Shown piece after piece: positions 1 to 42,731 of a stretch of DNA of 42,731 nucleotides; position 1 is the stretch's first letter, and every line of letters begins with the position of its first letter. The notes below the pieces were generated by a model. It saw nothing but the letters and a program-made list of their open reading frames with translations. It searched no databases and was not told the origin of the DNA. Source of the stretch: Thermotoga sp. (GTDB lineage: Bacteria; Thermotogota; Thermotogae; Mesoaciditogales; Mesoaciditogaceae); NCBI GenBank assembly GCA_020722015.1, contig DYLQ01000015.1, positions 1-42,731 of the forward strand, read 5' to 3'. Position numbers and translations under genes: made by a program.

Positions 1-4
1 CAAA

Positions 5-13
5 CACCTCCTT
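5..13 (-). promoter_or_regulatory. Shine-Dalgarno of a gene beyond the left edge
   Basis: On the minus strand this reads AAGGAGGTG, a near-perfect ribosome binding site about 18 nt past the stop of the DUF296 gene. A start codon would fall at or just left of base 1, so the minus-strand operon very probably continues out of the window. Confidence 0.6.
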
Positions 14-30
14 GAAATTTCCCTTTCGGG

Positions 31-465
31 TTATTTAAAATACTTTCCTTCCAGTCTGTTAAAAGATCCGTAAGCGACTCTTTCGAATTTCATGGAATCT
101 ACCTTGTAGATGAAGATCTCGTTTGTTATGTTCACTTTCGCACTGAAGAGATGGCCTCCGACCAATTTTTTGTCGGGCCCGGCAAGTGCAACGTGGATAT
201 GTGCGAACGGTTTTCCCTCCTTTCTTGCTATATTTCCCGTCAGTGCAACAAGTTCGTGCGGGGTCTCGATCTTTGTCTTTTCGTATACGTCTTTTTCGGT
301 GTTAAACCATCCGATTTCGAAATCTTTTAGCATGCCCATTCCGGAAAGGATAACTCCGGCATTCATCGAATATTTTTCGACGACCGAATACAACGATTCA
401 AAAAAATCGTCGTTTGTATCAAATCTCACGAAGATAAGATTTTCCTCTTTCATGTCAAATACCAT
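31..465 (-). CDS. DUF296 / PPC (PCC) domain protein
   Basis: A 144-residue single-domain protein of the PPC/DUF296 family, the fold found in plant AT-hook proteins and as a stand-alone bacterial protein. Bacterial members are trimeric and have no firmly assigned activity. Visible signatures are the GMGMLKDFEIGWF stretch near the N-terminal third and the histidine-rich HIHVALAGPD segment followed by GGHLF, which carries the conserved histidine cluster. The start chosen is the ATG at 465, with GAGGTG six bases upstream; a GTG at 474 is possible but has no suitable spacing. It begins 10 nt after the upstream isomerase/aldolase gene, so it is almost certainly the last visible gene of that sugar operon. 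Its role there is unknown. Confidence 0.85.
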   Translation of the reverse strand: MVFDMKEENLIFVRFDTNDDFFESLYSVVEKYSMNAGVILSGMGMLKDFEIGWFNTEKDVYEKTKIETPHELVALTGNIARKEGKPFAHIHVALAGPDKKLVGGHLFSAKVNITNEIFIYKVDSMKFERVAYGSFNRLEGKYFK

Positions 466-475
466 TTCGATCACC

Positions 476-2611
476 TCATTCTAAAGTTTCTTCAAATACT
501 TTCTTCAATTCATCGAATCCGTCATTTCTGCGTTTTATCAGATCCTCTAAAGCTTCCGCGGCACTCAACCCGTCGTGAACGGTCTTGAATACTCCGTAAG
601 ATACGGCTGCCGGATCGTCGTCTCCGGGGAAGAGTACGTTTCTTCCTACAAGCGCACCCCTGACATTTGGCCCGCTTTCGAGTGCTTTTGAAAGATTTTC
701 CATGGTGTAGGTTGGGTCTTCTTTCGATTCTCCCCCAAGTATCAAAATCGGCAATGTTGTCGATCTTGCGACTCTTTCAAAGTTGGGAACGTAAGGAATC
801 TTTATCCACATCTTTGCACTGCTTCCGCCTATTGCGGAAACAACTCCAACGATCTTTATCAGCTCATCGGCATCCATTATGACCTCGTAAGAAGAATTTT
901 CATCTTTTCTCGTCACGGGAAGAGGCTCTATGAATATCGGCAATCCGAGTTCGTTACAATCTCTTACCGCTGCGGCACATTCTTCGAGTGTTTTCAAAGA
1001 CCATCTTGAGTATTTTCCGCTGTCGAGTCTGAAAAGCAATTTTCCGGCATCGAGATTGAATTTCACCAAATCTTTCGGCCAGTAAGAGGTTATGACATCT
1101 TCCATTTCGTATTCAATCCCGGCAAGGCCTGATCTGTTCATGCTTCCCATGATGATCTTACCGTCGAGGAAACTCTTTCTTCCCGATTTTCTGTAAAGGT
1201 AATCTATCAGGGCAAGTTCGTCTATAAGATCGGGAGTTGCCATGATGCCATCTACATATCCGTAAGTTAACACCCTTACAATTCTTCCGAGATATTCAAG
1301 TCTGTCTCCTATTAAGGTGGGGTTATCCCCGACACTTGTCACTCTGCGCGCCGGATGATCGGCTGCAAGCACGACGAGATAGCCATCTTCCGTCAAAGAT
1401 TTTCTCTTTTTTCTTGCCTTGAGTGTTTCTTCGATTATTTCCGAATTTTTCACCCTCAAATCTGTGAGCTTGTAAAATGCCCATTCCGGAAAATATTCAC
1501 GCGTTACAAATTTGTACTTACCGGCAGAGTAGATAACGTCCTGCCATGTTCGGGAATCATCGTAGAAGGACTTTGAATGTTGAAGTACAGGCACGCTTCC
1601 TTCGCGTCCGCGGGGCATGACTTCAAAGCCTATCGGTCCTGTGTAGTTCATCTCATGGAGTGCTTTGACAAAGTCGGCTACTTCTCTCAATTTTATGGCT
1701 CCGTTTGGATATGCAAACGAGACGTGAGCATCGCCGTAATTCGGATCACTCGGATCGAGTACGCAATTGCCTATATGAACATGGAAAAGATATGGCTTGA
1801 GATACTGCAAAACCTCTGCGAATTCGGGCTCTTCGACATCTTCTTCTCTTACCAAATTGTCGTATTTTTTCGTTTCCCCACCCGTTGCGTTCGTTATCTC
1901 TAAATTTATATGTTCGATTATCGATTTCGTGTTTTTTATGAGAAGCATGTGAGTAAGATCATACAAAAGCCCAAAATCATCGTGATGATATTCGTCTCTT
2001 ACACGCCTTGCTATCTCTATTGCTTCAAGTGTAGGGCCTATGAGTTGATCGTGGAAGCGGCCTCTCGGATCGTTTATCCTGTCGAACATGACTAATATCA
2101 GCTTAATTGGTTTCCTTTTTAATTTCTTCGCCGACTCTTGTGAATATTCGCAAAGTTCATGAATGGATCTGACCAAAGACAATTTTGCCGCATCGCGCAG
2201 CTCTAAACCGGGATCACGTCCTGATCTGAAAGTAAATCCTTCTGCGTTGAACTCATAAGCCTGATCGATCAAAGTTTTGAGACGATTAACGCCGTTGATT
2301 CTGTCAAGTTCGTTTATGGACGATATATCCGTAGGGGCATATCCTTCCTCGTTTAAAGATTGTACAAATTGTGCCCCGAAAAAGACATGAAGTTTAGTCG
2401 TTTTGAGGTATTCAATGGCCTTTTTGCGTAAAATGGGATCCTTTATCCTCGTTATCTCTATTCCGCCGAAATAATCGTCTTCAGCCAAAGTCTTGAGTGA
2501 ATCCATCAGGTACTTTTCACTTGGCTCTCCTCTTTGCATAGAATTGGTATTCTGTCTTCCGGGGAAAGCCATAGGCTGGACAACTGTCATAAGATTATCT
2601 TTGAGAATCAT
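476..2611 (-). CDS. Two-domain protein: sugar-phosphate isomerase/epimerase-like plus Cgl0159-type aldolase-like domain
   Basis: A 711-residue fusion of two TIM-barrel-type domains. Residues about 1-395 look like a xylose-isomerase-like sugar isomerase/epimerase, with segments such as FRSGRD, LLYDLTHML and HVHIGNCVLDP that fit its metal-binding strands. Residues about 405-711 resemble the Cgl0159-type (beta/alpha)8 family, which is related to DeoC/class I aldolases and known from an inositol-catabolism locus in Corynebacterium. Motifs there are ADHPARRVTSVG, GSMNRSGLAG and MWIKIPYVPNF. A likely job is consecutive isomerisation and aldol cleavage of a sugar or cyclitol derivative, but the substrate is not readable. 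The ATG at 2611 has GGAGGAAAAAA in front and overlaps the end of the DeoR gene by 17 nt, indicating translational coupling. Confidence 0.75.
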   Translation of the reverse strand: MILKDNLMTVVQPMAFPGRQNTNSMQRGEPSEKYLMDSLKTLAEDDYFGGIEITRIKDPILRKKAIEYLKTTKLHVFFGAQFVQSLNEEGYAPTDISSINELDRINGVNRLKTLIDQAYEFNAEGFTFRSGRDPGLELRDAAKLSLVRSIHELCEYSQESAKKLKRKPIKLILVMFDRINDPRGRFHDQLIGPTLEAIEIARRVRDEYHHDDFGLLYDLTHMLLIKNTKSIIEHINLEITNATGGETKKYDNLVREEDVEEPEFAEVLQYLKPYLFHVHIGNCVLDPSDPNYGDAHVSFAYPNGAIKLREVADFVKALHEMNYTGPIGFEVMPRGREGSVPVLQHSKSFYDDSRTWQDVIYSAGKYKFVTREYFPEWAFYKLTDLRVKNSEIIEETLKARKKRKSLTEDGYLVVLAADHPARRVTSVGDNPTLIGDRLEYLGRIVRVLTYGYVDGIMATPDLIDELALIDYLYRKSGRKSFLDGKIIMGSMNRSGLAGIEYEMEDVITSYWPKDLVKFNLDAGKLLFRLDSGKYSRWSLKTLEECAAAVRDCNELGLPIFIEPLPVTRKDENSSYEVIMDADELIKIVGVVSAIGGSSAKMWIKIPYVPNFERVARSTTLPILILGGESKEDPTYTMENLSKALESGPNVRGALVGRNVLFPGDDDPAAVSYGVFKTVHDGLSAAEALEDLIKRRNDGFDELKKVFEETLE

Positions 2612-3383
2612 TTTTTTCCTCCTTGGCTATTATCAAATCAAGCCCTGAATTTAAAAGTATTGATTTACTTTCGTTGGATATTTTCCAATCCGTTACAACG
2701 TGATCTATTTGATCAAAGGTTGCATATATGGCAAATGACGGTCTCTCGAATTTAGATGAATCGACAATGACGAAAGATTCACTCGATTGTGAGATCATCA
2801 GAGCTTTTATCTTTGCTTCGTTGATGTTCGGAGTCATAAAACCATCTTTGGAGAATCCCGTTGCCCCGACAAAGGCTTTGTCCGCATATATTTTCTTTAT
2901 GTTTTCTTCCGAAAATGCACCTATTAGGGAGAAACTGTTTTCTCTGACGATTCCGCCAAGCACTATGAGATCGATACCGGTTCCGACGAGCTCCGTCGCT
3001 ATGAAGAAATTGTTTGTAACGACCGTCAACGGAAGCAATTTCATCTTTTTCATCTCTCTTGCCATTGCCAACGTTGTGGTACCGCTGTCTAAAATTACGC
3101 TGTCTCCCGGCTTGACGAATTCAAGTGCTTTTTTGGCGATAACGGATTTTTCTTCAACATGTTGCTGAGATTTTTGAATGAAGTTCCATTCAACCTTTGT
3201 ATGGGACGGCAGTAATGCTCCGCCGTGCGTGCGCACTATCATTCCAAGATTTTCGAGCTCCGAAAGATCTTTTCTTATCGTCGTACCCGTAACGCCGAGT
3301 GTCTTCGACAATTCATTTACGGTTACTTCGCCCTTCTCTTTTATGAGGTCGATCAAGCGTGCCTTTCGAGTTTCCTCTAACAT
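2595..3383 (-). CDS. DeoR/GlpR-family transcriptional regulator
   Basis: A 262-residue DeoR-family repressor. The N-terminal winged helix runs from about residue 1 to 55 (RLIDLIKEKGEVTVNELSK, then TGTTIRKDLSEL, then the family-typical RTHGGALL). The C-terminal sugar-phosphate-sensing DeoRC domain follows, with LDSGTTTLAMAREM and VTNNFFIATEL. The frame is open to 3479, but the ATG at 3383 carries TTTAGGAGGAAAG directly upstream and restores the normal family N-terminus. The gene sits between the uronate-isomerase-like and aldolase-like genes, so it most likely senses a phosphorylated intermediate of this pathway. It probably binds upstream of the operon, where three 10-bp repeats occur (4651-4680). 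Confidence 0.92.
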   Translation of the reverse strand: MLEETRKARLIDLIKEKGEVTVNELSKTLGVTGTTIRKDLSELENLGMIVRTHGGALLPSHTKVEWNFIQKSQQHVEEKSVIAKKALEFVKPGDSVILDSGTTTLAMAREMKKMKLLPLTVVTNNFFIATELVGTGIDLIVLGGIVRENSFSLIGAFSEENIKKIYADKAFVGATGFSKDGFMTPNINEAKIKALMISQSSESFVIVDSSKFERPSFAIYATFDQIDHVVTDWKISNESKSILLNSGLDLIIAKEEKNDSQR

Positions 3384-3391
3384 CTTTCCTC

Positions 3392-4639
3392 CTAAAATTT
3401 CCTTTTCAAAAATGCTTCGAATTCTCCGCCGAAAAGTTTTTCGACGTCTCTTTTTATTTCCTCTTCTGTCAACGCCCACCCGTCATTCGCTATGTCGGTA
3501 TATTTATCCGTAAGCACATCGGCTATAACCTTTTTTGAATGATTCCACTTGTATATGAGTTGATCGAGTACGCGGGCATCCGAATGCTGAGGTGTAAAGC
3601 TTACACCTAACATTTCCATTCTCTCGCGCGTTATCTCATCGACAACGGATGGATTGTTCAAAAACCACCAGCAACCGAAAACATGGATGTTTCTGAACTT
3701 TCTCGCCGCAACGACAAGTTCGTGTTGATTTTCGCGAGAAAGCATCGTTAACAAGAATTTGTTGTGAGGGTACATTCTTGCCAAATATTCGACAGTGTTT
3801 ATATCTGCCTTCCCAACGGAATCTCCGGCAAGCTTTAGTTGCGGATTTGAAAGTTTTTTTGCACCTATCATCATGGCAAACGGTACATTCTTTTCGTAAG
3901 ATACCGGAATGATTGCATTTTCTATTATCAATGCTGTCTCGTTATCGGAAGGAGTTTTGAATTCGGGCGGCAATGATGCGGCCATGTAAACGGGATTCAT
4001 TTTGTCTATCCAGTCAGCAAGAAATCTTTTTATCTGTGCGAATGTCTTTTCCGTCAATTTTTCCTCAACATCATAACCCCATTCTTTGAGTTTAAGATAC
4101 GAGTTTGGCCATTTCACGAGCAAAGGATCGATTCTGAGTGCACTTTTAAATCTCGGATCCGGTTTTCCACCCTTTAGCCAAACTTTTCTTTCATCTTCAA
4201 CGAAAGGATCGTTCGTCATAACCGCGTATTTTATGTGTGCGGTTTTGAAGACCAAGTCAACGTACTCTTCTACCGTTTTAGAGGCAAAGAATCTTCTGTA
4301 CCCTTCGAGGTCTCTTTTGGAAGGATCGAGTCCGACTGATTTTAAAACCGTTATAACGCCTCGCGTCGCTTCACTTACGGGAGAATTTTCGATGAACAAG
4401 GTCTTCCATATAAGGTTCGATTGCTCCGTTTTTGTCATTTTCCAGAATTCGTCGTATGGCATGTCATAAAATCTCATAACTTCGGCTATCAAATAGTGGT
4501 AAGTTAAAAGATCATCGATTCCCCACAAAAGCAAGTCTTTGAATCTCAAATCAAAGATATGCGTGTGAAGATCGATTATTTGAACATCGTCAACGGCTTT
4601 TTTTACAACTTTACTTATTTCTTCTTTCTTTACGTTCAT
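3392..4639 (-). CDS. Glucuronate/uronate isomerase-like amidohydrolase-fold protein
   Basis: A 415-residue protein of the amidohydrolase superfamily, closest in appearance to uronate isomerase (UxaC)-like proteins. The metal-binding strand-1 motif IIDLHTHIFD is near the N-terminus. The segment WGIDDLLTYHYLIAEV follows, with FGCWWFLNNPS in the C-terminal half. Overall it is divergent from classical UxaC, so the substrate could be a different uronate or keto-sugar. The ATG at 4639 was chosen because TTTGGAGGCG lies just upstream; an in-frame start at 4669 would place that ribosome binding site inside the coding sequence. It is the first gene of a tightly packed operon (8 nt to the DeoR gene), preceded by a plausible promoter and repeat operators. 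Confidence 0.75.
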   Translation of the reverse strand: MNVKKEEISKVVKKAVDDVQIIDLHTHIFDLRFKDLLLWGIDDLLTYHYLIAEVMRFYDMPYDEFWKMTKTEQSNLIWKTLFIENSPVSEATRGVITVLKSVGLDPSKRDLEGYRRFFASKTVEEYVDLVFKTAHIKYAVMTNDPFVEDERKVWLKGGKPDPRFKSALRIDPLLVKWPNSYLKLKEWGYDVEEKLTEKTFAQIKRFLADWIDKMNPVYMAASLPPEFKTPSDNETALIIENAIIPVSYEKNVPFAMMIGAKKLSNPQLKLAGDSVGKADINTVEYLARMYPHNKFLLTMLSRENQHELVVAARKFRNIHVFGCWWFLNNPSVVDEITRERMEMLGVSFTPQHSDARVLDQLIYKWNHSKKVIADVLTDKYTDIANDGWALTEEEIKRDVEKLFGGEFEAFLKRKF

Positions 4640-4650
4640 TTCTACGCCTC

Positions 4651-4680
4651 CAAATAAAACTAAATACAACTAAATGAAAC
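4651..4680 (-). promoter_or_regulatory. Three tandem 10-bp repeats, candidate DeoR operator
   Basis: On the plus strand the bases are CAAATAAAAC, TAAATACAAC and TAAATGAAAC, three consecutive decamers that fit YAAATRMAAC; on the minus strand each begins with GTTT. They lie between the putative -10 and the ribosome binding site of the first sugar-operon gene. Helical-phase repeats of this kind are typical of DeoR-family operators, and a DeoR gene is in the same operon. The assignment to that regulator is inferred. Confidence 0.5.
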
Positions 4681-4709
4681 CATATAAAGAACATAAATGC
4701 AAATGCCAA
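4681..4709 (-). promoter_or_regulatory. Putative promoter of the sugar operon
   Basis: Minus strand: TTGGCA (4709-4704), a 17-bp spacer, then TATATG (4686-4681). The -35 is close to consensus and the -10 is weaker. It sits immediately before the decamer repeats and the first operon gene. Confidence 0.45.
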
Positions 4710-4720
4710 ATTTAGCCTTT

Positions 4721-4740
4721 TTTGACCGATTTTGGTCAAA
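4721..4740. promoter_or_regulatory. Perfect inverted repeat, possible operator
   Basis: TTTGACC, six spacer bases, then GGTCAAA form a perfect 7-bp inverted repeat. It lies just upstream of the sugar-operon promoter and in the divergent gap to the flippase gene. It could be a regulator site or a small hairpin; there is no direct evidence for either. Confidence 0.35.
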
Positions 4741-4793
4741 TTCTCCGAATATTCTCGTTTTAAGAGCCAAAACTTAAAATTAAGCGGATTATC

Positions 4794-4834
4794 GAAGTCG
4801 TTTGATTTCATTTTTAAAGTTAGTTTAAGAGTAA
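4794..4834 (+). repeat. Degenerate fragment of the MITE-like element
   Basis: The run TTTCATTTTTAAAGTT followed by a GTTTA-type end matches the right end of the element copies at 32218-32370 and, in reverse, 42605-42731. Only the right half is recognisable. It lies immediately upstream of the flippase promoter. Confidence 0.45.
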
Positions 4835-4847
4835 GAAGTTCAATGTA

Positions 4848-4856
4848 TGATAAAAT
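4848..4856 (+). promoter_or_regulatory. Extended -10 element for the flippase gene
   Basis: TGATAAAAT is an extended -10 (TGn plus TAAAAT) ending 9 nt before the TTG start at 4866. The predicted transcript would have almost no leader. No convincing -35 was seen. Confidence 0.4.
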
Positions 4857-4865
4857 ATACTGGAA

Positions 4866-5984
4866 TTGATAATTAAAAACCCTTTAAAGGGGGAGTCAGA
4901 AGTTAAAGATGAATCCAAGAATGAAAGGAAAAAACTTTACAGAAGCCTTTTCATAGCTTTATTATCAACTGCATCGGTTTTTGCGGTGTTTTTGATATTT
5001 GCCAAGGATAGCACTCGGATACTAAGCATTTTATTCGCTTCTCCCGTGGATATTCTCATAGGATTTGGGCTTTTTTTGGGTATAATCGCCATTGACTCGA
5101 TCAGGACAAAGGTAATGGTTTATTTTCTCGGCGAAAAGATAAGCTGGCCGGTTGCATTTTCAAATTCGATTCTCGGATATTTTTATACCGACATAACGCC
5201 TTCTTCGGCTGGGGGACAGCCTTTTCAGATATATCATCTTTCAAAATGGAAGGTAAAGCCTGAATTTTCATCGGCCATCATTTTAACCCGGTGGAGCACG
5301 ATGATGATCTTTCTTTCGATCTCGTCTATTTTGTTGTTGAAAAAATATCTTTTCTACATTCAAATAGGAATTCCCGTCTTAAGCCAGATCATATGGATTA
5401 TAATTTTAATCGGCGTTTTTATATCATTTGCCATTGTTTTAATGCTTTTAGTGCCGCGAGTCGGCATAGGACTTGTCAACTTCTTCAAACGTCGTCGCAT
5501 TTTGAAGTTGATTTTCAAAATCTTCAAAAAAGATGATGTGGAAGTACTGACAAAATTTGAAGATAACATCCGAAATTTCTATGATGCAATGCATATGATC
5601 TGGATTAAAAAACCACTCTTGATAATTTTTGACGGTGCGAGTGGAATTCTTGATCTTGGCATTCTGTATTACATACTTTACAGGTCGATAATGGCCGCAT
5701 CCTACGAAAGTAACACCAACTTTTTCCTTTCATTTTGGTCTTTGAGTGCGATCTTCATATTGTTATCCTTTGTCGTGTACTACTTTCCCACTCCCGGTTC
5801 TTCCGGTGGGATTGAAGGAGCTTTTTACCTTGTGTTGTCGATGTACGGAACACCTTCAGCCGTTATGGCCGGAATCCTTATCTGGAGAATATCAACGTAT
5901 TACCTCCCAATCTTACTGGGAATTATCACGATGATTTTTGAATTCAGGTCTAAAGTAGGTGCGAGTGATGCGAAAAAAACTTAA
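4866..5984 (+). CDS. Lysylphosphatidylglycerol synthetase-like / flippase-like integral membrane protein (UPF0104 type)
   Basis: A 372-residue polytopic membrane protein of the family that includes the flippase half of MprF and the AglD-type proteins. Seven to eight hydrophobic segments are visible. The family motif DITPSSAGGQPFQIYHL lies near residues 115-130 and FPTPGSSGGIEGAFY near residue 310. Members are thought to move lipid-linked or aminoacylated lipids, but the substrate here is unknown and no synthase domain is attached. The first usable codon is the TTG at 4866, which has little Shine-Dalgarno support; the transcript may be nearly leaderless. The 3' end overlaps the APC permease gene by 17 nt, so the two are probably co-expressed. 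Confidence 0.8.
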   Translation: MIIKNPLKGESEVKDESKNERKKLYRSLFIALLSTASVFAVFLIFAKDSTRILSILFASPVDILIGFGLFLGIIAIDSIRTKVMVYFLGEKISWPVAFSNSILGYFYTDITPSSAGGQPFQIYHLSKWKVKPEFSSAIILTRWSTMMIFLSISSILLLKKYLFYIQIGIPVLSQIIWIIILIGVFISFAIVLMLLVPRVGIGLVNFFKRRRILKLIFKIFKKDDVEVLTKFEDNIRNFYDAMHMIWIKKPLLIIFDGASGILDLGILYYILYRSIMAASYESNTNFFLSFWSLSAIFILLSFVVYYFPTPGSSGGIEGAFYLVLSMYGTPSAVMAGILIWRISTYYLPILLGIITMIFEFRSKVGASDAKKT

Positions 5985-8172
5985 CAGATCTCTTGGATTG
6001 TATTCAGCAACGATGATAAGCGTTGGTTCAATGATAGGTGGGGCCATTTTCGTGCTCGCCGGTACAACGTTCAAAATGGCAGGTCCATCGGCAACTCTTG
6101 CGATATTGCTTGCAGGCATAGCAACGTTGTTGACCTCATTTTCTTTTGCGGAATTTTCAACCTTTGTCCCAGAAGCTGGAGGAGGTTACTCTTACGTAAG
6201 AGCTACTTTTGGAAACAATTTCATAGGTTTTTTTACAGGATGGATTCTATGGATTGGATATGCTTTATCGGCATCTTTGTTTGCCATAGGATTTGGAAAT
6301 TTTCTTAACTATTTCATACCGTTTTTGCCTGGGATCATAGGATCTTTGATCCTTATCGTTTACATCGCATCAAACCAGATAAGCGGAATAAAAAATTCGG
6401 CACTCCTTCAAAATTTAATAGTAACAACCTTCGTTGCCATTTTGATAGGATATATAATTTATGGGTTTAAATTCTCCGATGTAAAAAATGTAACACCGTT
6501 TTTTTCCAACGGCTTTGTCCCGATGTTTCAGGCTATGAGTATTCTTTACATGACTTACATAGGATTTGACGCTGTGACAACACTTGGAGAAGAAGTTAAA
6601 AATCCGAAGAGAACGATTCCTCTTGCGATAATGATCTCGATGGTTGCCGTACTTGTGATTAAGACTCTGGTTTTCTTTATCGGGAGTGCCATTTTAAATG
6701 TTCAAACGATAACCACACAAACGGCAGGTAATTTCATGGTGAACACGGCAAAAGTAATCGGGGGACCATTTGGTGGATACATCTTCGCGGCGGCAGGAAT
6801 TCTCGCAACGCTTTCTTGTATGAATACCTCTCTTCTTGCATCGTCAAGGACATCTTTTGCACTCTCAAGAGACAAAAGAATGCCTTACTTTTTTCAATCG
6901 ATAAATTCAAAAACGCAATCTCCTATTTTTAGTATCGTAATGGCGTCTACGATCGTAATCGTTGCAACGATAACACAAAACGTGGAGGAAATATCGATAA
7001 TAGCAAGTGCTCTTACGCTTACGGGATACGGTTTCATAAATCTTTCTCTTTTGTACTCGAGAAAGAGGAATTTAAACACCCAAAAAGGGTTTAAAGTTCC
7101 ACTCTATCCTTATATTCCGATCTTCGCGATCATTTTCAACGTCGTCATGATTTTCGTTTTGCTTTACACAGATAGACTTGCTTTGGGCTTTGTAATAGCC
7201 TTTTCAGCGATAGGAATATTCTATTATCTTCTCAGTCCGAAGTTGAAAACGGCTCCAAGGGGTATTTCGAACGAACCTTTGCCCTTTGTAAAAGCCGAGA
7301 ACAGTCCAAAACCGTTTAACATGCTTGTTGTTCTTGAAGATGAAAAGGATGTTGATCATCTTTTGAAATTTGGATTCGATCTATCTTACGATGGGAAAAT
7401 TTCATCGGTTGGAATTGTGGATGTACCAGATATCTTGAAAAATAAAGATAATTACGTCATGCTGAAAAAATCCGTTGAAAAATTTGAAAAAATAAGGAAG
7501 CGTACGTCTGATTTTGGAAAAGCAAAAGGAATCGATATCGATCTTTCGGTTATAATGTCAAAAGACAGAGAAAAGATCGTGGATGAATTCGTAATTGAAA
7601 ACAAGATCACGATGATTCTCATGGGATGGCAAGAAGAAACCGGCAAACGTACATTAAGCAAATGGGAAAGAAAGATCATAGAAAGATCTCGCGTCGATGT
7701 CGGCATTATGAGAATTGTCAGAGATATGAATTTCAAAAGAATACTTTTCCCTTACAGCGGAAGCATTTACTCACAAATGGCCGGCACAGTCGTCAAAAGA
7801 ATTGCAGCCGCTTACGAAAATGCAGAGATAACGATTTTAAGAATAGTTTATGAAGAAGATGAAAAGGAAATAGAAGAATACCAAAAGGTACTTTCCGACG
7901 TGTTGAAAACACTCAACATAGATGGGAAAGTGCTTGTCGAATACAGTCCATCTGCATGGCAAAAGATCGTAGAACTTTCAAAAGATTACGATCTTATAGT
8001 ACTTGGCATATCAACGGATTGGAACACGGAAGAGAATTTCTTGGGATTAAAGACGGATCTCATTTTTGAAGAGGTCCAATCTTCAATCCTCGTTGTAAGG
8101 GCATTTCATGGTACCTTTCACAATAGACGATTCAGAAAGTTTTTCGAATTCATAAAGAAATTCTCATCATGA
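5968..8172 (+). CDS. APC-superfamily amino-acid permease fused to two universal-stress (UspA-like) domains
   Basis: A 734-residue protein. Residues about 1-425 form a 12-segment APC permease, starting with LGLYSATMISVGSMIGGAIF (the conserved GxG substrate-binding turn of TM1) and containing PEAGGGYSYVR and the helix with YIGFDAVTTLGEEVKNPKR. The cytoplasmic tail holds two Usp-fold domains, roughly residues 451-580 and 586-725. Each has alternating hydrophobic strands (LILMGW; LIVLGI) and ends in VGIMRIV or SSILVVRAF. Neither has a clean ATP-binding G-2x-G-9x-G motif, so the tail may regulate transport without classical nucleotide binding. ATG 5968 was preferred over GTG 5959 because AGGTG precedes it at good spacing. 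The stop abuts the convergent malG-type gene with no gap. Confidence 0.88.
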   Translation: MRKKLNRSLGLYSATMISVGSMIGGAIFVLAGTTFKMAGPSATLAILLAGIATLLTSFSFAEFSTFVPEAGGGYSYVRATFGNNFIGFFTGWILWIGYALSASLFAIGFGNFLNYFIPFLPGIIGSLILIVYIASNQISGIKNSALLQNLIVTTFVAILIGYIIYGFKFSDVKNVTPFFSNGFVPMFQAMSILYMTYIGFDAVTTLGEEVKNPKRTIPLAIMISMVAVLVIKTLVFFIGSAILNVQTITTQTAGNFMVNTAKVIGGPFGGYIFAAAGILATLSCMNTSLLASSRTSFALSRDKRMPYFFQSINSKTQSPIFSIVMASTIVIVATITQNVEEISIIASALTLTGYGFINLSLLYSRKRNLNTQKGFKVPLYPYIPIFAIIFNVVMIFVLLYTDRLALGFVIAFSAIGIFYYLLSPKLKTAPRGISNEPLPFVKAENSPKPFNMLVVLEDEKDVDHLLKFGFDLSYDGKISSVGIVDVPDILKNKDNYVMLKKSVEKFEKIRKRTSDFGKAKGIDIDLSVIMSKDREKIVDEFVIENKITMILMGWQEETGKRTLSKWERKIIERSRVDVGIMRIVRDMNFKRILFPYSGSIYSQMAGTVVKRIAAAYENAEITILRIVYEEDEKEIEEYQKVLSDVLKTLNIDGKVLVEYSPSAWQKIVELSKDYDLIVLGISTDWNTEENFLGLKTDLIFEEVQSSILVVRAFHGTFHNRRFRKFFEFIKKFSS

Positions 8173-10560
8173 TCACTTTATCCCAGTTCTCGCAATTCCT
8201 TCTATGAAATATCTCTGAGCGAATAGGAAGAGTATGACTATCGGCAACATCGTAAAGGTTGAAGCGGCCATCAATTGATTGTAAATGGTCCCGGCATTGC
8301 TGCTGAAATTTTGAAGACCCACCGGCAATGTCCTCATTGAAGGCTCGTTTGTGACTATAAGTACCCACAAGAAGGCATTCCAACTTCCGACGAAATTCAA
8401 AAGCGCACCGGTTATTATGACAGGACGTGAGATCGGGACCATTACCGTCCACAAAAATCTCCATCTCGATGCACCGTCTATCTTTGCGGCATCCAATAGC
8501 TCATCCGGTACTCCCATGAAATTTTGTCTTATCAAAAAGATGGTGAATGCACTGACGGCCCATGGAACTATCAAAGCGTAATAAGTGTTTAGCCAACCAA
8601 AATGGACAATGGTTATGAAATTTGGTACGAGCAAAACCTCTCCGGGGATCATCATCGTTGCTATGAAAAGCATGAAAAAGAAGTTTCTTCCGACGAAATG
8701 GAGTTTCGAAAAGGCAAATGCGGCCATTACTCCGAAAACGATGTTCAAAAATGTCGTTAGGATTGCGACAAAGATCGTATTTATGTAGTACCTCGCAAAT
8801 GGGGCTGCATTCCATGCTTGAACGTAAGCCTCAAAAAGATTAGCGAAAATCTGAGAAAAGTTGAAATGCGCTTCCACCTTAACCGGCAAAGTCAAAAACC
8901 ATACGCTGTTTAAACCATTTAAGAATATCTTGACACTTCCATTTGAAGGAAAATATTGAATATTCGAAACCATAGAAGGTGCTCTGACGATTTTCATCAT
9001 GTAATACGTGTTGTTGTAAGTATCCGTTACGTTTGTCACGGATAAGTAATTAGACCATACCACGGAAAGCAACTTTTCTATTTCCGCCTGGTTTTTATAA
9101 GATGAAAATCCGTTTCCGATGTAGGCAAGCTGGCCTGAGCTTCCAGTTAGAACACCGGTACTGCTTGGATGTTCGGTACCGAAAGCATCGGATATTTTTT
9201 GCGAAAGTTCATTCCAGTTTCCAGAATATTCCGAGATCATCTTGTTCAATTCCAATTGTTCAGATGAATTTAGCACACCGTAGAGGATCTTCATGTTGGT
9301 CACAACGCTTGAAATGCCCCTAAAAACGTTGTCTGCATTTGACGTGTTTAATCCGAGTGAAAGCAAATTGGCTTTAACAATTGCGTCTGTTTTGCTTATG
9401 AAATCATCTATGAAGTGAGAAACATGGCCGGTATCGACGATATCAAGTGCTATTTGCTTGTAGTTCGACGGAAGATTTGAGCTTTTTATCGCATTTTCAA
9501 GCCTTACTGCCTGCTCGGAAGGTGTGAAAAAAGTGAAGATCATCTGAGGATCCTCGATGGTAAGATTTTTTGAATGGTTGTAAAAATCAACGATAAGATC
9601 GTAAGATTTAAGGAGATGGTCGTAACCAATTATGGGATCCATGATCCTTTGTTCGTAAAAATTGACAAGCACATTCAACGATGGATCAATTTTCCCAAAT
9701 TTGGAAATAAGGATCGTTTTTAAATCGAATTTGTCCAGGAATGCTTGTATTATCTCTGAAACGGCAGGGATATCCTGCGAAAGCGTCCCCGTTCCCTTTT
9801 TGTAATTCAAAACGTTTGAAAGCATGGAATCAGATGCCACGAGAAAATCATTTGAAGACAAAAACGACTTCACGAAATCTTTTTGAGCCACAACGGAAGA
9901 CGCATCTTGATCGCTCACATTCAGAGCTTGATTTCTCAAAAGTGCCGGCATGAACATCTTTGCCGTTGTGGTGGCAGAATTGACGGCCTGAGCAAAATTT
10001 TTTGTGAAATCCATCCTTGACAATATTGGATTCGATCCGTATTTGAAGATGTTTAAAAAGGCTTTCATGTATTCATCCGGATCATCGGAAAGGGATTTAA
10101 GTTCACTTATCTGATTCTGGTAATCGGAGGGATAAATCATAGAATCAACGTTTGCTGCAAGATCTTGAAATTTTTGTACGTTAATTTCCGTTGCATATTT
10201 TACAGCGCCACCGTTTCCCAACGTAAGATATATGGTCCCTCTGATGGGAGGTGTGCCTGCGAAATTAACGGTTAAAACATTCGAAGCACTTGAAGTTTTT
10301 CCCTGTCCGACGTTCAAAAATTGTTGAAGGCTCAATGCAGAATAATTGACAGATGAGTAACTCGAATGGTCTATTGAGGCATTTATGTTTCTCACGGATA
10401 AAGCATTCACCGTGCCCCATGTTGGCGGAAAAATCTGAACTTCTTCAGGCAATTTTAAAGATGTGACGACCATCCAAATGAAAGGCATAAGCATTGTTGC
10501 GGCACCGCCAAATGCTATGATGTAAAGTATGATCTCGAAAACCGTTCCTTTGATCTTCAT
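8173..10560 (-). CDS. MalG-type sugar ABC transporter permease with a large extracytoplasmic insertion
   Basis: A 795-residue permease, where MalG-type proteins are usually about 280. TM1 is at residues about 10-33. A 500-residue non-membrane insertion then interrupts the protein right after the FPPTWGT segment (about 48-565). It is rich in Asn, Ser and predicted helices and should face outward. The core membrane domain resumes at about 570-790. The cytoplasmic EAA loop is intact (DELLDAAKIDGASRW, near residue 690), so coupling to an ATPase should be preserved. The start overlaps the stop of the MalF-type gene by ATGA. No binding protein or ATPase is in the window. A dedicated carbohydrate importer is likely; the sugar is unknown. 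Confidence 0.85.
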   Translation of the reverse strand: MKIKGTVFEIILYIIAFGGAATMLMPFIWMVVTSLKLPEEVQIFPPTWGTVNALSVRNINASIDHSSYSSVNYSALSLQQFLNVGQGKTSSASNVLTVNFAGTPPIRGTIYLTLGNGGAVKYATEINVQKFQDLAANVDSMIYPSDYQNQISELKSLSDDPDEYMKAFLNIFKYGSNPILSRMDFTKNFAQAVNSATTTAKMFMPALLRNQALNVSDQDASSVVAQKDFVKSFLSSNDFLVASDSMLSNVLNYKKGTGTLSQDIPAVSEIIQAFLDKFDLKTILISKFGKIDPSLNVLVNFYEQRIMDPIIGYDHLLKSYDLIVDFYNHSKNLTIEDPQMIFTFFTPSEQAVRLENAIKSSNLPSNYKQIALDIVDTGHVSHFIDDFISKTDAIVKANLLSLGLNTSNADNVFRGISSVVTNMKILYGVLNSSEQLELNKMISEYSGNWNELSQKISDAFGTEHPSSTGVLTGSSGQLAYIGNGFSSYKNQAEIEKLLSVVWSNYLSVTNVTDTYNNTYYMMKIVRAPSMVSNIQYFPSNGSVKIFLNGLNSVWFLTLPVKVEAHFNFSQIFANLFEAYVQAWNAAPFARYYINTIFVAILTTFLNIVFGVMAAFAFSKLHFVGRNFFFMLFIATMMIPGEVLLVPNFITIVHFGWLNTYYALIVPWAVSAFTIFLIRQNFMGVPDELLDAAKIDGASRWRFLWTVMVPISRPVIITGALLNFVGSWNAFLWVLIVTNEPSMRTLPVGLQNFSSNAGTIYNQLMAASTFTMLPIVILFLFAQRYFIEGIARTGIK

Positions 10561-11855
10561 AAATACTCAACTCTTTTCTGACCGGCTCTGAATTGCACAA
10601 GGGTAAAGACGAGAATTATGGCAAAGAGTATGTATGCGGCAGCCGATGCGAGACCCATTTGCTGGTTGGTGTAGAATGTCTGAAAGATGTAATAAACAAT
10701 TGTCAGTCCAGAATTGTTGTAAGGCCCAGGAACTGCCTGATAAAGCACGTAAACTTCCGTGAAAACTTTAAATGCGCCTATGACGGAGACGATTAAAACA
10801 AAAAAGGTCATCGGTGAAAGCAATGGCCAGGTTATATACGTTAATTTTTGAGAATTCGTGGCACCATCTATATCGGCCGCTTCGTAATACGATCTGTCTA
10901 TCGATTGAAGGCCGGCAAGAAAAATTATAGCGTTGTATCCTATCGTTTTCCATATGGACATTATGGCTATTGTGGGAATGGTCCAAACTTCATTCGTAAG
11001 CCACGCAACTGGAGATATGCCTATCAAAGAAAGAAAATAATTTATGAGACCGAATTGACCGTTATAAAGCCATTGCCACACAAGACTTATGGCAACTATG
11101 GAGGTTACAAAAGGCATGAAATAAGAAGTTCTTAAAAAGGCCTTGAACAATTTTAGCCTGTTCAAAAGGAGTGCAACCGAAAGTGCGATTATTATATCTG
11201 CTGGCACGTAAAGGATCACGTAATAGGCCGTATTCCACAAAGATTTGATGAAATTACTGCTTTCTTTGATGACATTCAACCATTCATAAACACCATACGG
11301 GCTCGGGAAAGCAAACCTTAGCACGAGGTATATGATGCCGCTTAAAATAAAAAGCGTGAAGAAATGGCCTGCCATTCTTGATATGAATTGATGTTTTCTA
11401 AAAAAGATAAGGCCTAACATTGCCGCTATGAAAATAAAAGTTAGATACGGAAATACGTTCATCGCCGAAAGTGTGATGTTGAAGAAGATCAAACTGAAAA
11501 TCGTAATTCCAAAAATATAAATCGCATCTGCGATTTTGACATGCTTTGAAATCACGATATCTACAAGCAGATAGATGGTAAAAAGTGCCAATATCGATAT
11601 GGATATGTAAAATCCATCGTAAGCGAGAGCTTTCAGAAAAGAGTAAGGCGGCGGTGTGTTTAACTCAAAAAGTTGAATGTAATTTTGAAGCCCTATAAAA
11701 TTTGGATTTTTTATGTGAGCATAATCCCAGTTAAAAAAAGAGAGGTAAAAAGAATAACCTACGGGCCAAAAAACGAATATCGACATTATAACAAGTGCTG
11801 GAAGGATGAAAAGATAACCGCTGACGTTTTCCCAAAAACGCATCTTGTTACGCAT
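10557..11855 (-). CDS. MalF-type sugar ABC transporter permease with extra membrane segments
   Basis: A 432-residue permease, longer than the usual 290-300. The N-terminal helix (GYLFILPALVIMSIFVFWPV) and the NPNFIGLQNYIQLF loop are typical of sugar permeases. Between residues about 70 and 190 it has about four additional hydrophobic helices where most family members have only a short periplasmic loop. The transport core follows, with the EAA loop YYEAADIDGATNSQKL at about 323. ATG 11855 is preceded by GGTGGAGTGATCTT. It is translationally coupled to the MalG-type gene and has its own extended -10 promoter in the short gap after upp. Together the two form the membrane pair of one importer whose other subunits lie elsewhere. 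Confidence 0.88.
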   Translation of the reverse strand: MRNKMRFWENVSGYLFILPALVIMSIFVFWPVGYSFYLSFFNWDYAHIKNPNFIGLQNYIQLFELNTPPPYSFLKALAYDGFYISISILALFTIYLLVDIVISKHVKIADAIYIFGITIFSLIFFNITLSAMNVFPYLTFIFIAAMLGLIFFRKHQFISRMAGHFFTLFILSGIIYLVLRFAFPSPYGVYEWLNVIKESSNFIKSLWNTAYYVILYVPADIIIALSVALLLNRLKLFKAFLRTSYFMPFVTSIVAISLVWQWLYNGQFGLINYFLSLIGISPVAWLTNEVWTIPTIAIMSIWKTIGYNAIIFLAGLQSIDRSYYEAADIDGATNSQKLTYITWPLLSPMTFFVLIVSVIGAFKVFTEVYVLYQAVPGPYNNSGLTIVYYIFQTFYTNQQMGLASAAAYILFAIILVFTLVQFRAGQKRVEYL

Positions 11856-11895
11856 AAGATCACTCCACCCTCACGAAATTTTTAACAAGTAGAAA

Positions 11896-15709
<3,814 letters not shown>

Positions 15710-15726
15710 CTTTCTGCCCCCTTGGT

Positions 15727-17679
15727 TCAATTTATCTTCCAGTGATCGTAAAGCGCTGGAGGGATCTTTTCCACAAAATCGTACTTGTTACCATTTATCT
15801 GAATTCTATTTCCATAATAAGGTGTTCTCGATCCGGACATTTGTCTGCATATGAAAAGATATTTCTTTGCCCTTGTGATCGCAACGTAGAAAACGCGTTC
15901 CTCTTCGTCTAATTTTCCTTCCGATATGGCAAAGGAGGATGGAAAATCGCCAGGATTGACAGAGATGACAAAAACCACATCCCATTCCAGTCCTTTTGCC
16001 CTATGCACAGTTGTGAGCGTAACGCTTTCTTCTTTGTCTTTTTCCTTTCTATCTATGTCTATCTGCTCTGTTATGGCAAGATCTGTGAGAAAATCGTTTA
16101 TATCCTTGTATCTGCCGGCTATTTCAATGACTCTTTTTATGTCCATTTGCCTTTCGATTCTGTCTTCAAAGGTAAAGGCTATGTAGTCGGAGTAAAAACT
16201 TTCAAAAACATGATTTAAGACATCATCTGGTTTATCTTCGGCAGAAATTTTCTTGAAAATTTCCTCTATTTTTTCGTATTTATCACCAAATTGCGATATG
16301 TGTTTTACAAAATCAATGGGTTCTCTTTTAAACGTCTCGTCATATAACACCTTTTCCACGCTTTTCTTTCCAATTCCATAAAAGAGTTGAAAAATTCTCA
16401 TCCATGAGATAGAGTCTTTTGGATTGACAAGTACCCTCAGAAACGAAAGCACATCTTTGACATGTTTTGAATCTGTGAACTTAACACCAGATCGAACGGT
16501 AAAAGGTATCTTGGATTTTGAAAGTTCAATTTGAAGATCCATTGATTGGCTGTGATTTCTGTAAAGCACGGCTATCTGAAACGGAGAAATTCCAGAGTTG
16601 ATGAGTTCGTTTATCTTTTTCGACACAAAAACAGATTCTTCGAGAGAATCCCATGTGCTGACAACAATAGGTCTTTCAAAATTATTTTTTACAGTCTTTA
16701 AGATCTTCGAAAAGATGTTATTAGGTATCATTGCGTTGACGAGATTGACAATTTCAGGTGTACTCCTGTAATTCGTTTGGATCTTGTAAACTTTCACGTC
16801 TTTTTCTCTTGACATTTCTATGATGTTTTCGTATCTTGCACCTCTGAAAGAGTAAATACTTTGTGCGTCATCACCAACAACCATAAGGTTACCGTGAATT
16901 GAAGAGAACTTTTTAACGATATCGTATTGAATTTTGTTTGTGTCCTGAAATTCATCGACAAGTACCCACAGGTAATTCGATCCTTCTTTTTCTCTAACAG
17001 ACTGTATATCAAGGAGATCATTGGCGTAGACAAGCAGGTCATCGTAATCCAAAGATGATTGCTCGGCCTTGAGTTCGTTGTATTCGTCTTTTATCTTTCT
17101 TATTTTATCTGAAAAAGCATAAAAATAGATGAAATCTTCTTCGATTGTTTGTTCAACGGATCGTTGGGTATTTGCCGCGAGAGAGATTATCTTCAAAATA
17201 ACGGAAGGAGAAGGAAATTTTTCGTTTCTTTCCACGTATTCATTTATGGCATGCTTGACAATCGTTAGACTGTCTTCTTCATCCAAAATAGAAAAATTAG
17301 GATCAAGTTTAAGAAGCGATGCGTATTTTCTCAAAAGATAATTGCAGACGTGATGAAATGTGCCTGCCATCATACCATCGAGAGGATTTTTAGACACTTG
17401 CTGCGCTCTGTGAATCATCTCATTTGCGGCGGCCTTGGTGAACGTAACAAGCAAAATTTGTCTGGGATCGATTCCCTTTGAGATCAAATAGGCTATCTTG
17501 TAGGTTATAACTTTAGTTTTTCCGGAACCGGGTCCTGCGATGACAATAGAAAACCCTCCTTCATCAAGGACGGCTTTACGTTGTTCATCATCAAGACTAA
17601 CAAGTGCTTCATTTGATTTGCCTGTTCCATCATAACTTAAATTGTAGATGGTATCAAATTTTTTCAATTCTCTCGACAA
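15727..17679 (-). CDS. UvrD/PcrA-type superfamily 1 DNA helicase
   Basis: An SF1A 3'-5' helicase of about 650 residues with all motifs in order: GPGSGKTKV (I), LLVTFTKAAANEM (Ia), VDEFQDTN (II), GDDAQSIYSFRGA (III), TNYRSTPEIVN (IV), TTVHRAKGLEWD (V) and FYVAITRAKKYLF (VI). It is a little shorter than Bacillus PcrA at the C-terminus. Roles are expected in nucleotide-excision repair, replication and removal of bound proteins. The start is uncertain: TTG at 17679 has GGAAAG seven bases upstream, while TTG at 17667 and 17712 are alternatives. All overlap the end of gltX, indicating coupling. Confidence 0.93.
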   Translation of the reverse strand: MSRELKKFDTIYNLSYDGTGKSNEALVSLDDEQRKAVLDEGGFSIVIAGPGSGKTKVITYKIAYLISKGIDPRQILLVTFTKAAANEMIHRAQQVSKNPLDGMMAGTFHHVCNYLLRKYASLLKLDPNFSILDEEDSLTIVKHAINEYVERNEKFPSPSVILKIISLAANTQRSVEQTIEEDFIYFYAFSDKIRKIKDEYNELKAEQSSLDYDDLLVYANDLLDIQSVREKEGSNYLWVLVDEFQDTNKIQYDIVKKFSSIHGNLMVVGDDAQSIYSFRGARYENIIEMSREKDVKVYKIQTNYRSTPEIVNLVNAMIPNNIFSKILKTVKNNFERPIVVSTWDSLEESVFVSKKINELINSGISPFQIAVLYRNHSQSMDLQIELSKSKIPFTVRSGVKFTDSKHVKDVLSFLRVLVNPKDSISWMRIFQLFYGIGKKSVEKVLYDETFKREPIDFVKHISQFGDKYEKIEEIFKKISAEDKPDDVLNHVFESFYSDYIAFTFEDRIERQMDIKRVIEIAGRYKDINDFLTDLAITEQIDIDRKEKDKEESVTLTTVHRAKGLEWDVVFVISVNPGDFPSSFAISEGKLDEEERVFYVAITRAKKYLFICRQMSGSRTPYYGNRIQINGNKYDFVEKIPPALYDHWKIN

Positions 17680-19036
17680 CTCTTTTCTTTCCAAGCACGT
17701 AAATCGACTCAAATAGGCCAGGAGTTACCTTTTGACCAAGAAGTGCAATCCTCAAAATTTGAAATAAATCTTTTCGAGACGTATCGTTTACAGATATATC
17801 ACGAAGAGTTTTTTCCACATTTTCTACAGACCAATTATCAAGAGATTGTATTCGATCTTTGAAAGTCAAAAGAAATTTGTTGGTTTCATCCCTTTTTAAA
17901 ATTGCTTTAGATTCTTCATCCGGCTGAATTTCTTCGAAAAATGGTCTTGCAAATTCATCAAGAACTTTGAGAGTGTTCACTTTTTGCCTGCATATATCAA
18001 AAACATTTTTTGAATAATCAAAATCGTCAAACCATTTAAGAGCATTTGGATCCTGCGACGAAGCCCATGCTTTGAAGTTGTCTATAAGTTCCTCAACACT
18101 CATTTTTCTCATATGCTGACCGTTTATCCATTCTACCTTTTTGTAATCAAAAACGGCAGGTTTGTTCGATAAAGAATACAGATCAAAAGTTTCAGTTTCT
18201 TCGAGAGGATTGAATACCTCTTCATCGACACTCCAACCTAACAGAGAAAGATAATTTATGAATGCTATGTTGATTATCCCATAAGATCTGAAATAATTTA
18301 CGGACGTTGCCCCATGCCTTTTGCTTAGAGGTGTTCTGTCCGGTCCTAAGATGAGTGGTATATGCATAAATTCAGGTAACTCCCATCCGAGAGCTTCGTA
18401 CATCATGATCTGTTTTGGCGTGTTGGTAAGATGATCCTCACCTCTGATAACGTGAGAGATCTTCATGAGATGATCGTCGATGACAACGGCGAAGTTGTAA
18501 GTCGGGAAACCGTTGGATTTGACTATGACCATATCTTCAAAAGTTGAATTGTCAAATTCCATATCACCTTTCGCTATATCGTGAAAATAGGTTTTTCCCC
18601 TTGGTATTTTGAAATTCACCGTCACACTTTTCCCATTTGATCTGTAAAAGGTCGCTTCATCATGGGAGTTGAACTCTTTAGTGATTTCTTTCGGATCGCT
18701 TTCGGAATAAAGTGCATAATAAGCGTTACCGTTATCTATAAGTTCACGGGAGTAAATATCGTAAATTCCATCTTTTATCCTTTCTGTTTGTCTGTAAGGA
18801 CCGTAAAAACCGCCTACATCTGGTCCTTCATCCCAATCGAGTTTGCACCATTTTAAATCTTCAATTATGCTTTCTTCTGATTCTTTAGAGGACCTTTCTG
18901 TATCGGTATCTTCTATTCTAAGAATGAATTTTCCCTTCGCCTTTCTCGCAAATAGCCAGCCAAAAAGAGCTGTTCTTGCACCTCCGACATGTAAAAACCC
19001 CGTCGGGCTCGGTGCAAATCTAACTCTTACTTCCAT
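17654..19036 (-). CDS. gltX: Glutamyl-tRNA synthetase
   Basis: A class I synthetase of 460 residues. The HIGH-type motif is in RFAPSPTGFLHVGGARTALF and the KMSKS equivalent is LSKRHGATSV. RIEDTDTERS follows the first motif and VIRGEDHLTNTPKQ marks the catalytic fold. It charges tRNA-Glu, and possibly tRNA-Gln if the organism uses the amidotransferase route; discrimination cannot be read here. ATG 19036 follows AAAGGTGAAAAG and gives the canonical N-terminus; a GTG at 19054 is less likely. It lies 14 nt after the adenosine-kinase gene and overlaps the helicase start. Confidence 0.96.
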   Translation of the reverse strand: MEVRVRFAPSPTGFLHVGGARTALFGWLFARKAKGKFILRIEDTDTERSSKESEESIIEDLKWCKLDWDEGPDVGGFYGPYRQTERIKDGIYDIYSRELIDNGNAYYALYSESDPKEITKEFNSHDEATFYRSNGKSVTVNFKIPRGKTYFHDIAKGDMEFDNSTFEDMVIVKSNGFPTYNFAVVIDDHLMKISHVIRGEDHLTNTPKQIMMYEALGWELPEFMHIPLILGPDRTPLSKRHGATSVNYFRSYGIINIAFINYLSLLGWSVDEEVFNPLEETETFDLYSLSNKPAVFDYKKVEWINGQHMRKMSVEELIDNFKAWASSQDPNALKWFDDFDYSKNVFDICRQKVNTLKVLDEFARPFFEEIQPDEESKAILKRDETNKFLLTFKDRIQSLDNWSVENVEKTLRDISVNDTSRKDLFQILRIALLGQKVTPGLFESIYVLGKKRVVERIEKI

Positions 19037-19050
19037 CTTTTCACCTTTCT

Positions 19051-19539
19051 TCACCTTTTATATTTTATGATCTGCCTTAAAAGCACTTTTCTCTTTGATA
19101 TATCCTCATCTTTTTCAATGCCCTTTGGAGGAAATCCATCTATCACACCCATAACGCCTCGACCCTGATCCGTGATCCCAACGACGATTTGAAGGGGATT
19201 CGAGGTTGCAGCATAAACGTTACAAACCTCCTGAAGAGATTTTATGGCGTTCATAACACTTATGGGATAAACACCACGCATGACCACGACGAAAATATGT
19301 CCTGCTCCTATACGCTGCGCATTTTCTATGGCAATTTTTTCGAGCGCTTCATCGTTACCGTCATGTCTTACAAGGCAAACTCCGGATGCTTCGTTGAAAG
19401 CCACTCCAAATTTTGAACTTGGTGAAACCGTCGCCATCACTTCGTATAGGTCTTCGATGGTTTTTATGAAATGCGTTTGTCCAACGATTATGTTTGATTC
19501 TTCCGGGATGGTAAGATTCACAACTTCAAAGTTAACCAT
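19051..19539 (-). CDS. Adenosine-specific kinase (DUF355 family)
   Basis: A 162-residue protein of the small adenosine-specific kinase family known from hyperthermophilic archaea and some bacteria. Conserved stretches include FGVAFNEASGVCLVRHDGND near residue 45, GAGHIFVVVMRGVYPISVMN and TSNPLQIVVG. The C-terminal GVMGVIDGFPPKGIE is typical of the family. The usual length is about 160 residues, so it is complete. The ATG is preceded by GGAGGTAAAGT. Its presence agrees with a thermophile and with a nucleoside-salvage role alongside upp at the end of the same operon. The activity is assigned from the family and was not tested here. Confidence 0.88.
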   Translation of the reverse strand: MVNFEVVNLTIPEESNIIVGQTHFIKTIEDLYEVMATVSPSSKFGVAFNEASGVCLVRHDGNDEALEKIAIENAQRIGAGHIFVVVMRGVYPISVMNAIKSLQEVCNVYAATSNPLQIVVGITDQGRGVMGVIDGFPPKGIEKDEDISKRKVLLRQIIKYKR

Positions 19540-19542
19540 ACT

Positions 19543-20271
19543 TTACCTCCATGGTATGAAAATCGCTATCGATACTCCCAATAAAAGAAAAGGGCCAAAT
19601 GGAACACGCGTTTTTCTGTTTGCCTTTCGTGTTATCAACATGGGCAAAGAAAAAATTATAGCCGATAAAGATGCTATCAAAATGGCCCATATAAGGGAAA
19701 ATGGTACAAGATAAAGGGCTAAGGCTGCAAAATATTCAACGTCTCCAAATCCCATTCCCTGCTTTGAAACAAGGTGTATGATCAAAAAGATACCAAAACC
19801 GATGCCAGCGCTTATAAAAGATAAAAGCAATTGTCCATTTACAATTGCCCACAAAACACCACCAATTGCCGTCATTATGACTGCGAAATCGGGGATCATC
19901 ATGGTTTGAAGATCTATGACAGTTACAATTATACCACCGGAAAAGAGTATCCACAAAGAAAAAACGTTCCAGATATTTTGTGTGAGAAAAATTGCAAGCA
20001 AAAAAAGAGCAGCTGTACTTCCTTCAATTAATGGGTATATGGGAGAAATCTTAGTCCCGCAATACCTACACTTTCCACCGAGAACAACATAACTCAAAAT
20101 TGGAATATTATCTTTCCATGACAGTTGATGTTTGCATACAGGACAAAAAGATCTCTTAGGATTGATTAAAGAAATCCCCTTCGGAATTCTGTATATCAAA
20201 ACGTTGTAGAAACTCCCAAGTACTAATCCAAAGATAACACCTATGACACTGAATATCAGTGTATTCCACAC
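19543..20271 (-). CDS. pilD: Prepilin peptidase (type IV leader peptidase, A24 family)
   Basis: A 242-residue bifunctional membrane protease/N-methylase for type IV pilins. The N-terminal cytoplasmic domain holds two zinc-type pairs, CPVC and CRYC. The two catalytic aspartates are visible in DLQTMMIPD and in the GxGD motif KQGMGFGDVEYF, with about seven membrane helices around them. The GTG start lies inside the end of the TPR gene (16-nt overlap). No pilin or pilus ATPase gene is in the window, so its substrates must be encoded elsewhere. A role in pili or type II-like secretion, possibly tied to the c-di-GMP protein downstream, is inferred. Confidence 0.93.
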   Translation of the reverse strand: MWNTLIFSVIGVIFGLVLGSFYNVLIYRIPKGISLINPKRSFCPVCKHQLSWKDNIPILSYVVLGGKCRYCGTKISPIYPLIEGSTAALFLLAIFLTQNIWNVFSLWILFSGGIIVTVIDLQTMMIPDFAVIMTAIGGVLWAIVNGQLLLSFISAGIGFGIFLIIHLVSKQGMGFGDVEYFAALALYLVPFSLIWAILIASLSAIIFSLPMLITRKANRKTRVPFGPFLLLGVSIAIFIPWR

Positions 20272-21329
20272 AGATTGAGTTCCTCTTCACTCAGATTTGT
20301 CTCAAAAAGTTCTTTTTTGCCGTAATAATACCAATCCTTTTGGCTTTTAAATTCGCTTAATATCTTCTTTGCTTCATTGTATCGTCCTGTCTTTGCATAA
20401 GGAACGACCAGAAGTATTTTAAAATGGGAGTCTATTGGATATTTTTGAACATGTTCTTCTACAACTTTTATGACTTCATCATATCTTTCATTTTTAAAAA
20501 GCACTTTAGCCCACGATTCTATGTCTCCAGGATAATAAGGCATCATATTCAATATCTGATCTTCGTAATCTTTTGCCAAATCGTACTCTCCAAGTTGATT
20601 GTAAAGATCCATTAATTCGTATCTGGCCAGTATTGTCTTTTTATCCTCGCCAACGAACCTTTTCAATATATCAATCGCGCTTCCTATCTTCCCCATCTTT
20701 CTGTACGCATCGGCTATCATGAAATACGCAAATTTATCGTAAGGAGTGTACTCAAGTTCTTTTCCCCATTCTTCTATTGCCATTTCGTAATCTTCGAGGT
20801 TATAATAAGCCTGACCAAGTTCAGAATAAGCCTCAGCGAGATTGGGCTCTATCTTTATTGCCTCTTTGAGAAAGGCAATTCCATCTTCTTGAAATCCCTT
20901 TTCTATTAAGAATGTACCTTTAAGTTCATAAGCTTTGGCATACATAGGCCATGTTTCTATGACGAAATCCATCAATTTTATAGCTTCATCAAGTTCCTCC
21001 GATTCTGCCTCATCCTGGGCAAGTTCATAAAAGCCATCTGGTACAGCGTTCTTTAGCTCAAAAAGGTTAAGATTTAATTCTTTGATATAACTTTTTATTT
21101 CCTCTGTGGAAATCGGAAGAAAAAGCGATCCGGAAATTTTACCGACTCGCTCTTCAATATTCTGTAACTTATGGATTCTTTCGATATGATTCTTGTGAAT
21201 GCTTACATCTGCGGCAAATCTTTCCCATGTACCTTCGTAAAAAAGATCCCTTATTAAAAAGAAAAACGGATCGAAAAAATCGATACCGTAGTTTTGGCCT
21301 TCTATCTCTAAGATCAAAAGATTGTCCAT
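20256..21329 (-). CDS. Tetratricopeptide-repeat protein
   Basis: A 357-residue soluble protein made mostly of TPR motifs from about residue 100 onward (for example AYSELGQAYYNLEDYEMAIEEW, AYFMIADAYRKMGKIGSAID and ARYELMDLYNQLGEYDLA). The first 95 residues are a non-repeat region of unknown fold. TPR arrays mediate protein-protein contacts; no enzymatic domain or signal peptide is visible. It is the first gene of the seven-gene minus-strand operon. ATG 21329 was preferred over GTG 21338 because the GGAGG at about 21340 would be only one base from the GTG. Partner unknown; scaffold for the pilus or signalling proteins of the operon is one possibility. Confidence 0.8.
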   Translation of the reverse strand: MDNLLILEIEGQNYGIDFFDPFFFLIRDLFYEGTWERFAADVSIHKNHIERIHKLQNIEERVGKISGSLFLPISTEEIKSYIKELNLNLFELKNAVPDGFYELAQDEAESEELDEAIKLMDFVIETWPMYAKAYELKGTFLIEKGFQEDGIAFLKEAIKIEPNLAEAYSELGQAYYNLEDYEMAIEEWGKELEYTPYDKFAYFMIADAYRKMGKIGSAIDILKRFVGEDKKTILARYELMDLYNQLGEYDLAKDYEDQILNMMPYYPGDIESWAKVLFKNERYDEVIKVVEEHVQKYPIDSHFKILLVVPYAKTGRYNEAKKILSEFKSQKDWYYYGKKELFETNLSEEELNLCGIH

Positions 21330-21385
21330 ACAGATCACGCCTCCTCTATTTCCAAAAATTTAAGTCTTCGTTACTATTCATACTT

Positions 21386-21414
21386 ATTATACACTGAGTC
21401 TTACCTTTCGTCAA
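21386..21414 (-). promoter_or_regulatory. Strong sigma-70-type promoter of the seven-gene operon
   Basis: Minus strand: TTGACG (21414-21409), exactly 17 bp, then TATAAT (21391-21386). This is the best promoter match in the window and sits 57 nt upstream of the TPR gene start. It should drive the TPR, pilD, adenosine kinase, gltX, helicase, GGDEF and upp genes. Confidence 0.75.
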
Positions 21415-21447
21415 CACGCATTGCGAATGGATTAACCGACGTATGTT

Positions 21448-21588
21448 ATTTTTTCAAAACCAACGTATAAATTTGAATTTGGCAGGTTGCAAGTGGCAAA
21501 TGGCGTGTGGTCTTTCATTCATGACCTGATCGGGAACCTCATCTGATAAAGTCAAATGACTTCGTTTTTTGAAGTTGGTTTAGTATAC
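21448..21588 (+). repeat. MITE-like element, copy 1 (divergent interior)
   Basis: The left part TTTTCAAAACCAACGTATAA and the right part GTCAAATGACTTCG...GAAGTTGGTTTAGTATAC match the ends of the copies at 32218 and 42605. The middle is different and lacks the GC-rich core. It fills most of the 330-bp divergent gap between the TPR and tsaB genes; the rest of that gap holds their promoters. Confidence 0.6.
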
Positions 21589-21625
21589 TTACAGACTTGC
21601 AATTGTCATGCGCTATCCATCAATG

Positions 21626-21634
21626 TGATATACT
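21626..21634 (+). promoter_or_regulatory. Extended -10 element for the tsaB operon
   Basis: TGATATACT is an extended -10 located 25 nt before the tsaB start. The -35 is poor (TTGTCA at 21603, spacer 20). The hexamer TATACT followed by AAA also matches the end sequence of the MITE-like repeats. Confidence 0.45.
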
Positions 21635-21659
21635 AAAATGTGAAAAGGAGTTGATCTTT

Positions 21660-22289
21660 TTGAACGTCATGGCATTTGACACATCGGGGGCATGGTTAAC
21701 CGTCGCCCTTGGACTAAACGATGATATGGTATTCCTTCAATCTTTTTCAAGAGAAAGGCAATCAGACGTGCTTGTCAAAGAAATGGATAATTTGATAAAG
21801 TCGAATGGTATATCTATTTCTGATATAAACTTAATTGGCTGTGTTATAGGGCCAGGTAATTTTACAGGATTAAGAAGTGGCATTGCCGTCGCGAAGGCCA
21901 TATCTTTTTCTTTATCCATACCGATAATAGGATTGAAATATTTTGAATGTTTTGAAACAGATGAACCTGTTACGCTTGTCAGAAAGGCAAGAAAAGATTG
22001 GTGGTATGTATCCGAGTTTGACGGGGAGAAATGGTCATCTGATATGATTTCGACAGAAACACTTTACCAGTTAAAAGGTAAGATCATTTCTGAAGAAGAG
22101 ATAGATGGGATTTCTTCTTACATTTACAAAAACCCATTGGTTTCAGGATATACACTTATTCAAAATACCATAAAATCGTTTGAAAGCTCAGATAGAATTT
22201 ACGATCATGTAAGCATTAAACCATTTTACCTTCAAAAGCCCATTGCCCAGCAAATGGCAGAAAAGAGGGAAGATGAAATACGACGCTAA
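21660..22289 (+). CDS. tsaB: tRNA threonylcarbamoyladenosine biosynthesis protein TsaB
   Basis: A 209-residue ASKHA-fold protein that acts with TsaD and TsaE in making t6A37 on ANN-decoding tRNAs. Signatures are MAFDTSGAWLTVAL at the N-terminus and IGCVIGPGNFTGLRSGIAVAKAI near residue 60. The C-terminal lobe is weakly conserved, as usual. The start is the TTG at 21660, with AAAGGAG nine bases upstream; the later ATG at 21669 is too far from that site. It leads a six-gene operon and its last 17 bases overlap the HEAT-repeat gene. Confidence 0.92.
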   Translation: MNVMAFDTSGAWLTVALGLNDDMVFLQSFSRERQSDVLVKEMDNLIKSNGISISDINLIGCVIGPGNFTGLRSGIAVAKAISFSLSIPIIGLKYFECFETDEPVTLVRKARKDWWYVSEFDGEKWSSDMISTETLYQLKGKIISEEEIDGISSYIYKNPLVSGYTLIQNTIKSFESSDRIYDHVSIKPFYLQKPIAQQMAEKREDEIRR

Positions 22290-23565
22290 AAAAATCTTAA
22301 GGAATTTAAAGGAAAGGCTTATCGAAGAACAGATAAAAATCGTATCAACAGATTTGAACTCTTCCAACAGTTTAACCGTTGCCGTTTCTTTAAGTGAATT
22401 GAAAAGGCTAAAAGACAGAAGGCATGCACAAGAAGCCATAAAAGCACTTTCTACAACGTCAGATGTGTCCGTTATAGCTGCCATAAAGTATCTGGTATCC
22501 ATTGAATATCCTGTTTCTTTTAAAGAGATCGATCATCTTTTGAAGAGAAGCGAAAGAGTAAGAAAAGAAATTGGAAACTTTGCTCAGCATATGTCACCCG
22601 AAGACGGATGTAGATTGATTTCCATGTTACTTGAAGATCGATCTTCTGCGGTTAAAATTCAAACTTTAAAGCAACTTGAAAAGGTCCGATGTGATGAGAG
22701 TGTTAAAAGAGCAAAGAAATTCCTTGAAGATGAAGATCTCAAAGTAAAACTTGAATCTATAAGGGTTTTATTGAATTTAGGCGAAGATGTTGACGAAAAG
22801 ATCATCACCGAGATAATTGAGGACACGAAATTACCTTTTGAAATTAGAACTTCGGCTTTAAAAATTTTCGTCGAACATTTCGATAATTCCTTGCCACTTC
22901 TAAGAAAAATGGCCGAATCGACCTATTCAAAGATGAATTCGGTTGCAATTTCTTTGATGGGAAAATTTCCGTGCGATGAAGTTTGGAATACCTTGAAAGC
23001 GGTTATTTCCAATGATTCTTTGCCTTCAGAAACAATTCAATCGGCACTGAAAAGCGCTTCGAGTGCGTGTGGTGATCATAAAGAAATTGAAGAAATGGCC
23101 GCTAAATACATTAATTATCCTTCAAAATCGTTGAAAATGGCGGCTTTGAAGGTGCTCGTCAGCGTCCAAAGCCAAAACGTTGAGGGGATAATAGAAGATT
23201 TTCTTGAAGGTAAAGACAGAAATTTGAAATTGTCGGTGATACCTTTTGTAGAAAAATATCCATCAAACTGGAATGTAAATGTACTTCTTGAATCTCTTGA
23301 AGACGATGACGAAGAGATGATGGAAAAGTCCCTTAAAGTACTTGGAAGATTGAAGATAAAGGATGAAAGGATAAGAAATGGACTTTTCGATCACACGATC
23401 GGTGTCAGAGTTCAGACTTTGAAAGCACTTATTTCGTCAGGCGATATTGATGTTGAAACGTTGATCGAATTTGTGAGATCCGATCTCGAACCGATTGAGA
23501 TCAAAATAGAAGTACTTAATGGGATTGCAAAGATCGCGCCCCAAAGATTGGAGGAATTTTTATGA
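22273..23565 (+). CDS. HEAT-repeat-like protein
   Basis: A 430-residue protein composed of successive helix pairs of about 31-36 residues, resembling HEAT or PBS-lyase-type repeats (for example AVKIQTLKQLEKVRCDESVK, LKVKLESIRVLLNLGEDVDE and GVRVQTLKALISSGDIDVE). It is highly charged, with no signal peptide or membrane segment. Such solenoids bind proteins or nucleic acid; no catalytic motif is seen. ATG 22273 follows AGAGGGAAG. It overlaps tsaB and is joined to the Mrp gene by ATGA, so the three are coupled. A scaffold role for the neighbouring ATPase is a guess from context. Confidence 0.75.
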   Translation: MKYDAKKILRNLKERLIEEQIKIVSTDLNSSNSLTVAVSLSELKRLKDRRHAQEAIKALSTTSDVSVIAAIKYLVSIEYPVSFKEIDHLLKRSERVRKEIGNFAQHMSPEDGCRLISMLLEDRSSAVKIQTLKQLEKVRCDESVKRAKKFLEDEDLKVKLESIRVLLNLGEDVDEKIITEIIEDTKLPFEIRTSALKIFVEHFDNSLPLLRKMAESTYSKMNSVAISLMGKFPCDEVWNTLKAVISNDSLPSETIQSALKSASSACGDHKEIEEMAAKYINYPSKSLKMAALKVLVSVQSQNVEGIIEDFLEGKDRNLKLSVIPFVEKYPSNWNVNVLLESLEDDDEEMMEKSLKVLGRLKIKDERIRNGLFDHTIGVRVQTLKALISSGDIDVETLIEFVRSDLEPIEIKIEVLNGIAKIAPQRLEEFL

Positions 23566-24302
23566 AAACGTTGATGGTAACAAGCGGAAAGGGTGGAGTT
23601 GGCAAATCAACGATAGCGGTTAACATCGCCGTAGAAATGGTTCTAAGCGGTTATAAAGTTGGTCTCATAGATGTTGATATTCATGGCCCAACGGATCATA
23701 TAATACTTGGTGTTGAGCCGGAAATCATGACCGACGGAACACATTTCATTCCAATGGAAATAAGTGGCCTTAAATTCATGACGATCGCGTCAGGGGTTGG
23801 TGAAGATAAGGCGATCATATGGCGAGGTCCTCTTAAAGCAAAATTGATAGATCAATTCGTAAAAGATACGGAATGGGGAGATCTCGATTACATGATAATG
23901 GATTTCCCACCCGGTAGTGGAGATGAACCGCTTGAAGTTTTAAGCCTTTACAACAACAAAATAGATGGCGCCGTGGTTGTCACAACACCACAGAAGGTTG
24001 CCCTCGGTGATGTGGAAAAGGTGATAAACTTTCTTAAAAAGATGAACGTTCCCATAATCGGCATTTGGGAAAACATGTCTTATTACGTTTGCAAGTATTG
24101 CGGTAAAAAACATTTTCTCTTTGGTCATGGCACAGACGATCTTGCGAAGAGGACTGGCGTTGATATCATGGCAAGAACTCCTTTGATCGAAGAAATAGGT
24201 CAGGATACAGGAATTTCGAAGTTGTTTTTGACAAGAAGTGAAGGGGAGTTAAGAATTGAATTTGGTAAAAGTGTTGATGAGATCATGAGAAAATTAGAAT
24301 AG
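23562..24302 (+). CDS. Mrp/NBP35-type P-loop ATPase (Fe-S cluster carrier family)
   Basis: A 246-residue MinD-like ATPase. The deviant Walker A GKGGVGKST is at residues about 9-17, DVDIHGPTDH follows, and DFPPGSGDE is the family switch motif. The paired cysteines CKYC near residue 170 are those that bridge an Fe-S cluster in Mrp dimers. The N-terminal DUF59 domain of many bacterial Mrp proteins is absent, so this is the short form. Expected role: scaffold or carrier for iron-sulfur clusters. It starts within the stop of the HEAT-repeat gene and is 18 nt before the DUF1015 gene. Confidence 0.92.
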   Translation: MKTLMVTSGKGGVGKSTIAVNIAVEMVLSGYKVGLIDVDIHGPTDHIILGVEPEIMTDGTHFIPMEISGLKFMTIASGVGEDKAIIWRGPLKAKLIDQFVKDTEWGDLDYMIMDFPPGSGDEPLEVLSLYNNKIDGAVVVTTPQKVALGDVEKVINFLKKMNVPIIGIWENMSYYVCKYCGKKHFLFGHGTDDLAKRTGVDIMARTPLIEEIGQDTGISKLFLTRSEGELRIEFGKSVDEIMRKLE

Positions 24303-24320
24303 AGAAAGGAAGAGATTCCC

Positions 24321-25499
24321 ATGTTTGTAAAACCTTTTGGTGGGTTGGAAGCGCAAGATATAGACAGGATGAATTGTCCTCCTTACGATGTGGTTAGTTT
24401 GGAAGAGGCAAAGAGATTTGCGGCTGATCCTCATTCTTTCATGAGAATTATAAGGCCGGATGCGATCTCAAAACCAGGTGAAGACATTTACGAAGTCGCC
24501 GCTCGAGAACTCAACAGATTCATCGATGAGAAATTGTTCGTGAAAAACGAAAAGCCATCCCTTTACATCTACTCACAGAAGATGGACTCTCATGTGCAAA
24601 CCGGACTTATAGCATGCGTTCCTGCAAGTGCATATCCAGAACACATAAAAAGGCATGAACTGACAAGAAAAGAAAAAGAAGATGAAAGGATGAAACATAT
24701 CTTAGCAAGTCGTGCCCATACGGAACATGTCTTTTTGATATACAGATCGATGAAAGAGATAAAAAAATTGATGAGAATCGATCTTGGTAACCATCTTTAC
24801 AATTTCAAAACAAAAGATCCTGACACAATCCATGATGTCTATCGTATCGAAGATAATGCGTTGATTGAAGATATTGTTCAGGCATTTCAAGCAGTTGATG
24901 ATTTCTACATAGCGGATGGTCACCACAGAGCATCCGCATCTGTTAAAGTCGCACGGGAAATCGGCGGTACCGGAGAATGGAGTTATTTCATGGCAACGAT
25001 CTTTCCACACGATGAGCTTCAAATACTGGGTTATCACAGGATTGTCAAAGATCTCGGTGATAGATCTGATTTCTTAAAAGACATAAAAGAGGCCGGATTT
25101 GATGTAAAAAAAATGTATGGCGTATCTCCAAAACTTTCCCAACACACCATTGGAATGTACATGGAAGGAGAATGGTATGCACTGAAAGCAATGGATGTCG
25201 ATGATTCAGATCCGATAAATGCGCTTGATGTTTCTATACTTCAAGAGAGAATTCTCGATAAGATCCTTGGCATAAAAGATCCAAGAACAGATCCAAGGCT
25301 TGATTTCATTGGAGGAATTAACGGCCTTGCGGATTTAAAAAAAGCAGTTGATACCAATGGATATAAAGTTGCTTTTTACATGTATCCGACAAAGGTTGAA
25401 AGTGTTATGGAAGTTGCAGATAAAAATATGATAATGCCTCCTAAGTCAACGTGGTTTGAACCGAAACTCAGAAGTGGTTTTCTTGTTCATCCCTTTTAA
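24321..25499 (+). CDS. DUF1015 family protein
   Basis: A 392-residue cytosolic protein of the DUF1015 family. The family-typical N-terminus NCPPYDVVSLEEAK, the ERMKHILASRAHTEHVFLIYRS segment and the very conserved YIADGHHRASAS near residue 200 are all present, as is LGYHRIV. The GHHR motif suggests a phosphate- or nucleotide-handling site, but I cannot assign a reaction with confidence. Length is close to the usual 400-420. AGAAAGGAAGAG precedes the ATG. It sits 3 nt before the LexA-like gene and is part of the tsaB operon. Confidence 0.88.
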   Translation: MFVKPFGGLEAQDIDRMNCPPYDVVSLEEAKRFAADPHSFMRIIRPDAISKPGEDIYEVAARELNRFIDEKLFVKNEKPSLYIYSQKMDSHVQTGLIACVPASAYPEHIKRHELTRKEKEDERMKHILASRAHTEHVFLIYRSMKEIKKLMRIDLGNHLYNFKTKDPDTIHDVYRIEDNALIEDIVQAFQAVDDFYIADGHHRASASVKVAREIGGTGEWSYFMATIFPHDELQILGYHRIVKDLGDRSDFLKDIKEAGFDVKKMYGVSPKLSQHTIGMYMEGEWYALKAMDVDDSDPINALDVSILQERILDKILGIKDPRTDPRLDFIGGINGLADLKKAVDTNGYKVAFYMYPTKVESVMEVADKNMIMPPKSTWFEPKLRSGFLVHPF

Positions 25500-25502
25500 G
25501 AG

Positions 25503-26075
25503 GTGATATCAATAAAGGAATTAACGCAGCGTCAAAGAGAAATATACCAATTCATAAAAGATTTTCATGATAAAATGGGATATCCCCCAACGATAAGGGA
25601 AATATCCGATCATTTTGGGTTTTCCTCTCCAACGGGAGCACTTGTGCATATAGAGGCTATTGAGAAAAAAGGATACATAAAAAGAGATCACGCATCGCGT
25701 GGAATAAAAGTCATAGCAAAGAGTCCTTTCGACGTAACCTTTGCCGAGATGATCGGCAAAATGGATAAAAGTGGTAAAATTTTTAAGAACACGGAACGGA
25801 TTTACATTCCAGTTCCTTCTAACGAGAAAGCGCTTTTAACCTTTGAATCGCTTGTTGATATCCCTGAATTTGGGATTTTCAAGGGAGATTACGTTGTTTT
25901 TACCCCTGGAACAACAGTTAAGGGGCTTGTACTCGTCAAAAAGGGTGAAGAATACGTAGTTGGCATTTTTAAAAAAGAGAATTTTGAAAATTTGGTTGGA
26001 GAAAAAATAAACGATTTCGATTCAGAGTATGTTTTTTACGGTGTTTTGAGGATTCCAATTCAAGGTAGAAAATAA
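25503..26075 (+). CDS. LexA-like repressor apparently lacking the autocleavage machinery
   Basis: A 190-residue protein. Residues 1-70 are a standard LexA winged helix (LTQRQREIYQFI, GYPPTIREISDHFGFSS, IEKKGYIKRDHASRGIKV). The C-terminal S24 fold is recognisable (GIFKGDYVVFTPG, then EEYVVGIFKKEN), but the active site is not. Aligning on GIxxGD places Asp119 where the nucleophilic Ser should be, and aligning on ExxVK places Gly154 where the Lys should be. The cleavage-loop Ala-Gly is replaced by DKS around residues 88-90. Ser116 is the only nearby serine and is three residues out of register. Expected to bind DNA but not to be cleaved in the usual RecA-dependent way. GTG start with GAG/AGG just upstream. 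Confidence 0.85.
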   Translation: MISIKELTQRQREIYQFIKDFHDKMGYPPTIREISDHFGFSSPTGALVHIEAIEKKGYIKRDHASRGIKVIAKSPFDVTFAEMIGKMDKSGKIFKNTERIYIPVPSNEKALLTFESLVDIPEFGIFKGDYVVFTPGTTVKGLVLVKKGEEYVVGIFKKENFENLVGEKINDFDSEYVFYGVLRIPIQGRK

Positions 26076-26087
26076 CGGGGTGATTTT

Positions 26088-27413
26088 TTGAACGTAAATT
26101 ACGCTTTCTTTGAAAAGACAGACGGAGTATTTGAATCTTTTCAAAAGAAACTCATTCAGTTCGGCATAAAAATTTACACCGTCGGAGATTTTGATGATGT
26201 ATTTGATCTCAACGTTGAAATCAAGAAATCCGGCGGAAGTGATTTTAAAGGCATAGATCTTGTTGTACTTGAGATGCCTGGAGAAAGTCAAAGGCTCGAA
26301 GAGAGTTATATCCTCAACTCCATAGAACCCTGGAAAATAGCGGTCATTTATTCGTGCGTGAAAAATTACAGAAATTCTGTCGTTGTAATCGATCCGGATG
26401 ATTTTGACAAAATAATAGAATCTCTTGAAGAGTGTGGAGACGTGACGCTTCAAGACAGAAGAATGTTTTCTTTAAAGGCTCTTTACAGACTTTTGAGGTA
26501 TAATTCTTCCATTCACAGAGAAATGAGTGAACTTTTTGCATCTGAAAAGTTTGAAACGCTTATTCTTGAGGAAAGATCTCCTTTAAGATATGGAGAAAAT
26601 CCGCAACAACTTGCTTATCTGGCAAAGATTGCAAAAACGCAGGCTTTTTTTGATTTTTTCGATGAAGACACACTTGTTGGTTTAAGTTACAATCAAATCA
26701 TTGACATTCATCTCGCACTCTCACTTTTGAAATACCTGGAAGAGAATTTCGCAGTCCAAGTGCATCATGGAATAATAACAAATGTGAGAAAAAAGCATTT
26801 TAATTTCAAATCGTTAAGGGGTGTCATGGCGGCGAACTTTGTGAACGACGAACTGATAAAAGGATTAAAAGGCAATGATTTTGATATCGTAATACTTCCT
26901 GAAATGCCGGATCTTTCCAAGGTGGAAATCAGAAAATTCATAAAGATAAAAGATATACCATCCGTTGAGGTTGAAAAAGAATACAGATTTATGGACGGAA
27001 ATTTTCTCATTCAAACTCCAGATGATCTTTCAAACATGAGATTTCTTTCTGACGAATTTGACGTCCAGTACAAATTTGCCAACGTCATTGTGGCACTTTC
27101 AAGATCAATGGCCTGCTGTATCTTCAAAGATTACGAGTTGATGTCCATTAGCACAGGTCAGGCCGAACAGATTGATGCGCTTGAAACAACTTTACGGAAA
27201 GCTGAAAAAAAATCGATGAATTTGGATGGTGCTATATGTGCCTTTGATGGTCCTATAAAAGACATAGATGTTGTAAATAGTGTCATCGGTACAGGTATAA
27301 AGACGATCATAGAACCCGGAGGCGTCAAAGAAGACAGAATCGTAAGAGAAAAACTCGAAGAAAATGGTATAAAACTTATATTTTCTGGAAAAAGAAGGTA
27401 CAAGATATCTTAA
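26088..27413 (+). CDS. Divergent PurH-like protein (AICAR transformylase/IMP cyclohydrolase fold) missing catalytic signatures
   Basis: A 441-residue protein with the PurH layout. The MGS-like N-terminal half is eroded: the loop with KTLHPxxxGG and the IGGPxMxRAAAKN motif are gone, leaving only CVKNYRNSVVVIDPDDFDKI. The transformylase half keeps PLRYGENPQQ (165-174), LSYNQIIDIHLALSL and IIEPGG. The catalytic KHxNPCG is VHHGIITN (226 onward), the GQxSRVDS motif is GQAEQIDA, and ASDAFFPF is CAFDGPI. Activity as a normal PurH is doubtful; it may bind a purine intermediate or have another role. TTG start with GGGGTGATT. It directly follows the LexA-like gene (12 nt). Confidence 0.75.
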   Translation: MNVNYAFFEKTDGVFESFQKKLIQFGIKIYTVGDFDDVFDLNVEIKKSGGSDFKGIDLVVLEMPGESQRLEESYILNSIEPWKIAVIYSCVKNYRNSVVVIDPDDFDKIIESLEECGDVTLQDRRMFSLKALYRLLRYNSSIHREMSELFASEKFETLILEERSPLRYGENPQQLAYLAKIAKTQAFFDFFDEDTLVGLSYNQIIDIHLALSLLKYLEENFAVQVHHGIITNVRKKHFNFKSLRGVMAANFVNDELIKGLKGNDFDIVILPEMPDLSKVEIRKFIKIKDIPSVEVEKEYRFMDGNFLIQTPDDLSNMRFLSDEFDVQYKFANVIVALSRSMACCIFKDYELMSISTGQAEQIDALETTLRKAEKKSMNLDGAICAFDGPIKDIDVVNSVIGTGIKTIIEPGGVKEDRIVREKLEENGIKLIFSGKRRYKIS

Positions 27414-27418
27414 AAAAA

Positions 27419-27557
27419 GCAGGTAGCGAATGGCAAAAATAATCCAAAAAAATCCACGATCAGACCAAGAATAACAAGTGGATAGCGGAAAGTAGAGCCC
27501 GACGAAAAAGCTGGCGTTAGCTAAAAGATTCGGAATTTACAGATGTTTAGTATAATT
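27419..27557 (+). repeat. Possible degraded MITE-like sequence
   Basis: This gap after the PurH-like gene begins GCAGGTAGCGAATGGCAAA, similar to GCAGGTTGCAAGTGGCAAA in repeat copy 1, and ends with GTTTAGTATAATT like the repeat ends. The middle does not align by eye. No gene or terminator was seen in it. Confidence 0.3.
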
Positions 27558-27569
27558 GAACATAAGATA

Positions 27570-27598
27570 TTGTATTTTTAGCGCTTTGTGAGTATAAT
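27570..27598 (+). promoter_or_regulatory. Promoter of secG-tyrS
   Basis: TTGTAT (27570-27575), 17-bp spacer, TATAAT (27593-27598), 35 nt before the secG start. A good match to the housekeeping consensus. Confidence 0.6.
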
Positions 27599-27632
27599 AA
27601 GAAAATGTAGATAAGTAAAAGGAGGAATTAAA

Positions 27633-27875
27633 TTGAGTTTTCTTTTCCTTTTGGTCATGATAATTGATCTTGTGATATCTGTTGCCCTTATTTGGGTTGT
27701 CCAGATGAAGATGTCAAAGCACGGCGGACTCGGAGGTGCTTTCGGATCCGGATCTTTGTATACGGTCTTTGGACGTGAAAAAGGTCTTGATACACTTGCA
27801 AAAGTTACCATTGTGCTTGCCGTTGCTTTCATGGTGATGAGTGTGATAACGGCTTACGTTTTAACTTTGAGATAA
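27633..27875 (+). CDS. secG: Protein translocase subunit SecG
   Basis: An 80-residue membrane protein with two hydrophobic helices (residues about 2-23 and 55-77) joined by a short cytoplasmic loop containing KMSKHGGLGGAFGSGS. This is the conserved glycine-rich SecG loop, followed by YTVFGREKGLDTLAKVT. It is the non-essential stimulatory partner of SecYE. The start is TTG with AAAGGAGGAATTAAA directly upstream. It is 12 nt from tyrS, so the two share a promoter at 27570-27598. It is small but complete. Confidence 0.96.
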   Translation: MSFLFLLVMIIDLVISVALIWVVQMKMSKHGGLGGAFGSGSLYTVFGREKGLDTLAKVTIVLAVAFMVMSVITAYVLTLR

Positions 27876-27887
27876 GGAGATTTTAAA

Positions 27888-29072
27888 TTGTCTCCTGAAG
27901 ATCAACTTAAAATTCTCAAAGAGAACGCAGAAGATCTTATAGAAGAAAAAGAACTTCTGGAAAAACTGAAAGCCGGAAGACCTTTAAGGGTTAAACTTGG
28001 TGTTGATCCGTCAAGGCCTGATCTTCATTTGGGACATGCCGTTGTTTTAAGAAAACTCAGGCAGTTTCAGGATTTAGGGCATATCGTTGTGCTGATAATA
28101 GGAGATTTCACCGCCCGAATAGGAGATCCATCCGGCAGATCTAAAACGAGACCTATGCTTTCCGCCGAAGAGACAAAACGCAACGCCATAAGTTATCAAG
28201 AACAAGCCTTTAAAATTCTTGACAAAGGTAAAACTGAGTTGAGATTTAATTCCGAGTGGCTTGATCCTTTGAAATTCGAAGATGTCATAAGACTTACGTC
28301 AAAGTACACGGTGGCAAGAATGCTCGAAAGAGATGATTTTGAAAAGAGATACAAAGCAGGAGAACCGATAAGCATAGTTGAACTGCTTTACCCAATAGCC
28401 CAAGCTTACGACTCCGTTTCAGTGCGGGCAGATGTGGAGATGGGTGGTACGGATCAAAAGTTCAACTTGCTTGTTGGAAGAAAGTATCAAGAAGAGTTTG
28501 GTCAATCTCCTCAAGTGGTCTTAACGATGCCGATCATCGAAGGAACTGATGGGACTTTGAAAATGTCAAAAAGTTATGAAAATTACATTGGTCTGACCGA
28601 TCCACCTGACGAAGTGTATGGTAAGATCATGTCAATACCAGATGCTTTGATGTTCAAATACGCCAGGCTGCTTACAAATTTAGACGTTGAAGGGGCAAAA
28701 AAAGATATAGAGTCTTCAAAACTCCATCCTATGGAGTTCAAGAAAAGTCTTGCCTTTGAAATTGTAAATTGGCTTTATTCGCAAGAAGATGCCAAGAAAG
28801 CTCAGGATAAGTTCATAACCACGTTTTCTAAAAAAGAGATTCCGGATGATATTCCAGAAATAACGGCGATTAACGGTATCAAATTAACACAATTTTTGAA
28901 AGATATAAAGGCGGCAGATTCAACGAGTGAGGCAAAACGTTTGATAACTCAAAATGGTGTTAAAATAAATCAGGATACCATTGAAGATGTCATGATGACG
29001 ACGAATTTCAAGGATGGAGATATTCTTAAGGTTGGAAAAAGAAAAATATACAGGATAATTTTGGGATCTTGA
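27888..29072 (+). CDS. tyrS: Tyrosyl-tRNA synthetase
   Basis: A 394-residue class I synthetase. The HIGH-type motif is LHLGHAVVLRKLRQFQDLGH and the KMSKS loop is LKMSKSYENYIGL. RKYQEEFGQSPQVVL and MGGTDQKFNL are in the catalytic domain, and the last 60 residues form an S4-type RNA-binding domain (TSEAKRLITQNGVKIN). The TTG start has AAGGAGATTTTAAA in front. The stop codon overlaps the -35 of the next promoter. No T-box-like leader is evident upstream of secG. Confidence 0.96.
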   Translation: MSPEDQLKILKENAEDLIEEKELLEKLKAGRPLRVKLGVDPSRPDLHLGHAVVLRKLRQFQDLGHIVVLIIGDFTARIGDPSGRSKTRPMLSAEETKRNAISYQEQAFKILDKGKTELRFNSEWLDPLKFEDVIRLTSKYTVARMLERDDFEKRYKAGEPISIVELLYPIAQAYDSVSVRADVEMGGTDQKFNLLVGRKYQEEFGQSPQVVLTMPIIEGTDGTLKMSKSYENYIGLTDPPDEVYGKIMSIPDALMFKYARLLTNLDVEGAKKDIESSKLHPMEFKKSLAFEIVNWLYSQEDAKKAQDKFITTFSKKEIPDDIPEITAINGIKLTQFLKDIKAADSTSEAKRLITQNGVKINQDTIEDVMMTTNFKDGDILKVGKRKIYRIILGS

Positions 29073-29097
29073 ATTCTTTACGTTTGAGTGGTATAAT
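29069..29097 (+). promoter_or_regulatory. Strong promoter of the envelope-protein genes
   Basis: TTGAAT (29069-29074), 17-bp spacer, and the extended -10 TGGTATAAT (hexamer 29092-29097). It implies a leader of roughly 95 nt before the Omp-alpha-like gene. Strong elements fit an abundant envelope protein. Confidence 0.7.
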
Positions 29098-29198
29098 TTT
29101 TAAAAATTATGTTTTTTCAATGTAAGGGGAATTTGTGTTGTCCCATATTAAGGTATAAAAAGTAAGTTGTTTCAAAAAGCAAAGGAGGATGGTTAAGA

Positions 29199-30164
29199 AT
29201 GCGAAAGACCCTGATCGTAAGTATAGTTATCGTTGCTGTCATTTTAATGGGTTCATTGGTTATGGCCACAACTTTCTCAGATGTACCGGCTACAAGTGTT
29301 TACGCAACTCCGGTAAATGTTGTAACCAATGACAACGTTATGACAGGAATCAACGGCCTTTTCCAGGGTTCACAAACTGTAGATAGGTATACATTGGCTC
29401 AGGTTGCTTACAACCTCATCAACTACATCGAGCAAAATCCATCTTTGGCAAAGGAAAGCGATCTCCAGGCATTACAAACTGTGGTCAACACGTTGAAAGA
29501 AAATTTATCTTCAAGTAATTCCATCGTGTTGACGCTGGAAAATCAAGTTTCAATCCTAACAACTGTCGTTGAACAGTTAAAGCAGGCAACAGCCGCAGCC
29601 TCTGAAACGGCTGGGAAAGCTTTGGTTCTTGCCAATGTTAACAACCAGATGATTGCGAATATGAACAAAGAAATCGCCGGATTAACACAGCAAGTCAATG
29701 GCCTTCAGACCTCTTTAGCGGAATTCAAAACTCAGGTCGCATCGACGACGAATAAATTGACACAGATGATAAACGACAACGCAACGTTCCTCTACAAGAA
29801 GATCGATCTTGTAAACCAGCAAGTCACGAAGAATACAACGGCCATAGCATCTTTGACGACAGCGCTTAACGATCTCAGCGCAAAAGAGTCAAACGACATT
29901 CAAGTTCTTACAACGCAACTTTCCACAACGAGAAATTATCTCGACAACCAGATAAGCTTCTTGAAAAATGATTTAAACAACACCAGAACAGAACTTACAA
30001 ATCAGATAAGCAATACCAAGGCAACTCTTGAAAGTGAAATCAACACGGTTAACAGCAAAGCCAACACGGCAACGTGGCTTGGTGCTGCTGGAATTGCCGT
30101 TGGTGGAGCTACTCTCGGGTTACTGTTGTACTTCATATGGTATTATTGGTATCCAAGTTACTGA
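29199..30164 (+). CDS. Omp-alpha-like toga anchor protein: signal peptide, SLH domain, coiled coil, C-terminal membrane segment
   Basis: A 321-residue secreted protein. Residues 1-23 are a signal peptide ending near MA-TT. Residues about 24-75 form an SLH domain (TFSDVPATSVYATPVNVVT, then VDRYTLAQVAYNLI) that should bind the cell wall. Residues about 85-285 are a long Gln/Asn/Thr-rich coiled coil, and 293-314 is a hydrophobic helix (AAGIAVGGATLGLLLYFIW). This is the order of Thermotoga Omp-alpha, a rod that spans the periplasm and holds the outer toga, though shorter than the roughly 400-residue original as I remember it. AAAGGAGGATGG precedes the ATG. It is expressed from its own strong promoter, together with the beta-barrel gene. 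Confidence 0.85.
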   Translation: MRKTLIVSIVIVAVILMGSLVMATTFSDVPATSVYATPVNVVTNDNVMTGINGLFQGSQTVDRYTLAQVAYNLINYIEQNPSLAKESDLQALQTVVNTLKENLSSSNSIVLTLENQVSILTTVVEQLKQATAAASETAGKALVLANVNNQMIANMNKEIAGLTQQVNGLQTSLAEFKTQVASTTNKLTQMINDNATFLYKKIDLVNQQVTKNTTAIASLTTALNDLSAKESNDIQVLTTQLSTTRNYLDNQISFLKNDLNNTRTELTNQISNTKATLESEINTVNSKANTATWLGAAGIAVGGATLGLLLYFIWYYWYPSY

Positions 30165-30220
30165 TTTTGATATAAACTCCTTCCTGACGGGCGAGCATCA
30201 GGTTAAAATTGGAGGTGGTA

Positions 30221-30304
30221 GTGAAAGTGCACGACTGTGAGTTTGAAAGTATTGGTAGTTCCTTATTTTGTATTTTTCAAAATTCTTTTAGAAGGGGGCT
30301 TTAA
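30221..30304 (+). CDS. Possible small open reading frame (27 residues) before the beta-barrel gene
   Basis: A GTG codon preceded by TTGGAGGTGGTA opens a 27-codon frame starting MKVHDCEF and ending in RRGL, whose stop is 3 nt before the beta-barrel ATG. The Shine-Dalgarno is strong and the arrangement would couple translation to the next gene. The peptide has two cysteines and no recognisable domain. It may be a leader peptide, or chance. There is no conservation evidence. Confidence 0.25.
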   Translation: MKVHDCEFESIGSSLFCIFQNSFRRGL

Positions 30305-30307
30305 AGC

Positions 30308-31243
30308 ATGAAAAAGGTATTAGTACTATCTGTAGTTGCGATCGCAATATTTGCGGTTGCGTCATTTGCATCGTTGAGTCTTTCAGGCGGCGGCGCTGTT
30401 CAGTGGACGATGAGTGCAAGTCCGGTGAGTTTGAGCATTTCTAGCTCTACTTGGTGGTTACAGGTTACTGGCTCTGGCACAGGGTATTCTTACACCGCAA
30501 ATCTGAATCCCTTCAGCATCAGCAGTTTTTACTTTACAATTCCTTTGATGACCAATCTTTCTCTTGTGACTGGTTATGAAGGTAACTTTGGAGAGTCTGT
30601 TTTCGGTGGATCTCAGTACTCTGGCCCTTCTGGTAACGTGGGATGGGTTGGATTTGGATATAGTGTGGCAAATTACGCAGGACTCCAATACACATCATCT
30701 GCATTTAACGCCTACGTTCAGACAACGGGCTTAAGCGCAACCAGTGTCAGTGCAGTCGCAGACATGCCAGTTGGCCCTGCGCATCTCTATGTTGGAGCTT
30801 ACTCTAATACATCATCCCTTTATGCAGGAGCAAATGCATCGGTAGGACCGGCTACTCTATTTGGATCACTTAATTACGCTTCTGGAGCACTTTCTTCCTA
30901 TACAGTTGGTGCCGCTGCAAATATGGGTTCAAACCAGCTTGGCGTTGAATATTCTATGGGAAATAACTTACTTGGTTGGTTTGATCTTGGAAACAACGTA
31001 GAAGTTAACGCTTCTCTCAGCAATGGAAGTTTTAGCGATCTTAATCTTAAGGCTTATATGACATTCGACAGAAATGTGGTAGACAAATTAGAAGTTAGCG
31101 CTTCTTTCAGCAATGGAGGTTTCAGCGATCTTAATCTTAAAGCTTATAAGACAGTCGTCGGAAATGTGGAAGGCGAATTAGCGGTATCTTATTCACCGTC
31201 TTCTTCTGTTAACGTAACAACTACGCTTTCCACTGCTTTCTGA
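30308..31243 (+). CDS. Secreted beta-barrel-like outer-membrane (toga) protein
   Basis: A 311-residue protein with a clear signal peptide (residues 1-21, ending FAVASFAS). The rest is dominated by alternating Ser/Gly/Asn/Tyr and hydrophobic residues (for example LYVGAYSNTSSLYAGANASV) and finishes with a C-terminal phenylalanine, as outer-membrane barrels recognised by the BAM machinery do. Strands of 8-10 residues can be drawn throughout. Residues about 232-291 are a tandem duplication of a 30-residue unit. It lies downstream of the Omp-alpha-like gene and ends at an intrinsic terminator, so it is plausibly the porin-like partner of the toga. I do not recognise a specific family. Confidence 0.7.
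   Translation: MKKVLVLSVVAIAIFAVASFASLSLSGGGAVQWTMSASPVSLSISSSTWWLQVTGSGTGYSYTANLNPFSISSFYFTIPLMTNLSLVTGYEGNFGESVFGGSQYSGPSGNVGWVGFGYSVANYAGLQYTSSAFNAYVQTTGLSATSVSAVADMPVGPAHLYVGAYSNTSSLYAGANASVGPATLFGSLNYASGALSSYTVGAAANMGSNQLGVEYSMGNNLLGWFDLGNNVEVNASLSNGSFSDLNLKAYMTFDRNVVDKLEVSASFSNGGFSDLNLKAYKTVVGNVEGELAVSYSPSSSVNVTTTLSTAF
31001..31180 (+). repeat. Tandem 90-bp duplication inside the beta-barrel gene
   Basis: Two in-frame 90-bp units (31001-31090 and 31091-31180) share most bases and encode 30-residue repeats with the core SDLNLKAY. The first reads NASLSNGSFSDLNLKAY and the second SASFSNGGFSDLNLKAY. The unit fits a hairpin of barrel strands. Confidence 0.8.
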
Positions 31244-31267
31244 TAAAATTTCTTTTTGTTATAATCC

Positions 31268-31298
31268 AATCCCCGGTTTATCACCGGGGATTTCTTTA
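31268..31298 (+). terminator. Intrinsic terminator after the beta-barrel gene
   Basis: AATCCCCGGT and ACCGGGGATT form a perfect 10-bp stem around a five-base loop (TTATC), followed by TTCTTT. It begins 24 nt after the stop and closes the envelope operon. Confidence 0.8.
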
Positions 31299-31363
31299 TG
31301 GAAAAGCAATCATTCTCCCACAGTATTCCCGCCCTGATCGTGAATCCCATACGAAAAGACCAA

Positions 31364-31391
31364 TGCGATCCTCGATGAACTCGAGGATGAC
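31364..31391 (-). repeat. REP-like palindromic repeat
   Basis: Minus strand: GTCATCCTCGAG followed by TTCATCGAGGATCGCA, identical to the copy at 42454-42481. It is a GC-rich imperfect palindrome in the convergent gap between the beta-barrel and MNT genes. The rest of this gap (31299-31476) shows no gene. Confidence 0.7.
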
Positions 31392-31476
31392 GTGGGGCGA
31401 TCCTCTCATTTATTTAAGGATAAGTTTTTAGGAAGCGAAGGCAAGAATCCTCCTCATTTCAATGGAGAGTAGTTCA

Positions 31477-31779
31477 CTATTGTTCAGGATTTTCTTCGTA
31501 AATCACAATATATCCGTCATCGATCATCTTTAAGATCGTATCTTTCATTCTCTCGTATTGTCTTGTGGTGTAAAGATGGGGTTCTATTCGTGGAATACCA
31601 AAGGTGTTTTTAACAATTGAGTAAGCATCTGATCGCACTTTTCCTTTGTATATGACAAGTACATCTACATCGCTTGCAACTGTGTACTTATCCTTGGCAT
31701 ACGAACCAAAAAGGATAACTTTTGAGATAGGGAGTAAAGCTTTAAGAATCGAGGATTTGTCTTTCAACTTATTTATCAT
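31477..31779 (-). CDS. MNT-type nucleotidyltransferase antitoxin
   Basis: A 100-residue minimal nucleotidyltransferase. The catalytic core is VILFGSYAKDKYTVASDVDVLVIY (GSYAK, then DVD), typical of MntA-type antitoxins that AMPylate and silence the HEPN toxin. The frame extends upstream to 31956, but that part lies inside the HEPN gene in another frame. ATG 31779 has AAGGAAGAG before it and gives a normal MNT length, with an 11-nt overlap with the HEPN stop. Together they form a type VII-like toxin-antitoxin pair. Confidence 0.88.
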   Translation of the reverse strand: MINKLKDKSSILKALLPISKVILFGSYAKDKYTVASDVDVLVIYKGKVRSDAYSIVKNTFGIPRIEPHLYTTRQYERMKDTILKMIDDGYIVIYEENPEQ

Positions 31780-32182
31780 CTCTTCCTTGTTGTATTTCGG
31801 ATAAAATATCTGAACAGAATTTGACGATCTCATCTGCATATCCGACAAGCCTTCTCGCCTCCTTTTTCGTGTACTTTTTCCATGGACTGCCTGACGGATG
31901 GGCATCTGGATATCTCGTTGGTATGTAAGATTTGTCGAGTTCCAAAGCTTTTTCAATCAAATTCTTTGAAACATCGAAATGTTGATTTAAAGCCTCAAGA
32001 AGATCTGCTACTGCATGACCCCATGCTTGGGCTCCGATTTTCTGGAAAACCGCTTTTACAGCCTTTTCGGCCGCTTGTTGGGAAGAAAAGCACGACCAGT
32101 CGTAGAAACCGTTCTCCATGTCAAATTTGGCATGTTCGATATCTTTTTTAGCCTGATCAAGCCAATCTTGACTTCTTTCCAT
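31769..32182 (-). CDS. HEPN-domain toxin protein
   Basis: A 137-residue all-helical HEPN protein. It has the N-terminal DWLDQAKKDIEHAKFDMENG helix, the SSQQAAEKAVKAVF helix, and YIPTRYPDAHPSG, which contains the RNase-type Rx4H motif (R-YPDA-H). HEPN proteins of this kind are RNases inhibited by their MNT partner, whose gene overlaps the 3' end. The ATG follows GGAGGAACAGT. Its promoter seems to come from the end of a MITE-like repeat, and an 18-bp palindrome overlaps the predicted transcription start. Confidence 0.9.
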   Translation of the reverse strand: MERSQDWLDQAKKDIEHAKFDMENGFYDWSCFSSQQAAEKAVKAVFQKIGAQAWGHAVADLLEALNQHFDVSKNLIEKALELDKSYIPTRYPDAHPSGSPWKKYTKKEARRLVGYADEIVKFCSDILSEIQQGRDDK

Positions 32183-32193
32183 ACTGTTCCTCC

Positions 32194-32211
32194 AATCGAG
32201 GTAACTCGATT
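32194..32211. promoter_or_regulatory. 18-bp palindrome at the HEPN/MNT transcription start, candidate operator
   Basis: AATCGAGGTAACTCGATT is a perfect 7-bp inverted repeat with a four-base centre. It sits between the -10 (32214-32219) and the ribosome binding site of the HEPN gene. The position suits autoregulation of the toxin-antitoxin operon. Confidence 0.5.
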
Positions 32212-32213
32212 TT

Positions 32214-32219
32214 ATTATA
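32214..32219 (-). promoter_or_regulatory. -10 element of the HEPN/MNT operon, at the MITE boundary
   Basis: On the minus strand TATAAT reads from 32219 to 32214, starting in the TATACTAAA end of the MITE-like copy 2. The -35 at 17 bp is poor. The transcript would start near 32207. Confidence 0.45.
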
Positions 32220-32370
32220 TACTAAATCTTTTTTAAAACCAGCATAATAAATTCAAATTTGACGGAGAGCAAATTGCCTTGCAGGTGGCCTCCGCAGCGA
32301 AGCGAGGACCAGATACCGAAAGGTAATTGCTGGAGTCAAATGACCTCATTTTTAAAATTGGTTTAGTGTA
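32218..32370 (+). repeat. MITE-like element, copy 2 (complete, about 153 bp)
   Basis: It begins TATACTAAATC and ends TTGGTTTAGTGTA, giving terminal inverted repeats. The whole sequence folds on itself: TTTGACGGAGAGCAAATTGC pairs with GGTAATTGCTGGAGTCAAA around a GC-rich core (CCTCCGCAGCGAAGCGAGG). It matches the reverse complement of 42605-42731 almost base for base. No reading frame of note. Confidence 0.8.
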
Positions 32371-32407
32371 TTCGCCTCTTAATTCGTGCCATACGTCATT
32401 CGTCGTA

Positions 32408-32416
32408 TGTTATAAT
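32408..32416 (+). promoter_or_regulatory. Extended -10 element for ispG-panC-degV
   Basis: TGTTATAAT is an extended -10 ending 19 nt before the ispG TTG start. No clear -35. Confidence 0.45.
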
Positions 32417-32435
32417 TAATGACGAAGGTGATGAT

Positions 32436-33509
32436 TTGACAAAAGTCGTTAAAATCGGAAATACTCTTATCGGTGGCGGAAATCCTGTGGCTGTCCAATC
32501 CATGACCAATACGGATACGAAAAATGTCGTTGCCACAGTTGAACAGATAAAGAAATTGGAATTGGCAGGATGTGAAATAGTGAGAGTCAGCGTCTATGAC
32601 GAAGAATGCGTTGAATCTTTGAAAACTATAAAATCCCTTGTCAAAATTCCAATTGTCGCAGATGTGCATTTTGATTATAAAATAGCCATAGGATCGATTC
32701 TCGCAGGGGTAGATAAGGTACGGATAAACCCCGGAAATATAGGTGCAAAATGGAAGGTCGAAGAAGTTGCGCGTGTTGCAAAGGATCATGGTGTCCCGAT
32801 AAGAGTCGGATCGAATGCTGGCTCAATAGATGAATCTTACCTTAAGAAATTCAACGACCCTGCCGATGCTCTTGTCCAAAGTGCAATAGATGAGGTGAAC
32901 GTACTTGAATCCTTCGGGTTCAACGATATAATCGTTGCCGTTAAATCTTCGGATCCGATTGAAACGATAGTCGCAAACGAAAAATTGTCCAAGATGACTT
33001 CTTATCCATTGCATATCGGCGTGACGGAAGCCGGTGTTTATGAAGATGCGATCGTTAAGTCTGCCTTTGCACTCGGCCATTTGCTTTACGAGAAAATAGG
33101 TGACACGATAAGAGTTTCGATCGCAGGAAATCCCGTCAACGAGATAGGAATTGCTCATTCTATACTTCAAAGTGTAAGGATTTTTGACGGTCCCGAGATC
33201 ATCGCATGTCCGACTTGCGCCCGTACTGAGATAAATGTCGAAGAACTGGCAAGAGATGTCAAAAAGTCACTTGCGGATGTTAAAGGTCGGATAAAAGTTG
33301 CCGTCATGGGATGCGTTGTCAACGGGCTTGGGGAGGCAAAGGGTGCGGATGTGGCCGTTTTTGGTACCAAAAGTGGTGGCGTAATTTACATGGATGGGAA
33401 AATGATCTCAACGGTAAGCAGGGAGAAAATTCTTTCCACTCTCAAAGATCTTGTTGTTGAGCATCTGAAAGGAGATAAAAAGTTTGAAAACGATAAATCA
33501 TGTAAGTGA
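32436..33509 (+). CDS. ispG: 4-hydroxy-3-methylbut-2-en-1-yl diphosphate synthase (IspG/GcpE)
   Basis: A 357-residue iron-sulfur enzyme of the MEP isoprenoid pathway, converting MEcPP to HMBPP. The N-terminal TIM barrel has [24 protein letters not shown] with [12 protein letters not shown] and RINPGNIG. The cluster cysteines are Cys258 and Cys261 (CPTCARTE) plus the one in [16 protein letters not shown]. The TTG at 32436 is preceded by GAAGGTGATG. It overlaps panC by 26 nt. ispD, an earlier step of the same pathway, lies at the right end of the window. Confidence 0.96.
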
Positions 33510-34323
33510 GATGATTGAGATATCAAAGGATTACGGTGGTAAAAGTGTAGGCTTCGTTCCGACGATGGGAGCACTTCACGCAGGTCATCTTTCTCTTGTA
33601 AAAGAGGCGAGAAAGCAAAACGATATCGTCGTTGTGAGTGTTTTTGTCAATCCCGCTCAATTCGGTCCGAGAGAAGATTTCAGCGCATACCCAAGGATGA
33701 TCGATAAGGATCAAAAACTGCTTGAAGGCGAGAACGTCGATTACATGTTTTCGCCCGAGACTTCTGAGATGTATCCGAAAGATTTTTCGACGTCAATTCA
33801 CGTTGGAAATCTTACAGATTATCTTTGCGGCTATTACAGGCCCGGCCATTTTGATGGCGTTGTCTTGGTTGTGAACAAACTTTTCAACATAGTAAAACCA
33901 ACTCGCGCTTATTTTGGGCAGAAAGATGCACAACAATTCAGGGTACTTAAAAGCATGGTCTGTGATTTGAACATGAACGTTGAGATGATCGAAATGCCTA
34001 TAGTCAGAGAGGCAGATGGTCTTGCTTTGAGTTCAAGAAACATGTATCTTTCTCCTGAAGAAAGAAAGGAAGCTCCTATCCTTCATTTGGCGATAAAATA
34101 TGCAGTTGATCAGATAAAATTGGGGAGAAAAGATGCCTACAAGATAAAAAGGGAAGCCATGAATAAATTGGGAATCTATCCAGACATCAAAATCCAATAT
34201 TTTGAAATCGTAGATGAGAAAACACTTGTACCGGTCTCAAAGATAACCTCTAAAGTAATAGTTGCCGCTGCGATCTTTCTTGGAAAAACAAGACTTATAG
34301 ACAATGAAATCGTAAACGTTTGA
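33484..34323 (+). CDS. panC: Pantothenate synthetase
   Basis: A 279-residue ligase joining pantoate and beta-alanine with ATP. The signature [21 protein letters not shown] contains the HxGH motif; [32 protein letters not shown] and YFGQKDAQQ bind substrate, and [11 protein letters not shown] is the KMSKS-like loop. The TTG start has AAAGGAGATAAAAAGT in front and lies within the end of ispG. The stop overlaps the possible TTG of the next gene. Role: coenzyme A precursor synthesis. Confidence 0.96.
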
Positions 34324-34328
34324 CGACT

Positions 34329-35135
34329 ATGGCAAAGATAAAAGTCATAACCGATAATTCCTGTGATCTGCCTTCGGAATGGTTTAAGGAAAATGATGTT
34401 GAGGTTATCAAATTAAAAACGCTTATCGACGGGCAGGAAAAAAATATAGCCTCAGATGAAATTGTCGATGAATTTAAAAAGGGAAGAAAAGTAACAACCT
34501 CTCAGCCTATCCCAAACGAATTTGAAAAATTGTACGAGAAAGTTCTCGAAGAATACGATGGGATTCTTTCCGTTCATCTATCGTCTAAATTGAGTGGCAC
34601 ATATAACAGTGCAACAATGGCAGCCAAAAAATTTCAAGGCAGAGTTGAAACCGTAGATTCACTCACAACAACATCTGCGCTTGGTGCCATGGTTGCAAAG
34701 GCTGTTGAACTTTCAAAAACAGGTGACTTAAAAAAAAGCGCTGATGAATTGAGAAAGCTTTCTTTGACCGTCAAAACAATCTTTGGTGTTCAAACAGTTG
34801 AAAATCTTTCGAAAGGCGGAAGGGCATATCTTATAGCCGGGAAACTTGCCAATTTGCTCAATGTAAAACCTGTTTTGAAAGGAGAAGATGGGGAAATAAA
34901 ATTTCATAAGATCGTTCTCGGTTTTCAAAGAGTTTTGAGGGAAATTGTCAACTACATCGAATCTTACGATGTCATGGATAAAAAAATTTACATATCGCAC
35001 GTTAACGCACAGGAAAGCGTGAATTACATCATCTCAAAGCTCAAAAATTACACTTTTACCGTTAGTCCGGCAAGTCCTGCCATAGCTTTGAATGCCGGAG
35101 AAGGAGCTGTGCTTATTGGATTTTTGATTTTGTGA
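34329..35135 (+). CDS. DegV-family fatty-acid-binding protein
   Basis: A 268-residue protein of the DegV/FakB family, which present bound fatty acids to a FakA-type kinase. The N-terminal VITDNSCDLPSEW, the SSKLSGTYNSA loop and FGVQTVENLSKGGRAYLI in the second domain are diagnostic. FakA is not in the window. The start could be ATG 34329 or TTG 34320 (which overlaps the panC stop as TTGA); neither has a good Shine-Dalgarno, suggesting translational coupling. Confidence 0.9.
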   Translation: MAKIKVITDNSCDLPSEWFKENDVEVIKLKTLIDGQEKNIASDEIVDEFKKGRKVTTSQPIPNEFEKLYEKVLEEYDGILSVHLSSKLSGTYNSATMAAKKFQGRVETVDSLTTTSALGAMVAKAVELSKTGDLKKSADELRKLSLTVKTIFGVQTVENLSKGGRAYLIAGKLANLLNVKPVLKGEDGEIKFHKIVLGFQRVLREIVNYIESYDVMDKKIYISHVNAQESVNYIISKLKNYTFTVSPASPAIALNAGEGAVLIGFLIL

Positions 35136-35143
35136 GCCTGTGA

Positions 35144-35160
35144 TATGATATAATTATTTC
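35144..35160 (+). promoter_or_regulatory. Extended -10 placing the transcription start at the GTG of the CPBP gene
   Basis: TGATATAAT has its hexamer at 35149-35154. The usual start about 7 nt later falls on the GTG at 35161, and no Shine-Dalgarno is present. A leaderless mRNA is suggested. A possible -35 (TTGATT, 35124) has a 19-bp spacer. Confidence 0.45.
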
Positions 35161-35814
35161 GTGAAAGAAAAAAACGATGGGATTTACACCGATTTTTTTG
35201 ATTTGCTTTTAATTTTAGCAATTGATTTCCCGATCTTTTTACTTCTTGCGATTTCCAAATATTTAGGCTGGGCCTCCGATACTCTCTCTGCCTTTCTGCT
35301 GATACTACTTTCTGTCCTGACTATATTGGGCTTCCATTTTATTTTGAAAAAAAAGGGATATGGGATTGGATCTTGGTTTAGAATATCTTCTTTTGGACCC
35401 GATCTTGTATGGAGCGTCGTAGTATTCCCCGGTATTTTCGCTGTTTACCTTGCGATGAGTTTTTTAACTTTCTTTATATGGTCTGAACCCATATTTTCAA
35501 AGATGAACATGAACCCAAATGCCGTTATGGCCGTCATATCTTTAGGATTGTTTTTTCCAGTTGCAGAAGAGGTCATTTTCAGAGGAGCAATTTATGGATA
35601 TCTGAAACATTTCTTTTCTCCGGAGTTGGCCATGATTTTGACCTCTGTAGCCTTTGCGGTTGTGCATCCTTTTGAAGATTGGATGAGAATGTTTGTTTTC
35701 GGAATGCTGTTAAATTTGCTATACTATAAGAGAGGAACCCTGACGGTAAGTTCAACAGTTCATGTTATGGTTAGTCTGATTTATCTTTCCATTTCTTACT
35801 TGCCAAGGGTTTGA
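35161..35814 (+). CDS. CPBP (Abi/CaaX-type) intramembrane metalloprotease
   Basis: A 217-residue membrane protein with about six hydrophobic helices. The protease motifs are AEEVIFRGAIYGYL (EExxxR), FAVVHP (FxxxH) and the final TVHVMVSL. CPBP proteins are type II CAAX prenyl protease relatives with varied targets, often in stress or peptide self-immunity; the target here is unknown. Start GTG 35161, probably leaderless. It ends 16 nt before clpC, so it may be the first gene of the clpC operon. Confidence 0.88.
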   Translation: MKEKNDGIYTDFFDLLLILAIDFPIFLLLAISKYLGWASDTLSAFLLILLSVLTILGFHFILKKKGYGIGSWFRISSFGPDLVWSVVVFPGIFAVYLAMSFLTFFIWSEPIFSKMNMNPNAVMAVISLGLFFPVAEEVIFRGAIYGYLKHFFSPELAMILTSVAFAVVHPFEDWMRMFVFGMLLNLLYYKRGTLTVSSTVHVMVSLIYLSISYLPRV

Positions 35815-35830
35815 AAGAGGGTGGTTTATC

Positions 35831-38323
35831 ATGTTCAATAAATTTTCAAAACGTGCAGCTCAGGTTTTTGTGGCTGCTCAAGATGAAGCGAGGGCTCTTG
35901 GGCATTCTTATGTTGGAACCGAGCATCTGCTATTAGGCGTTATGAAATCGGCAAATGGGGAGGCTTACAATGTTCTGAGAGAACATGGTCTTGATTATGC
36001 GTCTTTAAAGCAGGAAATCATAACCATTGTAGGTGCCGGCATCCCAAGGGAAAATGTTTCTTCACCTCAGATGACACCGAGGGCAAGAAAGATAATAGAA
36101 CTTGCTTACGAAGAGGCTCAACTTTTAGGACAAAATTACATATCAACAGAACATATATTACTTGCCATTTTAAGAGAAGGAGAAGGCGTTGCGGCACATG
36201 TGTTGAGAAAATTTGGAATAGATCTCGTTGATCTCAGACGTGAGTTGATAGATGAGATGGGTGGTGCTTCACAAAACAACGAAGATTCAGACGATGATTT
36301 TACAAATCCTAATCCATCACAAGACGTTATGAGATCCGTCAAAAATCTCGAGGGACTCGGAGTCGATCTTACAGAAGAAGCCAAAAACGGGAAACTTGAT
36401 CCCGTCATAGGAAGAGAACGGGAAATTGAAAGGATAATGCAAATTTTAACGAGAAGAAAGAAAAATAACCCCGTCTTGATAGGTGATCCCGGTGTCGGAA
36501 AAACTGCCATAGTCGAAGGATTAGCCCAAAGGATTTCGTCAGGCGATGTACCTGAGTTGTTAAGGGGAAAGGTTATTTTCTCTCTCGACATAGCAGCTCT
36601 TATTGCCGGTACAAAATACCGTGGAGAATTTGAAAAAAGACTCAAAAAAGTCATAGGAACGGTTAAAGATGATCATTCCATAATTCTCTTTGTGGATGAA
36701 GTTCATACCATAGTTGGAGCAGGTGCTGCAGAAGGTGCCGTTGATGCGGCCAACATACTCAAACCAGCGCTGTCACGCGGGGAACTCCAGATGATAGGAT
36801 CAACAACACCGGATGAGTACAGACAGTTCATAGAAAAAGATGCAGCACTCGAAAGAAGATTTCAAAAGATTTACGTTGGAGAACCGACGACAGATCAAAC
36901 TCTTGAGATACTCAAGGGATTAAAATCAAAGTACGAAATGCATCATAAGGTACGGTATACCAATGATGCCCTCGATTTAGCCGTTAAACTTTCTCAAAGG
37001 TACATAACAGATCATTATCTCCCTGATAAAGCCATAGATCTTATAGACGAAGCGGGAGCAAGCGCAAGACTTAACAGTATGACGGTACCGGATGAGATAA
37101 AAGAACTCGAAAGAAAGATAAAAGCGATTCAGGAAGAAAAAGAACTTTCAATAGCCCAGCAAAATTACGATCGTGCTGCCGAGGTGAGATTTAAAGAAAG
37201 AGATTTTCAGCAATTGCTCAACGATAAATACAATGAATGGAAGAAACGCAGAGAAACTGAAATAATAACCGTTGATTCGAACAGCATAGCAAGGACGATA
37301 TCAATATGGACGGGAATTCCTCTTACAAAACTGGAAAAAAGTGAGAGTGATAAACTTTTGAAACTCGAAGAAGAACTTCACAAACGTGTCGTAGCTCAGG
37401 AAGAAGCCATTAAAGCCGTTTCAAACGCCATAAGACGCGCAAGGTCCGGTCTTAAGGATCCGAGAAGACCGACAGGATCATTCATGTTCCTTGGTCCAAC
37501 AGGCGTCGGTAAAACTGAACTTGCCAAGTCCCTTGCGGAATATCTCTTCGGTGATGAAAATGCCCTTGTAAGAATCGATATGTCCGAGTACATGGAGAGG
37601 TTTTCAGTTTCAAGACTTGTTGGTGCACCTCCTGGTTACGTTGGATACGAAGAAGGAGGAACTTTAACCGAGAAAATAAGAAGAAGACCGTTCTCTGTGG
37701 TGCTTCTTGACGAAATAGAGAAGGCACATCCGGATGTTTTCAATTTACTTCTTCAGATATTAGACGATGGCAGATTGACAGATTCTCATGGACATGTAGT
37801 GGATTTCAAAAACACGATAATGATAATGACATCAAATCTCGGAGGAGAATTCATAAACAAAACTAAAAGAGGGCTTGGGTTTGTAGAAGAAAGTGTTGAG
37901 AGTAATTACGAGAATATGAAATCCATAGTCATGGATGAAGTTAAGAAAGCATTCAGACCCGAGTTTTTGAACCGCCTTGATGAAACAATAGTGTTCCATC
38001 CACTCAGCAAGGAGCACATAGAGAAGATTATAGATATACTGCTTGGAGATCTTAGAAAGCGTCTCGCCGAACGGGGCATAAAGATTTTAGTAAGCGTTCA
38101 AGCAAAGGAAGTCATAATTTCTAAAGGATTCGATCCCATTTATGGTGCAAGGCCGCTCAAGAGGGAAATTCAAAGGATGATAGAAGACCCCCTCTCCGAA
38201 GATTTATTGTCAGACAGGTTTGAAGACGGAGATACCATAGTGGTAGGAGCTTCATCAGGGAAGATCGTTTTTAAAAGGAAAAGAGAAAGAAAGGCTGTAC
38301 TAAGTGAATCGGGACAAAAATAA
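35831..38323 (+). CDS. clpC: ATP-dependent Clp protease ATP-binding subunit ClpC
   Basis: An 830-residue AAA+ unfoldase of class I HSP100. It has two N-terminal Clp repeats (residues about 5-145), a first AAA module with [13 protein letters not shown] and [11 protein letters not shown], and a middle coiled region with a UVR-type stretch ([14 protein letters not shown]). The second AAA module has [16 protein letters not shown] and [13 protein letters not shown], with a C-terminal D2-small domain. It would unfold substrates for ClpP. GAGGGTGG precedes the ATG. It lies upstream of radA, disA, PIN-TRAM and ispD as in Bacillus, but without ctsR or mcsAB. No CtsR-type operator was recognised. Confidence 0.96.
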
Positions 38324-39644
38324 AACCGTTTACGTGTGTTCTGAATGTGGGTACAAATCTACGAAATGGTTTGGAAGGTGCCCTAATTGTGGTGTATGGG
38401 ATTCCGCAGTCAGAGTCTCAGAAGGGGTACAAATTGGTACCCCTTCTTTGATAGAATTTAAGCCATCGACATCTGACATATCTGTTCCTCGAAGGATGAC
38501 AACCAACATGAAGGAGACAGACAGAGTTTTAGGTGGCGGGGTTGTTTCTGGGAGTGTGATACTCATTTCAGGAGGCCCCGGTATAGGAAAATCTACTTTG
38601 GCCATTGAATACGCAAGTGCACTAACATCTTACGGAAATATTTATTATGTGAGTGGAGAAGAGTCAGTTCCACAAACTTTGCTAAGAGTAAAGCGCCTTG
38701 GAGTTGAGAATGCGCATCTTTTTCTTTCTTCTGAAACAAATGTGGACAATGTACTGTCATACGTTTCTTCAAAAGAAAAGCCTGTGGCTATGGTCTTTGA
38801 TTCGATCCAAACACTTTACACATCAGGAATGAGTGCTCTTGCAGGTAGCGTTCCTCAGATGAGAGAGTGTACGATGAAACTCATAGATTACTCAAAAGTC
38901 AACGATGTTGCCATATTCATGATAGGACATGTTACAAAGGAAGGAAATATAGCCGGTCCTATGATACTTGAGCATATGGTCGATTGTGTGCTTTATCTCG
39001 AAGGTGAGCCAAGATCTGGAAGAAGGATCCTAAGATCTATTAAAAACAGATTTGGTCCTACGGATGAAATAGCAGTCTATGATATGGAAACCAATGGCAT
39101 GATTGAAATTCCAGATCCTTCGAAAATCTTTGCGGATGTTGATTCTGAAGGCCCGGGCAGTGCGCTTTCTGTCATAGTAGAAGGCTCAAGACCATTGATG
39201 GTTAACGTTCAGGTACTTGCAACTCCAAGTTACAGAAATGGTTCCATAAGGATAACAAGGGGATTTGAAAACACGAAACTCATGATCATCGCTGCCATAG
39301 TGTCAAGTCATCTTGGAATTTCACTTGAAAGTAAAGACATATATCTTAACATTCTTGGAGGACTGCGCACAACGGATACTGGAATCGATCTTGCCGTTGC
39401 CGTTGCGATATTTTCAGCCGTCAGAAAGCTGAATTTTCCATCTAAAATCGCATTCATAGGAGAAATAGGTCTTGATGGAAAAGTGAGGAGTGTGCCTCAA
39501 ATGCAAATGAGAGTATCAGAGGCAAAACGTATGGGCATAGAACGTGTTATCGTTGCGAACGGTTACAAATCTTACGAGACAGAAAGTGTTAAAACTTTAA
39601 AGGAAGCCATTTTGAAATCATTCGGAGGGAAAAATGCCGCTTGA
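38304..39644 (+). CDS. radA: DNA repair protein RadA (Sms)
   Basis: A 446-residue protein. The N-terminal zinc finger is CSECGYKSTKWFGRCPNCG, the RecA-like ATPase has GGPGIGKST, the RadA-specific motif is KNRFGPTDE, and the C-terminal third is a Lon-protease-like domain (LNILGGLRTTDTGIDLAVAV). RadA processes recombination intermediates by driving branch migration. The GTG start at 38304 lies inside the end of clpC, and the stop overlaps disA by 11 nt. Confidence 0.96.
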   Translation: MNRDKNKTVYVCSECGYKSTKWFGRCPNCGVWDSAVRVSEGVQIGTPSLIEFKPSTSDISVPRRMTTNMKETDRVLGGGVVSGSVILISGGPGIGKSTLAIEYASALTSYGNIYYVSGEESVPQTLLRVKRLGVENAHLFLSSETNVDNVLSYVSSKEKPVAMVFDSIQTLYTSGMSALAGSVPQMRECTMKLIDYSKVNDVAIFMIGHVTKEGNIAGPMILEHMVDCVLYLEGEPRSGRRILRSIKNRFGPTDEIAVYDMETNGMIEIPDPSKIFADVDSEGPGSALSVIVEGSRPLMVNVQVLATPSYRNGSIRITRGFENTKLMIIAAIVSSHLGISLESKDIYLNILGGLRTTDTGIDLAVAVAIFSAVRKLNFPSKIAFIGEIGLDGKVRSVPQMQMRVSEAKRMGIERVIVANGYKSYETESVKTLKEAILKSFGGKNAA

Positions 39645-40719
39645 CGACAAAAGTGTGAAAGATATACTTTCGATGATAGCTCCTGGGACACCATTGAGAG
39701 AAGCTATGGACAACATAATAAGGGCAGATAAGGGGGCACTTATTTTCGTCGTACAGGATCCGAAAGAGTACTTAAAAAATGGGATTATTCAAGGCGGTTT
39801 CGATCTTAATTGTTCTTTTAATCCTAATAAAGTTTATGAACTTGCAAAAATGGATGGAGCAATAGTCCTTTCGGAAGATCTCAAGAAGATATGGTATGCC
39901 AACGTTCAACTTTCTACCGACAGAAAAATCTCAACGAACGAAACAGGTACAAGACACAGAACCGCTGAAAGACTTGCCATTCAGACTGGGAAATTGGTGA
40001 TAGCCGTTTCTCAAAGAAGGAAGGTGATAACGCTTTACCAGAAAGATTGGAAATACATGGTAAAAGATGTCTCGGTTATTGTGCTTCAGATGAATCAAGG
40101 AATAAGGCTTATGGAAAGATACAGAACAAATTTTGACAGTTCCATTACATCTTTGGACACAAAAGAAATGGAAAACAGGGTTACGCTTTTCGATGTTTTC
40201 GAGATCATAAACCGTGGTTTAAAGATAATAAATTTGTACAGAGATCTTTCATTTTATCTTGCCGAACTTGGAAATGAAGGAAATCTCACCAAATTGCACA
40301 TGGATGAACTTAACGATGGCGTGGATGAAAACATTGAATTGTTGATCATGGACTATGCAAGTGAAAAGGTCATAGGGAAAACACATGATCCAGATCAAAT
40401 CATAAAAGTACTTTTTTCCAATCAAAAAGAGGAAAATCTTGATCTTTTTTCGTTCATCCATCATATGGGATACGATATAGAAGAACATCAAATCTTCGAA
40501 TTAACGCTACAGCCAAGAGGATATAGACTTTTGAGGAGTATTCCAAGAATACCGATGAATATAGCCCATGATCTCGTCAAAAAATTTGGAAACATATCAG
40601 GACTTTTAAAGGCATCTTTTGATGATCTTATGAGTGTCGATGGTGTTGCAGAGAAACGCGCAACTGTTATAATAAGTGGAATTTCGTCTTTGAAAAACAG
40701 GGTTAATCACGGTAACTAA
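39634..40719 (+). CDS. disA: DNA-integrity scanning diadenylate cyclase DisA
   Basis: A 361-residue protein that makes c-di-AMP. The DAC domain (about 1-140) has the catalytic DGA in KMDGAIVL and the RHR motif in GTRHRTAERLA. A helical spine follows, and the C-terminus carries a helix-hairpin-helix DNA-binding domain (FDDLMSVDGVAEKRATVI). It couples c-di-AMP production to DNA structure, often inhibited by RadA, whose gene overlaps it here. Length and motifs are standard. Confidence 0.96.
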   Translation: MPLDDKSVKDILSMIAPGTPLREAMDNIIRADKGALIFVVQDPKEYLKNGIIQGGFDLNCSFNPNKVYELAKMDGAIVLSEDLKKIWYANVQLSTDRKISTNETGTRHRTAERLAIQTGKLVIAVSQRRKVITLYQKDWKYMVKDVSVIVLQMNQGIRLMERYRTNFDSSITSLDTKEMENRVTLFDVFEIINRGLKIINLYRDLSFYLAELGNEGNLTKLHMDELNDGVDENIELLIMDYASEKVIGKTHDPDQIIKVLFSNQKEENLDLFSFIHHMGYDIEEHQIFELTLQPRGYRLLRSIPRIPMNIAHDLVKKFGNISGLLKASFDDLMSVDGVAEKRATVIISGISSLKNRVNHGN

Positions 40720-40739
40720 TTCATAAGGGGGAATAAATC

Positions 40740-41741
40740 ATGATTGAATGGTTGTTGTTGATACTTCCTTTATTTTTGGGACTTTATTTTGGTTACGCAT
40801 GGTTCCCCAACTATGCGCTATTCGATACAAGATGGTGGTACCCTTATTTCATGATCTTAATTGGCGGAATAGCTGGCCTTCTGATCGGAATCGTGCTTTA
40901 TTTTCTCGCAAAACGTGTAAAAGAAAACAAAATAAATGCGTTTAATTTTCTTATCGCTCTTGCTGCTTTCGTCGTCTTCATGGTAATCGGAAATTATCTT
41001 ATGACAGATTTCACGAATTACAATTTCTTGTCCGTCACAATAGGAAAATCCATAATAGTGATTCTTTCGTTCATGGGTTCATGGCTTATCGCACAAAAAT
41101 CCGTTCTGTCGATGTTTAAAGTTGGGGAAATATCGGGAAACTACGGGAGTTTCATCTTCGATACATCTATCCTTCTCGACGATAAACTTTTAGATCTATT
41201 CGACATAGGACTTTTCAACGGTAAAATAGTGATACCACAATTTGTGCTGATTGAGATGCAAAAACTGGCAGATAGTTCTGACGATGAAAAAAAGGACAAA
41301 GGCAGAAAGGGCTTTGAAATAATCGAAAAAATGCAAGGTTTAGACGATCTGAAAATCACGATAGATGATTCGATAACTTACAGAACGGGTAAGGTAGATG
41401 AAGATCTCGTCAATCTTGCAAGAAAATACAATGGAAGACTTGTAACTCTCGATTATAACCTTACTCGCGTAGCCCAGCTTCAGGGAGTTAAAGTTTTGAA
41501 CCTTAACCATCTTGCAGAAATACTCAAACCAACACTTTTGCCCGGTCAACACATAAAATTACAGATAATCAGACACGGTAAAAATAAAGAGCAGGGAATA
41601 GGATTTACAGAAGATGGAACGATGATAGTCGTTGAAGACGGTGGAAAGAATGTTGGAGATCAGCAAGAAGTCGTAATAACGAATATCTTAAGAACAAATG
41701 CAGGTAAATTGCTTTTTGCACGTATAAATCCCAAATCATGA
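40740..41741 (+). CDS. Membrane-anchored PIN-TRAM domain protein (YacL-like)
   Basis: A 333-residue protein with four N-terminal hydrophobic helices (residues about 3-25, 36-57, 68-88 and 97-120). A PIN domain follows with acidic residues in FIFDTSILLDD, FVLIEMQKLAD, DEDLVNLARKYNGRLVTLD and NLTRV. The last 60 residues form a TRAM-like RNA-binding domain. PIN domains are metal-dependent nucleases; the biological target of YacL-type proteins is not settled. It occupies the same position (after disA, before ispD) as in Bacillus and overlaps ispD by ATGA. Confidence 0.92.
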   Translation: MIEWLLLILPLFLGLYFGYAWFPNYALFDTRWWYPYFMILIGGIAGLLIGIVLYFLAKRVKENKINAFNFLIALAAFVVFMVIGNYLMTDFTNYNFLSVTIGKSIIVILSFMGSWLIAQKSVLSMFKVGEISGNYGSFIFDTSILLDDKLLDLFDIGLFNGKIVIPQFVLIEMQKLADSSDDEKKDKGRKGFEIIEKMQGLDDLKITIDDSITYRTGKVDEDLVNLARKYNGRLVTLDYNLTRVAQLQGVKVLNLNHLAEILKPTLLPGQHIKLQIIRHGKNKEQGIGFTEDGTMIVVEDGGKNVGDQQEVVITNILRTNAGKLLFARINPKS

Positions 41742-42379
41742 GATCTGCCATAATAGTTTGTGCCGGAAATTCAAGTAGATTTTCTGGGGGTAGAGAGAAC
41801 AAAACTCTCTACCTTTTTGAAGGTAAGCCAATTTTTCTTTATTCGGTTGAACTTTTTCAAAAACTCAACTTTGACCTCATTGTAGTTGTCATAAAAGCGG
41901 AAGAAAAAAAATCGTTTGATAGATATCTTTCTCCTCAATTGAAAATTGCCTATGGTGGTCTAAGAAGACAGGATTCAGTTTTGAATGCGCTTGATCTTGT
42001 GCCACCGGATAGTGAAGTGCTGATTCACGATGGAGCAAGGCCTTTTTTGACAGATAAAATAGTAAAAAATGTCTTGTCTGAGATAAAACTTAAAAGATGC
42101 GTTGTGCCCGCCATCAAAATCGAAGACACGTTAAGAGTAGAAATGGACGGGAAATACACCCTTCTTGATAGAAATAAGGTTTTCAGAATGCAAACGCCTC
42201 AAGGTTGTTTTGCGGGAGAACTTGCCGAGCTTTACAAAAAATTTTCTCACATCGATCTTTCAGACGATGCCTCCGCCTTCGAAATCGAAGGGCTTGAAGT
42301 CAAGTTTGTTGAAGGAGACAAAAGGAATATAAAGATCACGACAAAAGAAGATATAAAAATTCTTCAGGCTTTGCTGTAA
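41738..42379 (+). CDS. ispD: 2-C-methyl-D-erythritol 4-phosphate cytidylyltransferase
   Basis: A 213-residue enzyme of the MEP pathway. The nucleotide-binding start is IIVCAGNSSRFSGG (in place of the common AAGxGxRxG), followed by NKTLYLFEGKPIFLYSVELF. RRQDSVLNAL, IHDGARPF, VVPAIKIEDTL and RMQTPQGCF are family motifs, and DDASAFEIEG ends the domain. The Asn-Lys-Thr in place of the usual KQ(F/Y) is a small deviation. ispF is not fused and not visible in the 352 bp to the window edge. Confidence 0.95.
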   Translation: MRSAIIVCAGNSSRFSGGRENKTLYLFEGKPIFLYSVELFQKLNFDLIVVVIKAEEKKSFDRYLSPQLKIAYGGLRRQDSVLNALDLVPPDSEVLIHDGARPFLTDKIVKNVLSEIKLKRCVVPAIKIEDTLRVEMDGKYTLLDRNKVFRMQTPQGCFAGELAELYKKFSHIDLSDDASAFEIEGLEVKFVEGDKRNIKITTKEDIKILQALL

Positions 42380-42422
42380 AGGTCATCTTCAAGGCAATCG
42401 CTTTGCCAGATCTATTTGGCTT

Positions 42423-42481
42423 GTCATCCCCGAGTTCATCGGGGATCGCCCCTGTCATCCTCGAGTTCATCGAGGATCGCA
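42423..42481 (+). repeat. Two tandem REP-like palindromes
   Basis: Unit 1 (42423-42449) is GTCATCCCCGAG then TTCATCGGGGATCGC. Unit 2 (42454-42481) is GTCATCCTCGAG then TTCATCGAGGATCGCA. Unit 2 equals the reverse complement of 31364-31391. The stem changes between units are compensatory (CCCC/GGGG versus CCTC/GAGG). They lie just downstream of ispD. Confidence 0.75.
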
Positions 42482-42604
42482 TTTGGTTTTACATGACAAT
42501 CGCCCTTCGTTAAATTCAAAATTATATTTCAGTTTTGAAAAAGGTTTTTTGTATGTCCACATATCAAATTTCCATTTGACTTAAAACTAATTTTAGGATT
42601 ATCA

Positions 42605-42731
42605 TATACTAAACCAACTTTAAAAATGAAGTCATTTGACTTCAGCAATTGCCTTTCGGTGTCTGGTCCTCGCTGCGCTGCAAGACAATTTGCTCTCCGT
42701 CAAATTTAAATTTATAAGTTGGTTTTGAAAA
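42605..42731 (-). repeat. MITE-like element, copy 3, inverted and cut by the window edge
   Basis: Starts TATACTAAACCAACTTT, contains GAAGTCATTTGACTTC and CGGTGTCTGGTCCTCGCTGC, and runs off the edge in AAGTTGGTTTTGAAAA. It is nearly identical to the reverse complement of copy 2. The gap 42380-42604 otherwise holds only the REP-like repeats and AT-rich sequence, with no gene. Confidence 0.75.

Follow-up and report, generated by a model that had tools for sequence, protein, structure and literature searches.

An open frame of 190 codons on the plus strand (25503-26075) encodes a LexA-derived regulator, denoted LexA* here, which is located between a DUF1015 gene and a PurH-like gene. The window, that is, the whole 42,731-nucleotide stretch of DNA analysed, originates from an Athalassotoga-like bacterium in the family Mesoaciditogaceae (Thermotogota, class Thermotogae), and the assembly to which it belongs comprises 1.9 Mb in 166 contigs and is 96% complete. 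The Mesoaciditogaceae are hot-spring and vent bacteria that have been described as branching deepest in the Thermotogota. One cultured member with a closed genome is Athalassotoga saccharophila JCM 19762; its genome, taken to be G002, represents a same-genus relative of the window organism. The published chromosome of A. saccharophila NAS-01 has 1,957,762 bases (PMC7163026). The following features were mapped at the locus:

24321-25499, plus strand: DUF1015 gene, directly 5' of lexA*, a conserved neighbour that is probably on the same transcript
25500-25508, plus strand: Shine-Dalgarno sequence AAGAGGTGAT, overrunning the DUF1015 stop codon (anti-SD duplex, -13.1 kcal/mol)
25512-26075, plus strand: LexA*, from the probable ATA start to the stop codon, 187 aa
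25512-25514, plus strand: probable near-cognate start codon ATA, from orthologue comparison
25515-25703, plus strand: LexA winged-helix DNA-binding domain (PF01726; omega 0.008-0.06)
25632-25634, plus strand: recognition-helix Thr at the slot of E. coli Asn41, from the alignment
25725-26072, plus strand: C-terminal domain with a LexA/S24-like fold, lacking the catalytic residues, from model and alignment
25767-25772, plus strand: Lys89-Ser90 at the position of the scissile Ala-Gly, from the alignment
25857-25859, plus strand: Asp119 at the slot of the nucleophilic Ser, from the alignment
25959-25964, plus strand: Val153-Gly154 at the slot of the general-base Lys, from the alignment
26088-27413, plus strand: AICARFT/IMPCHase (PurH)-like gene, directly 3' of lexA*, from a profile match

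The match of the PurH-like protein (26088-27413, plus strand) to the AICARFT/IMPCHase model is partial (residues 92-228, 95.7 bits), the N-terminus being divergent. Elsewhere in the window, at 31477-32182 on the minus strand, a HEPN protein (PF05168) and the nucleotidyltransferase (PF01909) that follows and overlaps it make up a typical HEPN-MNT toxin-antitoxin pair.

The GTG at 25503, taken as the start codon in the first-pass annotation, lies within the Shine-Dalgarno sequence and was discarded. Translation almost certainly starts at the ATA at 25512, as judged from four orthologues in which a near-cognate start is strictly required, namely, those of G002, G003 (TGA ATA), G004 (TAG ATA), and G006. 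In these four genomes, no ATG, GTG, or TTG occurs between the upstream stop codon and the conserved N-terminus, which can begin only at ATA or ATT. The remaining five genomes have ATA or ATC at the start slot; in G000, G001, G008, and G009, a GTG is located two or three codons upstream, within the Shine-Dalgarno sequence or too close to it, and in G007, a CTG precedes the ATA. Thus, all nine lexA* genes have ATA, ATC, or ATT at this slot (the orthologues are L018, L021, L023, L024, L030, L033, L037, and L038), a kind of start codon that is rare in bacteria and might serve to control expression. Canonical lexA genes of Thermotogae have ATG, GTG, or TTG at the same or an adjacent slot.

LexA-domain genes were located in 61 genomes, and many of these were read. 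LexA* is present in 9 of the 10 Mesoaciditogaceae genomes (the window genome and eight of its nine relatives); no counterpart was found in G005, a draft that is 87% complete. The gene order in the family is tsaB-HEAT-mrp-(two genes in some)-DUF1015-lexA*-(cheW)-purH, and in the loci of other Thermotogae that were read, lexA follows archease or gyrA. A cheW-like gene separates lexA* from purH in seven family genomes (for example, L039:8996-9472, L041:8319-8846, and L042:10413-10901) and is absent from this position in G000 and G001.

That the DNA-binding half of the protein belongs to LexA, as initially annotated, was borne out by profile search: PF01726 (LexA_DNA_bind) covers residues 5-66 with 74.6 bits against a cut-off of 23.7, and the LexA winged-helix domain was detected in all nine family proteins. 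The best sequence match in the PDB is LexA of Thermotoga maritima (3k2z), limited to the DNA-binding domain; this protein is of the same class, its common ancestry with LexA* is supported by the tree, and the tree of the DNA-binding domain is compatible with vertical descent of LexA*. With the TIGR00498 (lexA) profile, the window protein scores 72.3 bits, below the cut-off of 110.95, its relatives 82-84, and canonical Thermotogae LexAs 173-285. In the recognition helix, the slot of E. coli Asn41 is occupied by Ser or Thr in 9/9 LexA* proteins and by Arg in 24/24 Thermotogae LexAs with an intact C-domain. This replacement suggests an operator different from that of the other Thermotogae LexAs, so that, judging from sequence, LexA* has probably changed its targets.

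The state of the cleavage machinery was assessed in an alignment of 35 sequences, including 9 Mesoaciditogaceae LexA* and 26 comparison LexAs (24 from other Thermotogae families and 2 deltaproteobacterial). The reported replacement of the Ser, the Lys, and the cleavage site holds not only for the window protein (Asp119, Val153/Gly154, and Lys89-Ser90, respectively) but family-wide. At the scissile pair, all nine LexA* have Lys or Glu followed by Ser, Thr, Asp, Asn, or Ala, and never the Ala-Gly found in 26/26 comparison LexAs. The nucleophile slot contains Asp or Glu in each LexA* and Ser in every comparison sequence. The general-base slot is Val/Ile or Gly in LexA*, depending on the placement of a one-residue gap, and Lys in none of the nine; among the comparison LexAs, it is Lys in 25 of 26 and Arg once. 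The Arg belongs to L044 (G060), a LexA that is otherwise canonical. Thus, the REPLACEMENTS are real and common to the family: they are fixed across nine genomes from three GTDB genera, which rules out sequencing error.

The residues invariant in the LexA* C-domain across the nine sequences are G, G, P, S, D, Y, F, G, L, F-Y-G, and R, and no Lys or His is among them. Peptidase_S24 (PF00717) gave no match to the window protein at E <= 10 and none to the nine members at E <= 1. Ser116, which the first-pass annotation had raised as a catalytic residue that might act with a nearby Lys, is invariant in 9/9 LexA* but lacks a conserved Lys or His partner; a dyad of Ser116 and a new Lys was rejected because Lys is not conserved in any slot of the C-domain.

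An AlphaFold model of the full-length protein (pLDDT 88) matches LexA. Because the alignment behind this model held canonical LexAs and could have biased it, a second model of the C-domain was built with just the nine family sequences (pLDDT 90.9, pTM 0.83). The top 18 PDB matches of the family-only model are LexA, lambda CI, or lambda-186 hybrid repressor chains, and UmuD' comes next, spurious matches aside. The best matches (1jhe, 2hnf, and 8s7g) have a probability of 1.00 but E >= 6.6e-3, and the fold match of the predicted model is moderate (best with 1jhe, TM about 0.55-0.56, E 6.6e-3). Thus, the structure prediction proposed at the outset yielded a LexA-like C-domain with LexA chains as the best PDB matches, and LexA* is predicted to keep the LexA beta-fold.

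Selection was estimated from the unsaturated pairs G000/G001, G002/G003, and G006/G008, which gave omega of 0.008-0.06 for the DNA-binding domain and 0.136-0.16 for the C-domain. The ratio of dN in the C-domain to that in the DNA-binding domain is about 3-6 in most family pairs and mostly 1-2 in pairs of canonical LexAs. No frameshifts or stops were found in lexA* in the nine genomes. Although the C-domain changes rapidly, purifying selection acts on it; the gene is therefore not decaying, and the possibility that it is a pseudogene was rejected by dN/dS. The pattern of omega and dN indicates that the catalytic constraint is gone while the scaffold is still selected, for which dimerisation would be a natural reason.

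The window genome and the closed A. saccharophila genome each contain one LexA-type gene, and recA is present once. The search for a second, canonical lexA, as suggested in the first-pass annotation, detected none in the window assembly or in A. saccharophila, nor was a hidden second LexA found in the other family genomes; the closed genome, with LexA* alone, leaves no place for such a copy. With all three elements of the reaction gone, no invariant Lys or His in the C-domain, and no second LexA, the initial proposal that this repressor is freed from RecA-driven autocleavage appears sound as far as sequence can tell.

Other potential damage switches were also considered. In G000, G002, and G003, the sole S24-type protein is an XRE regulator unrelated to LexA*, in which neither the Lys nor the Ala-Gly site survives; replacement of LexA by a canonical S24 repressor was rejected, this protein being itself dyad-defective. 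Canonical-looking XRE-S24 repressors are encoded in some relatives only (G005 and G006). The XRE-HTH regulator with the S24 fold occurs in at least six family genomes (L032, at G000:C146:5836-6090, L081, L073, L072, L083, and L071), with the Lys replaced by Phe, Tyr, or Arg and the Ser kept in the relatives and replaced by Thr in the window genome; a homologue lies divergently upstream of tsaB in G007 and a few kb 3' of lexA* in G004. A DdrO-IrrE switch of the Deinococcus type was rejected, as no IrrE-type M78 peptidase was detected in any of the ten family genomes. No Y-family polymerase was detected in these ten genomes, and T. maritima is likewise without a match.

The genes that a LexA would be expected to control in the SOS response offered no trace of an operator. 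The recA, uvrA, uvrB, and recN genes lie inside operons, with zero intergenic space wherever the junction was read, so that an operator would not fit next to them: recA comes after thpR (read in G000), uvrA after a glmM-like gene (G001-G004), and uvrB and recN after other genes, again without a gap. The shared palindrome that had been anticipated upstream of recA and the uvr genes was not seen 5' of recA, uvrA, uvrB, or recN where junctions were read, and none was seen at the promoter of the tsaB-lexA* operon. No LexA box of the E. coli or alphaproteobacterial type is present in the window or in L039, and no box of the B. subtilis type in the window, with one 4+4 match at L039:5466. An operator might be situated farther 5', at the promoter of an upstream operon (pgsA, glmM). 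In the first-pass annotation, the SOS response was considered rewired if this is the only LexA in the genome, perhaps with a different inducer; neither statement is supported as it was phrased. Given no operator, no intergenic space, and a changed recognition helix, an exit from SOS is likelier than rewiring.

Compared with the canonical LexA of E. coli, LexA* shares the two-domain fold and lacks the cleavage site, Ser119, and Lys156. The LexAs of close relatives in the T. maritima family (L002 and L010) retain the Ala-Gly, Ser, and Lys and are encoded at the ancestral lexA locus, unlike LexA*, which is encoded beside DUF1015 and purH. Another parallel in the Thermotogae is provided by genus g10 (L047, L048, and L052), where, as in the Mesoaciditogaceae, the sole LexA-type gene encodes a LexA DNA-binding domain without the cleavage machinery. 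However, in g10, the C-domain is replaced by about 80 unrelated-looking residues and the gene is at the apparent ancestral locus; the three LexA-domain frames have 157-170 codons and no S24 domain. Genus g10, which belongs to another Thermotogae family, lost the C-domain and autocleavage in an independent event.

In Synechocystis sp. PCC 6803, LexA has Asp in place of the Ser and Gly-Gly in place of Ala-Gly and is not an SOS regulator; instead, it regulates salt-response and fatty-acid genes and is possibly tuned by phosphorylation (PMC3091678, PMC7567884). Like LexA*, this protein combines a LexA DNA-binding domain with loss of the Ala-Gly and the Ser. In LexA*, however, the Lys is gone too, the C-domain is shorter, and the recognition helix is altered; moreover, a whole family in another phylum has the loss fixed, whereas the Synechocystis papers report only that the site and the Ser are missing, and in one cyanobacterium. 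By analogy, Synechocystis LexA may thus be taken as a looser precedent, relative to which the loss of the Lys, the family-wide fixation, the change in the recognition helix, and the near-cognate start, all read from sequence, appear to be new.

LexA is the SOS repressor that normally destroys itself upon DNA damage. With every self-cleavage residue lost and the DNA-binding half and the overall shape kept, LexA* has almost certainly left the classic SOS circuit and would act as an ordinary regulator. We consider it probable that LexA* descends vertically from LexA and is now a non-self-cleaving, RecA-independent transcription regulator. The C-domain would serve as a dimerisation scaffold, holding LexA* in a stable dimer on a palindromic operator, and the altered recognition helix would direct it to an operator unlike that of other Thermotogae. 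Then, recA and the uvr genes would not be under its direct control, and its regulon would be a non-SOS one. Its activity would be set by the amount made, from a gene within an operon and with a near-cognate AUH start, rather than by self-destruction, and could perhaps also be tuned by a ligand, a partner, or a modification.

A stronger role for such tuning, with LexA* acting as a sensor that binds, through its C-domain, a small molecule or a partner protein (for instance, the neighbouring CheW-like protein) and thereby switches DNA binding, seems rather unlikely. It would fit a C-domain that is under selection and has a conserved residue pattern peculiar to it (G, G, P, S, DY, F, FYG, R) and the conserved DUF1015-lexA*-cheW-purH neighbourhood, but the C-domain is the fast-evolving half, which suits a scaffold better than a specific pocket, and cheW is missing beside lexA* in G000 and G001.

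Somewhat more doubtful is an inversion of the LexA logic, where the repressor is controlled by making rather than destroying it, and the state of the ribosome and of translation sets the repression of a new regulon. The conserved AUA, AUU, or AUC start would make translation of LexA* sensitive to IF3 fidelity, so that the state of translation, not DNA damage, would determine repression. The Streptomyces sigR gene has a non-canonical GTC start that is repressed by IF3 (PMC5472188).

We regard it as improbable that LexA* is still an SOS repressor, inactivated by a RecA-stimulated host protease or with Ser116 as a substitute nucleophile. The invariance of Ser116, the presence of recA, and the lack of another obvious DNA-damage repressor in the genome speak for it; however, a C-domain without an invariant Lys or His argues against cleavage by Ser116, and E. 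coli LexA, too, carries a Ser three positions ahead of Ser119 that is not catalytic. The lost Ala-Gly site, the lack of operator-sized space 5' of recA, uvrA, uvrB, and recN, and the changed recognition helix also count against a role in SOS. Finally, a decaying relic, to which the lost catalytic residues and the missing G005 counterpart might point, is hardly credible given the purifying selection on both domains (omega far below 1), nine genomes free of frameshifts and stops, the conserved synteny, and the incompleteness of the G005 draft (87%).

Annotation of LexA usually relies on the DNA-binding domain, and a RecA-cleavage switch is then presumed. LexA* is LexA by descent, not by mechanism, and therefore the label of SOS repressor should not be applied to it. 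The Mesoaciditogaceae would thus be a family without any self-cleaving LexA and, together with g10 and Synechocystis, would bring the number of separate departures from the SOS circuit to at least three. Two questions become testable in these bacteria: why a LexA C-domain is still selected after cleavage has been lost, and how the response to DNA damage proceeds without a self-cleaving LexA.
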